Assembly (NCBI RefSeq): GCF_018390555.1
Contig: NZ_JAHBGB010000031.1
Span: 1 to 64,000, forward strand
Direction: 5' to 3'
Origin: Ancylobacter oerskovii
Lineage (GTDB): Bacteria > Pseudomonadota > Alphaproteobacteria > Rhizobiales > Xanthobacteraceae
Length of the DNA stretch: 64,000 nt
The position numbers and the translations under genes were made by a program. The notes beneath the pieces were generated by a model. The model was not told the origin of the DNA and did not search any database. It worked only from the letters and a program-made list of their open reading frames with translations. This document shows, piece after piece, positions 1 through 64,000 of the stretch. Each line of letters starts with the position of its first letter. Positions within the stretch are counted from its first letter, which is position 1.

Positions 1-2
1 CC

Positions 3-647
3 GGGCAGGAACAGGACCTTCAGGGCACCTTGCGCATCTCGTCCGCCGACTGGTTCGGGGCCTATGTCCTGCCGCCGATCATCGACGATTACGCGAAGGC
101 CTATCCCGGGGTCGACATCGAAATCCTGACCGGCACCCGCCTGTTCAGCCTCGCGCAGCGGGAGGCCGACATCGCCTTCCGTATCGTCCCGTTCGACAGT
201 CCCGACATCGTGCAGCGACGGCTGGTCCGTCTGGCCTACGGGGCCTATGTCGCGGCAGGCTCGCCCGAGCCGGCCTATGGCGACGGAACCGGCTTCCGGC
301 TCATCACCCACGACACGTCGACGGGCCAGTTCCCGGATATCGCCTGGCTCACCGAGAGCTTCCCGAATGCCCGAACGGTCCTGCGGTCGAACAACCGGAA
401 TGTGCAGGGACGCATGTGCAGCCAGGGCATCGGCATCGCCGTCCTGCCGCACGTCGTGGGCGATCGGATGGCGGGCCTGCGCCGGCTGGACCTGCCGACG
501 GAGCCGCCTTCACGCGATATCTGGATGGGCTATCACCGCGACATGAGGCGCCTCCAGCGACTGAGGGCCTTCATCGCCACCGTGACACATCATGTCGCCA
601 GCGCGTCGCTCGGGCGGGGAGCGGCACCGCCCGCAGGATCGCTCTAG
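3..647 (+). CDS. LysR-type transcriptional regulator, C-terminal part (cut by window edge)
   Basis: The reading frame is open to the left edge, so the gene begins outside the window. What remains is the effector-binding half of a LysR regulator: it opens with the typical strand LQGTLRISSADWFGAYVLPP and continues through two Rossmann-like subdomains to a C-terminal arginine-rich tail (YHRDMRRLQRLRAFI). The helix-turn-helix that would lie in the first 60 residues is missing from view. The gene ends convergently with the pirin gene, separated by a hairpin. The family is fairly certain; the effector and target genes cannot be inferred. Confidence 0.85.
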   Translation, partial: GQEQDLQGTLRISSADWFGAYVLPPIIDDYAKAYPGVDIEILTGTRLFSLAQREADIAFRIVPFDSPDIVQRRLVRLAYGAYVAAGSPEPAYGDGTGFRLITHDTSTGQFPDIAWLTESFPNARTVLRSNNRNVQGRMCSQGIGIAVLPHVVGDRMAGLRRLDLPTEPPSRDIWMGYHRDMRRLQRLRAFIATVTHHVASASLGRGAAPPAGSL

Positions 648-687
648 GTTCCATCGCCAGCGTCGCGGCGCCGTGAAGCCGGACGTC

Positions 688-723
688 GCAGGGCGGAGCC
701 GGCGAGTGCCGTCGCCGCCCTGC
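688..723. terminator. Candidate bidirectional terminator hairpin
   Basis: GCAGGGCGG (688-696) and CCGCCCTGC (715-723) are perfect 9-bp arms around an 18-base loop, placed between the convergent LysR and pirin genes. No U-tract follows, so intrinsic termination is plausible rather than shown. Confidence 0.45.
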
Positions 724-763
724 TGACGCGCGCGGGTTCGGACGACCGACCTGCCAGCCCCGG

Positions 764-1699
764 TCAGCCCGGAAGGGGAATATGCTCGTCCCGGTCATCG
801 GCCGGGAGATCGAAGCGCCCCTTGCCCCAGTTCTGGGCCCGCCATTCGGCTTTGGCCGCCTCGATGCGTTCCTGTGACGACGCGACGAAGTTCCACCAGA
901 TGTAGCGAGGCCCCGAAAGGGTCGCGCCGCCGAGGATCATCAGGCGCGCGCCTCCGTCGCCGGCCGCGACGGTGATCCTGTCGCCGGGGCGGAAGACCAT
1001 CATCCGGCCCGCCTCGAAATCCTGGCCGGCGATCGAGATCGAGCCTTCGACGATGTAGATGCCCCGGTCCTCGTGATCGTCGGGCATCGGCAGCCGGCTT
1101 CCCGCTTCGAGCGCCACGTCGGCATAGAATGTCTGCGAGTACATCGTCGCGGGGGCCGTCTCGCCATAGGCGTTGCCGAGGATGAGCCGGACCGAGACGC
1201 CGCGATCCTCGATGAGCGGCAGCGCCTCCTTGCCATGATGCTCGAAGATCGGCGCCATATCCTCGTCACGCTCGGGCAGCGCCAGCCAGGTCTGAATGCC
1301 GAACAGGCTGTTCGGCCCGCGTCGGGCGGCGGCCGAGGTGCGCTCCGAATGGGAGACGCCGCGCCCGGCGACCATCCAGTTCAATTCGCCGGGACGGATG
1401 ATCTGGTCCGCCCCGGTGCTGTCCCGGTGATGGAAGTCGCCGCGATAGAGATAGGTGACGGTGCCGAGGCCGATATGCGGATGCGGGCGAACGTCGACGC
1501 CCTGTCCGGTCAGGAATTCGGCCGGGCCGGCCTGATCGAAGAAGATGAACGGCCCGACCATCTGCCGCTTCGGCGCCGGCAAGGCGCGCCGCACCTCGAA
1601 GCCGCCGAGATCGCGAGCGCGTGGAACGATGAGCGTTTCGATCGCGTCGAGGCCGACCTCATCGGGACAGCCCGGTTCGATTGCCGGATTCCAACTCAT
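764..1699 (-). CDS. Pirin family protein
   Basis: A 311-residue bicupin of the pirin family. The N-terminal cupin carries the metal-binding set seen in pirins: HPHIG (H73, H75) and SHSE (H117, E119). The second cupin spans roughly residues 170-270. Bacterial pirins include quercetin 2,3-dioxygenases and redox-responsive metabolic modulators; nothing here tells which. The frame is open further upstream, but the ATG at 1699 follows a purine-rich AGGAGAGG at a workable distance and begins where pirin homology begins. An ATG nine bases further upstream is the alternative. The gene ends facing the LysR fragment. Confidence 0.88.
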   Translation of the reverse strand: MSWNPAIEPGCPDEVGLDAIETLIVPRARDLGGFEVRRALPAPKRQMVGPFIFFDQAGPAEFLTGQGVDVRPHPHIGLGTVTYLYRGDFHHRDSTGADQIIRPGELNWMVAGRGVSHSERTSAAARRGPNSLFGIQTWLALPERDEDMAPIFEHHGKEALPLIEDRGVSVRLILGNAYGETAPATMYSQTFYADVALEAGSRLPMPDDHEDRGIYIVEGSISIAGQDFEAGRMMVFRPGDRITVAAGDGGARLMILGGATLSGPRYIWWNFVASSQERIEAAKAEWRAQNWGKGRFDLPADDRDEHIPLPG

Positions 1700-1871
1700 G
1701 CGCCTCATCCTCTCCTGGGGTTCCGGGAGCTTCGCCTTGCCGATGCGAAGGGCCCAAACTGGCGAGACAGCATAGGCCCGGCTAGCCCCGCGATACGTCA
1801 AGCTGTGTCGCGCCAAGTGGAACGCGCACGCGATGCCGTCGATCTCGACAGGGCTTCGCGCCGCGCGGCTG

Positions 1872-2765
1872 TCAACGCTCGTGCCCCCAGACGTCGGGGT
1901 TTCCTGCGAAGTACGCGATCAGCATGTCGGTGAGGATCCGAACCTTCCGCGTGGGATGCGGACCCGGCGGACGGACAACATAGACGGCTCCCGGCGGCAC
2001 CGGATAGCGGGTCATGATCGGCACCAGCGCGCCGGCGGCCACATGTTCATAGGTGATGCAGTCGGGGAGCCAGGCGATGCCGAGACCTGCCGCCGCCGCC
2101 GCCGCGAGCGCCGTGGCGCTATCGGCCTTGAACCTGCCCTGCGGCTGGACGGTGACGATCCTGTCGCCATCCATGAACTGCCAGGTCTCCGTTCCCTGCA
2201 TGAGGGCCTGGTGCGCGACGAGTTCGTCCAGCGTCTCGGGTGAGCCGTGCGCGTCGATATAGCCCGGGCTGGCGACCAGCTTGCCGTGGATCGGCCCGAC
2301 ACGCTTCGCGATGAGGTTGGAGTCCGGGAGGTAGGCGCCCCGGATCGCGCAGTCGAACCCCTCCGCGATGAGATCGACAAAACGATCGCTGTAGGAGGTG
2401 TGGATGTGGAGCTGCGGGTGCCGGCGCGCCATTTCCGCCAGCACGGGGGCGAAGTGCGTCGGGCCGAAAGTAAGCGGCATGGCGACCCTCAGGCGGCCGC
2501 GCAGTTCCCCGACGGGGAGGATCGCTTCCCGGGCGCTGTCGATCTCGGCGCTGGCCCGGGCCGCATGATCCCTGAACGTGATCCCCGCTTCCGTGAGCGC
2601 GGCGCCGCGGGTCGTCCGCGCCAGAAGCTGGACGCCGAGCTCCGCCTCGATCCGCAGGAGCCGCCGACTGACGATCGATTTGGAGACGCCGAGCCGGCGG
2701 GCGGCGGCCGAGACGCCGCCGGCATCGGCCACGGCGACGAATGTCTGCAGATCCTCGATGTCCAC
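1872..2765 (-). CDS. LysR-type transcriptional regulator
   Basis: A 297-residue LysR protein of normal length. Residues 1-60 form the winged helix-turn-helix (DLQTFVAVADAGGVSAAARR, then SKSIVSRRLLRIEAELG), followed by a linker helix and the substrate-binding domain. The start is GTG at 2765, preceded by GGGGA eight bases upstream. It is divergent from the YcaC-like hydrolase operon across a 152-base gap, the classic LysR arrangement, so it probably controls that operon and itself. The effector is unknown. Confidence 0.9.
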   Translation of the reverse strand: MDIEDLQTFVAVADAGGVSAAARRLGVSKSIVSRRLLRIEAELGVQLLARTTRGAALTEAGITFRDHAARASAEIDSAREAILPVGELRGRLRVAMPLTFGPTHFAPVLAEMARRHPQLHIHTSYSDRFVDLIAEGFDCAIRGAYLPDSNLIAKRVGPIHGKLVASPGYIDAHGSPETLDELVAHQALMQGTETWQFMDGDRIVTVQPQGRFKADSATALAAAAAAGLGIAWLPDCITYEHVAAGALVPIMTRYPVPPGAVYVVRPPGPHPTRKVRILTDMLIAYFAGNPDVWGHER

Positions 2766-2917
2766 GTCGGCGTTCCCCGTTTCGCGACACAGCGTGCCCG
2801 ACTATGGCACTACCTCATCACCCAACGGAACGGCAAATTGCGTCCGGCACGCGTCGCCCGGCGGCGCCTGTCTCCCGCAAACCAGTGCCGCTCAAAGCGG
2901 CAGCAAAGGACGCAGTA
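2766..2917. promoter_or_regulatory. Divergent promoter region between LysR and hydrolase operon
   Basis: The 152-base gap separates a leftward LysR gene from a rightward operon and must hold both promoters. I see no clean T-N11-A palindrome that I would call an operator. AAAGGA at 2905-2910 serves as the ribosome site for the hydrolase ATG at 2918. Confidence 0.4.
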
Positions 2918-3565
2918 ATGACCTTCCGCAACGGCCTTGCTTCGCTGCTTCGCCCTGAAGATTCGGTCCTCGTTCTGATCGACCACCAGCCCTACCAGCT
3001 CGCGAACCTGAACAGCCACGAGCCGCAGATGGTGATCAACAATACGGCGGCCCTTGCGAAGACCGCCAAGGCCTTCGGCGTCCCCACCATCCTGACCTCG
3101 GTGATCGCCGAGCGGGGCGGGCTCCTCTTCCCGCAGATCACCGACGTGTTTCCGGGCCAGGAGGTGATCGACCGCACGCTCATCAACACCTGGCAGGACC
3201 CGAAGGTGGTGGATGTGGTCAAGGCGACCGGCCGCAAGCAATTGATCATCGCCGGCCTGTGGACCGAGGTGTGCGTCGCGATGCCGGTGATCCAGGCCCT
3301 CGGCGAAGGCTGGGACGTGACCGTGGTCACCGATGCCTCCGGCGGCATTTCGGTCGAATCCCATGAGATCGCCATCCAGCGCATGATCGCGGCCGGCGCG
3401 AATGTGATGACCTGGATGGCGGTAGCCGGCGAATGGCAGCGCGACTGGGCCCGGCTCGATACGGCCGCCAAGCTGACCGAGGTGCTCGTGCAGCACGGCG
3501 GCGGCAGCGGCATCGCCTATCTGTGGGAGCAGCAGCTGCTCCACACGCCGGTGAAGGCCGGCTGA
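2918..3565 (+). CDS. Isochorismatase-superfamily hydrolase, YcaC-like
   Basis: A 215-residue cysteine hydrolase. The nucleophile lies in GLWTEVCVAMPV (C119) and the catalytic aspartate in VLIDHQPY (D22). The wording around the cysteine and TDASGG resembles E. coli YcaC, whose substrate is unknown. The frame is open upstream into the LysR start region, but the ATG at 2918 has AAAGGA seven bases before it and fits the family N-terminus. It is the first gene of a likely operon with an MDR reductase, a RidA-like protein and a cupin, divergent from LysR. Hydrolysis of an amide or enol ether is possible; the substrate is not assigned. Confidence 0.88.
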   Translation: MTFRNGLASLLRPEDSVLVLIDHQPYQLANLNSHEPQMVINNTAALAKTAKAFGVPTILTSVIAERGGLLFPQITDVFPGQEVIDRTLINTWQDPKVVDVVKATGRKQLIIAGLWTEVCVAMPVIQALGEGWDVTVVTDASGGISVESHEIAIQRMIAAGANVMTWMAVAGEWQRDWARLDTAAKLTEVLVQHGGGSGIAYLWEQQLLHTPVKAG

Positions 3566-3676
3566 TCCGGGCCGGGGTGGCGGGGATGTGTGGCGGGGAC
3601 GTCGATGCCCGTCGAACGATCCGCATGCGCAGCCTCGCCCCCCTCGCCTTGCGCGTGACGGCGTCGTGAGAGGGCC

Positions 3677-4636
3677 ATGAAAGCCGCCATCTATGATCAT
3701 CCCGGCCCGCCGCATGTCCTGCGCTACGCGGATGTTGCCGATCCGGTGTGCCCGAGCGACGGCGTGCTGATCCGCGTCGAGGCCGCTGCCATCGAGGGCG
3801 GCGACCTGATCAACCGCGCATCCACGCCTGCCCCCCACCCCGCCTTCGTCGTCGGCTATGCCGCCGCCGGCGAGATCGTCGCGGTCGGGGAGAAGGTGCA
3901 GGATCGCCGACCGGGCCAGAAGGTGGCGAGCTTCGATCTCGCCGGGTCGCATGCGGAGCTGCGCGCCGTTGCCGCCAGCCGGACCTGGCCCGTGCCGGAA
4001 GGGCTCGACATGGCCGCGGCCGCCGCCCTGCCGATCGCCTTCGGGACCGCGCATCACTGCCTCTTCGCGCGGGGCGGTTTGAAGCGTGGCGAGACCGTCC
4101 TCATTCAGGCCGGCGCCGGCGGCGTCGGGCTCGCCGCCATCCAGCTCGCGCATCGGGCCGGCGCGAGCGTGCTTGCAACGGTGTCCGGGGCCGAGAGGGC
4201 CGAACGCCTTGTCGGGCTCGGCCTCGATCACGCGATCGATCATCGCTCGGCCGACGTCGTCGAGGCGGTCATGCGCCTGACCGAAGGCCGTGGCGCGGAT
4301 CTCGTCGTGGACCCGGTCGGAACCACCTTGCAAGCTTCCCTGGCGGCGCTTCGTCCCGAGGGGCGCTTGGTCTTCGTCGGCAATGCCGGCGGGTCGCAGC
4401 TCGGCATCGACCTGTGGCCGGCGCTGCAGGCGAACCAATCGCTTTTCGGCATCTTCATGGGAACGCAATTGGAAAAGCCGGAGGTCTACCGCACGGTTTC
4501 CCGGATGCTGGAACGCGCGGCGACCGGAGCGCTCCGGGTGATCGTGGACAGGACCTTTCCGCTCGCGGCCGCAGCCGAGGCCCACGCTTATGCCGAAGGC
4601 CATTCCATCCTCGGGCGCGTCGTCATCATCCCCTGA
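3677..4636 (+). CDS. MDR-superfamily NAD(P)H:quinone/zinc-independent oxidoreductase
   Basis: A 319-residue medium-chain dehydrogenase/reductase. The N-terminal GroES-like domain (about 1-115) lacks the zinc cysteines of alcohol dehydrogenases. The Rossmann fold starts at IQAGAGGVGLAAIQLA (GAGGVG at 146-151). Length and motif order match quinone oxidoreductase (Qor)-type enzymes, which reduce quinones or activated double bonds with NADPH. It sits 111 bases after the YcaC-like gene and 37 bases before the RidA-like gene, so co-transcription is likely. The true acceptor is unknown. Confidence 0.87.
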   Translation: MKAAIYDHPGPPHVLRYADVADPVCPSDGVLIRVEAAAIEGGDLINRASTPAPHPAFVVGYAAAGEIVAVGEKVQDRRPGQKVASFDLAGSHAELRAVAASRTWPVPEGLDMAAAAALPIAFGTAHHCLFARGGLKRGETVLIQAGAGGVGLAAIQLAHRAGASVLATVSGAERAERLVGLGLDHAIDHRSADVVEAVMRLTEGRGADLVVDPVGTTLQASLAALRPEGRLVFVGNAGGSQLGIDLWPALQANQSLFGIFMGTQLEKPEVYRTVSRMLERAATGALRVIVDRTFPLAAAAEAHAYAEGHSILGRVVIIP

Positions 4637-4673
4637 TGTACCGTCCGGGCTGAAACACTGAAGAGAGGGCAGA

Positions 4674-5075
4674 ATGGAAAAGCCGGAATTCTTCGTCACC
4701 CCAGGCTATGGGGACCGCCTGCGCGACCTGCTTCACTACTCGCAGGCGGTGCGGATCGGAAATCGCGTGGAGATCTCCGGCCAGGGCGGCTGGGATGACG
4801 ATCTGCGGATTCCCGACACGCTGGAGGACGAGATCGCCCAGGCGTTCCGCAACGTGGAGCGCACGCTGGCACCGGCCGGCGCGGGCTGGGAACATGTGGT
4901 GCACGTCAATTCCTACCATGTCGGCGGCTTTCCCCCGGAGGTCAACGAGACGATGGCGCGTCTCTACCGCCGCTACATGCCGCGCCATGCGCCGATCTGG
5001 ACGCAGACGGGCGTCGAGGCGCTGGGACTGCCGACCATGCGCATCGAGATCCGCGTGACCGCCATCATCGCCTGA
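4674..5075 (+). CDS. RidA/YjgF/YER057c/UK114 family protein
   Basis: A 133-residue single-domain protein of the RidA superfamily. It shows the conserved edge strand RIGNRVEISGQGGW, the TLEDEIAQAFRNVERTLA helix, and an arginine (RIEIRVTAI) near the C-terminus where true RidA proteins bind the imine/enamine carboxylate. RidA removes reactive enamines produced by PLP and flavin enzymes; many paralogues have other, unknown substrates. The N-terminus deviates from canonical RidA, so I keep to the family level. AGAGGG precedes the ATG, and the gene lies inside the four-gene operon. Confidence 0.85.
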   Translation: MEKPEFFVTPGYGDRLRDLLHYSQAVRIGNRVEISGQGGWDDDLRIPDTLEDEIAQAFRNVERTLAPAGAGWEHVVHVNSYHVGGFPPEVNETMARLYRRYMPRHAPIWTQTGVEALGLPTMRIEIRVTAIIA

Positions 5076-5237
5076 GTCGTGCGGGAGACGCCGACCCGGC
5101 CTTGTTCCCCCGCCGCGTCGCCCCCAGACCGGGCATGTCGATGTCGTCGAGGAACCTTTCGGCACGCAGATCGTCGATCCCGGCTGCCAGCGCCGCGGCC
5201 CGATGGCGGCCGCAGGCATGCGTGGAAGGAGACAATG

Positions 5238-5588
5238 ATGAAGCTTCGCAAATTCAGCCTCGCCGATGCCTCGCTGGAACGCTCGCCCGGCCAGGAGGCG
5301 GATATATTCGTCGGCAATCTGGTCGACGAGCGGCATGGCGGGCCGATCACCATCGGCTATGGACGCTACGCCCCCCATCAGAGCCTCGCCGAGACCATGG
5401 CGGTCGACGACGTCATGATCGTTCTGGAGGGCCGGCTTGCGGTCTCCACCGAGGCCGGCACGGTCATCGCCGGCCCCGGCGACATCGTGCATATGCCCAA
5501 GGGCGAAGCCGTCACCCTCCGCACCCATGAGGAAGGCGCGCTGACCGCCTATGTCACCTATCCGCATTGGCGGCCCGCGCACGCCTAG
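5238..5588 (+). CDS. Small cupin-domain protein (EutQ-like)
   Basis: A 116-residue single cupin: an N-terminal stretch is followed by the beta-barrel core with VDDVMIVLEGRLAVSTEAG and AGPGDIVHMPKGEAVTLRTH. This resembles the C-terminal cupin of EutQ and similar stand-alone cupins. Canonical metal histidines are largely absent, so binding rather than catalysis is possible. Two adjacent ATGs (5235, 5238) follow AAGGAG; 5238 gives the better spacing. It is the last gene of the hydrolase/MDR/RidA operon. Confidence 0.75.
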   Translation: MKLRKFSLADASLERSPGQEADIFVGNLVDERHGGPITIGYGRYAPHQSLAETMAVDDVMIVLEGRLAVSTEAGTVIAGPGDIVHMPKGEAVTLRTHEEGALTAYVTYPHWRPAHA

Positions 5589-6266
5589 CTGGTGCCGCGC
5601 GTCATGGTCCGACGATGCGCGTGCCGAAAGACCCCGGCAGCAGGATGCCCTTGAGGATGTCGCAGCGGAAAGCAGGGCGAGCGGGGGCCCCCTCGCCTAT
5701 TCGCAGCGTGGCGCCTTATATCTGCTTGCTATACTTATTGCACTGCGGACAGGGAAAGCCGACAGCGATATCCGACAGCGTCAGCCCATATTTATTCTTC
5801 GTAATATGTCCACATTTTCGACAATGAAATTTTATGGCGATTTTTCTTATATCCGAAGAATCACGAAGGTAATATTTCTTGGGAATTCCATACTGGACAT
5901 AGTCATTCTTATATTCCTGAACGGACCTCATTATGATTTTACGATTTCCGGTCATTTCGCGACTTGTCGCTTTACACTCTGGAACCTGGAGAAGCCTCTC
6001 ATTTCAGGTAGGATGATGCTCACATCGGCCTTCCGCAGCCAGGGCTGAGAGGGCCCAAAGGATGTGCTGAAACGGCCCTGTGCCGACCGGGAATTGCAGC
6101 CATCACCTTCGCGCGGCAGCGACACGTTCCAGGCGACACCCCGCCCTGTTCGGGCAAGCCGCAGGGGATTGCCGCAGATGCCCGGGCGACGGGAGAGATG
6201 GCCTGCCGCCACGGAGCGACTATGATGCGCGCCCCTGCTCACCTGACGAACAGGCCGAGGCGATCG
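5589..6266. other. AT-rich intergenic island
   Basis: About 680 bases separate the cupin gene from the AraC gene. Counting 5761-5940 by hand gives 65 G or C in 180 bases (36%), far below the surrounding GC-rich DNA. The low-GC block coincides with the leftward small ORF described next. I see no insertion-sequence ends, tRNA or direct repeats around it. The remainder (5960-6266) has normal composition and must include the AraC promoter. Confidence 0.7.
5716..5955 (-). CDS. Small putative zinc-ribbon protein in AT-rich DNA
   Basis: A 79-residue lysine- and tyrosine-rich protein with two CxxC pairs (C45/C48 in CRKCGH and C69/C72 in CPQCNK) separated by 20 residues, the layout of a zinc ribbon. 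The residue choice looks like a real protein, but the codon use and base content are unlike every neighbour, suggesting recent transfer or a remnant. No strong ribosome site precedes the ATG at 5955; the ATG at 5931 is an alternative. I do not recognise a family. It could be an intact small gene or the end of a degraded one. Confidence 0.5.
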   Translation of the reverse strand: MTGNRKIIMRSVQEYKNDYVQYGIPKKYYLRDSSDIRKIAIKFHCRKCGHITKNKYGLTLSDIAVGFPCPQCNKYSKQI

Positions 6267-7268
6267 ATGGAAACGTATGAACGCTTTGACGTGAGCACGA
6301 CCCGGCTCAAGGGAAGCGACAAGTTCGATTGCTGGCGGGAGATGGCCCGGCGTTCGATGGTGAGTGTCGAAATCGAGACGCCGTCGCCGGAAGCATTCGA
6401 CATCGCCGCCAAGGGCGTCATTCAGGGGGAATTCACCTTCGGGCGCATCAAATGCAGGCCGTGCACCATTATGCGCAACCCGGATCGGGCCTTCGATTCC
6501 AGCGCCGAGTCCCTTCTTTTGTTCTTCGTGAATTCCGGGACCCTGATGGCCGAACAGTCCGGGCGCTCCTGCCTTCTGGGCGCCGGAGATGGCGTGGCCC
6601 TCGCCACCGACCGGCCCTATGCGCTGCGCATAGAGGGGGCGCACGAGGTCGCCGCGATCCGCCTGCCGCGGCATTTGATCGGGCAACCTCCAGGCGAGGT
6701 GGAGATTATTACCGCGCGCAATCTATCGGATGTAAAAGTTTACGGGAGCACGTTGTTCAGCTTTGCGAACGACATATGCAATGCGCCCGATGCGCTGGAT
6801 TCTTTCCTGCTCGGAAGATTGGGCCTCTCTTTTTCCGGTATCTTTGCATCCTCCGTCCCGTTCCTCTCGAATTCTGCCCCCCACCGCTCCGGTGCGCCAA
6901 GCAGGCGGGCAACGCTGGACCGGGTCAAATCATTCGTGGATGCGCATATGGCCGACCCAAGGCTCACGCCGGGCTACGTGGCGGAACGAATGCGGTTTTC
7001 GTCCCGGTATCTGGCGAAGCTCTTCGAGATCGAGGGCACGTCGCTGGGGCGATACATCTGGGATCAGCGACTGGATCGCGCCGCGTCGGATCTCGTCCGG
7101 GGCGACGGCCTCGCCCGGTCGGTCTCGACGGTTGCATTTTCCTACGGCTTCAAGGATCCCAGCCACTTCTCCAGGGCGTTTCGACAACGCTTCCATCAAT
7201 CGCCGTCGCAATATCGCGACCGGATCCATCGAGATCCGGAACCGGCCTCCAAGGCGAACGAGCCTTAG
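6267..7268 (+). CDS. AraC-family transcriptional regulator
   Basis: A 333-residue regulator with an N-terminal AraC-binding-like domain (about 1-200) and a C-terminal AraC/XylS double helix-turn-helix (LTPGYVAERMRFSSRYLAKL, then VSTVAFSYGFKDPSHFSRAF). GAGG six bases before the ATG at 6267 decides the start; the frame is open upstream but lacks such a site. It is convergent with the DUF3830/ureido-hydrolase/PuuD operon. Control of that operon is possible but position alone does not show it. Confidence 0.88.
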   Translation: METYERFDVSTTRLKGSDKFDCWREMARRSMVSVEIETPSPEAFDIAAKGVIQGEFTFGRIKCRPCTIMRNPDRAFDSSAESLLLFFVNSGTLMAEQSGRSCLLGAGDGVALATDRPYALRIEGAHEVAAIRLPRHLIGQPPGEVEIITARNLSDVKVYGSTLFSFANDICNAPDALDSFLLGRLGLSFSGIFASSVPFLSNSAPHRSGAPSRRATLDRVKSFVDAHMADPRLTPGYVAERMRFSSRYLAKLFEIEGTSLGRYIWDQRLDRAASDLVRGDGLARSVSTVAFSYGFKDPSHFSRAFRQRFHQSPSQYRDRIHRDPEPASKANEP

Positions 7269-7292
7269 GCCAGATAGGGTTCCACGCCGGTA

Positions 7293-7324
7293 GCGGCGGG
7301 CGGCATGTCCATGCCGGCCGCCGC
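7293..7324. terminator. Bidirectional terminator hairpin
   Basis: Arms of 15 bases (7293-7307 and 7310-7324) pair with one mismatch around CATG/CATG, lying between the convergent AraC gene and the DUF3830 gene. GC-rich stem, short loop, no strong U-run. Confidence 0.5.
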
Positions 7325-7348
7325 TTCGTCCCGGACCGCCCGAGCGTG

Positions 7349-7762
7349 TCAGGCCAGCTCGAAGCTGATGTCCTGCTGGCCTTCCAGCAGGGTCTTGCGG
7401 CCAAGCGTGTACAGGTTCTCCAGCCCTTCGGTGAGGGTCAGGAAATGGTTGCCCGAAAGCGGGCCGGCCTTGGAGGCGAAGGCGACATTGCCATAGGCGA
7501 TGAGCAGTTCCGTCTCGGACACGCCGCCCGGATAGAGCACGACATGCCCCGGCGAGGGGTAGCAGGTGTTGTTCTCGAAGCTCACGCCGAAATCGAGATC
7601 GCCCAGCGGCACCCACACGCCTTCGCCGCTCCAGCGCACATGGATGATCTTGCTGACGAACGGCATGCGGGCACGGAAGGCGGCGACGGTCTTCGGCGCC
7701 GCCGTCTCCTCGAAATGACCGAAGAAGGTGTAGGGGCCGGCCGTCACTTTGACGCGGGTCAT
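7349..7762 (-). CDS. DUF3830 family protein (cyclophilin-like fold)
   Basis: A 137-residue protein with the DUF3830 look: MTRVKVTAG start, HVRWSGEGVWVPLG, and NNTCYPSPGHVVLYPGG followed by SETELLIAYG. The family is predicted to be cyclophilin-like, and I recall it beside amidohydrolases and ureide-degradation genes; no biochemical role is known to me. Here it is the last gene of a leftward operon after PuuD and the M20 hydrolase, 21 bases behind the latter, with GGAG upstream of its ATG. A role in urate or ureide handling (binding, racemisation or hydrolysis) is inference from context. Confidence 0.8.
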   Translation of the reverse strand: MTRVKVTAGPYTFFGHFEETAAPKTVAAFRARMPFVSKIIHVRWSGEGVWVPLGDLDFGVSFENNTCYPSPGHVVLYPGGVSETELLIAYGNVAFASKAGPLSGNHFLTLTEGLENLYTLGRKTLLEGQQDISFELA

Positions 7763-7783
7763 GGGGCAGTCTCCGATTGCGGG

Positions 7784-9031
7784 TCAGATGTCGTAATGGT
7801 CGATGAAGTCGGCGAGCACGCGCATGGCGGTTTCGATATCCTCGGGCGCGGCATATTCCGCCGGATTGTGGCTGATACCACCGCGGCAGCGCACGAACAG
7901 CATGGCGAAGGGGATGTGCCCCGCAAATGCCATGGCATCATGCCCGGCGCCACTCGGCATCCGCCGCTCCGGTAGCCCCAGCCGCGCCATCGCCGCGGCG
8001 AGCCGCTGTTGCAGGCCGCCGTCGCAGAGGGCCGCCGGTGCCTCGTAGCCGATATCGAGATGGACCGAAACGCCCCGCGTCGCGGCGATCGCCTCGAGGG
8101 CCGCGCGGATGGCCGCCACCGCACGGGCGCGCACGGCGTCGTCCGGCGCCCGGACGTCGAGGGTGAAGGACACCTGGCCCGGCACGGTGTTCGGCGCGGC
8201 ATGGTCGATCTCCAGCCGGCCGACCGTCGCCACGAGATCGGCTTCCGAGCGCCCCAGCCGCTCGACGGCGAGCATCATCTCCGCGCTCGCCGCCAGCGCA
8301 TCCCTGCGCAGCGCCATCGGCACGGTGCCCGCATGGCCGCTCTCGCCGGTCACGGTGACGCGCCCGCGATTGGCCCCGTTGATCGCCGTCACCACGGCGA
8401 CCGCGAGCCCCTCCCTTTCGAGCACGGGCCCCTGCTCGATGTGCAGCTCGACATAGCCCAGCACCTTCGCCGGGTCGCGCGCTTCCGCGGCGATCCGGTC
8501 GGGATCGCAGCCGAAGGCCGCCAATGCCGCACGCCGCGAGACGCCCTCCGCGTCGCGCTCCTCCAGCAGCGCGGGATCGAACCGGCCGGCCAGCGCCCGC
8601 GAGCCGCCGAGCGCGCTCGCAAAGCGCACGCCTTCCTCGTCGCCGAACGCGACCACCTCGATGGCGAAGGCAAGGCGGCGTTTGGCGGCGTGCAGCCGGC
8701 GCACCACCTCGATGGCGGCGACGACGCCGAGATTGCCGTCGAATCGCCCGGCATTGCGCACCGTATCGATATGCGAGCCGAGGATCAGCGTCGGGGCGCC
8801 CGCGCTCGAGGCCGCATAGCGTCCCACGACATTGCCGACGGAATCGAGCCGGGCCTCCATTCCCGCCTGCCGCATCCAGGCGGCAACCTGCTCCGTGGCG
8901 CGCCGGTGGGCGGGGCCGAGATAAAGCCGGGTCAGCGCGCCGGGCTGGTCGCTGATGGCGGCGAGGGCGACCAGCCGCTCCTCGACCCCCAGCGCCGCGT
9001 CGGCCTCGGGAAGAGTGGCGGCGGCGGTCAT
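7784..9031 (-). CDS. M20-family allantoate amidohydrolase / N-carbamoyl amino-acid hydrolase
   Basis: A 415-residue dinuclear-metal amidase of the hydantoinase/carbamoylase (HyuC/AllC) family. Metal ligands are visible in GSHIDTV (H87), GRFDGNLGV (D98), FGDEEG (E132/E133), LHIEQGP and the late HNPAEYA. A dimerisation domain occupies about 210-330. The ATG overlaps the PuuD stop (ATGA), so translation is probably coupled. In this position allantoate amidohydrolase activity (allantoate to ureidoglycine, CO2 and ammonia) is the most economical reading because it would follow PuuE. N-carbamoyl amino-acid or ureidoglycolate hydrolysis cannot be excluded from sequence. Confidence 0.87.
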   Translation of the reverse strand: MTAAATLPEADAALGVEERLVALAAISDQPGALTRLYLGPAHRRATEQVAAWMRQAGMEARLDSVGNVVGRYAASSAGAPTLILGSHIDTVRNAGRFDGNLGVVAAIEVVRRLHAAKRRLAFAIEVVAFGDEEGVRFASALGGSRALAGRFDPALLEERDAEGVSRRAALAAFGCDPDRIAAEARDPAKVLGYVELHIEQGPVLEREGLAVAVVTAINGANRGRVTVTGESGHAGTVPMALRRDALAASAEMMLAVERLGRSEADLVATVGRLEIDHAAPNTVPGQVSFTLDVRAPDDAVRARAVAAIRAALEAIAATRGVSVHLDIGYEAPAALCDGGLQQRLAAAMARLGLPERRMPSGAGHDAMAFAGHIPFAMLFVRCRGGISHNPAEYAAPEDIETAMRVLADFIDHYDI

Positions 9032-10245
9032 TTCAGCGACGCCCACTGCACCAGCGCGCGGCGCTCTTCCGGGGTGATTTCCGAAATATTGTTCGGCGGC
9101 ATGGCATTGGTCTCGCCGGCATAGAGCACGATGCGCGACTTCCACAGCGCGATGTGCTCGGGCGTGTCGAGCCGCACGCCCTTCGGCGCGACCGTGATGC
9201 CCGGCCAGGCCGGCGTCTCGGCATGGCACATGGCGCAGCGGCCCTGCACGATGCCGACGATGTCCTCCGGCGCCGGCGCCGCGGCGTCGACGGCCGCGCT
9301 CTCCGGCAGGGGATCGAGGCCGAGCTGCTCCCGCGCCGCCGGGGCGGTGAGCGCGGAGATCGCGATGGCGGCGACGAGGCAGGCGGCGGCGACGCCCCAG
9401 GTCCACCAGGGATCGCCCCTGCCGGTGTGGCGGACATTGTAGAACACCCGCACCAGCGCGCCCGCGACCAGCACCAGCCCGACGATCACATAGGCATAGG
9501 GCGAGGTGTAGACCAGCGCGAAATGGTTCGACAGCATCAGGAACAGGACGGGAAGCGTCAGGTAGTTGTTGTGGGTCGAGCGGGTCTTGGCCTGCTTCCC
9601 ATAGGCCGGGTTCGGCGTGCGCCCCGCCACGAGATCGGCGATGACCTTGCGCTGGTTCGGCATGATGTTGAGGAAGACGTTGCCCACCATCATCGTGCCC
9701 ATCAGCGCGCCGGTGTGGATCATCGCGCCGCGGCCGGAAAACACCTGCTGGTAGAACCACGCCATGGCGACGATGAAGGCGAAGCCCACGGCGGCCAGCG
9801 CCATTTCCCGCTTGGCGAGCGGCGAGCGCACCAGCCCGTCATAGACCAGCCAGCCGACGATCAGCGAGCCGATGCCGATGCCGGCCGCCTGCAGCGGGGC
9901 TAGCGCCTGCACCGCTGGGTCGACCAGATAGAGGTCGGCGCCGAGATAATAGATCCAGCCCAGCAGGAACATCCCGGAAAGCCAGGTGCTGTAGGCCTGC
10001 CATTTGTGCCAGATGAGGTGTTCCGGCAGCTTCGCCGGCGCGACGAGATATTTGCGGACCTGATAGAAGCCGCCGCCATGCACCTCCCAGGCCTCGCCGC
10101 CCTTGCCGGTGGGGATCTCCGGCAAGCTGCGCAGCGCGGCGTCCAGATGCATGAAATAGAAGGATGAGCCGATCCACGCGATGCCCGCAGTGATGTGCGT
10201 CCAGCGCGTGATCAGGGACACCCACTCGATGACGACGCTCTCCAT
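9028..10245 (-). CDS. puuD: Urate hydroxylase PuuD (membrane, cytochrome c domain)
   Basis: A 405-residue integral membrane protein with the PuuD urate oxidase N-terminal domain (about eight membrane segments within residues 1-300) and a periplasmic C-terminal cytochrome c domain with CAMCH (C337, C340, H341) and a likely axial methionine in NAMPPN. PuuD oxidises urate to 5-hydroxyisourate and passes electrons to the respiratory chain instead of making hydrogen peroxide. It leads the leftward operon with the M20 hydrolase and DUF3830 gene and is divergent from uraH, whose product acts on its product. Confidence 0.94.
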   Translation of the reverse strand: MESVVIEWVSLITRWTHITAGIAWIGSSFYFMHLDAALRSLPEIPTGKGGEAWEVHGGGFYQVRKYLVAPAKLPEHLIWHKWQAYSTWLSGMFLLGWIYYLGADLYLVDPAVQALAPLQAAGIGIGSLIVGWLVYDGLVRSPLAKREMALAAVGFAFIVAMAWFYQQVFSGRGAMIHTGALMGTMMVGNVFLNIMPNQRKVIADLVAGRTPNPAYGKQAKTRSTHNNYLTLPVLFLMLSNHFALVYTSPYAYVIVGLVLVAGALVRVFYNVRHTGRGDPWWTWGVAAACLVAAIAISALTAPAAREQLGLDPLPESAAVDAAAPAPEDIVGIVQGRCAMCHAETPAWPGITVAPKGVRLDTPEHIALWKSRIVLYAGETNAMPPNNISEITPEERRALVQWASLK

Positions 10246-10499
10246 CGCCGAACCTCCCTCGACACTTCACGGCAGGAATAGCGCAAAGCCGGCCATCCGA
10301 TAGCGCCGGAAAGCGCAGAGCACTTTCAAGCAATTTCAGAAAATCGCCCTCCGGGCCGGCGGAAACCGCTCGTCCCCCGCCACGTCCCGGCAGGCGGGCA
10401 TGCGTCCGGCGCGAAAGACTTTCCGCCATCGGTTGAAAACGCCGCGCGGCTCAGGCGCTATGCTGACGGTCCAGGACAAAGCGAGGTGGATTGCGCTCC
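10246..10499. promoter_or_regulatory. Divergent control region between puuD and uraH
   Basis: This 254-base gap must carry both promoters of the urate pathway. No operator palindrome stands out by eye. AGGTGG at 10483-10488 lies ahead of the uraH ATG. Confidence 0.4.
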
Positions 10500-10850
10500 A
10501 TGGGACGACTGACGACACATGTACTCGACACCACGCGCGGCACGCCCGCCGCCGGGGTAAGGATCGAGCTCCAGCGTGAGGCCGCCGGCGGGTTCACGAC
10601 CATCGCCGAGGCCAGCACCAATGGCGATGGCCGCTGCGACGCGCCGCTGCTCGGGAGTGACAGGATGCAGGCCGGCACCTATCAGCTCCTGTTCCATGTC
10701 GGCGCCTATTTCCGGGCGGCGCTGGGCCGGGAGGCCTCGCCCTTCCTCGACGTCGTGCCGGTGCGCTTCGCGATCACCGACGCGGACGGCCATTACCACG
10801 TCCCCCTCGTGGTGACGCCCTGGAGCTATTCGACCTATCGCGGAAGCTGA
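10500..10850 (+). CDS. uraH: 5-hydroxyisourate hydrolase (transthyretin-like)
   Basis: A 116-residue transthyretin-related protein. It has the N-terminal [16 protein letters not shown] signature (catalytic histidine of the family) and ends in the diagnostic YRGS tetrapeptide. It hydrolyses 5-hydroxyisourate to OHCU, the step after PuuD. The ATG at 10500 is preferred over an in-frame TTG nine bases upstream because family members begin at this point. Four bases separate its stop from the puuE-uraD fusion, so the two are co-transcribed. Confidence 0.95.
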
Positions 10851-10854
10851 CCCG

Positions 10855-12306
10855 ATGACGATCGACGACAAATCGCCCGACGACAAATTGCCCGGCACCG
10901 CCTATCCCCGCGACATGGTGGGCTATGGCCGCACCCCGCCCTTCGCCGATTGGCCCGGCGGCGCCCGCGTCGCGGTGCAGTTCGTGATCAATTACGAGGA
11001 GGGCGGGGAGAACAACGTCCTGCATGGGGATGCCGCCTCCGAGGCCTTCCTTTCCGAGATCGTCGGTGCCGCGCCCTGGCCGGGCGAGCGGCACATGAAC
11101 ATGGAGTCGATCTACGAATATGGCTCCCGCGCCGGCTTCTGGCGGCTGCACCGGCTGTTCACCGAGCGCGACATGCCGGTCACCGTCTACGGCGTCGCCA
11201 CCGCCATGCAGCGCAACGCCGAAGTCGTGGCGGCGATGAACGAGGCTGGGTGGGAGATCGCCACCCACGGGCTGAAATGGATCGACTACCGCTCCATCCC
11301 GGCCGAAACCGAGGCCGCCCACATCGCCGAGGCGGTGCGCATCCACACCGCGGTCGCCGGCACCCGCCCGCTGGGCCTCTATCAGGGCCGGTCCTCGGTC
11401 AACACCGTCCGGCTCGGCATGGAGGAAGGCGGCTTCCTCTATCTCGCCGATTCCTATGCCGACGATCTGCCCTACTGGCTCGAAGGCCCGCGCGGGCCGC
11501 AGCTCGTGGTGCCCTATACGCTCGATGCCAACGACATGCGCTTCGCCACGGCGCAGGGCTTCAATTCGGGCGACCAGTTCTTCGCCTATCTGAAGGACAG
11601 CTTCGACACGCTCTATGCCGAAGGCGCGGCCTCCCCGAAGATGCTCTCGGTCGGCCTGCATTGCCGGCTCGTCGGGCGCCCCGGCCGGGCGGCGGCGCTC
11701 GCGCGCTTTCTCGACTATGTTCGTTCGCACGACCAGGCCTGGGTGCCGACGCGCCTCGACATCGCCCGGCACTGGATCCGCCGTCATCCGCCGGCCGGAG
11801 GCTGGAAGCCGGGCCGGCTGTCGCGGACGCTCTTCGTCGAGCGCTTCGGCGGCGTCTACGAGCATTCGCCCTGGATCGCGGAGGCCGCGTACGAGGCCGG
11901 GCTCGGCACGCCGGCCGATACCGCCGAGGGCCTCGCCACCGCCATGGCGGCGGCGGCGGCGCGCGGCACCGCCGAGCAGAAGCGGGCGCTGATCCTCGCC
12001 CACCCGGACCTTGCCGGCCGTCTCGCGCTGGCCGGCGAACTCACCGCGGAATCCACCGGCGAGCAGGCCGGCGCCGGCCTCGACCGGCTCACGCCGGACG
12101 AACTTTCCCGTTTCACCGCGCTCAACGACGCCTATCGCGGCCGGTTCGGCTTTCCCTTCATCATGGCGGTGAAAGGCAGGACCAAGGCCGACATTCTCGA
12201 CGCGTTCGAGCGCCGGCTGCAGAACGACGCCGCCACCGAGGAGGAGACGGCGCTCGGCCAGATCGACCGCATCGCCCTGCTGCGCCTGCGCGACATCCTC
12301 CCCTGA
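10855..12306 (+). CDS. puuE: PuuE-type allantoinase fused to OHCU decarboxylase (UraD)
   Basis: A 483-residue fusion. Residues 1-312 are a polysaccharide-deacetylase-like PuuE domain (VQFVINYEEGGENN, HMNMESIYEYGSRAG, GWEIATHG). Residues 320-483 are a complete UraD domain (FGGVYEHSPWIAE, HPDLAGRL at 383-390, RFGFPFIMAVKGR). UraD converts OHCU to S-allantoin and PuuE opens allantoin to allantoate, so one chain carries two consecutive steps. Such N-terminal fusions to UraD are known in proteobacteria. It is co-transcribed with uraH and ends convergently with guaD at a strong hairpin. Metal dependence differs from classical allantoinases. Confidence 0.93.
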   Translation: MTIDDKSPDDKLPGTAYPRDMVGYGRTPPFADWPGGARVAVQFVINYEEGGENNVLHGDAASEAFLSEIVGAAPWPGERHMNMESIYEYGSRAGFWRLHRLFTERDMPVTVYGVATAMQRNAEVVAAMNEAGWEIATHGLKWIDYRSIPAETEAAHIAEAVRIHTAVAGTRPLGLYQGRSSVNTVRLGMEEGGFLYLADSYADDLPYWLEGPRGPQLVVPYTLDANDMRFATAQGFNSGDQFFAYLKDSFDTLYAEGAASPKMLSVGLHCRLVGRPGRAAALARFLDYVRSHDQAWVPTRLDIARHWIRRHPPAGGWKPGRLSRTLFVERFGGVYEHSPWIAEAAYEAGLGTPADTAEGLATAMAAAAARGTAEQKRALILAHPDLAGRLALAGELTAESTGEQAGAGLDRLTPDELSRFTALNDAYRGRFGFPFIMAVKGRTKADILDAFERRLQNDAATEEETALGQIDRIALLRLRDILP

Positions 12307-12330
12307 GAGGGTCGGCATCCCCGACATGAA

Positions 12331-12360
12331 GACGCCGCCATCCGATGGGATGGCGGCGTC
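12331..12360. terminator. Strong bidirectional terminator
   Basis: A perfect 13-bp stem (GACGCCGCCATCC, 12331-12343, and its complement at 12348-12360) with a GATG loop sits between convergent puuE-uraD and guaD. It is followed by CTTCGTTC on the plus strand. Confidence 0.8.
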
Positions 12361-12382
12361 CTTCGTTCGGGACCGGGCCGGC

Positions 12383-13690
12383 TCAGCCGACCGGGACCGC
12401 CGGCTTCATCGGCTGGCCGGCGACATAGGTCTGGGCCACCGCCCGATCGTCGCCGAGGATCTGCAGCAGGAACAGCTCTTCCGACAGCGTCTCGATCCGC
12501 TCGGCCCGCAGCGCCATGTCGGGCGTCGCACGGGAATCGAGCACCACGAGGTCCGCCTCCCCGCCCGGCCGGATGGAGCCGATCCGGTCCTCCATCCCCA
12601 GCGCCACGGCATTGCCCCGGGTCGCCCAGTGGAAGGCGGCGAGCGGGTGCAGCTTCTGGCTCCGAAGCTGCAGGACCTTGTAGCCCTCGTTCAGGGTCTG
12701 GAGCAGCGAGTAGCTGGTGCCGCCGCCGACATCGGTGGCGATCCCCGAGACGATCCCGGCGGCGCGCAGGCCATCCGCGTCGAACAGGCCGGAACCGAGG
12801 AACAGGTTCGAGGTCGGGCAGAAGATCGCCCGCGTCCCGGTCTCGGCCATGCGCGCGATCTCGCGCTCGCGCAGATGGATGCAGTGCCCCATGAGCGACT
12901 GCCGGCCGAGCAGGCCGTACCGCTCGTAGACATCGAGATAGTCGCGCGCCGCGGGATAGAGCTGGAGCGTGTAGTCGATCTCGGCGAGGTTCTCGCTGAG
13001 ATGGCTCTGGATGTGCATCGCCGGATATTCGGCGGCCAGGGCGCCGGCGGCTTCCATCTGCTCCGGCGTGGAGGTGATGGCGAAGCGCGGGGTGATGGCG
13101 AAGCGCAGCCGGCCATTGCCGTGCCAGCGGGCGATCAGCGCCTTGGAATCGTCATAGCCCGACTGCGCGGTGTCCCGCACGCCCTCGGGCGCGTTGCGGT
13201 CCATCATCACCTTGCCCGCGATGAGCGCCATGCCGCGCGCATCCGCCGCCTCGAACAGCGCTTCCGTGCTCCCCCGGTGGACCGAGGAGAACGCGCAGGC
13301 CGTCGTCGTGCCATGCGCGACGAGCTGGTCGAGAAAGGCGCCCGCCATGCGGGTCGCGTGGTCCCTGTCGGCGTAGCGCGCTTCCTCGGGGAAAGTGTAG
13401 CGGTTCAGCCAGTCGAGCAGCTGCGTTCCCCAGCTCGCGATCACCTGCACCTGCGGGAAATGGATGTGCGGGTCGATGAAGCCCGGCAGGATGAGATGCG
13501 GCCGGTGGTCGATCTCGCGCGCGCCGTCAGCGAGACCCTGCCGGCGCAGCTCGTCATGGCTGCCGACCGCCTCGATCACGCCGTCGGCGATCAGGATCGC
13601 GCCGTCCTCGATATAGAGATGGTTGTCCTCCGTCTCCGCCGGATCGGCATGGAAGGTGAGGATGCGGCCGCGCAGCAGGGTCTTGGTCAT
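12383..13690 (-). CDS. guaD: Guanine deaminase
   Basis: A 435-residue amidohydrolase. Metal ligands are seen in DPHIHFPQ (H75, H77), QSHLSEN, GHCIHL and ATDVGGGTSYS, which together mark guanine deaminase rather than cytosine or chlorohydrolase relatives. It deaminates guanine to xanthine, the substrate of the adjacent Xdh complex. The ATG at 13690 is 14 bases beyond the xdhC stop; an upstream in-frame TTG is less likely. It is the last gene of xdhA-xdhB-xdhC-guaD. Confidence 0.93.
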   Translation of the reverse strand: MTKTLLRGRILTFHADPAETEDNHLYIEDGAILIADGVIEAVGSHDELRRQGLADGAREIDHRPHLILPGFIDPHIHFPQVQVIASWGTQLLDWLNRYTFPEEARYADRDHATRMAGAFLDQLVAHGTTTACAFSSVHRGSTEALFEAADARGMALIAGKVMMDRNAPEGVRDTAQSGYDDSKALIARWHGNGRLRFAITPRFAITSTPEQMEAAGALAAEYPAMHIQSHLSENLAEIDYTLQLYPAARDYLDVYERYGLLGRQSLMGHCIHLREREIARMAETGTRAIFCPTSNLFLGSGLFDADGLRAAGIVSGIATDVGGGTSYSLLQTLNEGYKVLQLRSQKLHPLAAFHWATRGNAVALGMEDRIGSIRPGGEADLVVLDSRATPDMALRAERIETLSEELFLLQILGDDRAVAQTYVAGQPMKPAVPVG

Positions 13691-13704
13691 GTGTCGCTCA
13701 AGGC

Positions 13705-14484
13705 TCAATCGGAAAGGCAGATGGTGGCGGGGACCTCGGCCGGCGCGGCAAGGCCCGGGCCGGGGCCCGCTCCGTGCGTCAGCAGGGCCGACAGGATCTC
13801 GGCGCAGGCGAAGGCGGCAATCACCTCCGGCCGCTTGTCACGGGGAAACCCGGCGCCCACCGGGCAGACCAGCGGCCGGGTGTCGACGCCCTCCAGCGCG
13901 GCATGGCGCTGGAAGGTCGCGCGCTTGGTGCGGCTGCCGATCATGCCGACATAGGCCGCGTCCCGACGCCTCAGCACTTCGACCGCGAGCAGGAAGTCGA
14001 GCGCGTGGTCGTGGGTCAGGATGACATAGGCGGCGCCGGGCGGCGCGCTGCGCACCTCGGCTTCCGGCAGGGCTGTCAGGGTGACGGGGATGCCGGGTGC
14101 GGCAAGCGCGAGCTCGTCGGCCCTCTGGTCGATGAGGCGCGGGGACAGCGGCAGCGGATGCAGCGCGCCGGCCAGCGCGCGCCCGACATGGCCGGCGCCG
14201 AAGATGAGCACGGGCGGCCCGGGTTGGGGCGGGGTGGGCGCCGCCCGGTCGAGGCCCAGCCGGACGCGGCCGCCGCAGCATTGGCCGATGGCGGGACCGA
14301 GGGGAACGTCCATCTGCGCGGTCGCCTCGCCGCGCGCCAGCATCTGCCGGGCGCGATCGATCGCCATATATTCGAGATGGCCGCCGCCGATGGTGCCGCT
14401 CACCGTGTCGGGGCCGACGAACATCTCGGCGCCTTCCTCGCGCGGGGTCGAGCCGCGCGCCCGCACGACGCGCACCCGGATCAT
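13705..14484 (-). CDS. xdhC: XdhC, molybdenum-cofactor insertion chaperone
   Basis: A 259-residue XdhC/CoxI protein. The N-terminal domain has VVRARGSTPREEGAEMFVG and TIGGGHLEY; the C-terminal Rossmann domain has VLIFGAGHVGRALA and VGMIGSRTKRATF. It delivers sulfurated molybdenum cofactor to XdhB. The ATG at 14484 overlaps the xdhB stop (ATGA). The protein starts about 20 residues later than many XdhC proteins, but the reading frame upstream is XdhB shadow, so this is the only sensible start. Confidence 0.92.
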   Translation of the reverse strand: MIRVRVVRARGSTPREEGAEMFVGPDTVSGTIGGGHLEYMAIDRARQMLARGEATAQMDVPLGPAIGQCCGGRVRLGLDRAAPTPPQPGPPVLIFGAGHVGRALAGALHPLPLSPRLIDQRADELALAAPGIPVTLTALPEAEVRSAPPGAAYVILTHDHALDFLLAVEVLRRRDAAYVGMIGSRTKRATFQRHAALEGVDTRPLVCPVGAGFPRDKRPEVIAAFACAEILSALLTHGAGPGPGLAAPAEVPATICLSD

Positions 14485-16811
14485 GGCGCCTTCCCCCCCT
14501 TCAGCCGCTCGACCGCCATGAGCACCCGCTCGGGGGTCGCCGGCGCATCGAGGCGCGGGGCCTCGCGATAATCCGCCACCGAGGCGACCGCCATGCCGAG
14601 CGCCTCGAACACCGAGATGCCGAGCATGAAGGGCGGCTCGCCCACCGCCTTGGAGCGCTTGATGGTGCGCTCGCGGTTCACCGACCATTCGGCGAGCGCG
14701 ACGTTGAAGATCTTCGGCCGGTCGGAGGCGAGCGGGATCTTGTAGGTGGAGGGCGCGTGCGTGCGCAGCCGGCCCGCCTCGTCCCACCAGAGTTCCTCGC
14801 TGGTCAGCCAGCCCGCGCCCTGCACGAAGGCGCCCTCGACCTGCCCCTTGTCGATGGCGGGGTTCAGCGAGCGGCCGACATCGTGCAGCACGTCGACGCG
14901 CTCCACCGTGTACTCGCCGGTGAGGGTATCGACCGCCACTTCGGCGCAGGCCGCGCCATAGGCGAAATAATAGAACGGCCGTCCGCGCCCCTCCGCCCGG
15001 TTCCAGTGGATCTTCGGCGTGGCATAGAAGCCGGCGGCGGAGAGCTGCACCCGCGCGAAATAGGCCTCGCGCACCACCTGCTCGAAGGCGATGGCCTCGC
15101 CGCGCACGAGCACCCGGTTGCGGGCGAAGACGATCTCATCCGCGGTCGCATCGCGGCTCTCGCACAGGAAGCGGACCAGCCGCGCCTTGATCTGCGCGCA
15201 GGCATCGAGCGCGGCCATGCCGTTGAGGTCGGTGCCGGAAGAGGCCGCGGTCGCCGAGGTGTTCGGCACCTTCTCGGTGGTGGTCTTGGTGATCTTGATG
15301 CGGTCGAGATCGATCTGGAACGCCTCGGCCACGACCTGCGCCACCTTGGTGTGCAGGCCTTGGCCCATCTCGCAGCCGCCATGGTTGAGATGGACCGAGC
15401 CGTCCGAATAGACATGCACCAGCGCGCCGGCCTGGTTGTAGTGGGTGGCGGTGAAGCTGATGCCGAACTTCACCGGGGTCAGCGCGATGCCGCGCCGGAT
15501 GACGCCACCGTTCGCGTTGAGGTCGAGCACGGCCTGCCGGCGGCGGGCATAGTCGGCGCTCGCCTCCAGCTCCTCGAAGAGGCGCGGCAGGATCTGGTCC
15601 TCGACCGGCTGGTGATAGGGCGTGAGCTGGCCATTGCAGTAGAGGTTCGCCTTGCGCACCGCCAGCGTGTCCTGCCCGGTCGCGTAGGCGATTTCCTCGA
15701 TGAGGCGTTCGGCGACGATCACGCCCTGGGGCCCGCCGAAGCCGCGAAAGGCGGTGTTGCTGACCGTATGGGTGCGCCAGGGATGCGAGCGCAGCTCCAC
15801 ATCCGGGTAGAAATAGGCATTGTCGGCGTGGAACAGCGCCCGGTCGGTCACCGGCCCCGAGAGGTCGGCGGAGAAGCCGCAGCGGGCATGCCAGTCGCCG
15901 GTCACCGCCCGGATCCGTCCGGCCTCGTCGAAGCCGACCTCGTAATCGACCACGAAGTCGTGCCGCTTGCCGGTGGCGATCATGTCCTCGTCGCGGTCGG
16001 GCCGCAGCTTGACAGCGCAGCCGAGCCTGCGGGCCGCGATGGCGGCGATGCAGGCGAAGAGGTTCATCTGGGTTTCCTTGCCGCCGAACCCCCCGCCCAT
16101 GCGGCGCACATTCACCACCACCGCATGGGCGCGGATGCCGAGCGCATGGGCGACCATGTGCTGGACCTCGCTCGGATGCTGGGTCGAGACGAACAGCGCC
16201 ATCTCGTCGTCCTCGCCGGGAATGGCGAGGGCGATCTGTCCTTCGAGGTAGAAATGGTCCTGCCCGCCGATCGAGAAGCGGCCGGCGATGCGGCGCGGCG
16301 CCGACGCCATCGCGGCTTCGGGCGCGCCGCGGCGCAGCTTCAGGGGCTCGGTCACGTAATCCATGCCGGCGGCACGCGCGGCGAGCGGATCGAGATGGTG
16401 CGGCAGCGCCTCGTAGTCGATCTCGGCCAGCGCCGCCGCCTTGCGGGCCTGAAGCCGGGTCCGGGCGATGACGGCGAAGACCGGCTGGCCGTGGAACAGC
16501 ACCTCGTCTTCGGCGAAGATCGGGTCGTCATGCTTGCCGGTGGGGCTGACATCGTTATGGCCGTGCAGGTCGGTGGCCGTCAGCACCATGACGACGCCGG
16601 GCGCCGCCCGTACCTTGTCGAGCTCCATCCTGCGGATGCGGCCATGCGCCACCGTCGACAGGCCGAGCGCCGCATGCAGCGTCCCCGCCGGCTCGGCGAT
16701 GTCGTCGGTATAATCCGCCCGGCCGCTGACATGCTTGATGGCGGAATCATGGGCCACGCCCTGGTGCGCGCTGCCGAGGGCCGTCTCGCGCTCGATGATG
16801 TCGTGCTTCAT
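14481..16811 (-). CDS. xdhB: Xanthine dehydrogenase molybdopterin-binding subunit
   Basis: A 776-residue large subunit of the bacterial two-subunit enzyme. Visible family marks are HVSGRADYTDDI near the start, RRMGGGFGGKE, GGCEMGQGLHTKVAQ, GRSLNPAIDKGQVEGAF, and KAVGEPPFMLG with the catalytic glutamate. It holds the molybdenum site that hydroxylates hypoxanthine and xanthine to urate. AGGAGG lies six bases before the ATG. Fifteen bases separate it from xdhA and it overlaps xdhC. Confidence 0.95.
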   Translation of the reverse strand: MKHDIIERETALGSAHQGVAHDSAIKHVSGRADYTDDIAEPAGTLHAALGLSTVAHGRIRRMELDKVRAAPGVVMVLTATDLHGHNDVSPTGKHDDPIFAEDEVLFHGQPVFAVIARTRLQARKAAALAEIDYEALPHHLDPLAARAAGMDYVTEPLKLRRGAPEAAMASAPRRIAGRFSIGGQDHFYLEGQIALAIPGEDDEMALFVSTQHPSEVQHMVAHALGIRAHAVVVNVRRMGGGFGGKETQMNLFACIAAIAARRLGCAVKLRPDRDEDMIATGKRHDFVVDYEVGFDEAGRIRAVTGDWHARCGFSADLSGPVTDRALFHADNAYFYPDVELRSHPWRTHTVSNTAFRGFGGPQGVIVAERLIEEIAYATGQDTLAVRKANLYCNGQLTPYHQPVEDQILPRLFEELEASADYARRRQAVLDLNANGGVIRRGIALTPVKFGISFTATHYNQAGALVHVYSDGSVHLNHGGCEMGQGLHTKVAQVVAEAFQIDLDRIKITKTTTEKVPNTSATAASSGTDLNGMAALDACAQIKARLVRFLCESRDATADEIVFARNRVLVRGEAIAFEQVVREAYFARVQLSAAGFYATPKIHWNRAEGRGRPFYYFAYGAACAEVAVDTLTGEYTVERVDVLHDVGRSLNPAIDKGQVEGAFVQGAGWLTSEELWWDEAGRLRTHAPSTYKIPLASDRPKIFNVALAEWSVNRERTIKRSKAVGEPPFMLGISVFEALGMAVASVADYREAPRLDAPATPERVLMAVERLKGGKAP

Positions 16812-16826
16812 CCCAGCCTCCTTGCC

Positions 16827-18278
16827 TCAGGCGCCGAGGGCGCGGTCGATGCGGACCGGCTCGACGGTTTCCGATTGCTCGAGCCAGAACCGGCGGAACA
16901 GGTTGCCCGCCACGATGCGGCGGTAGTCGGAACTGCCGCGCCAGTCGGTCAGGGGCGCGAAATCGTCCTGCACGGCGATGGCGGCCTCTTCGAAGCTGTC
17001 CCTCGCAAAAGGTCGGCCAATCAGCGCGGCTTCCGCGGCGGCGGCGCGACGCGGGGTTCCCGCCATGCCGCCAAAGGCGATCCGCGCCTCCACGATATGG
17101 CCCTCGCTTTCGCGGACCGCAAAGCCGGCCGACACTGCCGAGATGTCGGCATGGGCGCGCTTGGAGACCTTGTAGGCCGCGACCCGCACGCCCCGGTGGT
17201 GCGGGATCAGGATGGTCTCGACGAATTCGCCGGGCTGCCGGTCCTGCTTGCCATAGGCGATGAAGAAATCCTCCAGCGGCAGAGTACGCCGCTCCGCCCC
17301 CCGGCGCAGCACGATTCGCGCCCCCAGCGCGATCAGCAGGGGCGGCATCTCGCCGATGGGCGAGCCATTGGCGATGTTGCCGCCGATGGTGCCGGCGTTG
17401 CGCACCTGCCAGCCGCCGATCCGCAGGAGATAGGCTTCGGCCTCCGGCAGATATTGGCGGACCACCGGCAGGAATTCGGAATAGCTGACGCCGGCCCCCA
17501 GGCGGATGCCGTCCGCATCGACGGCGATCTCCTTCATCAGGTGCCCGATGAAGATGGCGGGGCTGATGTCGCGCAGATGCTTGGTGACCCAGAGGCCGAC
17601 ATCGGTGGCGCCCGCGACGATGATCGCCTGCGGATGGGCCACCAGCGTCGCGGCGAGCTCGTCGACATCCCCCGGCACGATGGCGCGCTCCGCGCCGCGG
17701 CCGACATCCGCGCCGGTGCCGGCAAGGGCGCCCAGGCGGGCGGTGATCGCGGCGCGCTCGGTAGTCAGCCAATCCTGTGCCTGCCCGCCGGCACGCGCTG
17801 CGGCGAGCGCGGCGCGGACGATCGGCTCATAGCCGGTGCAGCGGCACAGATTGCCCTGCAGCGCCGTCTCGATGTCGAGGACGTCCGGCTCGGGATTGCC
17901 CATCCACAACCCGTAGAGCGCCATGACGAAGCCCGGCGTGCAGAAGCCGCACTGGCTGCCGTGATGCTCCACCATCGCCTGCTGGACGGGATGGAGCTCG
18001 CCATTGCGGCCCGCCAGATGCTCCACCGTGACCACGTGGCAGCCATGACAGGAGGCGATCAGGCGGATGCAGGCATTGATGGGCTCATAGACCAACGCGC
18101 CGTCCAGCAGCCGGCCGATGAGGACGGTGCAGGCGCCGCAATCGCCTTCCGCGCACCCTTCCTTCGTGCCGGTGAGGCGGCGCTCGAGGCGCAGGAAATC
18201 GAGCAGCGTGTCTCCCGGCCCGGCCGAGGCGAGGCGGACCTCGTCACCGTTGAGCAGGAAGCGGATGTCCCCGGCCAT
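16827..18278 (-). CDS. xdhA: Xanthine dehydrogenase small subunit (2Fe-2S, FAD)
   Basis: A 483-residue subunit. A plant-type 2Fe-2S site lies at C42, C47, C50 (CAEGDCGAC) and a second cluster at C110/C113 (CGFC) and C145/C147 (CRC). A linker leads to the FAD-binding domain, with IIVAGATDVGLWVTK around residue 215-230 and GGNIANGSPIGEMPP. It passes electrons from the molybdenum subunit to NAD. GGGAG seven bases upstream supports the ATG at 18278. First gene of the operon, divergent from a LysR regulator. Confidence 0.95.
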   Translation of the reverse strand: MAGDIRFLLNGDEVRLASAGPGDTLLDFLRLERRLTGTKEGCAEGDCGACTVLIGRLLDGALVYEPINACIRLIASCHGCHVVTVEHLAGRNGELHPVQQAMVEHHGSQCGFCTPGFVMALYGLWMGNPEPDVLDIETALQGNLCRCTGYEPIVRAALAAARAGGQAQDWLTTERAAITARLGALAGTGADVGRGAERAIVPGDVDELAATLVAHPQAIIVAGATDVGLWVTKHLRDISPAIFIGHLMKEIAVDADGIRLGAGVSYSEFLPVVRQYLPEAEAYLLRIGGWQVRNAGTIGGNIANGSPIGEMPPLLIALGARIVLRRGAERRTLPLEDFFIAYGKQDRQPGEFVETILIPHHRGVRVAAYKVSKRAHADISAVSAGFAVRESEGHIVEARIAFGGMAGTPRRAAAAEAALIGRPFARDSFEEAAIAVQDDFAPLTDWRGSSDYRRIVAGNLFRRFWLEQSETVEPVRIDRALGA

Positions 18279-18383
18279 TGCGTGTCTCCCGTTTCTCAGG
18301 ATTAGAATGCAAAAAAACGGGGCGGTGTAACCCGTCTTCGACCGGGAACAGTTTCAACGGTTTTGCTAAAAATCGAGGCCGCC
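18279..18383. promoter_or_regulatory. Divergent promoter region xdhA / LysR
   Basis: A 105-base gap with a GTTTCAACGG-rich stretch between the xdh operon and its presumed LysR regulator. A GAGG before the GTG at 18384 sets the regulator start. No perfect dyad seen. Confidence 0.35.
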
Positions 18384-19277
18384 GTGTCCTATCTCGAGTG
18401 CCTGCGAGTGTTCGTGCGTGTCGTGGCGCGCGGTTCGATTTCAGCCGGCGGACGGGATTTGCGCCTCACCCCGGCCGCGGCCTCCAACCGGATCAAGGAT
18501 CTCGAGGCCCGCTTCGGCGTGCGGCTGCTCAACCGCACCACCCGAAAGCTGGCGCCGACCGAGATCGGCGCGGTGCTCTACGACAATGCCCGCAAGGTGA
18601 TCGCCGCGCTCGACGAGACCGAGGCGACGGTCGCCTCCTATGCGGGAACACCGCAGGGCGTCCTGCGCGTCGTCGCTCCGCTCGGGGTCGGCCGCCGGTT
18701 GATCGCGCCGCTGGTGCTGCGATTCTGCGGCGAGCACCCAGAGATCCAGATCCGGCTGCGCCTCTCCGATCGGGTGGTGAACATCGTGGAAGAGGGCGTG
18801 GATGTCGCCTTCTTCCTCGGGCAGCTGGAGGATTCGGCGCTGAGCTGGCGGAAGATCGCCGATTGCGGCCGCGTGCTGGTGGCGTCGCCGGCCTATGTCG
18901 CGCGGCACGGAACGCCGTCGTCGCCCGACGACCTCGCCGACCACAACTGCCTGCTGCTGCGCTTCCCGCGCTCGCCGGAATATTTCTGGACGCTGGAGAC
19001 CCCGGACGGTCCGCGCAAGATGACCGTGTCCGGCCGCTTCGACGTCGACGACGGCGACGTGCTGACGCAATGGGCGCTCGACGGCGCCGGCATCGCCAAC
19101 CGGCCCCGCTACGAGGTGCGCGCGCATCTGGAAGCGGGGCGGCTCCTCGAGGTGCTGCCGCAGACGCCGCCGCTCGGCGCGCAGTTCGGCTGCCTCACCC
19201 CCCACCGCGAATTCCAGGATCCGAAGGTGCGGCTCTTCATCGATTTCGCCGTGCGCTCGCTGAAGGGCGCCTTGTGA
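18384..19277 (+). CDS. LysR-type regulator, likely of xdh genes
   Basis: A 297-residue LysR protein: an N-terminal helix-turn-helix (ISAGGRDLRLTPAAASNRIK) and an effector domain with the GVLRVVAPLGVG strand. The GTG at 18384 gives the family N-terminus (VSYLECLRVFVRVVARGS) and has GAGG at good spacing; the in-frame TTG at 18363 has none. It is divergent from xdhA, so purine- or urate-responsive control of xdhABC-guaD is likely but inferred. It ends at a GC-rich hairpin facing the purine permease. Confidence 0.88.
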   Translation: MSYLECLRVFVRVVARGSISAGGRDLRLTPAAASNRIKDLEARFGVRLLNRTTRKLAPTEIGAVLYDNARKVIAALDETEATVASYAGTPQGVLRVVAPLGVGRRLIAPLVLRFCGEHPEIQIRLRLSDRVVNIVEEGVDVAFFLGQLEDSALSWRKIADCGRVLVASPAYVARHGTPSSPDDLADHNCLLLRFPRSPEYFWTLETPDGPRKMTVSGRFDVDDGDVLTQWALDGAGIANRPRYEVRAHLEAGRLLEVLPQTPPLGAQFGCLTPHREFQDPKVRLFIDFAVRSLKGAL

Positions 19278-19295
19278 GGCCCGTGAACGCAGGCA

Positions 19296-19318
19296 GGCCC
19301 GGCCGCGATGGCCGGGCC
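19296..19318. terminator. Bidirectional terminator hairpin
   Basis: GGCCCGGCC (19296-19304) and GGCCGGGCC (19310-19318) form a perfect 9-bp stem with a GCGAT loop between the convergent LysR and NCS2 permease genes. Confidence 0.7.
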
Positions 19319-19344
19319 GCGTCGCTTTCGGAGACGGCGCGCGT

Positions 19345-20649
19345 TCAGCCCTCGGGATAGAGCACGAAGCGCAGGATGAAGAGGCCGGCCACCAGCCATG
19401 TCGCCACATGGACCTCCCGTGCCCGGCCGGTCAGCAGCTTCAGCACCGCGTAGCTGACGAAGCCGAAGGCGAGGCCGTTGGCGATGGAATAGGTGAACGG
19501 CATGGTGATCGCCGTCAGCACCGCCGGCACGGTTTCGGTCGGGTCGTTCCAATGCACCTCGGCCAGCTCGCGCAGCATGAGCGCGGCGACATAGAGCAGC
19601 GCCGGCGCGGTGGCCTGCACCGGCACGGAGCCGGCGAGCGGCGCGAGGAAGGTCGCGAACAGGAACAGCACCGCGACGGTCAGCGCGGTGAGGCCGGTAC
19701 GCCCGCCCGCCTGCACGCCGGAGGCGCTCTCGATATAGGCGGTGGTGGAGGAGGTGCCGAGCACCGATCCGGCGACGATGGCGGTGGAATCGGCCATCAG
19801 GGCGCGGCTGAGGCCGGGATTGGTGTGGGTCGCCCCCTGCGTCAGCAGCCCGGCGCGCTTGGCGACCCCGATCAGCGTCCCCGTGGCGTCGAACACCTCG
19901 ACCAGCACCATCACCAGCACGACATGGAGCAGGCCGCCCTTGAGGGCGCCGAGCACGTCGAGCTGGAAGAAGGTCGGCGCGATGGACGGCGGCGCCGAGG
20001 CGATGCCGCCGAACTGGCTGACGCCGGTGAGGATCGCCGCCACCGTGGTGACGAGGATGCCGATGAGGATGGCGCCCGGCACCTTCAGCACGTCGAGCGC
20101 GGCGATGACGAAGAAGCCGCCAATGCTGAGCAGCGCCCCCGTCGAGGTGAGGTCGCCCAGGGTGATGAAGGTCGCCGGGCTCGCCACCACGAGGCCGGCG
20201 CCCTTCATCGCGATGATGGCGAGGAACAGGCCGATACCGGCCGCGATCGCGCTGCGCATCGAGGCGGGGATGCCGTCGATCAGCCAGCGGCGTATGCCGG
20301 TCAGCGAGAGCAGGAGGAAGATGAGGCCGGAGATCAGCACCGCGCCGAGCGCCTGCTGCCAGGTATAGCCGAGCTTGCCGACCACGGTGAAGGCAAAGAA
20401 GGCGTTCAGCCCCATGCCGGGGGCCATGGCGATGGGCCAGTTCGCCCACAGGGCCATGGTCGCCGAGCCGATGGCGGCGGCCAGGCAGGTCGCGACGAAG
20501 ACGGCCTGGGCGTCCATGCCCGTCGTCGACAGGATGTTCGGATTGACGAAGATGATGTAGGCCATCGTCAGGAACGTCGTGCACCCGGCAATGACTTCCG
20601 TCCGAACATTCGATTTCAGTTCGCCCAGCCTGAACAGGCGCTCGAGCAT
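19345..20649 (-). CDS. NCS2/AzgA-family purine permease
   Basis: A 434-residue polytopic transporter with family marks TTFLTMAYIIFVNPNILS, MAPGMGLNAFFAF, LVEVFDATGTLIGVA and the SSTTAYIESASGV loop, typical of AzgA-like hypoxanthine/guanine/adenine:proton symporters in the NCS2 superfamily. About 13 membrane segments are expected. GGGAGG precedes the ATG. Its position next to guaD and xdh suggests guanine, hypoxanthine or xanthine uptake for this pathway; the exact base cannot be read from sequence. Confidence 0.9.
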   Translation of the reverse strand: MLERLFRLGELKSNVRTEVIAGCTTFLTMAYIIFVNPNILSTTGMDAQAVFVATCLAAAIGSATMALWANWPIAMAPGMGLNAFFAFTVVGKLGYTWQQALGAVLISGLIFLLLSLTGIRRWLIDGIPASMRSAIAAGIGLFLAIIAMKGAGLVVASPATFITLGDLTSTGALLSIGGFFVIAALDVLKVPGAILIGILVTTVAAILTGVSQFGGIASAPPSIAPTFFQLDVLGALKGGLLHVVLVMVLVEVFDATGTLIGVAKRAGLLTQGATHTNPGLSRALMADSTAIVAGSVLGTSSTTAYIESASGVQAGGRTGLTALTVAVLFLFATFLAPLAGSVPVQATAPALLYVAALMLRELAEVHWNDPTETVPAVLTAITMPFTYSIANGLAFGFVSYAVLKLLTGRAREVHVATWLVAGLFILRFVLYPEG

Positions 20650-21014
20650 CGTTTCCTCCCGTAGATCTTCTTATTGCATCCGGCTTCCGCCCGATATTTG
20701 ATGATAAACACGAGAGGCACGCTCGCACCTTCGCGTTTCCCTGAGACTGTTTCCCGACTTGGTGAACAATCGAACCGGCGGACAGCCGGCCCTCAGGGCC
20801 TCCTGCGCGCCGAGCCGGGCAGCCGTGAAGAGCGCGCCGGAACGAGGCCCCCCCTGCCCCCGCAAAACTGTGGCGGCCCGGCAACAACGTCCCGTCACTT
20901 TGGGTAAGGAGCGCAGAAAACGCGCTCGGGCTGTCATTTGGCACCAAATATCAAGCCACTTGCACGAAATTGCGTTTAGTAGCGCCCGCTGTGGGGGCTG
21001 CGGGAGTTGCGGGC
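20650..21014. other. Divergent intergenic region, NCS2 permease / hydrolase
   Basis: 365 bases with promoters for both flanking genes. I looked for a purine riboswitch on the permease side and found no matching core. The one clear element is the palindrome at 20936-20949, which is nearer the hydrolase gene. Confidence 0.5.
20936..20949. promoter_or_regulatory. ATTTGG-CA-CCAAAT palindrome
   Basis: A perfect inverted repeat of 6-bp arms with a 2-base spacer, 66 bases upstream of the hydrolase ATG. It is operator-like in size and symmetry; no regulator is assigned. Confidence 0.4.
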
Positions 21015-22148
21015 ATGGTCTTTATCCATCTCAGGCGTCTGGTGCTGCCGGTCGCGGCGCTTCTGCTGTGCGCGGCCTGTGCCTCGCGGCCGGAAAACGT
21101 CTTCCTCGCCAGCGAGCCGGCCGCCATCTCCACCGCGAAGGTCGACATGCTGGTGGCGACGACGCGGAACGCTTCCGCCGTGCCCGGCGAGATGTTCGGC
21201 GGCGATCGCAGCAGTGCCGGCTTCGGCGAAATCGTCATCTCCATTCCGCCCGGTCACAAGCCCGGCGCCGTGGAATGGCCGAAGAAGATTCCGGCCGATC
21301 CCGCGACCTCGTTCGCCACTCTCAGTGCGGAGACGATCAGCCGCGACGAGGCCAAGGCGCGTTTCGCCAAGCGGCTCGCCCGCGGCCCCAGCCGCAACGT
21401 GCTGGTGTTCGTCCATGGCTACAACAACCGCTTTGACGATGCGGTCTTCCGCTTTGCCCAGATCGTCCATGATTCCGGCACCGATGCCATCCCGGTGCTG
21501 TTCACCTGGCCCTCGCGCGGCGAGCTGCTGGCCTATGGCTATGATCGCGACAGCGCCACCTATTCGCGCAGCGCGCTGGAGCACCTTCTGCAATATCTCG
21601 TCGACGACAAGTCGGTCGACGAGATCTCGGTGCTGGCCCATTCCATGGGCAACTGGGTCACGCTGGAGACGCTCCGGCAGATCGCCATCCGCGACGACGG
21701 GATTCCGCCCAAGATTCGCAACGTCATGCTGGCCGATGCCGATGTCGACATCGACATCTTCCGCACCCAGGTCGCGGAGATGGGCAAGAAGCGGCCGGCC
21801 TTCACCGTCTTCGTCTCGAAGGACGACAAGGCCCTGGCGGTCTCCAAGGTGCTGTGGGGCAGCAACGCCCGGCTCGGCGAGATCGATCCCGACGCACCGC
21901 AATACAGGGAATTCCTGGCGGAGAACCGCATCGATGTCGTCAACATGACCGACATCAAGACCGACGACAGGATCAATCACGGCAAGTTCGCCGAGAGCCC
22001 GGACATCATCCGGCTCATCGGCAAGCAGCTCGCCACCGGCCAGCCGCTGACCGACGCGAACCCGAAGGTCAACCCGATCAGCAGCGTCGGCTTGGCGACG
22101 GCGAGCGCGATCACCACCCTAACCGGAAGCGGCCCGGTCGGTCAGTAG
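21015..22148 (+). CDS. Alpha/beta hydrolase (DUF900 type), probable lipoprotein
   Basis: A 377-residue protein. The N-terminus is a hydrophobic signal ending in a lipobox-like LLLCAAC (C22 the likely lipidated residue). The hydrolase core shows VLVFVHGYNN and the nucleophile elbow LAHSMGNWVTLE, with serine in the centre. DUF900 hydrolases are uncharacterised esterase-like enzymes. GGGAG eight bases before the ATG at 21015 decides the start. Its last 30 bases overlap the end of the convergent FAD oxidoreductase gene. Confidence 0.86.
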   Translation: MVFIHLRRLVLPVAALLLCAACASRPENVFLASEPAAISTAKVDMLVATTRNASAVPGEMFGGDRSSAGFGEIVISIPPGHKPGAVEWPKKIPADPATSFATLSAETISRDEAKARFAKRLARGPSRNVLVFVHGYNNRFDDAVFRFAQIVHDSGTDAIPVLFTWPSRGELLAYGYDRDSATYSRSALEHLLQYLVDDKSVDEISVLAHSMGNWVTLETLRQIAIRDDGIPPKIRNVMLADADVDIDIFRTQVAEMGKKRPAFTVFVSKDDKALAVSKVLWGSNARLGEIDPDAPQYREFLAENRIDVVNMTDIKTDDRINHGKFAESPDIIRLIGKQLATGQPLTDANPKVNPISSVGLATASAITTLTGSGPVGQ

Positions 22149-23480
22149 CGCCGGCAGGGCCTTCTCAATCCTGGCCGCCGCTTCTCCGGCGGTCGCGATG
22201 GCCGCGTCCATGCACGGGAATTCGAGATAGTCCCCCGCCAGATGCAGACGGCCGAGATCGCGGGTCAGTGCGGGCTGCAAGGCGGCGCGGCCCGGGAACG
22301 AATAGGGCGCTCCCAGCGGCCAGCGCTGCACGATGATGTCCCGGACGATACCGCGCGCCTGTGGGTAGAGCGTCTCGAGGTCGGCCTGGAAGCGGCTGGC
22401 GATCTCCGGGTCGGAGAGCTTCATCAGCTCGGCCGCCCCGCGGGCGCCACGAAACAGCATGAGACTGCCGCCCGGCTTGCGCGCACCGACGCGCAAGGTG
22501 CTGGCCTGGTTGAAGAACACGCCGAAGGACAGGCCGGGCGTGGCGATGGCGTAATTGTTGTCCCACGGCATCGGCCCGGTCTCGGCGGTCAGAACCGCGG
22601 CGGAGAGGAAAGCGCCGTAGCGGATCTTCCCCAGCGCATCGGCGGTATCGGCCGGCAGGTTTCTGATGATCCTGCCCGAAACCGGCGCGGGCGTCGCGAC
22701 GATGGCCTGCCGCGCCAGCACGCGCCGCTCCTCGCCGTTCTGCCGATAGACGATCTCGACGTGATCCGCCTTCTGCTCCACCGAGATCGCCTCGGCATTC
22801 AGCTGCAACCGGTCTCCGAGCGCGGAAGCGATGGCCTGGGGCAGGCGCGAGGAACCGCCGAACAGATTGCGGCCGAACGAATGCTTCGACCAGACCTGGC
22901 CGAAGGACGTCAGTCCGTAGCCGGCAGCCATATAGGTGGGATCGGCCGAGGTGCGCTCGGTGATGGTGCGCAGGATCAGCTCGACGTCCGGCGTCAGCGC
23001 TCCCACATAGTCCTCGAGCGTGCGCCCGTTCTCGAAGGAAAGCTGGCGGACGCGGCGGGCGGCGGGCGTCTCGCCGTCGATCTTCTTCTGCACCTCGAGC
23101 AGCCGCAGCACGCCGCCGCGCAGCTTGAGGCCCATCCTGACGAAGGACAGCCGGGACCGCAGGTCCAGGGGAAGGCGCAGGGGAAAGGTCTCGGAGCGGC
23201 CTCCCGCCACGACCTTTCCCTTGAAGGCGATCCCCATCCGGTCGCCGGGGATCGGCCTTGCCTCGAGGCCGAGTTCGTCCGCGAGCCCGCCGGCCGGAGA
23301 CGAGGCCTCTCCGAAGAGATGGGCGCCGAAATTCAGCCAGTAATCGCCGCGGGGCTCCGAGCGCAGCCGCCCGCCCGGCCGATCCCCGGCTTCCAGCACG
23401 AGGATGTCGCGGTGGCGGAGCCGCCAGGCGCCGCTCAGCCCCCCGATCCCCCCGCCCACGATCACCACGTCGCGCATCAT
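22119..23480 (-). CDS. FAD-dependent oxidoreductase (amine oxidase/protoporphyrinogen oxidase fold)
   Basis: A 453-residue flavoprotein. The N-terminal VVIVGGGIGGLSGAWRL is a textbook dinucleotide-binding GxGxxG, followed by VLEAGDRPGGR; the C-terminus has HLAGDYLEFPCMDAAIATA, the second FAD contact. It resembles amine oxidases and PPOX/desaturase relatives; the substrate is unknown. GAGAGG six bases upstream supports the ATG at 23480. It is the last gene of a leftward unit with a DapA-family lyase and a 59-residue ORF. A role in oxidising a product of the hydantoin-type pathway is inference. Confidence 0.83.
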   Translation of the reverse strand: MMRDVVIVGGGIGGLSGAWRLRHRDILVLEAGDRPGGRLRSEPRGDYWLNFGAHLFGEASSPAGGLADELGLEARPIPGDRMGIAFKGKVVAGGRSETFPLRLPLDLRSRLSFVRMGLKLRGGVLRLLEVQKKIDGETPAARRVRQLSFENGRTLEDYVGALTPDVELILRTITERTSADPTYMAAGYGLTSFGQVWSKHSFGRNLFGGSSRLPQAIASALGDRLQLNAEAISVEQKADHVEIVYRQNGEERRVLARQAIVATPAPVSGRIIRNLPADTADALGKIRYGAFLSAAVLTAETGPMPWDNNYAIATPGLSFGVFFNQASTLRVGARKPGGSLMLFRGARGAAELMKLSDPEIASRFQADLETLYPQARGIVRDIIVQRWPLGAPYSFPGRAALQPALTRDLGRLHLAGDYLEFPCMDAAIATAGEAAARIEKALPALLTDRAASG

Positions 23481-23524
23481 ATCGCGCCTCTCGGCTTCAA
23501 CCCCGCTGGCCCCCATGTCCCGCC

Positions 23525-23704
23525 TCACTTGTCGCCGCTCAGATCGACGCGAATGCCCCGGGCGCCCTCCCACAGCGCCCTCTTGCCGAGCGCGGGAAGG
23601 TACGGCGGAAGGCTCCGAAACAGCTCGCGGGTCCTCGGCGCAGCCTCGGCCTCCAGCTGCGCGTCGGATGCGCAAGGACCGGCGTTGATGCGAATGGCGG
23701 TCAT
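23525..23704 (-). CDS. Small hypothetical protein
   Basis: A 59-residue frame (MTAIRINAGPC start; proline- and arginine-rich, ending in GIRVDLSGDK) fills the gap between the DapA-family gene and the FAD oxidoreductase on the same strand. No recognised domain, signal or membrane segment. The ribosome site is weak, and a GTG nine bases upstream is possible. Position inside an operon-like gap is the main argument for it being real. Confidence 0.4.
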   Translation of the reverse strand: MTAIRINAGPCASDAQLEAEAAPRTRELFRSLPPYLPALGKRALWEGARGIRVDLSGDK

Positions 23705-23734
23705 CGGGAACACTCGGCTCGGGACGATGAATGT

Positions 23735-24661
23735 TCAGGCCAGCGCGAGATCGAGCGCCCGGCGGAGCGATTCGATTTCCTGCTGCGTCGTCGGGTTCTG
23801 GGGCGGACGCAGCGTATCGTTGTCGAGCTGGCCGAGCAATTTGAGGCAGGTCTTCAGCCGGGCCGTCGCCCGGCCGCCGGGAGCCTCGCGATAGATCGCC
23901 ACGGCAAGCGGATAGATGCGCTCATGCACCTGCCGCGCGCGGTCCCAGTCCTTCGCCTCGGCCGCCTCCCAGAGATCGACGATCAGCTGGGGAACCGCGG
24001 CGGCCAGCGAGACCTGGCTGCCCACCGTTCCGATCATGTAGCAGGCCAGCAGATGCTCGTCGCCGGAGCCGAGCACCGCGAAGCCCGGCCGCTCGGCATG
24101 TAGCCGGCGCATATTCTCCTCATAGGCGGCGACTTCCCAGCTTCCCTCCTTGATGGCCACGATGCGCGGCTCCCGGGCGAGCCGCGAGAGCAGCGGCCCG
24201 GAATACGACATCCGGCCGGCGGAAACCGGGGCGCCATAGAGCATCAGCGGCAGGCGCGTCGCGTCGCGGATGAAGGCGTGATGCAGCAGGACGCACTCCT
24301 CGTCATGCCCCAGCGCCCAGCTGTTCGGCGGAAAGACCAGGAGGCCGTCGGCGCCCGCCGCTTCAAGGGCCGCCGCCTCGCCCGCCGCCTCGAGGCTCGA
24401 TTCGCTGTTCACCCCGGAGACGATGAGCACATCGGGCGCGACCTCGCGGGCCAGCGCGACGACACGGCATTTCTCGTCGCGGGAGAGGACGAAGTTCTCG
24501 CCGGCATGGCCATTCAGCAGCAGCCCCCGCACGCCGCGAACGGCGACCACGGCGCGGATATGCGCCTTCAGTGCCTCCGCATCGATCGAATAATCGTCCC
24601 GCATCGGCACGATCGTCGCGGCGTGGATGCCGGCCAGGCGGTCGTTGAATGATCGCAGCAT
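23735..24661 (-). CDS. DapA/NanA-family aldolase or lyase
   Basis: A 308-residue TIM-barrel protein of the dihydrodipicolinate synthase family. The Schiff-base lysine lies in IVAIKEGSW (K171) and the family tyrosine in LYGAP (Y142). The usual GTTGE is replaced by LLLNGHAGENF, so it is not DapA itself. Members cleave or form pyruvate-type carbon-carbon bonds or act as hydrolases or dehydratases on keto acids. It is first in a leftward unit and divergent from the ABC importer, with a GntR-type palindrome between them. Substrate unassigned. Confidence 0.85.
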   Translation of the reverse strand: MLRSFNDRLAGIHAATIVPMRDDYSIDAEALKAHIRAVVAVRGVRGLLLNGHAGENFVLSRDEKCRVVALAREVAPDVLIVSGVNSESSLEAAGEAAALEAAGADGLLVFPPNSWALGHDEECVLLHHAFIRDATRLPLMLYGAPVSAGRMSYSGPLLSRLAREPRIVAIKEGSWEVAAYEENMRRLHAERPGFAVLGSGDEHLLACYMIGTVGSQVSLAAAVPQLIVDLWEAAEAKDWDRARQVHERIYPLAVAIYREAPGGRATARLKTCLKLLGQLDNDTLRPPQNPTTQQEIESLRRALDLALA

Positions 24662-24826
24662 GAATGTCCTGTCCTCTCGGCACCGGCCGTGCCCTGGGCG
24701 ATCGCGCCGCACCGGCACCCTGCCACCGGCAGGGCCCGAGGCGCGCCGGCGATGGCTTCACGGTGCCGGCGCTGCCGGGCATCCGGGGCGCCGGCGTTCG
24801 CTTTTGCACTTTACAGATCGGCAATA

Positions 24827-24834
24827 TGTATACA
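24827..24834. promoter_or_regulatory. TGTATACA palindrome, candidate GntR operator (site 1)
   Basis: A perfect 8-base palindrome inside AT-rich ATATGTATACAAAT, in the 253-base gap between the divergent DapA-family gene (start 24661) and importer gene (start 24915). The same 8-mer occurs in front of the dihydropyrimidinase-gntR operon at 30902. FadR-type GntR proteins bind palindromes of this size and AT character. Confidence 0.6.
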
Positions 24835-24914
24835 AATTGTCGACCAAAGCAACAGCTCGCTTGACCGGATCGGAGCGGCCAAGCCAAGCGGCCTTCCATG
24901 AGGAGAATGCATCA

Positions 24915-25724
24915 ATGCTGAAGAAAATCGCCCTTTCCGGGCTCATCGCGCTCACGGCCTTCGCGGCGACGCTGGCGCCGGCGGCGGCGCGCACGCTCGA
25001 CGAAATCATCTCGTCGGGCGTGGTGCGCGTCGGCGTGAACCCGACTCTGCCCCCGCTGGGCAAGTTCAACGAGAAGAACGAGATCGTCGGTTTCGACGTC
25101 GATTTCGCCGGCGAGATCGCCAAGATGCTCGGCGTGAAGCTCGAGGTCGTCCAGGTCGGCTCGCCCGACCGCATCCCGTTCGTGGTGTCCGGCAAGATCG
25201 ATTTCGTGATGGGGGCCATGACCCGCAACCCGGATCGGGCGAAGGTCATCGATTTCACCGTGCCGGCCCATACCGAGGTGCTCGGCATCCTGACCACCGA
25301 GGACAAGCCCTACAAGAACTGGAAGGAGATGGACAGCGCGGACGTCACCTTCGTGCAGGTGCGCGGCTCGACCCCGGTGAAGTTCATCCAGGACAAGCTG
25401 AAGAACGCCAAGCTGGTCCTGCTCGACAACTATCCCGACGCCGTTCGCGCCCTCGCCCAGGGCCGCGGCACCGCCATGATCGACGTGATGGACTTCATGC
25501 GCGAGCACATGGACAAGCACAAGGACATCAAGTGGAAGATCGTCGAGACGCCGATCGACATCTATTACTGCGCGCTCGGCGTCGGCAAGAACTCGACGGG
25601 CCTCAAGGACTGGCTCAACGTCGCGATCTTCGAGCTGCACCGTAACGGCACCACCGCCGAACTGTGGAAGAAGTGGTTTGGCGGCGACATGATCGCCCCC
25701 GTCCAGGTGACGCCGTACTTCTGA
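24915..25724 (+). CDS. Amino-acid-type ABC transporter substrate-binding protein
   Basis: A 269-residue periplasmic binding protein (SBP_bac_3 family). A signal peptide covers about residues 1-25 (LSGLIALTAFAATLAPAAA). The mature part begins RTLDEIISSGVVRVGVNPT and includes IVGFDVDFAGEIAKMLGVKL and the DRIPFVVSGKIDFVMGAMT lobe. AGGAG nine bases upstream fixes the ATG. It leads an importer operon with two permeases and an ATPase. Polar amino acids are the family norm; the cluster context suggests a hydantoin-, ureide- or amino-acid-like ligand. Confidence 0.92.
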   Translation: MLKKIALSGLIALTAFAATLAPAAARTLDEIISSGVVRVGVNPTLPPLGKFNEKNEIVGFDVDFAGEIAKMLGVKLEVVQVGSPDRIPFVVSGKIDFVMGAMTRNPDRAKVIDFTVPAHTEVLGILTTEDKPYKNWKEMDSADVTFVQVRGSTPVKFIQDKLKNAKLVLLDNYPDAVRALAQGRGTAMIDVMDFMREHMDKHKDIKWKIVETPIDIYYCALGVGKNSTGLKDWLNVAIFELHRNGTTAELWKKWFGGDMIAPVQVTPYF

Positions 25725-25740
25725 GCGTACAGACAGGTCC

Positions 25741-25772
25741 GATCCGGCCGGGGCCGCCTTCCCGGCCGGATC
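25741..25772 (+). terminator. Intra-operon hairpin after the binding-protein gene
   Basis: A perfect 12-bp stem (GATCCGGCCGGG, 25741-25752, with its complement at 25761-25772) and an 8-base loop lie between the binding-protein stop and the first permease. Such hairpins stabilise or partly terminate the message, giving more binding protein than permease. Confidence 0.7.
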
Positions 25773-25797
25773 ATCATCTTGGAAAGCTGAGCGACGC

Positions 25798-26472
25798 ATG
25801 GGCTACGTGCTGCAATATGGCCAGATATGGCCTTATTTACCCCGTCTGCTCGAAGGCGCGGTGCTGTCGATCCAGATCGCCCTGCTCGCCTTCTGCGGGG
25901 GGCTGCTGATCGGCACCGCCTGCGCGGCGGCGAAGAGCTTCGGCCCGCGCTGGCTGGCATTGATCGTCGGCCTCTATGTGACGTTCCTCACCAATACGCC
26001 GCAGCTCGTCCAGATCTACTTCCTCTACTTCGCGCTGCCGGACAGCGGCATCCTCCTGTCCTCCTACAATGCGGTGCTGCTCGGCATGACGCTCAATGCC
26101 GGCGCCTATCTCACCGAGATCCAGCGCGCCGGCTTCGAGAGCTCCCGGCGCTCCGAGTTGGAGGCCGCCGAGGTGCTCGGCTTCTCGCGCCTGCAGCAGA
26201 TCCGCTACGTGATCCTGCCCCATGTCGCGCGGGTGCTGTTCCCGCCATTGTCGAACCACTTCATCATCATGACGCTGGGCACCTCGATGGCCGCCGTGTT
26301 CGGCGTCGAAGAGCTCACCGGCGAAGCGCTGAACATCAATTCGCTGACCTTCCGATCCATCGAGGTCTTCACCGTCACCGCCGGCATCTACGTCGTCCTG
26401 ACGCTGGTCGCCTCGACGCTGCTGGCCCTGTTCGGCCGGTTCGCCTTCCGCGCGCGTGCAAAGGTGATCTGA
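25798..26472 (+). CDS. Amino-acid ABC transporter permease 1
   Basis: A 224-residue HisM/GlnP-type permease with about five membrane segments and the cytoplasmic EAA loop (EAAEVLGFSRLQQIRYVILP) that docks the ATPase. It partners with the permease that follows, whose ATG overlaps its stop (TGATG), so translation is coupled and a heterodimer is expected. Confidence 0.92.
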   Translation: MGYVLQYGQIWPYLPRLLEGAVLSIQIALLAFCGGLLIGTACAAAKSFGPRWLALIVGLYVTFLTNTPQLVQIYFLYFALPDSGILLSSYNAVLLGMTLNAGAYLTEIQRAGFESSRRSELEAAEVLGFSRLQQIRYVILPHVARVLFPPLSNHFIIMTLGTSMAAVFGVEELTGEALNINSLTFRSIEVFTVTAGIYVVLTLVASTLLALFGRFAFRARAKVI

Positions 26473-27167
26473 TGTTCTCCCAGATGATCGCCGAATGGCC
26501 GGAATTCGCCACCTATTACAACCTGGTCTTCCTCGCGGAGGCTGCCGGGACGACGCTGGCGCTCTCCGCGCTCGGCGTCATCCTGGGAAGCCTGCTCGGC
26601 CTTGCGCTCGCGGTGACGCGAACGACGCGCGGCCGGTTGCTGGCCCCCTTGCGGGGGATAGCCTTCGCCTTCACCGAAATCTTCCGGCGCGTGCCGTTTC
26701 TCGTCACGCTGATGCTGGCGTTTTTCGTCTTCCAGATGTTCTTCGCGAACACGCCGCTCTTCGTGGTCGCGGCGGTGACGACCACCGTGATCGCCGCCGC
26801 CTTCCTCGCGGAGATCATCCGCGGCGGGCTGCTCTCCGTGCACCGGAACCAGTGGGAAGCCGCCGAGACCATGAACTTCTCGCGGCTGCAGGCGATCCGG
26901 CTGGTGATCCTGCCGCAGGCGTGGCGGATCATCCTGCCCCCGGCGTTCGGGTTTTTCGTCCTGTTCATCAAGGACACCGCCCTCGCCTCGCAGATCGGCG
27001 TGGTGGAGCTGACCTATGCCGGCAAGGTACTCAACAACAAGGGCTTCTCGCCGGGCCTCGCCTTCGGCGCGATCCTCGTCATCTACTTCATGATTTCGTA
27101 TCCGCTCGCGCGGCTCGGCGCGGCGCTGGAGGCTCGTCTTGCATCATCTCGACATCACCGCCCTTGA
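26472..27167 (+). CDS. Amino-acid ABC transporter permease 2
   Basis: A 231-residue HisM-family permease. The N-terminus is periplasmic, followed by about five membrane segments and the EAA loop EAAETMNFSRLQAIRLVILP. FRRVPFLVTLMLAFFVFQMF and FIKDTALASQIGVVEL are typical family stretches. Start and stop overlap both neighbours (one base upstream, 29 bases with the ATPase), a tightly packed operon. Confidence 0.92.
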   Translation: MFSQMIAEWPEFATYYNLVFLAEAAGTTLALSALGVILGSLLGLALAVTRTTRGRLLAPLRGIAFAFTEIFRRVPFLVTLMLAFFVFQMFFANTPLFVVAAVTTTVIAAAFLAEIIRGGLLSVHRNQWEAAETMNFSRLQAIRLVILPQAWRIILPPAFGFFVLFIKDTALASQIGVVELTYAGKVLNNKGFSPGLAFGAILVIYFMISYPLARLGAALEARLASSRHHRP

Positions 27168-27876
27168 AGCCCGTTACGGCACGCATACCGTGCTCTCCGG
27201 CATCGATCTCAGTGTCGGCCGCGGCGACGTCATCGGCCTCATCGGCCCGTCCGGCTCGGGCAAGAGCACGATCCTGCGCGTGTTGATGGGCCTGCTCCCG
27301 CCCGCATCGGGCAGCGTGAAGCTGGACGGCGAGACGGTCGACTACGCGAATGCCCGCGAGCTCCGTCGCCTGCGCGACCGCATTGCGATCGTGTTCCAGC
27401 AGTACAATCTGTTCCAGAACATGACCGTTCTGCAGAACGTCACGATCACGCCGATCAAGATCAAGAAGCGCCCGAAGGCGGAGGTCGAGGAGGAGGCGAA
27501 GGCCCTGCTCGCCAAGGTCGGCCTTGGCGACAAGCTCAACGCCTATCCCGATCAGCTCTCCGGCGGCCAGCAGCAGCGCGTGGCGATCGCCCGCGCGCTC
27601 GCCTTGCGCCCCGAGATCCTTCTTCTCGACGAAGTGACCGCCGCGCTCGATCCCGAACTGGTCTCGGAGGTGCTGGATTCCGTCCGCCTCCTCGCCCGCG
27701 AAGGCATGACGATGATGATCGTCTCCCATGAAATGGGCTTCATCCGCGAGGTCTCTTCCCGCGTCGTGTTCATGGCGAATGGCAGGATCGTCGAGGAGGG
27801 GCCCGCCAACGTCATCTTCGACGCGCCGACCCAGACACGCACCCGGGATTTCGTGTCGAAGATCCTGCGCCACTAG
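27139..27876 (+). CDS. Amino-acid ABC transporter ATP-binding protein
   Basis: A 245-residue ATPase with Walker A GPSGSGKST, Q-loop VFQQYNLFQNMTV, signature LSGGQQQRVAIARAL, Walker B ILLLDEVTAALDPE and H-loop IVSHEMGF. The start is TTG at 27139: GGAGG at 27128-27132 is six bases away, and MHHLDITALEARYG is the normal N-terminus. It drives uptake for the preceding binding protein and permeases. The next gene begins directly after its stop. Confidence 0.92.
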   Translation: MHHLDITALEARYGTHTVLSGIDLSVGRGDVIGLIGPSGSGKSTILRVLMGLLPPASGSVKLDGETVDYANARELRRLRDRIAIVFQQYNLFQNMTVLQNVTITPIKIKKRPKAEVEEEAKALLAKVGLGDKLNAYPDQLSGGQQQRVAIARALALRPEILLLDEVTAALDPELVSEVLDSVRLLAREGMTMMIVSHEMGFIREVSSRVVFMANGRIVEEGPANVIFDAPTQTRTRDFVSKILRH

Positions 27877-28782
27877 ATGCGGGCCGGCGCCGCGGAGCAG
27901 GCCTCGGCGGGCGAGCCGGCGTCTTCGGGAGAACGCACGCAACGGCCCTGGCTGGCGGTTCTGCTGATGGCCGCGGCGATGCTGTGCTTCACCACGCTCG
28001 ATACCATCATGCGGGCGCTCTATGCGGAACACCCGCTGCCGATGCTGGTGTTCGTGCGAAACCTGGTGCAGGTCGCCGCGCTTGCCCTGCTGGTGCCGGT
28101 CATCGGCCCGGGCTTCACCCGGACGCGCCGGGTCGGGATCCACATCCTGCGCGGCATCTGCCTGGTGCTGACGACGGTGTTCATCACCCTGGCGCTCGGC
28201 AACCTGCCGATGGCGCAAACCTACTCGATCACCTTCTCGACGCCGCTCATGGCGACGGTACTTGCCGCCGTCGCCCTGGGGGAACGGCCGTCGACGGCGC
28301 AGTGGGTCTGCATCTTCATCGGCCTGGTCGGCGTGGTGATCGTCCTCGATCCGCAGGATTTCGTGTTCGGCCCCGCCCTGCTCTATCCGCTCGCCATGGC
28401 CTTCTTCAACGCCGTGCTCTACGTCCTCACCCGCTATGCCGGCCAGCAGGAAGGGCCGTTGACGCTGGTGTTCTGGGCGAGCCTGGCGGCCTTGGCCATC
28501 TGCCTGGCCGGCCTGCCGTTCTACGCCGTGCCCATTCCGTTGACGGCCTGTGCGCTGCTCGCGGTCGGCGGCGTCGCCGGGACGGCCGCCCACCTCATGA
28601 TCACCGGTGCCTGCCGGCTGGCGCCGATGGCCGTCGTCTCGCCCATCCTGTACAGCCAGATCGTCTGGGCCGGTCTGATCGGCTGGTTGGTGTTCGAGGA
28701 GGTCCCCGCCGCCCATGTGATGATGGGCAGCGCGCTGATCATCGCCTGCGGGATCGTCACCCTGCGGTCGCGGACGACCTGA
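27877..28782 (+). CDS. EamA/DMT-family transporter
   Basis: A 301-residue membrane protein with two EamA repeats (about ten membrane segments; RGICLVLTTVFITLALGNLP in the first half, GSALIIACGIVTLRSR at the end). DMT proteins mostly export amino acids or metabolites. The ATG starts on the base after the ATPase stop, so it belongs to the importer operon. Export of a by-product of the imported compound is a reasonable guess. Confidence 0.88.
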   Translation: MRAGAAEQASAGEPASSGERTQRPWLAVLLMAAAMLCFTTLDTIMRALYAEHPLPMLVFVRNLVQVAALALLVPVIGPGFTRTRRVGIHILRGICLVLTTVFITLALGNLPMAQTYSITFSTPLMATVLAAVALGERPSTAQWVCIFIGLVGVVIVLDPQDFVFGPALLYPLAMAFFNAVLYVLTRYAGQQEGPLTLVFWASLAALAICLAGLPFYAVPIPLTACALLAVGGVAGTAAHLMITGACRLAPMAVVSPILYSQIVWAGLIGWLVFEEVPAAHVMMGSALIIACGIVTLRSRTT

Positions 28783-28787
28783 CGCCG

Positions 28788-29453
28788 CTAGCGGACCGTG
28801 GCGACCGCGAAGTCGCCGATGCTGCGAATGTGAGCCTGCACGGCCTTGCGCGCCGCCTTGGGATCTTCCGCCTCGAGCGCCTCGAGGATCGCGAGATGCT
28901 CGACCGAATCCGGCTCGACACGGTCCGCGAGCCGGGCGATCTCGAACAGCCGGGTGGTGACCCGCAGGCCGCGAATGGCCTTCATCAGCACTTCATTGCC
29001 GCAATGCCGGGCGAAGAGTTCGTGCAGGTTGTCGTCGGAGCGCCAGTGCGCGTCGGTGTGATAGGCCGTCGCGCCGCGCAGGCTGTTGATCTCGGCGCGA
29101 ACGATGACCAGTTCCTTCAGGGGAATGTGCCCGGCGGCCATCGCCGCCGCCTCGGGTTCGAGAATCTCGCGGACACGCAGGCTTTGCAGGTATTCGCCAA
29201 GGTCGACATGGCGCACCTTGAAGAAGCGCCCGTTGCCCTTGATGATCAGCCCCTCCCCCTCCAGGCGCTGGAGGGCCTCCCGCAGCGGCGTGCGGGAGAT
29301 GTTCAGCTGGTCCGCCAGGCGTGACTCGACGATCGTCTCCCCGCCTCGAATGCGCCGGTCCCGGATCAGCTCCGTGACCGACTTGTAGGCAAGATTCGAC
29401 AGGTTTTCGCTGCGTGCCCCGGCTTCAGCATCCATGGCGGCATGTTCCGTCAT
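28788..29453 (-). CDS. GntR-family regulator with FCD domain
   Basis: A 221-residue FadR-subfamily regulator. The winged helix is at about residues 20-85 (LADQLNISRTPLREALQRLE), followed by an all-helical FCD ligand domain with aspartate and histidines (DDNLHELFARHC, VEHLAILEALE) that often bind a metal and a carboxylate. Its ATG overlaps the dihydropyrimidinase stop (TGATG). TGTATACA sites upstream of its own operon and of the divergent importer/lyase pair are its natural candidate operators. Confidence 0.9.
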   Translation of the reverse strand: MTEHAAMDAEAGARSENLSNLAYKSVTELIRDRRIRGGETIVESRLADQLNISRTPLREALQRLEGEGLIIKGNGRFFKVRHVDLGEYLQSLRVREILEPEAAAMAAGHIPLKELVIVRAEINSLRGATAYHTDAHWRSDDNLHELFARHCGNEVLMKAIRGLRVTTRLFEIARLADRVEPDSVEHLAILEALEAEDPKAARKAVQAHIRSIGDFAVATVR

Positions 29454-30874
29454 CAGTCCGATCTCTTGCTTGAGGCGGCGAAGCGCGAACGGTCCCGCGC
29501 GAGATAGGTGCCGAAACCCTTTCTACCAACCAGCTTTCCTTCTTCCATCACTTTTTGTCCACGCACGAGGGTCGTGGTCGGCCAGCCCACGATCTCCAGC
29601 CCTTCATAGGGCGTGTAGTCCGCGCCGTCCTGCAGCATGTCGTGATGCAGCGTCAGGCGCCGCTCGGGGTCCCAGATGGCGATATCGGCATCCGACCCGA
29701 CCGCGATGGTGCCCTTGCGCGGGTAGAGGCCGTAGGTCTTCGCCGGGTTGGCCGCGGTGACGGCGACGAATTGCTCGAGGCTCATCCGCCCCTTGGCGAC
29801 ACCTTCGGAGAACAGGATCGGCAGCCGCGCGCCGATGCCGGGAATGCCGTTGGGCACCCAGCGGAAGCTCGACCGCGCCTTCGGGTTCAGCTTTCCCTGC
29901 TCGTCCGCGTAGCGATACGGGCAATGGTCCGACGAGAAGACCGAGAACACCCCGGTCCGCAATCCCTCCCAGCAGGCCTCCTGGCTCGCCTTGTCGCGCG
30001 GGGGCGGCGAACAGACATATTTCGCCCCCTCCATGCCCAGGCCGTCCAGATCGTCCTCCGTCAGCACGAGATATTGCGTGCAGGTCTCGCCCAGCACGCG
30101 CAGGCCGCGCTGCTGCGCCCAGCGGATCTGCTCCATCGCCTCGCGGTTCGAGACGTGGACGATCATGACCGGCACGTCGACGAGCTCCGCAAGCGAGATC
30201 GCCCGGTGGGTCGCCTCGCGCTCCACCACCGTCGGCCGCGAGGTCGCGTGGTAGCGCGGCGCCGTGTGGCCGGCCCGCTCGAGCTGCTCGGTCATGTAGC
30301 GGATCGCGTCGTAATTCTCGGCGTGGACCATCACCAGGGCGCCGGTCTCGCGCGCCACCGACATCACGTCGAGGATCTGGCGATCGTTCAGCTTGAGATC
30401 GTCATAGGTCATGAACACCTTGAAGGAGGTGTATCCGTCCTCGACCAGCGCCGGCAGGTCCTGGCCGAGCAGCTGCTCGGTCGGTTCGTTGATGATCAGG
30501 TGGAAGCTGACATCCACATAGCATTCGCCCTCGGCCTTCGCGTGATAGGCGCGAAGGGTCTCCCGCATGGGAACCGAGCGTTCCTGAAGGCAGAAGGGCA
30601 TGATCGTCGTGGTGCCGCCCAGCGCCGCCGAGCGGGTGCCGGTTTCGAAATCGTCGGCCATGACGATGCCGTCGCCGGACGGCTGGGCGATGTGCACATG
30701 CGAATCGATCCCTCCCGGCAAAACCAGCTTGCCGGACGCGTCGAGGATTTCCTTGCCGGAAAGCCCATGCCCCAGCGCGGCGATCCTGCCGCCGAGGATG
30801 CCGACGTCGCAGCGGACCTGGTCCCCCGCCGTCACCACCAGTCCGCCTGCAATCACGGTATCGAATTCGACCAT
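29453..30874 (-). CDS. hydA: Dihydropyrimidinase / D-hydantoinase
   Basis: A 473-residue cyclic amidohydrolase. Metal ligands are H59 and H61 (SHVHI), the carbamylated lysine K152 (SFKVFMTYDD), H184 (VHAENYD), H240 (VHVSNREAM) and the aspartate in FSSDHCPYRY. It opens the ring of 5,6-dihydropyrimidines or 5-substituted hydantoins to N-carbamoyl amino acids. The ATG at 30874 follows GGGGTAGG; an upstream ATG at 30901 is less likely because it would sit against the operator. No carbamoylase is adjacent; the nearest relative is at 7784-9031. Confidence 0.92.
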   Translation of the reverse strand: MVEFDTVIAGGLVVTAGDQVRCDVGILGGRIAALGHGLSGKEILDASGKLVLPGGIDSHVHIAQPSGDGIVMADDFETGTRSAALGGTTTIMPFCLQERSVPMRETLRAYHAKAEGECYVDVSFHLIINEPTEQLLGQDLPALVEDGYTSFKVFMTYDDLKLNDRQILDVMSVARETGALVMVHAENYDAIRYMTEQLERAGHTAPRYHATSRPTVVEREATHRAISLAELVDVPVMIVHVSNREAMEQIRWAQQRGLRVLGETCTQYLVLTEDDLDGLGMEGAKYVCSPPPRDKASQEACWEGLRTGVFSVFSSDHCPYRYADEQGKLNPKARSSFRWVPNGIPGIGARLPILFSEGVAKGRMSLEQFVAVTAANPAKTYGLYPRKGTIAVGSDADIAIWDPERRLTLHHDMLQDGADYTPYEGLEIVGWPTTTLVRGQKVMEEGKLVGRKGFGTYLARDRSRFAASSKRSD

Positions 30875-30901
30875 CAATCCTACCCCTGTCAATGCCGTCA
30901 T

Positions 30902-30909
30902 TGTATACA
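30902..30909. promoter_or_regulatory. TGTATACA palindrome, candidate GntR operator (site 2)
   Basis: A perfect palindrome, 28-35 bases upstream of the dihydropyrimidinase ATG and so in its promoter or leader. It is identical to the core at 24827-24834. Binding there by the co-transcribed GntR protein would give autoregulation. Confidence 0.6.
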
Positions 30910-31054
30910 GGGAGAATGCAATTGGGAAGCAGCGTCTGCCTGTCGCGACGACGGGAAGGCAAGCCGGATGGCGCGCGCAGGCCGGCCCGGCCCTCGGGCG
31001 ATCAAGGGTTCGGGCGCGGTTTCCCCTCGGCCCGCAGAACGCGGCGATGGCGGC

Positions 31055-32794
31055 TCATTTCCTGAAGGCGAGGGAGAAGCGGACGGCGGTTCCCTGCTCC
31101 ACCCCCAGGGCGGAAAGCGTGTCGTCGTACCAGAGCGGCGTCGCGACCATCACCATCGCCGTGAGGTGATCGTTGATGGTCCCCTGCACGCCCAGGCCGA
31201 CCGAGCCGAGATCGGCGAAATCATAGGGAATCGCCGAACGGTTCCAGACGGCGCCGTAGTCGATCGTTCCGAACAGGCTGAAATCGCTCAGCCAGGAGAG
31301 CTTGGCGTCGATGCTCTGCGACAGCTTGAGCCCGACCGAGGCTCCGCTGTTGCCGACGATCGCCGCCGGGTCGTAGGCAGGGCCGAACCCCTCGCCGCCA
31401 TAGGCCGTCAACAGCGCGTCCGGCAGCGGCGTGAAGCCATATTGCCCGGCGATGTTGAGCTGCGCCGTCAGGGTCTTGGTCGGGCTGTAGGTCGCGACCC
31501 CGGTCAGCGTCGCCGCCGAAAAATCGGTGTCCTCCAGGTTCGATTCGAGCCCGGCGATCCCGAGCAGCAGTTGCGGCTTGAGGATGAAGGTCACGCCGGA
31601 GACGGTGTCGTCATATTGCGCGGCCAGGGACACCCACCGCGCCCGCGTGTCGCTCACCGGTTCGCCGCGCAGATTGACGTCGGTATTGTTCACGTTGACG
31701 GCGGCGGAGAGGATGACGTTCCTCTCCATCGCCCGGAGCAGCGCATAGGTGACACCGGCGCTGGCGGTGAAGATATCGGAATGTATGCCGTCGAGACCCG
31801 GCGACCCGCCGGGATTGGCCCAGGAGTTGCCGACGGAATAGGTGAGGCCGAAGCCCGACGGCCCGAGCGGAAAGCTCTGCGACAGGCTGCCGAGAACGAC
31901 GTCGTTCGGATCCACCGGATTGGTCACCGCGAGCAGATCGGTCTTCTCGAACAGGCCGAACGCGTCGTTCAGCTGGCCGCCCATGGCGCCCTGCAGGCGC
32001 CCCGTGCTCGGGCTGCCATAATTGTTGAGCGCCGCATTGACCGAACCGCGGCTGGTGGTGATGTCGAGCTGCAGCCTCGCCGCGCCGGGATCGTCCTCGA
32101 TGCGGTCGAAAATGGCATAGATCGAGATGCCGGCGAGGTCCTCGGCGAGCAGCAATTGCCGGTAGACCTGGGAGATCCGCAGCGGCCGCATGGCGGTGAT
32201 CCGCTCGAGATAGGGATCGAGACGCTGGCGCAGATGCTCCGATGCGCCGTTGACGACCAGCTCGCGAATGTAAAGCTCGTAGACGATGATGCGGAGATGG
32301 CCGCTGGCGAAGTCCTGGCGCGGGGCGATGACCACGACGCCGTAATCGTCCTTGCGATAGGCCTTCTCGATGTCTTCGAGGATGATCTTCACCTGCTCCA
32401 GCGAGATGTCGCGGCCGAGGAAACGCTGCCACGTCGCGGCGATATTGGAAGGACGCAGGGCCTCGACGCCTTCCAGCGTGACCGAAGCGAGGCGGAAGCG
32501 GGTCTTCGCCAGTTGATCGGTCGGCAGCCCGGCGACGGGAGCGCTGATGCGCCCGCCCAGCGAAGGCGGCCGCGTCAGCGGCGGCTCGAACTGCCGCATG
32601 ATCGCCGATTGGTCCGTGGTGATGCGGGCCACCGCCGGCGACGAGCTTTGCGCGCGCGCCGGGGCCGCGAGGGCGAACAGGACCAGTGCGAGCCCCACCA
32701 TGGCGAGCAGGGCCGCGGCGAACCTGCGCGGCACGCCCGCGCGCCGGGCGAAGGCGCGCAGCACGCTGTCGGACGGGAAAGGCTTGTCCAGCAT
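31055..32794 (-). CDS. TpsB-type outer-membrane transporter (ShlB/FhaC/HecB family)
   Basis: A 579-residue protein. A long signal peptide (hydrophobic part about 24-48, ending APARAQ) is followed by a proline-rich linker, POTRA domains (FRLASVTLEGVEALRPSNIA and the HLRIIVYELYIRELVVNG strand) and a C-terminal 16-strand barrel. TpsB proteins export large haemagglutinin-like TpsA partners across the outer membrane. No TpsA gene is in view on either side. The ribosome site is weak, but the signal-peptide position supports the ATG at 32794. The last residues (VRFSLAFRK) end in lysine, unlike the usual aromatic end. Confidence 0.87.
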   Translation of the reverse strand: MLDKPFPSDSVLRAFARRAGVPRRFAAALLAMVGLALVLFALAAPARAQSSSPAVARITTDQSAIMRQFEPPLTRPPSLGGRISAPVAGLPTDQLAKTRFRLASVTLEGVEALRPSNIAATWQRFLGRDISLEQVKIILEDIEKAYRKDDYGVVVIAPRQDFASGHLRIIVYELYIRELVVNGASEHLRQRLDPYLERITAMRPLRISQVYRQLLLAEDLAGISIYAIFDRIEDDPGAARLQLDITTSRGSVNAALNNYGSPSTGRLQGAMGGQLNDAFGLFEKTDLLAVTNPVDPNDVVLGSLSQSFPLGPSGFGLTYSVGNSWANPGGSPGLDGIHSDIFTASAGVTYALLRAMERNVILSAAVNVNNTDVNLRGEPVSDTRARWVSLAAQYDDTVSGVTFILKPQLLLGIAGLESNLEDTDFSAATLTGVATYSPTKTLTAQLNIAGQYGFTPLPDALLTAYGGEGFGPAYDPAAIVGNSGASVGLKLSQSIDAKLSWLSDFSLFGTIDYGAVWNRSAIPYDFADLGSVGLGVQGTINDHLTAMVMVATPLWYDDTLSALGVEQGTAVRFSLAFRK

Positions 32795-33350
32795 GGAACG
32801 TCCACGGAGACTTGGCGGAAGCGACGCTGCCACGGAAGCCCGAAGGCGGAACAGGCGGCAGCGAAGACGGCAGATGACGATGAGAGTGCGGTGAGGCGCG
32901 CTTAAAGTTCCATCATCATCAAAATTCCATGCCGGCGACATTGAGGAAACTTTATACAATAATCCTTCAAATAGCTGCGCTTCGTCAATGAGGCACGATG
33001 CGCGCGATCCGTGGAAATCGTGGGAAATACTCGCGAATGGCAGAAGAACCGACCATCGCGCCACGGATGCATCTTCATTGCCAAGCCTGCCGAATGTCGA
33101 GGACCCCTTCGGATCCGCGCCGGGCCGGGGCGTTGCGCGCCGCACCGCGTCATGACCGGCGCGCGGCCAAGACTTGATATGAAGATCCTTCATGATCAAA
33201 TTTTCACAGAAGCAATGGACGCGATATCCGGTGCCTCTCTACTTCGACATGCCGCTTTCATGCCCGCTGGACATGAGGGATGCTGACCGTCTCCCGCCCC
33301 CGCCGCCCGCCGCCCTGCACCTCCGGCCCAGTTCATCCTCAGGCCACCTC
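32795..33350. other. Divergent intergenic region, TpsB / secreted hydrolase
   Basis: 556 bases. 32900-32990 is AT-rich and probably holds the TpsB promoter. The right half is GC-rich and open in the hydrolase frame, but without a signal-peptide-like start. No repeats or RNA gene recognised. Confidence 0.5.
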
Positions 33351-34892
33351 ATGCCCCGTCCCTGGAATCCGCTTGCATCGGCTCGGCGATGGCTGCTGAT
33401 CGCCGGCATCGTATCCGCCGCCGCCTGTCCGGCGCAGGCCGCAAGCTTCGAGGAGGGCGCCTGCCCGCGCACCAGCGTGCCGGTTCCCGCCTTGCAGGAG
33501 GCACGCTGCGGCTATCTCACCGTGCCGGAAACGCGCGCCCGGCCCGGCAGCCGCATGATCCGCCTGCCCGTCGCCCTCCTTCCGGCCCGGGACAAGAAGG
33601 CGGACGATCCGATCGTCTATCTGGAAGGCGGCCCCGGCGGCCCGGTGATGCCGTCGGCCACGGTCATGGTGGAGGCGGGGTTCAACCGGTTCCGCGATGT
33701 GATCCTCATGGGGCAGCGGGGGTCGCTCTACGCGCAGCCCTCTCTCATCTGTCCCGAGGTCGACGCGACGGGCGGCCCGCTCGTGGGCATGCGGCGCAAT
33801 GGCGAGCAGGCCCGGGAGCTGTATGTGGGCGCCAACCGCGCCTGCCGGGAGCGGCTGGCACGCGAGGGGGTCGATCTTTCCGCCTACAACTCCACCGAGA
33901 GCGCCGCCGACCTCGCCGATCTGCGCAAGGCGCTGCACATTCCCCTCTGGAACGTGCTCGGCGTTTCCTACGGCACCGACCTCGCCCTGACCTATATGCG
34001 GCAGCACCCCGAGGGTATCCGAAGCGTCATCCTCGATTCCGTGCTGCCCCCTGCGCTGGCGAGCGTCGCCCTCAACTGGACGTCGCAACGCCAGGGCCTC
34101 GACGCGATCTTCGCCGCCTGCGCCGCCGATGCGGCCTGCCGGCAGCGCTACCCGGATCCGCTCGGTACCCTCGAAGCCCTCGTGCGCGCCTATGAGGCGA
34201 AACCGCTGAAGACGCGGCTCGTGCCGGCGCTGTATCCCCTCGCGCCGCCGGAGCCGGACGCACCCGCCGTCGACGTGGTGATCGACGGCGCCTCGATCGC
34301 CTATTGGGCGGGAGCGGCGAGCGAGCTTTACGGCAACCGCCTCCCGGAACTGCTGTACGAGATGGCGGCGGGCCGCATGGAAGGTGTCGCGTCCATCATT
34401 GCCGCCATCGGCTTCGCCCATTCGGCCGAGCCCTTGAGCTATGGATTGCAGAACGGCGTGATGTGCAGCGAATGGATCGCCTACGAAGCCGCGGACAGCG
34501 TCCTGCAGGCCGGGCTCCGGGCTTTCCCCGCCTATCCGGCCTCCGTCCGGTCGCAGGCGCCGCAATTCCCGTTCGCGGCCGAGGTCTGCAAGGTCTGGAA
34601 CGTCGCCCGGGCGCCGGAGGCGCAGCGCGACCCGACGGCCAGCGCCATTCCCACCCTGGTCATCGCCGGCAGCTATGATGCCATGACCTCCGCGCAGAAC
34701 GCGCGGTTCGTCGCGCGGTCGCTCCCCCGTGCGACGCTGATCGTGCTTCCCGGCATCGGCCATTACGTGCTGCCGAAATCGGACTGCGCGAGGTCGGTGA
34801 TGTACTCACTGCTCACCGCACCGGACAGCAGGCCCGACGTCTCCTGCGTCGACGCCCTGAACGTTCCGCCCTTCGTGATCGCACCGGAATAG
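33351..34892 (+). CDS. Secreted alpha/beta hydrolase with TAP-like C-terminus
   Basis: A 513-residue exported hydrolase. A signal peptide covers residues 1-31 (RRWLLIAGIVSAAACPAQAA). The oxyanion loop is YLEGGPGGP and the nucleophile elbow GVSYGTDLALTYM (S206). A helical insertion lies at about 260-350, and the TAP-like C-terminal segment has IPTLVIAGSYDAMTS with a late PGIGHYV histidine. The family includes tripeptidyl and prolyl aminopeptidases and esterases; the substrate is unknown. Several cysteines suggest disulphides. The start at 33351 is chosen for the signal peptide. Confidence 0.87.
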   Translation: MPRPWNPLASARRWLLIAGIVSAAACPAQAASFEEGACPRTSVPVPALQEARCGYLTVPETRARPGSRMIRLPVALLPARDKKADDPIVYLEGGPGGPVMPSATVMVEAGFNRFRDVILMGQRGSLYAQPSLICPEVDATGGPLVGMRRNGEQARELYVGANRACRERLAREGVDLSAYNSTESAADLADLRKALHIPLWNVLGVSYGTDLALTYMRQHPEGIRSVILDSVLPPALASVALNWTSQRQGLDAIFAACAADAACRQRYPDPLGTLEALVRAYEAKPLKTRLVPALYPLAPPEPDAPAVDVVIDGASIAYWAGAASELYGNRLPELLYEMAAGRMEGVASIIAAIGFAHSAEPLSYGLQNGVMCSEWIAYEAADSVLQAGLRAFPAYPASVRSQAPQFPFAAEVCKVWNVARAPEAQRDPTASAIPTLVIAGSYDAMTSAQNARFVARSLPRATLIVLPGIGHYVLPKSDCARSVMYSLLTAPDSRPDVSCVDALNVPPFVIAPE

Positions 34893-34929
34893 CGCGCTCC
34901 CCTGCGCGCGCAGGCAGCCCGCGCCGGCC

Positions 34930-35178
34930 TCAGCGCGAAGGATCCGCCGGCCTGCCGGCCATGGAGGCGATCAGCCGCGCCCCATCCATGGCGCGGGCGA
35001 GACGATCGAGCGTCCGCCACTCCAGCGCGCCGCTTTCCTCCCCCAGATAGACTGACCAGGCGTGGGCCGGCGCCGGCTCGCCGCTCATATCCGCTTCGAT
35101 GCGCCGGGCGAGCCGCGCCAGCTCCTCCGGCGCGATGGCAAGGTCACGGGAGGGCTCGTCGAGGCAGTCGCTGCACAT
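34930..35178 (-). CDS. Small hypothetical protein downstream of LVIVD protein
   Basis: An 82-residue acidic protein with an N-terminal CSDC pair, a helical segment (APEELARLARRIEADM) and ALEWRTLDRLARAMDGARLI. AGGGTGAGG five bases before the ATG is a strong ribosome site, and only six bases separate it from the LVIVD gene, so it is almost certainly expressed with it. I do not recognise the family. Confidence 0.7.
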   Translation of the reverse strand: MCSDCLDEPSRDLAIAPEELARLARRIEADMSGEPAPAHAWSVYLGEESGALEWRTLDRLARAMDGARLIASMAGRPADPSR

Positions 35179-35184
35179 GACGCC

Positions 35185-36471
35185 TCACCCTTCGAAAGCG
35201 AGGAGGTCGAGCCCCCGGTCGCGATCGAGCAGGGCGACGACGCCACGCGGGTCGACATCGACGTCGTTGCTCTGCGGCGCCGCATGGCCCGGCGCGGGGG
35301 ATGGAATGAAGTGCGCGATCTCCCGCGGCGTCCCGGGATCGGCAAGGTCGATCACCCTGAGCCCGCCGGCGAACCAGCTGGCGAAGACCAGGCTGCCGAC
35401 CTGCCGCTCCTGGAACTGGTGCGCGCCGAAGCGCCCGCCAGCCTGCGCATAGGGCGAGGCGTTCTCCGCGATGTGGAAGGTGGAGATCGGCTTCAGCGCC
35501 GCCGGATCGGCCGCGTCCATCACCCACAGGAAGGCGTGCGGCTGGCCGGGCGTGTGCTCGTGTTCCTCATCGACGACCAACGCGATGTCGCGGCCGGCGA
35601 TCGGCTCGGCGAGACGGAACAGCGTGTGCGTCGGCTCGGGGAAGGGCGGATGGTAGTTGTAGCTACCGAGCGTGCGCGGGTTCGAGATGTCGGAGATGTC
35701 GATCGTGTAGGCGCCGGCATACCAGCAGGAAGCCCAGAGAATGTCGCCCACTCGCAGCGCATGATGCAGCCGGTGCCGCTGGCCGGGCCAGGACGGCACC
35801 TCGCCCGCCGCGACATGCTGGCCGGGCAGGTGCCAGCGGGAGACCTCGCGCGGGCGGGTGGGGTCGGCAAGATCGTAGATGACGAGGATATTGCCGACAT
35901 AGCCCTCCATCTCGGTGGAGATGTAGGCGTAGCGCTCGTCCATGTCGAAGCGGTGCACGCCGATGCCGCCGGTCTTCACATAGGCGAGCGCGCGGGGATG
36001 GGCGGGATCGGCGATATCCCACACCCGGAAGCCGCCGGCGTCATAGCCGCGCGCGAGGCCGGCGCGCAGATCGGCGAGATCGCCGCTCGCCACCCCGAGC
36101 GCCGCGGCAACCTCGGCATCGGAAGGCGGGCGGCCGAGGCGCGCCACGAGTTCGGCGGTGGCGGCGTCGAGCCGTTCGCCCTTGCGATAGAAATGCCGGC
36201 GATGACGCTCGACATTGGTGATCATCAGGTCGCCGGCCACCTTCACCTTGTGGGTGTGCGAGAAAGGATCCGGCGGGGCGAGGCGCGCCACGACCCGCGG
36301 CCGGGCGGGGTCGGCGATGTCGAGGATGGTAGTGCCGTCGGGCGGCGACATGTGGCCTATGAAGGCGAAGCCGTCCTTGATCGTCACCTCGCCGCCGCCC
36401 GGCAAGTCGAGCCGGGCGAGCGGACGGAGATTGGCGCTGGCGGAGGCGGCCGGCCTCGTATGGACGGTCAT
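35185..36471 (-). CDS. LVIVD-repeat beta-propeller-like protein
   Basis: A 428-residue protein built of repeats of the kind V-W/I-DIADPAHPR (TTILDIADPARPR, FRVWDIADPAHPR, YDLADPTRPREV, IDISDISNPRTL, RVIDLADPGTPREI), the LVIVD repeat expected to form a propeller. Histidine-rich loops (RHRLHHAL, EEHEHTPGQPH) could bind metal. No signal peptide is evident. The function of the family is unknown. It follows tctA by ten bases in a Tct transporter operon, so a link to the imported compound is likely. Confidence 0.82.
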   Translation of the reverse strand: MTVHTRPAASASANLRPLARLDLPGGGEVTIKDGFAFIGHMSPPDGTTILDIADPARPRVVARLAPPDPFSHTHKVKVAGDLMITNVERHRRHFYRKGERLDAATAELVARLGRPPSDAEVAAALGVASGDLADLRAGLARGYDAGGFRVWDIADPAHPRALAYVKTGGIGVHRFDMDERYAYISTEMEGYVGNILVIYDLADPTRPREVSRWHLPGQHVAAGEVPSWPGQRHRLHHALRVGDILWASCWYAGAYTIDISDISNPRTLGSYNYHPPFPEPTHTLFRLAEPIAGRDIALVVDEEHEHTPGQPHAFLWVMDAADPAALKPISTFHIAENASPYAQAGGRFGAHQFQERQVGSLVFASWFAGGLRVIDLADPGTPREIAHFIPSPAPGHAAPQSNDVDVDPRGVVALLDRDRGLDLLAFEG

Positions 36472-36481
36472 TCTCGAAGCC

Positions 36482-38002
36482 TCACGCGGCGGCGGTGCGG
36501 GCGGCGGCCCGGTTGCGCCGCCACTGCACGATGGAGGGAATGGCGAGCGAGAACGCCAGCAGCGCCCACAATATGTTGCCGACCGGCGAGGAGAAGAACA
36601 CCCACGGGTCGTTGCCGCTGATGCGCAGCGCCCGCATCACGTTCGCCTCCAGCATCGGCCCGAGGATCACGCCGATCAGCAGCGCCACCACGTTGAAGCC
36701 GGTCTTGCGGCAGACATAGCCGATGGCGCCGAACAGCAGCGTCAGCCACAGGTCGAACATGTAGGCGCGCGGCGCGAAGGCCCCGACCAGCGTGAAGGCG
36801 ATGATGATCGGCGCCAGCACCGGGGTGGGGATCATCACCAGCTTCGACACCCAGCGGGTGAGCGGCAGGGTGGTGAACAGCATCACCGCATAGGCGACCA
36901 GCATCGTGATGAACACGCCATAGCCGAGGCCGGGATTCTGGATGAACAGCCGCGGACCGAGTTGCACGCCGTGATAGGTCATCACGATCAGCATCACCGC
37001 CGCCGTGGTGCCGCCGGGCACGCCGATGACCAGGAGCGGGATGAGGTCGCCGGAGGCGCAGCCGTTATTGGCCGATTCCGGTGCGATCACGCCCTCGGGC
37101 ACCCCGGTGCCGTATTTTTCCGGCGTCTTGGAATAGAGCCGCGACTGCTGGTAGGCGACGAACGCCGCGATGGAGGCGCCGGCGCCCGGCACGATGCCGA
37201 TGATCAGCCCGATGATGCCGGTCCAGATCATGTGCCAGGTGCGCTGGAACGACATGACCACGCCGTCCCAGGTCTCCTTCCAGCCCGACTGCTTCATCAT
37301 CTGCATGCCGGTCTCGCTGAGCACGGAGCTCTGCTCCATCATGATCAGCGCCTCGGAGATAGCGAAGACGCCGATCAGCACCGCGATCAGCGGCACGCCG
37401 TCATAGAGCTCGATGAAGCCGAAGGTGCCGCGCGGCGTCGAATAGATGTGGTCGGCACCGATGGCGCCGATCAGCAGGCCGAGAAAGCCGGCGATCAGCC
37501 CCTTCAGCATGTTGTCAGAGGCGACCGAGGCGATCAGCGTGATGCCGAACAAAAGGATCACCACCATCTCGACGCTGTGCATGTAGAAGGCGAGGCGGGC
37601 AATATAGGGCAGCAGGAAGATCGACATCAGCGCGGTGACCATGCCGCCCACCGTCGAGGCGACGAAGGACAGCACCAGCGCCTGCTGGCCGAGCCCCTTC
37701 TTCGCCATCGGATAGCCGTCGAGGCAGGTCGCCGCCGAGCCGCCATTGCCGGGAATGTTGAGCAGGATCGAGGTGATGCCGCCGCCCATATGCGAGGCGA
37801 CGAACAGCGACACCATGAAGATCATCGCCACGTCGACATCCACCGCCAGCGTGAAGGGCAGCAGCATGATGATGGTGTTGGCCGAGCCGAAGCCCGGCAT
37901 GGCGCCGATGATGATGCCGATGGTTGTGGCGATGACGATCAGCCACAAATAGCTGAAATTCAGCAGGAACTGGTCGGAGAGCAGGCTCAGGCTGAGATTC
38001 AT
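36482..38002 (-). CDS. tctA: Tripartite tricarboxylate transporter, large permease TctA
   Basis: A 506-residue membrane protein with about eleven or twelve segments and the TctA signature region (GAMPGFGSANTIIMLLPFTL, GGITSILLNIPGNGGSAATC, GIVPGAGASIAAFVAY). With TctB and the periplasmic TctC it imports citrate, other carboxylates or aromatic acids using a cation gradient. Twenty bases follow tctB; the LVIVD gene follows directly. Confidence 0.93.
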   Translation of the reverse strand: MNLSLSLLSDQFLLNFSYLWLIVIATTIGIIIGAMPGFGSANTIIMLLPFTLAVDVDVAMIFMVSLFVASHMGGGITSILLNIPGNGGSAATCLDGYPMAKKGLGQQALVLSFVASTVGGMVTALMSIFLLPYIARLAFYMHSVEMVVILLFGITLIASVASDNMLKGLIAGFLGLLIGAIGADHIYSTPRGTFGFIELYDGVPLIAVLIGVFAISEALIMMEQSSVLSETGMQMMKQSGWKETWDGVVMSFQRTWHMIWTGIIGLIIGIVPGAGASIAAFVAYQQSRLYSKTPEKYGTGVPEGVIAPESANNGCASGDLIPLLVIGVPGGTTAAVMLIVMTYHGVQLGPRLFIQNPGLGYGVFITMLVAYAVMLFTTLPLTRWVSKLVMIPTPVLAPIIIAFTLVGAFAPRAYMFDLWLTLLFGAIGYVCRKTGFNVVALLIGVILGPMLEANVMRALRISGNDPWVFFSSPVGNILWALLAFSLAIPSIVQWRRNRAAARTAAA

Positions 38003-38021
38003 GACGGGCCCCCGTGGCGGC

Positions 38022-38525
38022 TCACAGGCCGGTCAGCGCCGAGACGAGGCGCTCGAAGGGCCCGGTCGGGAAGGCGGTGCGCAGGATGAGGATGAACAGG
38101 ACATAGCCGCCGAGCGCCAGCGCGCCGGCGGTGATCGCCGCATGCTTCACGCTCATGCGCTGCAGCCACAGGAAGGCGAAGAACAGGAACAGGAAGGTGG
38201 AGAGGGTGAAGCCCGCCCAGGGGATGACCGCCACCGAGGCCACGGTGAGGCCGAACAGCGCCCCGCGTATGATGGCGAGCTGTCGGGTCTCCCACAGGCT
38301 GCGCCACTCCACGTAATGGGTGCCGCGCAGCAGCCCGACGGCGGTGCGCAGGGCGAAGATGCCGATCAGGAGGAACAGCACCACGGCGCAGAACACGCCG
38401 GACACCTTGGCCTCCCAGTCGAGATCCTTGATGGAGTAGAGGTAGTAGGTGGCGAAGGCGGCGCCGAGAGCCGGGATGATCCAGTCGGCACCGGTCGCGA
38501 CCTTGCCGTTACGCTCGTCGTTCAT
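38022..38525 (-). CDS. tctB: Tripartite tricarboxylate transporter, small permease TctB
   Basis: A 167-residue protein with four predicted membrane segments (WIIPALGAAFATYYLYSI, VFCAVVLFLLIGIFAL, WAGFTLSTFLFLFFAFLWL, AGALALGGYVLFILIL), the usual TctB topology. AGGA seven bases before the ATG at 38525 sets the start. It lies between tctC and tctA. Confidence 0.9.
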   Translation of the reverse strand: MNDERNGKVATGADWIIPALGAAFATYYLYSIKDLDWEAKVSGVFCAVVLFLLIGIFALRTAVGLLRGTHYVEWRSLWETRQLAIIRGALFGLTVASVAVIPWAGFTLSTFLFLFFAFLWLQRMSVKHAAITAGALALGGYVLFILILRTAFPTGPFERLVSALTGL

Positions 38526-38644
38526 GGCAATGTCCTGCGCAGGAGGCGGATGACACACATGCCGCCCGGACCCGCCGGGCAGGATGCGGCCCTCGCACGC
38601 GGCCGCAGGCGCCGCCTCGCGGCACCGGGGAATGCCGTACCGGC

Positions 38645-39661
38645 TCAGCCCTTGGAGGCGGTCAGCAGCGAGCGGAAGCGCTCGGCGAGTTCGACGAACT
38701 CCTTCGCCGATTCCTGGCAGGCAGCGGCGTCGCCATACTGGATGAACTCCCAGGGCGTGCCGGCCTTTTCGGCCACCGTCTTGTAGTCGGGATCGGCGAA
38801 GACCTGCTTGAAGGTATCAGAGAGCTTCTTCACCCGGTCGGGATAGGCTTCCACGGCCTTGGCGTGGATGGCGATGGCGCGCTGGCCGGACATTTGCGGG
38901 ATCTTGGTCCCCAGCGCCTGGTTGATCGGCGGCGCATTATTGGTCAGTTCCGGCGCGCGATTGGTCTCGTTGAACACGGCAAGGAAGCGCGCCTGGTCGC
39001 CGAGGCCGAGCGACGACGACAGGAAGGTGGCGCAGCCATCCACCTCGCCGGTGATCGCCGCCGAGCGGGCCGGGCCGCCGCCGCCATAGGGGATCATCCG
39101 CACCTTCATGCCGGTCGCCTCGGCAAGCGCCAGCGCGCCGATGGTGGACGGATGCGGCAGGCGGCTGGTGGAAAGGGTGATCTCGCGCTTCTTGCCCTCC
39201 TCGACCATGTCGCCGATGGTCTTGAAGGGGCTGTTGCCCGGCACCCAGATGACACTGTCGTCGACATCCATGCTGCCGATATAGACGAAATCTTCCGGGT
39301 ATTTGTATTTGACCTTCTGGGTCGCATACATGATCATTTCCGGCCCGATATTGCCGAAAAGAAGATTATAGGCGTCCGGCTCGCGTTTCGCGACGAACAC
39401 CTCGTAGCCGACCTGCCCGGACGCGCCGGGGAAGTAGGAATACTCGAAATTGGCGCCGAGATATTTCGACCAGATGCGATTGAAGGCGCGCGCCGCCTGA
39501 TCGACGCCTCCCCCCTCGCCGGTCGGGATCAGCACCTGCATGGTCTTGCTGGGGAATTCGCCGGCGGCCTGCGCCTTCGGCGCGAGCAGCGACGGCACGG
39601 CGGCGCCGAGCATACCGGCTCCCGCGAGCAGGACGTGGCGGCGATCGAGCATGATGGACAT
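38645..39661 (-). CDS. tctC: Tripartite tricarboxylate transporter substrate-binding protein TctC
   Basis: A 338-residue periplasmic binding protein of the Bug/TctC family. The N-terminus has twin arginines followed by a hydrophobic run (LDRRHVLLAGAGMLGAAVPS), so Tat export is possible. The fold is recognisable from PSKTMQVLIPTGEGGGVDQA and YEVFVAKREPDAYNLLFGN. GGGAGG six bases before the ATG at 39661 decides the start. The ligand, probably a carboxylate, is unknown. First gene of the leftward tctC-tctB-tctA-LVIVD-small protein operon. Confidence 0.9.
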   Translation of the reverse strand: MSIMLDRRHVLLAGAGMLGAAVPSLLAPKAQAAGEFPSKTMQVLIPTGEGGGVDQAARAFNRIWSKYLGANFEYSYFPGASGQVGYEVFVAKREPDAYNLLFGNIGPEMIMYATQKVKYKYPEDFVYIGSMDVDDSVIWVPGNSPFKTIGDMVEEGKKREITLSTSRLPHPSTIGALALAEATGMKVRMIPYGGGGPARSAAITGEVDGCATFLSSSLGLGDQARFLAVFNETNRAPELTNNAPPINQALGTKIPQMSGQRAIAIHAKAVEAYPDRVKKLSDTFKQVFADPDYKTVAEKAGTPWEFIQYGDAAACQESAKEFVELAERFRSLLTASKG

Positions 39662-39749
39662 TGGCTTCCTCCCGAGAGGCGTTGGCGCGCCATGAAGTGC
39701 CGGGCCGATTTGCAGCCCGTCGGCCGGACGAATCCACACCGATTTTTAT

Positions 39750-39917
39750 TTGGTTATAAATTGGTTTAAAGCTGAGTCAAGATTATTTGCCTCAAAATGC
39801 GCCGCCAGCGATCAAATCCCGTTAGGATCAATCACTTTTGCGAAAGGCGCATTTTGCCCGGAAGCGAAATGCCTCGGCTGTAATCCTGGATCGCAGGAAA
39901 CCAAATCGCGATTGGTT
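39750..39917. promoter_or_regulatory. TTGGTT hexamer array
   Basis: TTGGTT occurs at 39750-39755 and 39761-39766 (11 bases apart, one helical turn) close to tctC. AACCAA/TTGGTT occurs as an inverted pair at 39899-39904 and 39912-39917, on the side nearer the ABC operon. Such phased and inverted hexamers are what a dimeric regulator serving two divergent promoters would use. Confidence 0.45.
39793..39856. repeat. 11-bp perfect inverted repeat, 42-base spacer
   Basis: CAAAATGCGCC (39793-39803) and GGCGCATTTTG (39846-39856) are exact complements. The spacing could allow looping by a regulator bound at both arms, or an extruded stem. Confidence 0.6.
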
Positions 39918-40148
39918 CAACAACCTACCGCCGAAGATCCGCAGGATCGGCAGGCTGAGCCGACGTCTCCGCCGCCGCAGCCGACCGACGCTCACCTATT
40001 GGGCGACGCCTGCCTGAAAATTGGAAGGTGCCCGTCCAACAATCGGTGCGTCCAGAGACAAGTCTGCCGAACCCCGCCTGCGTAAGACTTTCCTCCTCGG
40101 TCCCCGTCACCGTGCCCACCGGCACGCGGCAGCAGAGGAGAAGGCACA

Positions 40149-41081
40149 GTGGCACTCAAACTCGACACGTATTCCGGCGGGCGCCGCTCGTCCGCCGCCG
40201 CGCATATTCGATCCGCGCTGCTCGGCGCCCTCGGCCTCGCCGTCGCCGCCGGAGGCATGACGGCCGGCCTGCCGCAGAAGGCCGAGGCCGCCGCGCCGGA
40301 AGCCTGCGCCGCGTTGCAGGCGAAATATCCCGCGCTCAAGGGCAAGACGCTCGTCAACGCCATCAACCCGCATACCCCGGGCTACGAGACCATCGATCCG
40401 AAGGACCCGACCAATTACATCGGCTTCGACATCGACCTCGGCGAGGCCATCGGCGAGTGTCTCGGCTTCAAGCTGACCTACAAGCCCGTCACCTTCGCCT
40501 CGCTGCTGACGACGCTCCAGGCCGGCCAGGCCGACATCGTCATCTCCGACATCTACGCCACCAAGGACCGTGCCAAGGCAGCCGATTTCATCACCTATCT
40601 CAAGGTGTTCGACGGCGTGCTGGTCGCGAAGGGCAATCCGAAGGGCATCAGCGGCATCAATTCCTCGCTCTGCGGGACGGTGGCCGCCGAGAATACCGGC
40701 TATGTCGAGGTGCCGCTGATCCAGGCGCTTGAGGCCGAGTGCAAGGCGGCCGGCAAGCCGGCGCCGGAAATCCAGCTCTACGACAACAATGCGAACTGCA
40801 TCCAGGCGATCCTCGCCGGCCGCGCCGACACCTACATCAACGACGTCAACACCGTCGACGGCGCGGTGAAGGCCTACCCGGACAAGCTGGAAAAGGCGAC
40901 GGCAGTCACCCTGCCCTATTCGGTCGGCATCGCCGTGCCGCGCAACAATCTCGCATTCCGCGACGCGGTGATGGCGGCGCTGGTCGAGATTCAGAAGAGC
41001 GGCCTGCAGGCCGAGCTGATGAAGAAATGGAACCTGCCGGCCGAGCAGCTCGAGACGCCCAAGCTCGTGCTGGCCGACTGA
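40149..41081 (+). CDS. ABC transporter substrate-binding protein (amino-acid type)
   Basis: A 310-residue SBP_bac_3-type binding protein with a long twin-arginine-containing leader (RSALLGALGLAVAAGG, cleavage near AEAAA). The binding domain has YIGFDIDLGEAIGECLGFKL, FASLLTTLQAGQADIVISD and IQAILAGRADTYINDVNTV. Several cysteines in the mature part are unusual for the family. The start is GTG at 40149 with AGGAG eight bases before it. It feeds the fused permease-ATPase encoded next. The ligand may be an amide or amino-acid derivative, judging from the two amidases downstream. Confidence 0.9.
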   Translation: MALKLDTYSGGRRSSAAAHIRSALLGALGLAVAAGGMTAGLPQKAEAAAPEACAALQAKYPALKGKTLVNAINPHTPGYETIDPKDPTNYIGFDIDLGEAIGECLGFKLTYKPVTFASLLTTLQAGQADIVISDIYATKDRAKAADFITYLKVFDGVLVAKGNPKGISGINSSLCGTVAAENTGYVEVPLIQALEAECKAAGKPAPEIQLYDNNANCIQAILAGRADTYINDVNTVDGAVKAYPDKLEKATAVTLPYSVGIAVPRNNLAFRDAVMAALVEIQKSGLQAELMKKWNLPAEQLETPKLVLAD

Positions 41082-41099
41082 CGACCGGCGGCGACAGCG

Positions 41100-41124
41100 G
41101 CGGCCGCGACGGGTTCGCGACCGC
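41100..41124 (+). terminator. Intra-operon hairpin after the binding-protein gene
   Basis: Ten-base arms (GCGGCCGCGA, 41100-41109, and TCGCGACCGC, 41115-41124) pair with one mismatch around CGGGT, between the binding-protein stop and the fused transporter gene. Likely message stabilisation or partial termination. Confidence 0.5.
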
Positions 41125-41151
41125 CCTCCCCGACCCAGCGCGAAAAGGCTA

Positions 41152-42762
41152 ATGGATCTCTTTCTCCACTATCTCAGCATGCCCTACCTCCTCGACGGGG
41201 TCGGCTACACGCTGCTGATCACGGTGCTCGGCCTTGCGGGCGGGCTGGTCATGGGCGTCGTGCTCGCCGCCATGCAGCTCAGCCGCTTCCGAGCGCTGTC
41301 GGTGGTCGCGCGCGGCTATTCGATCATCTTCCGCGGCACGCCGCTGATCCTGCAGATGGTGTTTTGCTACAATGCCCTGCCGTTGATCGGCATCAAGCTT
41401 TCCGCCATCGCCGCCGCCGGCCTGGCGCTGGCGCTCAACGAAGCTCCCTTCATCGCCGAGATCCTCCGCTCCAACGTGCTCGGCGTCGAGCGCGGCCAGG
41501 TCAGCGCCGGCCAGGCGCTGGGCATGACGCCGGCCGCCATCATGCGCCGGGTGATCGCGCCGCAGGCGATCCGTTCCATGGTGCCGGCGCTCGGCAACGA
41601 GGCGGTGAGCGCGCTGAAGAACTCCTCGCTCGCCTCGGTCGTCGCGGTGCAGGAGCTGACGCTGCGCTCGACGCAGCTCGCCTCGGCGACCTTCGACTTC
41701 TTTTCCGTCTTCTTCGCTTCCGGCCTCATCTATCTGGTGCTCACCGGCGCCATCGCGGTCATCCAGATCGTCGTCGAAACGCTGCTCGACCTCGACCGGC
41801 CGCCGCCGCGGGAGCAGTTCCGGCGCGCCTTGCGGGTGCTGCGGCCCGGTCGTCCCGCGTCGGCGCCGGATGCGGCAGACAAGACCGCCGACGGGCCCCT
41901 CGAAGAGATCTCCGCCGATCCGCTGCCGCCGGCCTCCCCGAAATCCGCCCTTGCACGACCGGACCGGGACGCCCGCGCCCGCCGCCTCGCCGGCAACAAT
42001 GTCGCCGTCGAGGTGAAGGAGCTGCGCAAGAGCTATGGCCGCCAGACCGTGCTGGACGGCATCGAGCTGGACGTCCGCGCCGGCGAGGTCGTGGCGCTCC
42101 TCGGGCCCAGCGGGTCCGGCAAGAGCACGCTGCTGCGCTGTATCAACCGGCTGGAAGGCTGGGAGGACGGCACGATCCGCGTCGGCGGCCGCTTCCTCGG
42201 CAATGACGAGGGCGGCCGTGCGCTCTCGCCGCGCGCCACGGCGCAGATGCGCGCCAGCGTCGGCGTCGGCATGGTGTTCCAGCAATTCAACCTCTTCGGA
42301 CACCTGACCGCCAGGGAGAACATCGCCGGCCCGCTGCGCTGGGTGCAGGGGCTGTCGCGCCTCGACGCCGACCGCCGCGCGCAGGAATTGCTGGAGCGCG
42401 TCGGCCTCGCCCATCGCGCCGATGCACTGCCGCGCCATCTCTCCGGCGGCCAGCAGCAGCGCGTCGCCATCGCCCGCGCGGTGGCGCCGGGACCGAGCGT
42501 GCTGCTGCTCGACGAGCCGACCTCGGCGCTCGATCCCGAGCTCGTGGGCGAGGTGCTGGAGGTCATCCGCCGCCTCGCGATCGAGGACGGCCTCGCCATG
42601 GTCATCTCCACCCACCAGCTCCGCTTCGCCGGCGAGGTCGCCGACCGCATCGTCTTCCTCGCCGGCGGATCGATCGTCGAGGAAGGCCCGGCCGAACGGA
42701 TGCTCACCCAGCCGCGACATCCGCTCACCGCCCGCTTCCTCAGCACGATGACCGCCGAATAG
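41152..42762 (+). CDS. ABC transporter permease-ATPase fusion
   Basis: A 536-residue protein holding two importer parts in one chain. Residues 1-215 form a HisM-type permease with about five membrane segments and an EAA-type loop around 115-140 (GQALGMTPAAIMRRVIAPQA). Residues 216-285 are a proline- and alanine-rich linker. Residues 286-536 are a complete ATPase: Walker A GPSGSGKST (318-326), VFQQFNLFGHLT, LSGGQQQRVAIARAV, LLLDEPTSALDPE and ISTHQLRFAGE. Homodimerisation would give a full transporter with the preceding binding protein. Such fusions exist but are uncommon. Confidence 0.92.
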   Translation: MDLFLHYLSMPYLLDGVGYTLLITVLGLAGGLVMGVVLAAMQLSRFRALSVVARGYSIIFRGTPLILQMVFCYNALPLIGIKLSAIAAAGLALALNEAPFIAEILRSNVLGVERGQVSAGQALGMTPAAIMRRVIAPQAIRSMVPALGNEAVSALKNSSLASVVAVQELTLRSTQLASATFDFFSVFFASGLIYLVLTGAIAVIQIVVETLLDLDRPPPREQFRRALRVLRPGRPASAPDAADKTADGPLEEISADPLPPASPKSALARPDRDARARRLAGNNVAVEVKELRKSYGRQTVLDGIELDVRAGEVVALLGPSGSGKSTLLRCINRLEGWEDGTIRVGGRFLGNDEGGRALSPRATAQMRASVGVGMVFQQFNLFGHLTARENIAGPLRWVQGLSRLDADRRAQELLERVGLAHRADALPRHLSGGQQQRVAIARAVAPGPSVLLLDEPTSALDPELVGEVLEVIRRLAIEDGLAMVISTHQLRFAGEVADRIVFLAGGSIVEEGPAERMLTQPRHPLTARFLSTMTAE

Positions 42763-42807
42763 GCCCCGGCGTGCCGCCGCGCCGCCCTTTCCTCCAAGAG
42801 GCTCGAC

Positions 42808-44046
42808 ATGACCAAGCATCGCCTGCCCGCCACGCCCGACACCGTCCATTGGGGCTATTTCAGCAAGACCCTCGCGCCGGTGCTGACGCTCCGGTCGGGG
42901 GAGCGGGCCGTCATCGAGACCATCACCCACCATGCCAATGACGATTACGAACGCATGATCGCCGGCGACCGGGCGGCGGAGGACATCTTCCACTGGACGG
43001 CGCAAGGCAAGACCCTGCGCCGGCGGGGGGCCGGCGCCACCAATGGCCCGCTCACCTATGGTTCCGGCGAGGGCCTCGGCGTGCATCTGCTCACCGGCCC
43101 CATCGCCATAGAGGGGGCGGAACCAGGCGACATCATCGAGGTGCGCATCATCGATGCCTGGCCGCGCCCGAGCGCGAACCCGGCCTATCAGGGCCGCTTC
43201 TTCGGCTCCAATCCTTCCGCCAATTGGGGCTTCCAGTACGGGGACCTGATCGAGGAGCCGAAGCCACGCGAGGTCGTCACCATCTACGAACTCGACATGG
43301 GAGAGGCTTCGGTCAGCGCCCTCTATTCCTATCTCTGGACGCCGCAGACCGACCCGGACGGCATCGTGCACCCGACGATCGACTATCCCGGCGTGCGGGT
43401 CGACCACGGCACCATCGTGAAGAAGGAAGGCATCCTGTCCGGCATCAAGGTGCCGGCGCGCCTGCATTTCGGCACGATGGGCCTCGCGCCCGCGGAGGCC
43501 GATTTCGTCTCCACCATCCCGCCCAACTACACGGGCGGCAACATGGACGACTGGCGCATCGCCAAGGGCGCGCGCATGTATTACCCCGTCGCCGTGCCCG
43601 GCGGCCTGTTTTCCTGCGGCGACGCGCATGCCTCGCAGGGCGACAGCGAGCTTTCCGGCACCGCGATCGAGATCTCGCTCACCGGCGAGTTCGAGTTCAT
43701 CCTGCACAAGAAGGCGGATCTCGAGGGCACCCTTCTCGAGGGGCTGGACCATCCTCTGCTTGAAAACGACGACGTCTGGTCGGTCTACGGTTTCAGCGTG
43801 ACCAATTATCTCGCCGAGCTCGGCCCCGACCACCAGCACGAGATCCTCAAGCGATCCAGCCTCGACAAGGCGATGCGCGACGCCTTCCGCAAGCTGCGCC
43901 GCTTCCTCATGACGGTGCACAAGCTTTCCGAGGACGAAGCCATCTCGCTGATGTCGGTCGCCGCCGATTTCGCCGTCACGCAGGTGGTGGACGCCAATTG
44001 GGGAGTCACCGGCTCGATCCGCAAGAGCATCTTCGCCGGGCGGTGA
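42808..44046 (+). CDS. Acetamidase/formamidase family amidohydrolase
   Basis: A 412-residue FmdA/AmdA-family enzyme. It starts with VHWGYFSKTLAPVL, has the THHANDDYERMIAGD segment, and carries the strongly conserved GDAHASQGDSELSGTAIEIS region that contributes the metal and active-site residues. The family hydrolyses short amides such as formamide or acetamide to acid and ammonia, though many members have other amides as substrates. AAGAGG lies six bases before the ATG. A second copy is fused to an AraC regulator in the next gene. Confidence 0.9.
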   Translation: MTKHRLPATPDTVHWGYFSKTLAPVLTLRSGERAVIETITHHANDDYERMIAGDRAAEDIFHWTAQGKTLRRRGAGATNGPLTYGSGEGLGVHLLTGPIAIEGAEPGDIIEVRIIDAWPRPSANPAYQGRFFGSNPSANWGFQYGDLIEEPKPREVVTIYELDMGEASVSALYSYLWTPQTDPDGIVHPTIDYPGVRVDHGTIVKKEGILSGIKVPARLHFGTMGLAPAEADFVSTIPPNYTGGNMDDWRIAKGARMYYPVAVPGGLFSCGDAHASQGDSELSGTAIEISLTGEFEFILHKKADLEGTLLEGLDHPLLENDDVWSVYGFSVTNYLAELGPDHQHEILKRSSLDKAMRDAFRKLRRFLMTVHKLSEDEAISLMSVAADFAVTQVVDANWGVTGSIRKSIFAGR

Positions 44047-44122
44047 CGCGCAGCGGGCGATCTCGGCCGCATTCGGGGGCATGATACTTGCTTGAACGGG
44101 CCTTCATGCCGAGGTCCGAAAC

Positions 44123-46459
44123 ATGACTGCCCAGCCGTTCACCAGCGAATCCTATGCCGGGGATGCGCGCGAGCGTGCCTGGCAGGACCTGCTCGCCGGC
44201 TTCGGGCTGCAATCGCTCGCCGCCCGTACCGGCTCGCCCGCCCATGCGACGGCATTGTCGCGCCTGTCCTCGCTCGGGGTTCGGCTCGGCACGCTCTCGG
44301 CGGATGCCCAGATCCTGCGACCGCTGCCGTCGCGGAGCGGCCTGCCGCTCCTGCTGCTGCCGGTGGAGAACAGCGCCGTTCTCTCGACTGGCGGCGAAAC
44401 GCAGATCGTCGCGGCCGGTCAACTCATCCTCGCCCCGCGCGGGGCGGACTGGCAGGTGCAGTTCCAGCGCGGCTTGCGCGCCGTGCTGCTCTCGGTACCG
44501 TCGGATGCGTTCCGCGGACGCAAGGCGGCACCGCCCGCCGGCTCCCAGCCGCGCGTCTTCGCCGCCGACGGACTGCCGGACATTCTCGCCCGTACCATCC
44601 AGGCCGCCGCCACGACGCTCGGCCGGCTCGCCGAACCCGAATGGGAAGCGGTGGCGCAGAGTGCCGCCGAGCTGCTTCTCGTCCTGTCGGCGGAGCTGGC
44701 GGCGACGAGGGTCGATCCGTCGTCGAGCCGCGCGGCCCTGCTCCAGCGCATCTACGCGACCATCGAGCGGAGCATCGGCCGCGAGGACGTCTCGATCGCC
44801 GAGGTCGCGCAGACCGAGGGCATATCCGAGCGCTATCTCCAGAAGCTGTTCGAAGGCACGGGGGAAAGCTTCAGCCACTATGTGCGCGAGCGGCGCCTGC
44901 AGCGCGCCTGGCACGATCTCGCCAATCCCGCCGAAGCGGCGGTGCCGATCTCCGAGATCGCCTATCGCTACGGCTTCGCGGATTCCGCCCATTTCAGCCG
45001 CCTGTTCCGCGAGCGCTTCGGTCTGCCTCCGCGCGAGCTACGCCGCCGCGAGGCCGATCGGCAGGATCAGGGCGTGCTCGCGAGCGGCCAGCGCGGCTGG
45101 CCGCAGGAGGCGCTGGGACAATTGCGCGCGCGCCAGACGAAATCCGAGCCCGACACGCGCCGGGGCGTCGTGCTCGACAGCGGCGAGCCCGCCGGCACGC
45201 CGGACACACCGGCACGGCATTATCTGCCGGTACATGCCCAGCATGTGCACTGGGGTTATTTCAGCCGTTCGCTCAAGCCGCTGATCGAGATCGGCTCCGG
45301 CGACATCGTCACCGTCGAGACGCTGACACAGCATGCCTCCGACGACCCCGAGCGCATGATCGCGGGAGATCCGGGAGCGGAGAGCGTGTTCCACTGGACG
45401 CGCACCGCCAAGGCCGTGGACCGGCGGGGCGCCGGGCCGCTCGACGCCTCGGTCTTCGGGCGCGGGGCCGGAGAAGGCTTCGGCGTGCACATCTGCACCG
45501 GCCCCATCGCCGTGCGCGGCGCCCAGCCCGGCGACGTGCTGGAAGTGCATATCCTCGACATCGAGCCGCGCCCCTCACGCCACCCGGATCATGCCGGGCG
45601 CGTCTTCGGCAGCAGCGTCGCGGCCTGGTGGGGCTTCCACTATTCGGAATTCCTCAGCGAGCCGCATCCGCGCGAGACGGTGACGATCTACGAGATCGTC
45701 ACCGATACCGACGAACCTCATGCGCGGGCCGTGCATGCCTATCGGTGGGAACCGCAACTAGATCCCTTCGGGGTCCGGCATGCGCTCTACGATTACCCCG
45801 GCGTGCCGGTCCGCCCGGAGACGTTGACGCTGCAAACGCGCGTGCTCGACGGGATACGCATCCCGCTGCGGCCGCATTTCGGCGTCATCGCCGTGGCTCC
45901 GCGCGAGGCCGATCTCGTCGATTCCGTGCCCCCGGCCTATTTCGGCGGCAATCTCGACAATTGGCGGCTCGGCAAGGGCGCGACGGTCTATCTGCCGGTA
46001 TCCGTTCCCGGCGCGCTGCTGTCGGTCGGCGACCCGCATGCGGCGCAGGGCGATGGCGAATTGTCGGGCACCGCCATCGAATGCTCGATGACGGGCACCT
46101 TCCGCGTGGTGCTGCACAAGAAGGCCGAGGTCGCCGGCACGCTGCTCGCCGACCTGACCTATCCGCTGATCGAGACGCCGGACGACTGGGTGCTGACCGG
46201 CTTCAGCCACCCCAACTACCTCGCCGAATTCGGTGCCGATGGCCAGAGCGAGGTCTATGCCAAGTCCTCGCTCGACCTTGCCATGCGCGACGCCTTCCGC
46301 AAGGTGCGGCGCTTCCTGATGACCACGAAGGGATTGAGCGAGGACGAAGCGATCGCCCTGATGTCGGCCGCCGTCGATTTCGGCATCACCCAGGTGGTGG
46401 ACGGCAATTGGGGCGTCCATGCCATCCTGAGCAAGCGGTTGTTCCCGGACGGGAAATGA
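44123..46459 (+). CDS. AraC-family regulator fused to acetamidase/formamidase
   Basis: A 778-residue two-part protein. Residues 1-200 resemble an AraC-binding-like sensor. Residues 205-310 are a full AraC/XylS DNA-binding domain (VSIAEVAQTEGISERYLQKL; ISEIAYRYGFADSAHFSRLF; FGLPPREL). After a flexible linker (310-365) comes a complete FmdA/AmdA enzyme from VHWGYFSRSLKPL (375 onward), with GDPHAAQGDGELSGTAIECS retained as in the free-standing paralogue encoded just upstream. No start codon with a ribosome site is visible in the linker. The likely reading is a regulator that carries a substrate-processing or sensing amidase domain. Whether the amidase is active is unknown. Confidence 0.9.
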   Translation: MTAQPFTSESYAGDARERAWQDLLAGFGLQSLAARTGSPAHATALSRLSSLGVRLGTLSADAQILRPLPSRSGLPLLLLPVENSAVLSTGGETQIVAAGQLILAPRGADWQVQFQRGLRAVLLSVPSDAFRGRKAAPPAGSQPRVFAADGLPDILARTIQAAATTLGRLAEPEWEAVAQSAAELLLVLSAELAATRVDPSSSRAALLQRIYATIERSIGREDVSIAEVAQTEGISERYLQKLFEGTGESFSHYVRERRLQRAWHDLANPAEAAVPISEIAYRYGFADSAHFSRLFRERFGLPPRELRRREADRQDQGVLASGQRGWPQEALGQLRARQTKSEPDTRRGVVLDSGEPAGTPDTPARHYLPVHAQHVHWGYFSRSLKPLIEIGSGDIVTVETLTQHASDDPERMIAGDPGAESVFHWTRTAKAVDRRGAGPLDASVFGRGAGEGFGVHICTGPIAVRGAQPGDVLEVHILDIEPRPSRHPDHAGRVFGSSVAAWWGFHYSEFLSEPHPRETVTIYEIVTDTDEPHARAVHAYRWEPQLDPFGVRHALYDYPGVPVRPETLTLQTRVLDGIRIPLRPHFGVIAVAPREADLVDSVPPAYFGGNLDNWRLGKGATVYLPVSVPGALLSVGDPHAAQGDGELSGTAIECSMTGTFRVVLHKKAEVAGTLLADLTYPLIETPDDWVLTGFSHPNYLAEFGADGQSEVYAKSSLDLAMRDAFRKVRRFLMTTKGLSEDEAIALMSAAVDFGITQVVDGNWGVHAILSKRLFPDGK

Positions 46460-46591
46460 GCTGCCGGCAGCGGCATCTCGGAGCCGGCGACAAGGCCCTT
46501 GTCTATCGCCGCGTCGCGCCGATTGCGGTGGATCTCCGCATGGACGACACTCGTCCATGCGCCCGCGAGGCTCCGCATCGGAGACGGCACG

Positions 46592-46852
46592 ATGAAGGTT
46601 CTGATTGGGGATTCGCATTGCTACCCGGGATGCCCGGTAACGATGCGCGACGAGGGCAAAGGAACGCTTCTCGAGTTCAACGATGGCACGGTTGCCCTGG
46701 GCGACTTCCACGCGGACGGCGAGGAGGGCGTATTGGCGGTGCCCGCCTACGAGACCGCCCGCGGCCGGAAGATCGATGCCAAGACATGGCGGCTGGGTCG
46801 CGTAGGCGACGACGGATCCTGGCGGATCAAGGCGCGGATTTTCCCCGGGTGA
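46592..46852 (+). CDS. Small hypothetical protein
   Basis: An 86-residue protein starting MKVLIGDSHCYPGCPVTMRD, with a LEFNDGTVALGDFHADGE core and a basic, tryptophan-containing C-terminus (WRIKARIFPG). GGAG eight bases before the ATG at 46592 favours this start over an upstream in-frame one. It follows the AraC-amidase gene by 132 bases and overlaps the end of the convergent EamA gene by 26 bases. No family recognised. Confidence 0.6.
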   Translation: MKVLIGDSHCYPGCPVTMRDEGKGTLLEFNDGTVALGDFHADGEEGVLAVPAYETARGRKIDAKTWRLGRVGDDGSWRIKARIFPG

Positions 46853-47768
46853 CGGCCTCGCTCGCGGCGCGGGGCAGCGGGCGCCCGGCAGGTGCGCCCC
46901 CGCGTCCCGATGCCTGCGACCAGATGCCGGCAACGACGATCAGCAGCACGCCGAACAGGGTCGAGGCCCCCGGCCGCTCGCCCAGCACGAACTCGCCAAG
47001 TCCCAGGGTCCAGACGAGATAGGTGTATGAAAGCGGCGCCAGCCTCGCCACGGCGACGGCTTCGCCCTGATAGGCGCAGGCCACGAGCGCATGCGCGCCG
47101 GCCCAGCACAGGCCGAGCCCCGCCAGCCAGAGCAGTTCGCCCGCCGTCGGCGTTGCGAACACCGGCACCACGCCGGCGCTCGAGACGACAAGCCCCAGCC
47201 CCGCCGACCATGCGAGCGTCGTCAGCACGGTATCGCGCCGCAGCGCCGGCCGGGAACTGACGATGGCGGCCGCCCAACAGAGCGCCGAGCCCAAGGGCAG
47301 CAGTGCGAAGAGCGAGAGCCCTTCGTCGCCCGGCTTCACCACGACGAGGACGCCGGCCAGGCCGAGCAGCACGGCGCACCACTGCGCGGGGCGGACGGCT
47401 TCGCGCAGCACAAGGGCGGCCAGCAGCGTCACCAGGAGCGGCGAGACGAAATACAGCGCCGTCGCATCCGCCAGCGGCAGGCGGTGCAGCGCCGCGATCT
47501 GGAACAGCGTGGCCCCTGCCATTCCCAGCCCGCGCAGAAGCTGGGACCGGCGGGCCTGCGCTTTCCCTGGTCGCAGGCCGAACAGGACGCAAATGGAGGC
47601 CAGGATCACGGAGGCCACCGCGTATCGCGCCCACGCGATCTGGATGGCGGGGATCCTGCCGCCGAGTTGCTTGGCGGCGACGTCCGACAGGGCGAAGAGA
47701 AGCATCGCGACAAGCAGCAGCGCCGTGCGACCCTCCGCACCGGCAAATCGGCCGGACAGGCGGGGCAT
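46827..47768 (-). CDS. EamA/DMT-family transporter
   Basis: A 313-residue protein with two EamA domains and about ten membrane segments (LLVAMLLFALSDVAAKQLGG at the start, TLFGVLLIVVAGIWSQA at the end). It probably exports a small metabolite. Three bases separate it from the VOC gene, making it the last gene of the leftward operon that begins at 51968. Confidence 0.88.
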   Translation of the reverse strand: MPRLSGRFAGAEGRTALLLVAMLLFALSDVAAKQLGGRIPAIQIAWARYAVASVILASICVLFGLRPGKAQARRSQLLRGLGMAGATLFQIAALHRLPLADATALYFVSPLLVTLLAALVLREAVRPAQWCAVLLGLAGVLVVVKPGDEGLSLFALLPLGSALCWAAAIVSSRPALRRDTVLTTLAWSAGLGLVVSSAGVVPVFATPTAGELLWLAGLGLCWAGAHALVACAYQGEAVAVARLAPLSYTYLVWTLGLGEFVLGERPGASTLFGVLLIVVAGIWSQASGRGGAPAGRPLPRAASEAVTRGKSAP

Positions 47769-47771
47769 GGG

Positions 47772-48209
47772 TCAGGCCGTCCGAATCTCGAGGACGGTTC
47801 CCGCCTCGCTCCGCGTGTCGAAGTAGCAGAAGCCGCCGCCGTCCACCCGCTTGCCGCGCGCGATGATGCCGAGACCGACGGCCCGCCCGGCCGCCACGCC
47901 GGCATCGATGTCCGGCACTTCGAAGCCGAGATGGTAGACGCCCTCGCCCTGTTCATCGAGAAAGCGCCGCTGCGGGCTGTCCAGCTCTCCGGGCGCGCAG
48001 AGCTGGAGCTGCATGTTGTCGAGATCGGCGCAGCGATACCTCATCGCGGCCGAGGCGGCCGGGTTCGGCACGTCGAGCTCCGCATAGGCGCCCTTCTTCG
48101 GGTAATCGTAGAACGGGCCGAAGCCGAGGCTCGCATAATAGGCTTCGGCGCGCTCGAGGTCGTGCACCACGATGCAGATGTGGTGGATCTTGCGGAAGAG
48201 GGCGGACAT
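47772..48209 (-). CDS. VOC-family (glyoxalase-fold) protein
   Basis: A 145-residue protein. It opens with KIHHICIVVHDLERAEAYYA, giving the first metal histidine, and has YHLGFEVPDIDAGVAA with a second histidine, matching glyoxalase/methylmalonyl-CoA epimerase-like VOC proteins of one and a half modules. The reaction is unknown: isomerisation, ring-opening or epimerisation are all possible in this fold. It lies in the ABC/GntR operon between GntR and EamA. Confidence 0.87.
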   Translation of the reverse strand: MSALFRKIHHICIVVHDLERAEAYYASLGFGPFYDYPKKGAYAELDVPNPAASAAMRYRCADLDNMQLQLCAPGELDSPQRRFLDEQGEGVYHLGFEVPDIDAGVAAGRAVGLGIIARGKRVDGGGFCYFDTRSEAGTVLEIRTA

Positions 48210-48245
48210 GGCGACCTGCAGTCTTGGAAAGGATGGACGCGACGC

Positions 48246-48884
48246 TCAGAGGTGGAGCGCCGGCTCGACGATGGCGCGTGTCATCTCGACATGCTGCCGC
48301 GCAACCCGCTCCGCGGTGTCCTCGTCGCCGGCCGCGAGCGCGGCGAGAATGGCACCATGCTGCTCGTTCGACTGGCGGATCTCCTGTTCGGCGAACAGCA
48401 CCGGCACGCGCAGCATCCAGTACTGGAACTGCGTCCGCTCGTGGAACTGGGCCAGCAGGGGATTGGCCGCGGCATCGACGATGCCCTGATGGAACAGGCC
48501 GTTCAGGCGATTGAGCTCGTGGCGCGTCAGGCGCTCGGCGGGCTGCATCTGCTCGATCAGCGCGGAAAGGCCGGCAAGCTCGGCTGGCGTGATGCGCCGT
48601 GCCGCCAGCCGCGCCGTCGCCCCTTCCACCGCGGCGCGGCTCTCGAAGATGGCGCCGACCTGCGAGCGCACGACCTGCTTGACGACCCAGCCCCGCTCCC
48701 GCGAGAGATAGCCCTCTCCCTGCATCAGCAGCAGCGCCTCGCGCACCGGCGTGCGCCCCGCCCCCAGCCGCTCGCAGAGTTCATCCTCCACGATCCGCTG
48801 TCCCGGCAGCAGCTCGCCCCCGAGGATCATGCTGCGGAGCCGGCTGCGCACGTCGGTCGACATGGCGTTCTCGGCCGGCTTCAT
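48246..48884 (-). CDS. GntR-family regulator with FCD domain
   Basis: A 212-residue FadR-subfamily regulator: a winged helix-turn-helix with LCERLGAGRTPVREALLLMQ and a helical ligand domain with GLFHQGIVDAA and EQHGAILAALAAGDED. Its ATG overlaps the ATPase stop (ATGA), so it is translated with the transporter it probably controls. An internal ATG at 48863 is an alternative start. It differs clearly from the GntR protein at 28788. Confidence 0.9.
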   Translation of the reverse strand: MKPAENAMSTDVRSRLRSMILGGELLPGQRIVEDELCERLGAGRTPVREALLLMQGEGYLSRERGWVVKQVVRSQVGAIFESRAAVEGATARLAARRITPAELAGLSALIEQMQPAERLTRHELNRLNGLFHQGIVDAAANPLLAQFHERTQFQYWMLRVPVLFAEQEIRQSNEQHGAILAALAAGDEDTAERVARQHVEMTRAIVEPALHL

Positions 48885-49705
48885 CGGCGGGCATCCTCTG
48901 ATACGGGCGTTGGCTCGCGGCCGCCATGCGCTTCGCTGAGAAGCCGGGCGAGAAACTGGCGGGCGCGGTCGCTGCGCGGGTTGGAGAAGAAGGCGCGCGG
49001 GGGCGCGTCCTCGACGATCGCGCCGTTCTCCATGAAGACCACCCGATCGGCGACATCCCGGGCGATCGCCATGTCGTGGGTCGCGATCATCATCGTCTGT
49101 CCTTCCTCGGCAAGCGCCCTGATCGTCGCGACGACCTCCTGGACGAGCTCGGGATCCAGCGCGGAGGTCGGCTCGTCGAGCAGGAGCACGCGCGGTTCCA
49201 TCGCCAGCGCGCGGGCGATGGCGACACGCTGCTGCTGCCCACCGGACAGTTCCGCCGGATAGGCATCCTTGCGCGGCGTGAGGCCGACCTTGGCCAGCAG
49301 CGCCTCGGCCCGGCTCCGGGCTTGCGCCCTGGGCAGGCCGAGCACGATCCGCGGTCCGCTCATCACGTTCTCCAGCGCCGTCATGTGGCGAAACAGGTTG
49401 AAGTGCTGGAACACCATGCCGATCTGCCGGCGCTGGAGAGCGACCTGCGCGTCCGTCAGCTCGATCAGGGCGTCCGCCGTCTCGCGATAGCCGATCAGCT
49501 CGCCATAGGCATAGATCCGGCCGGCGGAGATGGTCTCCAGGCAGTTGACGCAGCGCAGCAGGGTCGATTTGCCGGCTCCCGACTGCCCCAGCAAGGCGAC
49601 GACCTGTCCGCGGGGCACGTCGAGCGAAACGTTCTGGAACGCCGCGACGGCGCCCCAGTGCTTGCTGATACCGACCAGCGAGACGGCGGGAAGATCCTCG
49701 GTCAT
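48881..49705 (-). CDS. Amino-acid ABC transporter ATP-binding protein
   Basis: A 274-residue ATPase with Walker A LLGQSGAGKST, VFQHFNLFRHMT, LSGGQQQRVAIARAL, LLLDEPTSALDPE and MIATHDMAIARD. It energises the importer encoded by the next two genes upstream. ATG and stop overlap both neighbours by four bases. Confidence 0.93.
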   Translation of the reverse strand: MTEDLPAVSLVGISKHWGAVAAFQNVSLDVPRGQVVALLGQSGAGKSTLLRCVNCLETISAGRIYAYGELIGYRETADALIELTDAQVALQRRQIGMVFQHFNLFRHMTALENVMSGPRIVLGLPRAQARSRAEALLAKVGLTPRKDAYPAELSGGQQQRVAIARALAMEPRVLLLDEPTSALDPELVQEVVATIRALAEEGQTMMIATHDMAIARDVADRVVFMENGAIVEDAPPRAFFSNPRSDRARQFLARLLSEAHGGREPTPVSEDARR

Positions 49706-50564
49706 CGCGGCGGAAACCTTTTCTCGAGCCCGGTCTGGACCGCCGTCGCCAGCGCCGTCAGCGCCAGATACCAGATGGCCGCCACCGCGAGCAGCTCCAC
49801 CACGAGGAAATTGGAGGAGTAGATATCCGTCACCACCCGCAGCATCTCCGGGTAGCCGATGGTGGAGGCCAGCGAGGTGGATTTCAGCAGCATGATGTAC
49901 TGGTTGCCGCAGGCCGGCACGATGATCCGCCCCGCCTGCGGCGCGACGATGTGCGAGAAGACCTGCCGGTGCGTCATGCCGAGCGCGGTCGCCGCGGCCC
50001 TCTGCCCCTTGTCGATCGCCATGATGCCCGACCGCATGATCTCGCTCATATAGGCCCCTCGGCCAGCGAGAGGCCGGCGAGCGCCGCCAGGAAGGGCGTC
50101 ACCACCACGGTGGTCGGCGTCTCGAAGAGCGGTCCCGGCAGGAAGGGCAGCGAGAGCGTGATGGTCGGGAACATGGTAGGCACGGCGTTGAACCAGAAGA
50201 CCAGCTGGATCAGCATCGGGGTGCCGCGGAACAGGTACACATAGGTCGCCGAGAGGGCGACCAGGATCGGATTGCCGGAAAGCCGCATCAGGGCGGAGAA
50301 GAGCCCGATGACGCTGGAGATGGCCAGCGCCAGCGTGCCCAGCACGAGCGCATTGACGGCCCCCGCGACGATGGCCGGATGGAAGAGATAGATGCCGATG
50401 ATCTCGAGATCGAGGATCCGGGAACGGATGCCGCCCCAGATCACCGTCGCGACGAAGGCCACCGCGAGCCCGCCGAGGATCCAGCTGCCCCATTGGCGCC
50501 GCCGTATGATGGGCAGGGTGGTTGCGGCGCCGAGGTCTCGGCTTGCCGGCACGACAGTGGCCAT
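49702..50564 (-). pseudogene. Amino-acid ABC transporter permease, frameshifted
   Basis: The gene reads as a HisM-type permease from the ATG at 50564 through FLAALAGLSLAEG, then shifts frame at a run of four C (50055-50058; four G on the coding strand) and stops as GPI. In the next frame the protein continues exactly where the family requires, with AYMSEIMRSGIMAIDKGQ through NQYIMLLKSTSLASTIGYPE to the stop at 49702. One extra G would restore a 287-residue permease. This is either a sequencing error, a recent inactivating mutation, or a homopolymer that varies. Everything else in the operon looks intact. Confidence 0.85.
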
Positions 50565-50577
50565 GGGCGCTCCGCTA

Positions 50578-51432
50578 TCACTTGCTCGCCGGAAGATTGA
50601 TGGTGATCTTGTCGAGCAGACCGCCCTCCAGGCCCCATTTCGTCATTATCGCCTTGTAGGTGCCGTCGGTCACCATCTGCTCGAGGGTGGCCCTCACCGC
50701 GTCCCTCAGCTCGGCGTTCTTCTTGCTGAAGCCCCAGGAGGTGATGTAGGGCGTCAGAATGTAGTTGCCGCCGACGATGCCGTAGCGGCCGGGGAACTGG
50801 CTGCCGAGATAGGCCAGCGCCGGCAGGTCCCCGAGATAGGCGTCCACCCGCCGCAGGTCGAGCTGCATGCGTGCGTCCGGCGCGGAGGGTAGCTGCTCGG
50901 CCCGGATCGGCGGCTTGCCGGCGGCGACGCAGGCCGAGGACGCCGCCTCGACCTTCTCCATGATCACCCGCGAGCCGAGCAGCGTCGCGACCGACTTGCC
51001 GCAGAAATCGGCGATCGTTCGGTACTGCGTGGCCGTCGCCGCGAGGGCGAGCATGGCGCCGCCGGAGCGCATGTAATTGACGAAATCGAGCGTCTTCTCC
51101 CGCTCCTCGGTGTCGGAGATGCCGCCGGACGCGATGTCGAAGCGCCCGGCCTCGATGCCCGGAATGAGGGCCGCATATTCCGACTGGACATATTCGAGCC
51201 GGAGCTCCAGCCGCTTGGCGATCTCGCGCAGGAGATCGGCCGACGCTCCCGTCACCGCCTGCGAGCCGGATTCCCGGAACTCGACCGGAGGGAAGGTCTG
51301 CTGGGACCCCACCGTCAGGACGCCCTTTGCCTTGATGCCGGCCGGGACCGGCGTCTCCGCGGCCTTCGCCCCGACACCCAGGGCGAAGACCACGGAGAGA
51401 ACACATGCCGAGATGCCTGCAACCGCCTTCAT
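50578..51432 (-). CDS. Amino-acid-type ABC transporter substrate-binding protein
   Basis: A 284-residue binding protein with a clear signal peptide (GISACVLSVVFALGVGAKA) and SBP_bac_3 features (IKAKGVLTVGSQQTFPPVEF, LIPGIEAGRFDIASGGISDT, SWGFSKKNAELRDAVRATLE). GGAGG lies just before the ATG. It supplies the ligand to the frameshifted permease and ATPase. Ligand unknown; an amino acid or gamma-glutamyl compound is suggested only by the neighbouring cyclotransferase-like gene. Confidence 0.92.
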   Translation of the reverse strand: MKAVAGISACVLSVVFALGVGAKAAETPVPAGIKAKGVLTVGSQQTFPPVEFRESGSQAVTGASADLLREIAKRLELRLEYVQSEYAALIPGIEAGRFDIASGGISDTEEREKTLDFVNYMRSGGAMLALAATATQYRTIADFCGKSVATLLGSRVIMEKVEAASSACVAAGKPPIRAEQLPSAPDARMQLDLRRVDAYLGDLPALAYLGSQFPGRYGIVGGNYILTPYITSWGFSKKNAELRDAVRATLEQMVTDGTYKAIMTKWGLEGGLLDKITINLPASK

Positions 51433-51467
51433 TATTCCCTCCGTCCTGATTGATCAGGCGTGCCGTG

Positions 51468-51968
51468 TCAGCGCGATTCCGCACCCTTGCCGGGAATCGC
51501 GGAAGGATTGGGCCGATCGGCCCGCGGACAGGGCGCGGCCGCGTCGAACGTTGCGAGGACCTTGTCGATGTAGTCCTGCGGGAAATCGAACTGCTTCAGC
51601 CCGGCCGGGATATGCTCCCAGTAGAAGTTCGGCGGCCGCATGGCGATGCCGGGCCGGGTCAGGCGGTAGGTCCAGCAATCGTACATTTTGCCGTCCTCAC
51701 CATATACGGTAACACAGCACCGCTCAAAATCGTCATAATCCTCCTGGAACCGCGTCGGATCCAGCTCGAAGACCACGCCGTAGCATTTGCTGCCTGCGGC
51801 TTCGGCGGTACCGAGGAAATGGCACCAGCCGCGATCCGCCCGGTCGGCGGCGGCGTGGAAGCGCAGCGCATGATTGGCGGCGTATCCCTTGGCGATCGCC
51901 TTGGCCTCGGGCGCATAGCGGTTCATTTCCGCATCGTGCAGCCAGGTGCAGTAGGCAAAATAATGCAT
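51468..51968 (-). CDS. Gamma-glutamylcyclotransferase-like protein
   Basis: A 166-residue protein beginning MHYFAYCTWLHDAEMNRYAP, the GGCT/AIG2 opening in which YFAYGSNL binds the gamma-glutamyl group (here YCTWL, so altered). It continues with ADRGWCHFLGTAEAAG and CYGVVFELDPTRFQEDYDDF, where the family places its catalytic glutamate, and CVTVYGEDGKMYDCWTYRLT. Enzymes of the family release 5-oxoproline from gamma-glutamyl compounds. GGAG eight bases before the ATG at 51968 sets the start. First gene of the leftward importer operon. Confidence 0.75.
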   Translation of the reverse strand: MHYFAYCTWLHDAEMNRYAPEAKAIAKGYAANHALRFHAAADRADRGWCHFLGTAEAAGSKCYGVVFELDPTRFQEDYDDFERCCVTVYGEDGKMYDCWTYRLTRPGIAMRPPNFYWEHIPAGLKQFDFPQDYIDKVLATFDAAAPCPRADRPNPSAIPGKGAESR

Positions 51969-52240
51969 TGAACGGGCTCCATCCCTGGCAAGGCGCTGGA
52001 TCGCGGCAGCTCGCCTTTTGTCATATATCTTTTCGTATATTTTATCATGTACGGAGTCAAGACGACTATATCGCGGCGATAAATCCGGGTCCGGGTCAGG
52101 ACTTATGGGGAAGGACGACAACCTCCTGCCCAGCGGGAGGCCCGGCCCGTGCTCGCCCGCAGGCAAGCAGCCCCCGCTCCCTTGCGAGCTGAGGGGCTGT
52201 GCTTTGCGCCGGAACGTCCGACGCCCTTCAGGGCCGGAAA
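51969..52240 (-). promoter_or_regulatory. AT-rich promoter region of the cyclotransferase/ABC operon
   Basis: 52020-52060 is strikingly AT-rich (CATATATCTTTTCGTATATT) and on the minus strand includes TTGACT (complement of 52055-52060), a fair -35 box. CGTA and TACG half-sites in the same block could form the operator of the operon's own GntR protein. The rest, up to the BatD-like gene end, shows nothing definite. Confidence 0.4.
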
Positions 52241-53401
52241 CTAGCGGTGGTTGAGGAGCCCGCGGATGGCCGTCTCCGCCTCCCGAGGCGCGATCCCCTC
52301 GGATGGCCGGTAGAGGATCTCGTCGAGACGAGCGGTTTCCCGTCCGGTCACCGCAAGGCCGAGCTCGCGACGACGGCGCAGATAGCGATCCGCCGCGCGG
52401 CGGATCGCGGGAAGATCGCCGGTCCGAGCCAGACGCTTCAGTCTCCGCCGCGCCGGATCGAACGGCGACAGCCGCCGCAGGGTCCGAAGCACCCCGGCCC
52501 GCCGTCGCGAGGCCCCTGCCAGGACAGCGACGAGACCGGCACCGATGCCGGCCGCGAAAACCAGCAGTCCGGCGGCAAGATCAGCGACCGGCAGGCGGTC
52601 GACGCCGCTGCGATTGTCGCCAAAGCTCGCATAGCCGAAGGGGATGGCGGCGATCTCGGCGGTCCGCATCTGCCGGGTGACGGTGTCGAACCACGGTATG
52701 GAGACCGCCGGCAACACGCCCGGCTCGCCGGTCTTGGGGCGCAGATGCCATTCCCAGGTGACGGTGGAAACGGGTCCCTCGGGCGTGAGCCGCGTCTCGC
52801 GCCGTTCCGGTGCGACAAAGCTGATCAGCCAGGGCTCGCGCAGGATCGGTCGCGGCGGCAACAGATGCGGCAGCGTTCCCGCCGCCTTGAGAACGACGCG
52901 CCGCACCAGGCTTTCACCGTCGCGCAGCGCGCCCGGCGCGGCGGATAGCGTGTCCTCGATCGTCAGGCTGCGCGCGGAAAGGGGTCGGCCCTCGGCCGGA
53001 AAGGGCGCCACCGGCAGCGTGACCGCCGGCGCCGTCACGTCGAAGGGCTCGCGGAGATTGTCGACGCCGACCAAGGTGAGATGGTGCACCACCGGCCCGA
53101 TGGTCAGCACGCCCGCACGCCGTGGAAACACCGCGAGGCGACGCTCGAACACCCGGACCGTACGCCCGCCGATCTGCTCGTCCCGCCACTGGTCCCGCGC
53201 GAGCTGCATCCAGTCATAGTCGTCCGAATTCGGGAAAGTCAGCGTCTCCAGCGCGATCAGGCGGGTATATTCGCCCCTCAGCGTCACCGGGATCATCTCG
53301 CCGACGACCGGTTTCGCCTCGGGCACGACGAGACGCAGGCTGTCCGCGTGGGCGCCCCCGGCGCACAGGAGAAACACCAGCAGAAGGATCCGCCTCACCA
53401 T
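52241..53401 (-). CDS. BatD-like membrane protein
   Basis: A 386-residue protein with a signal peptide (LLLVFLLCAGGAHA), a long periplasmic beta-rich region (RLVVPEAKPVVGEMIPVTLR), one membrane segment near 275-295 (LAAGLLVFAAGIGAGLVAVLA) and a basic cytoplasmic tail. Topology and operon position match BatD-type proteins of MoxR/Bat operons, linked to envelope stress or oxygen tolerance. It is last in the operon, overlapping the preceding gene by seven bases. Confidence 0.75.
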   Translation of the reverse strand: MVRRILLLVFLLCAGGAHADSLRLVVPEAKPVVGEMIPVTLRGEYTRLIALETLTFPNSDDYDWMQLARDQWRDEQIGGRTVRVFERRLAVFPRRAGVLTIGPVVHHLTLVGVDNLREPFDVTAPAVTLPVAPFPAEGRPLSARSLTIEDTLSAAPGALRDGESLVRRVVLKAAGTLPHLLPPRPILREPWLISFVAPERRETRLTPEGPVSTVTWEWHLRPKTGEPGVLPAVSIPWFDTVTRQMRTAEIAAIPFGYASFGDNRSGVDRLPVADLAAGLLVFAAGIGAGLVAVLAGASRRRAGVLRTLRRLSPFDPARRRLKRLARTGDLPAIRRAADRYLRRRRELGLAVTGRETARLDEILYRPSEGIAPREAETAIRGLLNHR

Positions 53402-54009
53402 CTGCTTCCCTCCTCCGGCCGGATGATCCCCAGGCCGGCCCGGCGTTCATATTCCTTCTGCAGCCGCAGGCGGAGGAACTCGCCGGGATCGTCGGCAAGC
53501 GTGGCGAGCCAGCTATCCGAGGCGACCAGGCCGCCGGCCTCGATCGGCTTCTTCCAGGCGGGATCCGGCGTGCTGGCCGGCATCCGGCCGCTCACCTCCT
53601 CCGTGGTGCCGAGGCCCCCGCCACCCGGCAGCCGTCCCGGCACGAGACTTTCGCCCGTGGTCTTGGTGGCCATGGCATCGACGAGGTCGCGCAGCCGGCG
53701 CGCCTCGGCATCCGCCGGATTGGCAAACAGCACCGCGTCGAAATAGGCGACCGACAGGTTATGCCGCCCGGTGGCGGCGAGCGTCAGGCCGCGATTGAAA
53801 GTCTGGCTGCGCCCGGCTTCGGCGAAGGCGGCATCGGCGGCCGCATAGGCGCCGGCACGATACAAAGCGAGCCCGCGCGCAGCGGGATCGTCGAGCAAGC
53901 CTGCGGCTCCGGGCAGGTCGGACCAGAGCGCGAGGCGTCCCCAGGCCGCCGGGCCGGCAAGGGCGATGCAGGCGAGGCCGGCGACCGCGAGCAGCGCCGC
54001 GCGTTTCAT
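53395..54009 (-). CDS. TPR-like Bat-operon protein (BatC/BatE position)
   Basis: A 204-residue protein with an N-terminal hydrophobic segment (AALLAVAGLACIALAGPAAW) followed by a short tetratricopeptide-like stretch (GLALYRAGAYAAADAAFAEA; ATGRHNLSVAYFDAVLFANP) and a proline-rich tail. In Bat operons a TPR protein sits after the VWA proteins and presumably scaffolds them. Start and stop overlap its neighbours (ATGA). Confidence 0.72.
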   Translation of the reverse strand: MKRAALLAVAGLACIALAGPAAWGRLALWSDLPGAAGLLDDPAARGLALYRAGAYAAADAAFAEAGRSQTFNRGLTLAATGRHNLSVAYFDAVLFANPADAEARRLRDLVDAMATKTTGESLVPGRLPGGGGLGTTEEVSGRMPASTPDPAWKKPIEAGGLVASDSWLATLADDPGEFLRLRLQKEYERRAGLGIIRPEEGSRW

Positions 54010-54890
54010 GCCCGCCTCCGAAACAGCCCGAGCAGGGGAATGGCGGCCAAGCCGGCGACGAGGGGCCCGATGTCGTGGAAGCCGAGCGCGACCAGCGCCG
54101 GGTCCCGTTCCAGCGCGCCCCGCTGCGCGAGCCGCCGCAGCACCGGTTCGGGCGAACGGGCCGGCGCGAGCGTGCCCCCGAGCGTCTCCAGCGCCCCCGC
54201 CTCCGCTTGCCCGCCGGCAACGCCCGTCAGGGCGAGGATGGACAGGCGGATATCCGCGCCGGCGAGCCGTTCGGCTTCCGCGCGGGTGGCGTCGTCTATG
54301 CCTCCCCCATCCGAGATCAGCACCAGATCGGCGCTGCGGCCCGTCTCGAGCATCTGCCGCGCCAGCGCCAGGCCGGCGGCGGGGCGGCTGCCGCCGCCGG
54401 GCATGGTCTTGGGGCCGAGCACCGCGATCTGGCTCTCCAGCGTCGCCGGATCCGCCGTGGGAGCGGCGATCTCGTAAGCCTCCCCCGAATAGAGGAGAAG
54501 CCCCACCGGCCGCCCATTCGCCGCCGCGAGCACGGCGGCGGCGGCCGCCTGCGCATCCGCGAGGGCTGCGCCCTCCGCGACCGATGGCGACATGTCGATG
54601 GCGATCAGGATCGCGCCGGTCCCCGCGAGCAGCGGCGCATCGGAGCGGGGAACCGCCGGGCCGCAGAGACCGAGGCTGATCAGTGCCGCCGCGACCAGCG
54701 GGGCGGAGCCCAGGCGGCCGGAGGCGCCGCGCAGATGGCCGAGCGCCCGCATCGCCGCCAGCATGGCCGGCGGCATCGTCCGTTCCCAGCCGCCGGCGGC
54801 CGGGCCGCGCCACCAGCGCCACAGGGCGATCGCACCGAGGAGCGGCAGGGCCGCCAGCCACCAGGGCCGCAACAGGACGAGATCGATCAT
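54006..54890 (-). CDS. BatB-like VWA-domain membrane protein
   Basis: A 294-residue protein. Membrane segments near the N-terminus (WWLAALPLLGAIALWRWW) and around 65-80 are followed by a von Willebrand A domain whose metal site reads AIDMSPSVAEG (D99, S101, S103), then a C-terminal membrane segment. The site keeps the DxSxS spacing. It overlaps the BatA gene and the TPR gene by four bases each. Confidence 0.82.
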   Translation of the reverse strand: MIDLVLLRPWWLAALPLLGAIALWRWWRGPAAGGWERTMPPAMLAAMRALGHLRGASGRLGSAPLVAAALISLGLCGPAVPRSDAPLLAGTGAILIAIDMSPSVAEGAALADAQAAAAAVLAAANGRPVGLLLYSGEAYEIAAPTADPATLESQIAVLGPKTMPGGGSRPAAGLALARQMLETGRSADLVLISDGGGIDDATRAEAERLAGADIRLSILALTGVAGGQAEAGALETLGGTLAPARSPEPVLRRLAQRGALERDPALVALGFHDIGPLVAGLAAIPLLGLFRRRA

Positions 54891-55828
54891 CCCCGCCTCC
54901 GCAGGCCCAGCACGGCGACCAGCGCCAGGGCCGTCGCCCCCGGCCAGACCCATAACGGGCGCCAATATTGCAGCGGCGGACGCTTCATCGGGTTGGGCTC
55001 GAGCGCGTCGAGGCCGGCGGCCATCGCCTCCAGATCCTCCATATTGCGGACCCGGAAGCTGGTACCGCCGCCGGCTGCGGCCATGTCGCGCAGGGTGGCG
55101 GCGTCCACCGCGTCGCGCGCCTCCGGCTGGCTTTCCAGATCATCCGGGCCCAGCGCGATGGTGTGCACCCGGATGCCATGGCTGGCGGCAAGCCGCGCGG
55201 CGTCGCTCGCCTGCACCTTTCCCGTCGTGTCGACCCCGTCCGAGAGAAGCACGATGACCTTGCCGGTCGCGTCGCTCTGCAGGAGCCGCCGCGTGGCGAG
55301 GCCCAGCCCTTCGGAGATCGCGGTGGAACGGCCGGAAATCCCGATCTGCGCGACCTCGATCGCACGGGCCACGGAGGCGACGTCGAAGGTGGGGGACTGC
55401 GCCACATAGGCGCGGTCGCCGAAGATCACCAGCCCGATCCGGTCGCCGCGCCGCGCCGCGACGAAGCGGGCGGCCACGCGCTTGACCGCCTCCACCCGCG
55501 ACAGCGGCCGGCCGTCGAGAACGAAGTCCTCCTTCACCATGCTGCCGGAAAGATCCAGCGCCAGCACGATCTCGCGCCCGGACGCGGTGACGATGTCCTG
55601 CCGCGCGGCAAGCTGCGGCCCGGCGAGCGCCACCACCAGCGCCACCCAGGCCGCGACCATCAGCGCGGTGCCCAGCGGGTCCTCACGGCTCTCGGCCGCG
55701 GCGGCGGCGGAGAAGATTCCCGGCGCGACGGACAGGGACACCGCCGCAGAGGGGCGCCCGGCGAGAAGGCGCCGCACCAGCAGCGGCAACGGCAGCAGCA
55801 GGAACGCCAGGGGAAAGGCGAAGCTCAT
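54887..55828 (-). CDS. BatA-like VWA-domain membrane protein
   Basis: A 313-residue protein: an N-terminal membrane anchor pair (AFPLAFLLLPLPLLVRRL; ALMVAAWVALVVALAG), a VWA domain with the classical metal site LALDLSGSM (D92-S96), and a C-terminal membrane segment. It presumably works with the MoxR ATPase encoded upstream. It overlaps both neighbours by four bases. Confidence 0.85.
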   Translation of the reverse strand: MSFAFPLAFLLLPLPLLVRRLLAGRPSAAVSLSVAPGIFSAAAAAESREDPLGTALMVAAWVALVVALAGPQLAARQDIVTASGREIVLALDLSGSMVKEDFVLDGRPLSRVEAVKRVAARFVAARRGDRIGLVIFGDRAYVAQSPTFDVASVARAIEVAQIGISGRSTAISEGLGLATRRLLQSDATGKVIVLLSDGVDTTGKVQASDAARLAASHGIRVHTIALGPDDLESQPEARDAVDAATLRDMAAAGGGTSFRVRNMEDLEAMAAGLDALEPNPMKRPPLQYWRPLWVWPGATALALVAVLGLRRRG

Positions 55829-56166
55829 CGGCGTGCGCGCCTCGCGGCGAGCGCGACCTTCTCGATCGCCGCGGCATCGAGCGGTGCCGCGGCGCCATAG
55901 GCGGTGGCCCGCAACGCCTCGGGCAGGTAGCCGAGAATATGGGCGATGGCGAGAGACCGTTCCTGCGGCGGCAGCCCGCGGGTAGCACGGATGCGGGCAC
56001 GCCGGGAGGGCTTGCGCTCGAGGAACGGCATCGCCAGTCCCGACAGCAAGGCGACCAGCAGCAGTCCGGCCCCGAAGAGCAGCAGGAAGTCGGCGGCGTG
56101 CGCCTGCATCAGATCGGGCGGCAGGCGCCCCGCCGGCAGGGCGGCGATCAGCTCAGCCTGCGTCAT
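55825..56166 (-). CDS. Small membrane protein of the MoxR/Bat operon (DUF4381-like position)
   Basis: A 113-residue protein with one membrane segment (FLLLFGAGLLLVALLSGLAM) followed by a basic, helical cytoplasmic part. In related operons a DUF4381-type protein occupies this slot between DUF58 and the first VWA gene; I assign it on position and topology only. It overlaps the DUF58 gene by 14 bases. Confidence 0.6.
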   Translation of the reverse strand: MTQAELIAALPAGRLPPDLMQAHAADFLLLFGAGLLLVALLSGLAMPFLERKPSRRARIRATRGLPPQERSLAIAHILGYLPEALRATAYGAAAPLDAAAIEKVALAARRARR

Positions 56167-57022
56167 CGGCCAGCATCTCCAGACCAACATTCAACACCCG
56201 CAGCCGCTGCGACAGCAGGGCGGGATCGAGAGGGCGTAGCCGCGCGAACCGGCTGAGCGGCCCGGCATGGATCGGCAGCGCCCGCGAGGGAGGCGCGCGG
56301 TCGACCGGATCCAGCGCCAGCGCCACCCGTACCCGGCGACGGCGCGCCAGCCGTGCCAGCGCCGGCTCGTCCACCGCCTCGATGCCGTCCGGCCCGGTCG
56401 CGACGAGCACCTCGCCGCCCGGCGGCGCCAGCCGGGTGGCGCGGATCAGCGCCTCCGCGAGGGTGGGCGCCTCGCCCTGCACCGCCTGGGCCCTGTCGTG
56501 CAGGGCCTGGTCGCGCAGGGCCTGGTCGTGCCGGCCGGCCAGCATCTGGCTGATCCGGCTCATCTGCATCGCCCCCGCACCGGACGGGACCAGCGCGAGG
56601 CCGGTGGCGTCGACGCTGATCGCCGCCAGCGATGCGCCCCGGGCCGCCGCCTGCCAGCCCCGCTTCGCCAGCAGGCGGGCCGCGTGGACCGAGCGCAGCG
56701 CCGTCCCGGTTCCCCAGAGCATGGAGGGCCGGAAATCGGCGATCAGCAGCAGCGTATCGTCGCGGTCCTCGTGGAAGCTGCGTATGTGCGGCGCACCGGT
56801 GCGGGCAGTGGCGGCCGGGTCGATCCGGCGCGCATCGTCACCTTCCGCGAAGGCGCGGATCTCCCGCAGGTCCATGCCGGCGCCCGCCGGGCGGGCCGGC
56901 AGGGCACCGGGCCGGCGCGTGGCAGGACGATGCCGGCTTCTGGCCGGAATATCCTCCCGCAGCGCCAGGAGTTCCGCCGCCCGCAGGCGGATTCCCGGCC
57001 CGTCGAGCGCCGGCCTCACCAT
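56153..57022 (-). CDS. DUF58-domain protein
   Basis: A 289-residue protein with the DUF58 motif LREIRAFAEGDDARRIDPAA and a VWA-like continuation (LLLIADFRPSMLWGTG, GEVLVATGPDGIEAV). DUF58 proteins nearly always follow MoxR ATPases and are thought to be their partner. Its start overlaps the moxR stop by seven bases. The long open frame further upstream is shadow of moxR. Confidence 0.85.
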   Translation of the reverse strand: MVRPALDGPGIRLRAAELLALREDIPARSRHRPATRRPGALPARPAGAGMDLREIRAFAEGDDARRIDPAATARTGAPHIRSFHEDRDDTLLLIADFRPSMLWGTGTALRSVHAARLLAKRGWQAAARGASLAAISVDATGLALVPSGAGAMQMSRISQMLAGRHDQALRDQALHDRAQAVQGEAPTLAEALIRATRLAPPGGEVLVATGPDGIEAVDEPALARLARRRRVRVALALDPVDRAPPSRALPIHAGPLSRFARLRPLDPALLSQRLRVLNVGLEMLADDAG

Positions 57023-57966
57023 GGCTCCACCGCACGCAGGATGTCGGCGACCAGCGAGCGGCCGGTGCGTCCCTCGCCGATGGCCGCCCAGCTCGGGATC
57101 AGCCGATGCGCGAGCGCGTCCGGGGCGAGCGCCGTCACGTCCTCGGGCAGCGCATAGTCGCGCCCCTTCAGCCAGGCCCGCGCCTGCGCCGCCGCCGCCA
57201 GCGCGAGCGTACCGCGCGGCGAGACGGCATGCTCGACCCATTCGGCCACGGCGCCGCCCGGCCGGGAGGCCATCACCAGCCGGACGATGAAATCCTTCAG
57301 CGCCGGAGCCAGATGCACCTGCGCGACCTGCGCCCTCGCCTCCTTCAGCGTGGCGGCGGATAGCGGCACCGGCACAAAGGCGGGCGGGGCCACGCGCTCG
57401 GCGGCGACCAGGTCGAGAATGGCCCGCTCCTGCTCCGCCGGCGGCAGCCCCAGCGACAGATGCAGCAGGAAGCGATCCATCTGCGCCTCGGGCAGCGGAA
57501 AGGTGCCCTCGTGCTCGATGGGGTTCTGGGTGGCGACCACCATGAAGGGATCGGGCAGCGCGCGGCTCACGCCGGCAGTGGTCACCTGCCCCTCGGCCAT
57601 CGCCTCCAGCAGGGCCGACTGCACCTTGGGCGGCGCCCGGTTGATCTCGTCCACCAGCACCAGCGCGTGGAAGAGCGGACCGGGCACGAAATCGAAGCCG
57701 CCGGTCTCGGGACGGAACACCTGCGTGCCGGTGAGATCGGAGGGCAGCAGGTCGGGCGTGCACTGGATGCGGGCGTGGCTGCCCGGCAGATAGCTGGCGA
57801 GGCGCTTGACGGCGCGGGTCTTGGCGATGCCCGGTGGCCCCTCGATCAGCACATGCCCACCGGCGAGGAGCGCGATCAGCAGCCGCTCGACCATCTCCTC
57901 ATGGCCGATCAGCCCGGCGGCGACCTCGACGCCGAGCCGCGCGATCGGATGGCTCATGTCGTTCAT
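57016..57966 (-). CDS. MoxR-family AAA+ ATPase
   Basis: A 316-residue ATPase with Walker A LIEGPPGIAKTRAVKRLA, Walker B ALVLVDEINRAPPKVQSALL, and the family stretches ATQNPIEHEGTFPLPEAQ and MDRFLLHLSLGLP. MoxR proteins act as chaperone-like ATPases in assembling or activating partner complexes with VWA proteins. GGGAGG eight bases before the ATG at 57966 fixes the start. First gene of the seven-gene operon. Confidence 0.93.
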   Translation of the reverse strand: MNDMSHPIARLGVEVAAGLIGHEEMVERLLIALLAGGHVLIEGPPGIAKTRAVKRLASYLPGSHARIQCTPDLLPSDLTGTQVFRPETGGFDFVPGPLFHALVLVDEINRAPPKVQSALLEAMAEGQVTTAGVSRALPDPFMVVATQNPIEHEGTFPLPEAQMDRFLLHLSLGLPPAEQERAILDLVAAERVAPPAFVPVPLSAATLKEARAQVAQVHLAPALKDFIVRLVMASRPGGAVAEWVEHAVSPRGTLALAAAAQARAWLKGRDYALPEDVTALAPDALAHRLIPSWAAIGEGRTGRSLVADILRAVEPW

Positions 57967-58060
57967 GCGGCAAGCCTCCCTTGTATGGGCGCAGGATGCG
58001 CCTGTGCGGAGAGGAGGGCCAAGAGAGCTATTCCCGGTCCGGCCGGGAAGATCACCCGGG

Positions 58061-59383
58061 TCAGCGCGGCAGCTGGGCCGTGGCGAGCATGCCGCCCTCG
58101 ACGGGGTTGAGCGAGAAGCTGCCGCCGAGGGCATCGACCCTCTCGCGGATGCCGAGCAGGCCGTAACCGTCGTCGATCGGCCCCTCGTGCCGGGGCGAGC
58201 CGTCGTCCCGCGCTGTCAGAGTGATGGCGTCGGCGACCTCGATCTTCAGCGCGACGGTCCTCGGCGCCCCGTGCCGGATGGCATTGGTCACGCATTCCTG
58301 GGCGATGCGGTAGAGGCTGAGCGCCAGTTCGTCCGGCACCGCGTCGATGTCGCCGGCGAAGTCGAGGCCGAACCGGACCGCCGGCACGCGGTTGCGCCAA
58401 TCGGCGACCAGCCGCTCCAGCGCGGGACGGAGCCCGAGATCGTCGAGGTCCGGCGGCCGCAGCCGGGAGAGCTCGGCGCGCAGCCCGTCCATCATCTGGC
58501 CGGAGATCTCGGCGATGCGCGCGCCGTCATGCGCCGTGGATTCGCCGGATTGGGAAATGGCGGCGGCCAGGGCGCGCGTCGCCGTCAGGCATTGCCCGAA
58601 CTCGTCGTGCAGCTCGCGCGCCAGCGCCCGCCGCTCGCTCTCCTGCACGGTGAACAGGCGGCGGGTGAGCTCGGTACGCAGCGCCTGCGCCTCCTGCAGG
58701 GTCGCGGCGGTGTCGTTCAGCGCCGTGCTCAGGCGATCGAACTCGGCGACGCGCAGCCGCGGCAGGCGCGTGCCGAATTCGCCGCGCTGCAAGCGCTCGA
58801 TTCCGCGCAGCAGGGTGCGGAACGGTGCCATGAGACGCGCCATCAGCAAGCCGGTCAGAAGGGCGCCGCCGATCGCCATGCCCACCGCGATCCGCATCAG
58901 GTCCCCGGTGCGGGCCCAGGCGCGGGTGATGATCACGCCGGGATCGGCGATGGCGGTCACATAGGCATCGGAAACATACCGCGTGCGCACCGGCACGGCG
59001 ACCGGCTCCGGCACCAGGCCGACATGCTGAGCCAGCCACACGAACCAGGCCGGCGGGGCGGCCGCCGCCAGATAGGGGCCGCATCGCCGCTGCACCGGCT
59101 GGTCCCGGGGTCCCAGCTCGACGCAGATTCCCGGCGCGATCAGGCTCCAGGCGGGAAATTGCTGCCAGTCCCGGAACACCGGCGTCGGGGCCACGCCGCC
59201 GAAGGCCAGGCCCTCGAAGCTCGGCCGCGCGGCGATGGCGTCGGAAACCAGCGTGGCGGTGGTGTGTGCATCCCGGCGGGCGGCATCGGCGGTGTCCCAC
59301 AGCACCCAGCCAGCCGCGACCAGCACGGTGAGGAGCCCGGCCGCCAGCACCCGCAGCACCAGTTGGGGCAACAGCCCGCGCAT
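58061..59383 (-). CDS. NarL-type sensor histidine kinase
   Basis: A 440-residue membrane kinase. A transmembrane segment near 10-28 and another near 165-185 flank a periplasmic sensor of about 130 residues; a HAMP-like region follows. The HisKA_3 box is ALARELHDEFGQCLTATRAL (phosphorylated H259), the N-box ECVTNAIRHG and the G-box GYGLLGIRERVDALGGSF. Its ATG overlaps the response-regulator stop (TGATG); a GTG three bases upstream is possible. It ends 94 bases before moxR on the same strand, so read-through into the Bat operon is conceivable. Confidence 0.9.
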   Translation of the reverse strand: MRGLLPQLVLRVLAAGLLTVLVAAGWVLWDTADAARRDAHTTATLVSDAIAARPSFEGLAFGGVAPTPVFRDWQQFPAWSLIAPGICVELGPRDQPVQRRCGPYLAAAAPPAWFVWLAQHVGLVPEPVAVPVRTRYVSDAYVTAIADPGVIITRAWARTGDLMRIAVGMAIGGALLTGLLMARLMAPFRTLLRGIERLQRGEFGTRLPRLRVAEFDRLSTALNDTAATLQEAQALRTELTRRLFTVQESERRALARELHDEFGQCLTATRALAAAISQSGESTAHDGARIAEISGQMMDGLRAELSRLRPPDLDDLGLRPALERLVADWRNRVPAVRFGLDFAGDIDAVPDELALSLYRIAQECVTNAIRHGAPRTVALKIEVADAITLTARDDGSPRHEGPIDDGYGLLGIRERVDALGGSFSLNPVEGGMLATAQLPR

Positions 59384-60018
59384 CACAGTGCCTGTACGAG
59401 GCCGGCGCGCTGCGCCTTGAGCACGAGGTCGGCGTCGCCGGAAGCGCCCAGCTTGGCCCGGATCTGCGACAGGTTGTTCTGCACCGTCTTCGAGGACAGG
59501 CCGAGCCGCTGGGCGATGGAGCGCCCGTTCATGCCGCGCACCAGCAGCAGCAGGATGTCGCGCTCGCGCGGGGTCAGCCCGGCGAAGTCGTCATCCTCGA
59601 TGGCGGTGCGGGCGAATTGCTGGGCCATGTCGGCGGAAAGCACGCGCCGGCCGGCCACCACCGTGGTGATGGCCCGGACCAGTTCGTCCGGCGGGCTGCT
59701 CTTGGAGACGAAGCCCCGCGCCCCCGCGGCCATCGCCTTCTGCGCGAAGATCGCCCCCTGGTGCATCGACACGACGATGATGCGGGCGTCGGGGACCTGC
59801 GCGAGGATCGCCTCCACCGCGGAAAAGCCCCCGCCTCCGGGCATCGACAGGTCCATCAGCACGATGTCGGGGCGGTGCCGGGCGAAGGAGGCCAGCGCTT
59901 CCTCGCCATCGCCGGCTTCCGCCACGACCGAAAGGCCGGGCTGACGGCCCAGCAGCCGCCGATAGCCCTCGCGCACGATCGGATGGTCGTCGACCAGGAG
60001 GATGCGGATCGGATCCAT
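59383..60018 (-). CDS. NarL/FixJ-type response regulator
   Basis: A 211-residue regulator. The receiver domain has D9-D11 acidic residues, phospho-acceptor D56 (IVLMDLSMPG) and K106 (GFVSKSSPP). The LuxR-type helix-turn-helix follows at about 145-205 (LTPRERDILLLLVRGMNGRS; LGLSSKTVQNNLSQIRAKLG). It pairs with the kinase encoded immediately downstream. Targets unknown; the adjacent MoxR/Bat genes are candidates. Confidence 0.92.
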   Translation of the reverse strand: MDPIRILLVDDHPIVREGYRRLLGRQPGLSVVAEAGDGEEALASFARHRPDIVLMDLSMPGGGGFSAVEAILAQVPDARIIVVSMHQGAIFAQKAMAAGARGFVSKSSPPDELVRAITTVVAGRRVLSADMAQQFARTAIEDDDFAGLTPRERDILLLLVRGMNGRSIAQRLGLSSKTVQNNLSQIRAKLGASGDADLVLKAQRAGLVQAL

Positions 60019-60197
60019 GGCGGCAGGATATCGCGCGACGGCGTCGGCACAAATGGCGACATGGCCGCACCCGGCATCACCTCCTCCCGGCGGCCCGGCG
60101 GTGCCTCCCCGGGCCCAGCACCCGCCTCGACGGGAGGCCGGCGGATGCGGGCTTCGCGGTGCTCCGCCAGCCCACCGGACGGCGTTCGGAAAGCTGG

Positions 60198-61607
60198 CTA
60201 GCGCGCGCCGATCCGCTCCGCATCCGGCAACTTCCAACTGCCGTCGAAGAGCGGCTTTTGCGGGCCGTAGAGGCGAAACAGCAATTCGAACTTGCCGTTC
60301 GGATGTGTCGGCACCCAGTTCGCCTCCCTCCCCTTCGGCGCCTTGGGACCGAAGAAGACGTCGACCGAGCCGTCCGGGTTGGTGCCGAGGCCGGCAGTGA
60401 TCGAGGCGATGCTGGCGCGGGGCATGTCCTTGATCAGCGCGTGCGTCGCGCGGTCATAGGCCGTGACCGACCAATATTGCCTCACCGGCACGTTTGCCGG
60501 CACGGTCAGGCGATAGGTCTCCGATCCCTCGAAAGGATCGCCGTCGCTATCCTTGCTCGTCATCAGATAGAACTGGGCGGTGCCGATCCGCTTGATGCCG
60601 GTGAAGCCCAGCGTATAGGTCACGCCGCGGGCATCGACGGGGTAGGCGTCGATATCGGCATAGCCGTCCTGCACCGCCTCGATCACCTCGGTCTGTGCGG
60701 CGGGAAACCAGTGGATGCCGGGATTCATCACCGGGAAGCCCTTGTCGTACTGCTCCGACAGCCAGGCCTGCGCTTCCTTCCCTGCCTGGTTCAGCACCGC
60801 CTGCGCCGCCGGGCTGGGATTGTAGGCCTGTCCCTTCTCGATCCCCAGCGAACGCAACTGGTCGATCATGACCCGGTCGCGCGGCAGCCATGGCTCGGTC
60901 TGCACGACACGGTCGAGATTGCGGAAGAAACTGGCGTCATACTTGATGGTGGCGTCGAACAGGGTGTCGGACGCGTCCACGAAAAGGGTCGGGGGCGGAT
61001 TGCCCGCAGCGGCAAGGGGATAGACCTTGATCTGCTTGCCATAGGCGACCGATTTGGCGATCTCGGCCTCGCCGTGGCCCGCAAGGTTCGAGCGCAGCAG
61101 CGCGAAACCCGTGAACGTATCCGAGGGCAGGACGATATAACCTTCCGGCGGCGTGCCTTCATAGCCCGGCGGCAGGATCAGATATTTGCCACCTTTTCCC
61201 TGGTCGGCTCCCTCCGGGCCCGCGTCTTCCAGCGGCATCTGCCAGGCATCGACGATATTGCCGGCGATCGAGCCCCCCTCCGCCGGCGGCACCTCGATCA
61301 CGATGGGGCCGCCCCTCACGTCCCAGAAGCTCATGAAGTAGATCGAATCGGGGTTGGGCGTCAGCGTCTGGTTCTTCCAGTCGGCCGGCTTCGACCAGAA
61401 GACGACGTCGTTCGGCTTCGCCGTCGTCCGGGCCAGCATTTCCTGGCGCATGAGATCGGCATTCACCGCCGGCATGCCCCAGATCATCGCCTCGATGCCG
61501 CGCCTGTGCACCAGGCGTCGCGTCGCGGGATCCATTCCCTGCGCCTGCGCCGGCAGCGACAGGAGGGAACCGACGATAATGAGCGATATGATCGCGAGAT
61601 TTCTCAT
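60198..61607 (-). CDS. DUF1254-domain secreted protein
   Basis: A 469-residue exported protein (signal peptide NLAIISLIIVGSLLSLPAQA). DUF1254 features include IEAMIWGMPAVNADLMRQEM near the N-terminus and TLTPNPDSIYFMSFWDV. The DUF1214 half follows (QYWSVTAYDRATHALI; DGSVDVFFGPKAP; WVPTHPNGKFELLFRLYGP). The family is widespread and uncharacterised. AGGA five bases before the ATG supports the start. It stands alone, divergent from the sigma-factor gene. Confidence 0.87.
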   Translation of the reverse strand: MRNLAIISLIIVGSLLSLPAQAQGMDPATRRLVHRRGIEAMIWGMPAVNADLMRQEMLARTTAKPNDVVFWSKPADWKNQTLTPNPDSIYFMSFWDVRGGPIVIEVPPAEGGSIAGNIVDAWQMPLEDAGPEGADQGKGGKYLILPPGYEGTPPEGYIVLPSDTFTGFALLRSNLAGHGEAEIAKSVAYGKQIKVYPLAAAGNPPPTLFVDASDTLFDATIKYDASFFRNLDRVVQTEPWLPRDRVMIDQLRSLGIEKGQAYNPSPAAQAVLNQAGKEAQAWLSEQYDKGFPVMNPGIHWFPAAQTEVIEAVQDGYADIDAYPVDARGVTYTLGFTGIKRIGTAQFYLMTSKDSDGDPFEGSETYRLTVPANVPVRQYWSVTAYDRATHALIKDMPRASIASITAGLGTNPDGSVDVFFGPKAPKGREANWVPTHPNGKFELLFRLYGPQKPLFDGSWKLPDAERIGAR

Positions 61608-61911
61608 GTCGTCCTGCTCTCCGGTCGCCACGCCCACACCCGGCTGGTGCGGGCCTCGGCTCTTCCCGAGCTAATCTGTGATGACGGGACCGCATGGCAA
61701 GGGGCGACCGGCGATCGACGCGTCGGCCATCGGCGAATCCTTCATAGGCGATGTGTGGTCGCGACGCCGCAATTCATGATCGAGCGAGCATAAGCGCCGC
61801 CCACTCATCTTAATTATAATCGATAAAAACTATGATCGTTGAACCAGATCGTTCGCACAGGTAACGTGCGCGCCGTCTTCCGCTCGATCTTCCACGCCAC
61901 CCGCCAGAGCT
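61608..61911. other. Divergent intergenic region, DUF1254 / sigma factor
   Basis: 304 bases. 61806-61850 is AT-rich (TTATAATCGATAAAAACTAT) and is the likely promoter zone of the sigma-factor gene. I looked for a Fur box because FecI-type genes are often iron-controlled, and saw no convincing 19-base match. Confidence 0.45.
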
Positions 61912-62403
61912 ATGGCCACAGAATTTCTTGGAATATCGGATCTGTATCTCAATGAACGCGAGAAACTCATCTCTCGCGTTCGTCGGCTGCTGCAAAATCA
62001 CACGACGGCGGAAGATATAGTCCAGCAAGCCTTCGTCAATCTTCTGGGACGGGAGACGGGCGAGACGCCGAGCCCGGCCTATGTGACGCAGGCCGCGCGC
62101 AATCTCGCCCTCAATCACCTGCGCGACGCGCGACGGCGGGCCCAGGTCGTCGTCGCCGGGGAAGACCTGGAGCGTATCGCCGACCCCGCCCCCTCGCCCG
62201 AGATGGCGACCCTCCATCGCGGCGAGCTGCGGCGCCTGCTGGTCGCTCTCGCGGCGCTGCCGCCCCGGCGCCGGGAGGCCTTCGTGCTGAGCCGCATCGA
62301 AGGGCTCACCCATGACGAGGTCGCCGCGCGGATGGGCGTATCGCGCAACACGGCGATCACCCACATCGTTGCCGCCATGGCCGAACTCGACCGGCGCCTG
62401 TAG
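61912..62403 (+). CDS. ECF sigma factor, FecI-like
   Basis: A 163-residue sigma-70 factor with region 2 (LISRVRRLLQNHTTAEDIVQ; QAFVNLLGRE) and region 4 (LPPRRREAFVLSRIEGLTHD; VAARMGVSRNTAITHIVAAM). With the FecR-like protein and TonB receptor that follow it forms a surface-signalling set that responds to an extracellular ligand, often a siderophore or iron chelate. Confidence 0.9.
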   Translation: MATEFLGISDLYLNEREKLISRVRRLLQNHTTAEDIVQQAFVNLLGRETGETPSPAYVTQAARNLALNHLRDARRRAQVVVAGEDLERIADPAPSPEMATLHRGELRRLLVALAALPPRRREAFVLSRIEGLTHDEVAARMGVSRNTAITHIVAAMAELDRRL

Positions 62404-62482
62404 ATTGTCCCCATCGCGCGATTGCGCGAACCGATGCCGTCCTTCCCCGGCGTGCCCCTCCCCGATGTACCCCGCGACGCCG

Positions 62483-63412
62483 ATGAGCGACCGTTCGACC
62501 GACCCCGTCACCATGGAAGCGCTGGATTGGTTCGTCCGCATGCGGGACGACAAGGTCGGCGCCCAGGAACGGCGTGCCTTCGCCACCTGGCTGGCTGCCG
62601 ATCCGGCGCACCCCGCCGCCTTCGAACGGGCGCAGTCGCTCTGGGACCGCTTCGACATCGTCGAGCCGGAATATCGCCGGCTGCGCCGGGCGGGACGCCT
62701 CGGGCGCCGGGACGTGCTGCTCGGCGGGCTGGCGACGCTCGTCGCGGCGCCGGTGGCCTATGTCGCGCTCAATCGCGACCGGCTGTTCGCCACCTACCGC
62801 ACCGGCACGGCGGAACGGCGCAGCTTCATGCTGGGCGACGGCAGCCGGGTCGAGCTCGGCAGTTCCTCGGCCTTGGCGGTGGATTTCTCCGCCGATCGGC
62901 GGCGCGTGGTGCTCGTCGAGGGAGAAGGCTTCTTCCAGGTGGCCCCGGATGCCGCACGCCCCTTCGTCGTGGAGGCGGAAAACGGAAGCACCCGCGCGCT
63001 CGGCACCGCCTTCGACGTGAAGCTCCTCGACGATTCCGTCGCCGTCACGGTCGTCGAGCATGCCGTTTCGGTGACGGTGGGAGACGCCCTGCCGGTGACG
63101 CTGGAGGCCGGCTGGCAGGTGAGCTACGGCCCCGCCGGCCTCGCCCGGCCGGTCGAGGTCGACACCGCGGTGGTGCAGGCGTGGCGGCAGGACCGCATCG
63201 TGTTCGAGGATGTGCCGCTCGACACCGTGCTGCGCGAGCTCGAGCGCTACCGGCACGGACGCATCGTGCTGATGGACCGGAGCGTCGGCGCCATGCCGGT
63301 GACGGCGGTGTTCGAGACCACCAATGTCGACGCCGCCCTCGCCACCATCGCGGCGACCCTGCCGGTGAGGGTGATCGATGGCGGCCTCATCGCCGTCGTC
63401 TATGGCCGCTGA
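62483..63412 (+). CDS. FecR-like anti-sigma/transmembrane signal transducer
   Basis: A 309-residue FecR-family protein. The N-terminal cytoplasmic DUF4880-like part (ALDWFVRMRDDKVGAQERRA; WLAADPAHPAAFERAQSLWD) binds the sigma factor. A membrane segment (GGLATLVAAPVAYVAL) and a periplasmic FecR domain (ERRSFMLGDGSRVELGSSSA) follow, with the C-terminal tail for receptor contact. The start at 62483 is taken because it fits the family; the ribosome site is weak and an ATG at 62465 is possible. Confidence 0.88.
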   Translation: MSDRSTDPVTMEALDWFVRMRDDKVGAQERRAFATWLAADPAHPAAFERAQSLWDRFDIVEPEYRRLRRAGRLGRRDVLLGGLATLVAAPVAYVALNRDRLFATYRTGTAERRSFMLGDGSRVELGSSSALAVDFSADRRRVVLVEGEGFFQVAPDAARPFVVEAENGSTRALGTAFDVKLLDDSVAVTVVEHAVSVTVGDALPVTLEAGWQVSYGPAGLARPVEVDTAVVQAWRQDRIVFEDVPLDTVLRELERYRHGRIVLMDRSVGAMPVTAVFETTNVDAALATIAATLPVRVIDGGLIAVVYGR

Positions 63413-63525
63413 GCCGCGAGAAAATTTTTGCCCGCCGCTCATCGGATCGCCCGCCTCGGGTGTCTGACCCTGTGAAGGACGTGCGACGCGCCCTTCGCGG
63501 ACGGGCGAGAACAGGGGCACGGTCG

Positions 63526-64000
63526 ATGCGGCGAGGCGACATGAGGAGAACGGCAGACGGTTCGGCGGGCGTCGTGCGGGCCGGACGGCGGGCAAGGTCC
63601 GCGCTGCTGGTGTCGCTGATGATGAGCAGCGCGCTGATCGCCGTTCCGCTGACGGTGACGCCGGCTCGCGCCCAGGGAGCGGCAGTCGCCGCGCGGACGA
63701 ATTTCGACATTCCCGCCCAGCCGCTGTCGCGGGCGCTGATCGCCTTCTCGCACGCCGCCGGCCTGCAGCTTTTCTTCGATGCCGGCCTGGTGCGCGGCAA
63801 GAACTCGCCGGGCGTCCGCGGCTCCCTCACCCATGCCGAGGCGCTGAACCAGCTGCTGGCCGGCTCGGGGCTCGCCTACCGCATCAGCGGCAACACGCTC
63901 ACCATCACCGCCCCGGCGGCCGCGACCGGGTCCTCGCCGGACGGCGCCATCGAGCTCGGCACCATCCAGGTGGAAGGCCAGCAGAACCCGTTCGGCCCGG
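63526..64000 (+). CDS. TonB-dependent transducer/receptor, N-terminal part (cut by window edge)
   Basis: The frame is open to the right edge. It starts with a signal peptide (ALLVSLMMSSALIAVPLTVT, cleavage near ARAQ), followed by a secretin/TonB short N-terminal (STN) domain: FDIPAQPLSRALIAFSHAAG, LQLFFDAGLVRGKNSPGVRG, LAYRISGNTLTITA. Then comes IELGTIQVEGQQNPFGP, the approach to the TonB box and plug. The STN domain marks it as a signalling receptor for the FecR/FecI pair. The ATG at 63526 has AGGGG upstream; 63541 is an alternative. Confidence 0.88.
   Translation, partial: MRRGDMRRTADGSAGVVRAGRRARSALLVSLMMSSALIAVPLTVTPARAQGAAVAARTNFDIPAQPLSRALIAFSHAAGLQLFFDAGLVRGKNSPGVRGSLTHAEALNQLLAGSGLAYRISGNTLTITAPAAATGSSPDGAIELGTIQVEGQQNPFGP

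Follow-up and report, generated by a model that had tools for sequence, protein, structure and literature searches.

An AraC-family regulator fused to an acetamidase/formamidase domain: a conserved protein family represented in Ancylobacter oerskovii

Organization of the locus

The window, a 64,000-nucleotide stretch of the Ancylobacter oerskovii genome (contig NZ_JAHBGB010000031.1, positions 1 to 64,000), carries a solute-binding protein gene, a permease-ATPase gene, a free-standing amidase gene and then a gene in which an AraC-family regulator and an acetamidase/formamidase share one open frame. The features discussed here are the following.

40037..40061, + strand: conserved element CAA-N6-GTGCG-N6-GACAA, proposed as the binding site of the fusion protein
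40149..41081, + strand: ABC transporter solute-binding protein (SBP_bac_3, by Pfam)
41152..42762, + strand: ABC transporter permease and ATPase in one frame, of the polar amino acid type by best profile matches
42808..44046, + strand: free-standing amidase paralogue, 55% identical to the fused domain
44123..46459, + strand: fused AraC-family regulator and acetamidase/formamidase gene (778 amino acids, Pfam domains)
44276..44677, + strand: AraC_binding_2 domain, residues 52–185 (Pfam, 34.6 bits, cut-off 27)
44807..45049, + strand: HTH_18, the AraC double helix-turn-helix, residues 229–309 (Pfam, 78.8 bits, cut-off 33.6)
45059..45217, + strand: linker, residues ~313–365 (pLDDT below 50 across residues 316–361)
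45092..45103, + strand: RGxP motif in the linker (R324, G325, P327)
45218..46450, + strand: FmdA/AmdA amidase domain, residues 366–776 (3b9t alignment, Foldseek, conserved polar residues)

The TctA and TctC genes at 36482–39739 of the window are divergent from this operon, and the element at 40037 therefore lies between two transcription units. Downstream of the fusion, the minus strand of 46827–51432 encodes an EamA transporter and a glyoxalase-fold protein, together with a GntR/FCD regulator and a second SBP_bac_3 protein; open frames resembling ABC ATPases and permeases, judged by eye, lie between those genes.

Domain architecture of the fused protein

The first-pass annotation described an uninterrupted fusion of AraC regulator and amidase in a 778-residue frame, and this description stands: the frame is single and open, and all three Pfam domains score above their curated cut-offs. 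A stop or frame break in the linker, named there as a refutation, is absent from 44123–46459. The FmdA_AmdA match (107.4 bits, cut-off 27) has its best stretch at residues 601–760, and the C-terminal half, residues 363–776, aligns with the solved chain 3b9t at 604 bits. The protein contains the motif GDPHAAQGDGELSGTAIE. Alignments place the start of the amidase near residue 363–366, somewhat before the earlier estimate of about 375. By profile and fold, the C-terminal half belongs to the FmdA/AmdA family (PF03069). The N-terminal half shows the features expected of AraC/XylS membership, a predicted double helix-turn-helix (HTH_18) with an attached sensor/dimerisation domain. Because an AraC_binding_2 domain is still present, the amidase does not take the place of the AraC sensor.

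An AlphaFold model of the fused protein, built from 31 sequences, is of moderate quality (mean pLDDT 75.3, pTM 0.53) and uninformative on the coupling of the halves. Helices across residues 203–316 of the model are consistent with two helix-turn-helix motifs. In Foldseek comparisons, the enzyme half finds 3b9t with a target TM of 0.92, and the N-terminal half finds CuxR (5nla), Rns and ToxT with target TM values of just 0.35–0.53.

Distribution and origin of the family

A scan of one genome per species returned 16 loci. In fifteen of these, the match runs from residue 1 to residue 774 or beyond at 47–91% identity, with 73–91% in Ancylobacter-type genomes and 47–49% in Parvibaculum and Hyphomicrobiales MAGs; in the sixteenth, from Thiomonas, the match is limited to the amidase part. 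Both halves fall within one match (query start at or before 151, end beyond 700) in 10/297 genomes of the order, 8/398 of the phylum and 34/198 of the family, sets that overlap and that each include the window's own genome. Among plasmid records with a match, 14 of 1759 cover at least 80% of the query, and the best plasmid matches include Rhizobium, Neorhizobium, Caballeronia, Paraburkholderia and Variovorax. Matches across order, phylum and family genomes and plasmid records rule out a lone oddity, and the protein is instead a member of a conserved family, now found, by the organism names of matching records, in Alpha- and Betaproteobacteria. In the annotated records seen, such proteins are named either acetamidase/formamidase or AraC regulator, which hides the other half.

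Sixty-four distinct frames carrying both halves were extracted, the window's own included; one truncated locus, duplicates of identical sequence and the broken frame of genome G762 were left out. The N-terminal domain lies in the same frame in 63/64, the exception being locus L130. When 32 diverse fused proteins were examined with Pfam, HTH_18 and FmdA_AmdA were each found in 32/32 and AraC_binding_2 in 31/32. The proposed search for other proteins with the HTH_18 and FmdA_AmdA architecture was therefore productive, and the possibility, also raised as a refutation, that homologues always keep the halves as separate genes is contradicted by the 64 fused frames.

A single TAA lies within the match in 3/34 family genomes (G077, G830 and G762); the open frames of G077 and G830 still extend to residue 775, and that of G762 stops near residue 645. 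Two relatives have broken fusion frames, namely G762 (locus L118) and a Rhizobium johnstonii plasmid (L130, annotated as two pieces), with intact copies elsewhere. In genome G610 (L144:6641–8699), a short amidase gene and a separate AraC gene adjoin in reverse order; the product of the latter has the domain layout of the fusion's N-terminal half and is 33% identical to the AraC half.

In an amidase-domain tree of 75 rows, one branch (SH-aLRT 98) separates all 34 fused rows from the rest, with no free amidase among them. The rows were thinned to less than 88% identity, the search was quick, the remote branches are long, and L003, L118, L083 and L130 were omitted. Because the fused rows form one side of the branch with the remote amidases opposite, the sequences suggest one old fusion event.

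Gene neighborhoods

The gene order of the window recurs in relatives, and a RidA gene then follows in twelve fetched loci; the window has no RidA gene after the fusion. In Caballeronia, the fusion is oriented divergently from the solute-binding, permease-ATPase and free amidase genes; elsewhere its partner is a lone amidase in divergent orientation or a short amidase on its upstream side. The first-pass annotation had asked whether free-standing paralogues sit beside such fusions. One lies directly upstream in the window (42808–44046), and a free amidase is present in the fetched stretch at 42/55 fusion loci (L120 repeats L012) and absent from it at 13/55. Ancylobacter-type genomes have a second fusion copy with no amidase nearby; at the one such locus scanned with Pfam (L092:1156–6085), this copy is divergent from TRAP transporter and gamma-glutamyltranspeptidase genes.

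In a Hyphomicrobiales MAG (L022:387–4491), genes for a LigB dioxygenase, a luciferase-like monooxygenase, an isochorismatase and an amidohydrolase lie upstream of a short amidase and the fusion. We take these to resemble a ring-opening pathway of the Rut kind, with which the presence of RidA genes close to other fusions would agree. Near a Caballeronia fusion locus (L122:1–1007) are genes for nitrile hydratase subunits, a possible source of the amide.

A conserved DNA element

Alignment of 13 Ancylobacter-type loci revealed a conserved block upstream of the solute-binding gene. The first-pass annotation had suggested testing for DNA binding upstream of 40149, and the element at 40037–40061, which ends 87 bases before that start and is inferred to lie next to the −35 region, provides a candidate site. 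In the 5.48 Mb of the window's own genome, the core CAA-N6-GTGCG-N6-G(A/T)CAA has exactly one exact match, at 40037–40061, and six further matches with one mismatch, against one for a reversed control pattern.

In several loci outside that set, a 59-base profile made from the Ancylobacter-type loci alone finds its best match upstream of the solute-binding gene. It is too specific for distant types, in which its best scores are mostly negative, and a 39-base profile was used instead, the sites for which had been chosen in the region preceding that gene. This second profile was refined on loci first scored with it, and those first scores were not counted as evidence. In the leave-one-out analysis, each locus and all sites at least 80% identical to its own were removed, and the whole locus was scanned on both strands. 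The top match then lies upstream of the solute-binding gene in 17/17 loci with that gene, two of them from Burkholderiales.

Over all types, a locus was scored as a pass when its top match, on either strand, fell at most 320 bases upstream of a solute-binding, fusion or amidase gene. By this measure, 47/55 fusion loci pass, compared with 3/18 control loci, which have no linked fusion. In the 11 fusion loci without a nearby amidase (L091–L099, L106 and L109), the top match is upstream of the fusion in every case, and 4/5 lone-amidase loci pass, L107 failing. Among the loci with a short or distant amidase, L022, L123 and L127 pass and L021, L023, L101, L102 and L104 fail; L103, which is cut at a contig end, and L124 complete the eight failures. 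Two of the 47 passes, L022 (6.8) and L123 (9.3), have scores of a size also seen among the controls. The passing controls L141, L142 and L146 score at most 7.3, and L146 comes from a genome, G754, that holds a fusion elsewhere. Control L147 scored 22.7 and was not counted as a pass; its site precedes the gene of an MFS transporter, which diverges from a free amidase gene, and its genome, G760, has a fusion on another contig. At two Parvibaculum loci (L021:2359 and L023:2103, minus strand), a common element-like site lies away from the fusion and may mark a further target gene.

The exact core has at least one match in 12/12 genomes of the genus, the window's own included. Outside the genus, it occurs at the fusion locus in 5/22 fusion-holding genomes of the family, the rest needing the degenerate profile, and it is also present in 19/164 family genomes that lack a fusion. 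Because of these last two counts, the wider signal is the degenerate profile, and the exact core is, at the level of sequence, largely a feature of the genus.

Sequence constraint and conserved residues of the amidase

The regions of the fused protein differ in their conservation. For 29 far members of the family, each less than 55% identical over the whole protein, identity to the window protein averages 66% for the amidase, 47% for the helix-turn-helix, 20% for the sensor (residues 1–195) and 15% for the linker. Compared with seven close relatives, dN/dS is 0.06–0.18 for the amidase, 0.05–0.28 for the helix-turn-helix, 0.21–0.53 for the sensor and 0.21–0.88 for the linker. The linker varies in length from 46 to 91 amino acids across the family, and R324, G325 and P327 of its RGxP motif are identical in 64/64 fused frames (32/32 in A2).

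Eleven polar residues of the amidase domain (D407, H456, D471, N610, D612, D637, H639, D644, E646, E653 and E684) are likewise identical in all 64 fused frames. They were chosen from alignments, and the list does not assign catalytic or metal roles. In 12 distant rows, nine of these positions are kept in all, H456 in a fraction of 0.83 and E684 in 0.92. Two other positions set the fused domain apart from most free enzymes: position 403 is Q in 62/64 fused frames and H in 37/41 free rows, and position 624 is L in 64/64 fused frames and Y in 36/41 free rows. The window protein has Q403 and L624 and thus lacks the residues of the close subfamily, H403 and Y624, although these are not family-wide features. 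The active-site comparison proposed in the first-pass annotation therefore gives a divided answer, in that the conserved polar residues would argue against loss of activity and Q403 and L624 would count the other way.

The differences at positions 403 and 624 bear on the reading that the amidase half is a former enzyme that binds an amide and has lost cleavage, in the manner of BzdR. In chimeras of the BzdR type, loss of activity accompanied the in vivo response, as described in a section of PMC3602430. As proof of a dead enzyme, Q403 and L624 are rejected: L is found at 624 in alignments with the solved chains 2ii1 and 5ubu, and H403 is missing in 4/12 distant rows, among them L001, its genome's best FmdA match. 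H403 is kept in the other 8/12, and the change to Q403 is therefore not trivial. Pairwise identities are divided as well. Between the window and Rhizobium L121, the fused domain is the less alike (70%, against 87% for the free partner), but between the window and L115 it is the more alike (84% against 72%), and the fused domain is neither uniformly faster nor slower than its free partner. With all eleven family-wide polar positions intact in 64/64 fused frames, we regard loss of cleavage as rather unlikely. The mechanism of a relative, 2wkn, remained elusive in the account given in part of PMC5353710.

Proposed function

The fusion is probably a regulator in a single protein that binds an amide, possibly also hydrolysing it, and controls the operon for its uptake; with comparable confidence, gene order and the conserved element point to a dedicated regulator of the operon of solute-binding protein, permease-ATPase and free amidase, with the fusion gene next in line. 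Where the neighbors differ, as with the TRAP transporter or the lone amidase, the element is upstream of the fusion or the amidase. In the proposed mechanism, the AraC half would bind the candidate element and activate the operon. The amidase half would bind the imported amide or a related compound and, because the family's polar residues are kept, might also hydrolyse that ligand. Ligand occupancy or turnover would then determine the state in which the AraC half is held until the amide has been consumed. Since a free amidase is present at most fusion loci, sensing is a likelier reason than bulk hydrolysis for retaining the fused copy. This argument from redundancy is not general, since 13/55 loci have no free amidase in the fetched stretch. 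The AraC_binding_2 domain, which is still present, could be the true sensor.

This last point is taken further in a second alternative, in which AraC_binding_2 senses the inducer and an active amidase is joined to the regulator for co-production, with no influence on DNA binding. The presence of AraC_binding_2 in 31 of the 32 fused proteins and the retention of the eleven polar residues would both be expected of such a passenger. In genomes G077, G713 and G830, moreover, the fused protein is the sole match at E ≤ 1e-60 among the matches listed (at most five candidates scored per genome), and it may therefore supply the amidase activity in these genomes. At the 42 loci with a free amidase nearby, however, an additional amidase attached to a regulator would be redundant; the RGxP residues are identical in all 64 frames within an otherwise variable linker, which hints that the join is functional; and the fused rows of the tree include no free amidase. 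We therefore consider a mere passenger unlikely. That sequencing or annotation joined neighboring genes has next to no probability, for although frames are broken in G762 and the Rhizobium johnstonii plasmid and in G610 a short amidase gene adjoins an AraC gene without being fused to it, 64 distinct frames with helix-turn-helix and amidase, 63 also with the N-terminal domain, and low dN/dS in both halves rule out an assembly artefact or a missed linker stop and settle the question as a sequencing matter.

A more specific form of the preferred one-protein regulator can be put forward tentatively. The fusions may constitute a widespread and previously undescribed family of trigger enzymes, in which a still-active amidase behind a complete AraC protein would signal the presence of its substrate to the promoter of the operon for uptake and hydrolysis, and would terminate that signal by destroying the substrate.

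Comparison with known systems

Recruitment of enzyme domains into regulators is a known kind of event. The particular pairing of AraC with FmdA/AmdA, for which the first-pass annotation knew of no described case, was likewise not found in the literature searched, most subscription journals lying outside its scope. A section of PMC11573777 concerns an amidase-signature enzyme whose gene is preceded by a separate gene of the AraC family, and the passages of a formamide review examined (PMC10781810) do not mention AraC.

The closest solved relative of the C-terminal half is 3b9t, a predicted acetamidase/formamidase from Methylobacillus flagellatus, which differs from the fusion in that its chain has no AraC match and has H at position 403. 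By fold, CuxR (5nla), Rns and ToxT share the sensor and double helix-turn-helix layout of the fusion's N-terminal half; to our knowledge, they have no enzyme domain.

Trigger enzymes of the PutA type combine an enzyme and a DNA-binding transcription factor in one polypeptide and are tied to a catabolised nutrient. The predicted architecture of the fusion is similar, but the enzyme and the DNA-binding fold of PutA are unrelated to those of the fusion. Enzyme-like domains also form the sensor part of the AraC regulators GbdR and FtrA, with DJ-1/PfpI-like domains, and of MocR, in which GntR is joined to an aminotransferase. Like these, the fusion is a helix-turn-helix regulator bearing an enzyme-derived domain; unlike them, it has a hydrolase domain of ~410 residues after a normal AraC layout.

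BzdR, according to part of PMC3602430, is an HTH-XRE regulator with an effector domain descended from shikimate kinase that has lost its activity, and regulators are thought there to arise from enzymes that gained DNA-binding domains. It resembles the fusion as a one-component regulator with an effector domain from a metabolic enzyme, and differs in belonging to another DNA-binding family and in having the inactive enzyme domain as its sole effector domain (PMC3602430, same part). In the fusion, AraC_binding_2 is also present and the polar residues of the amidase family are kept. We know of few cases, useful as they are, in which the conserved residues of the enzyme are intact, free paralogues adjoin as controls and a candidate site is available. 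Since the regulator, its substrate-splitting domain and the free paralogue, along with the transporter and the element, are all defined here across many genomes, the need for catalysis in sensing is directly testable.
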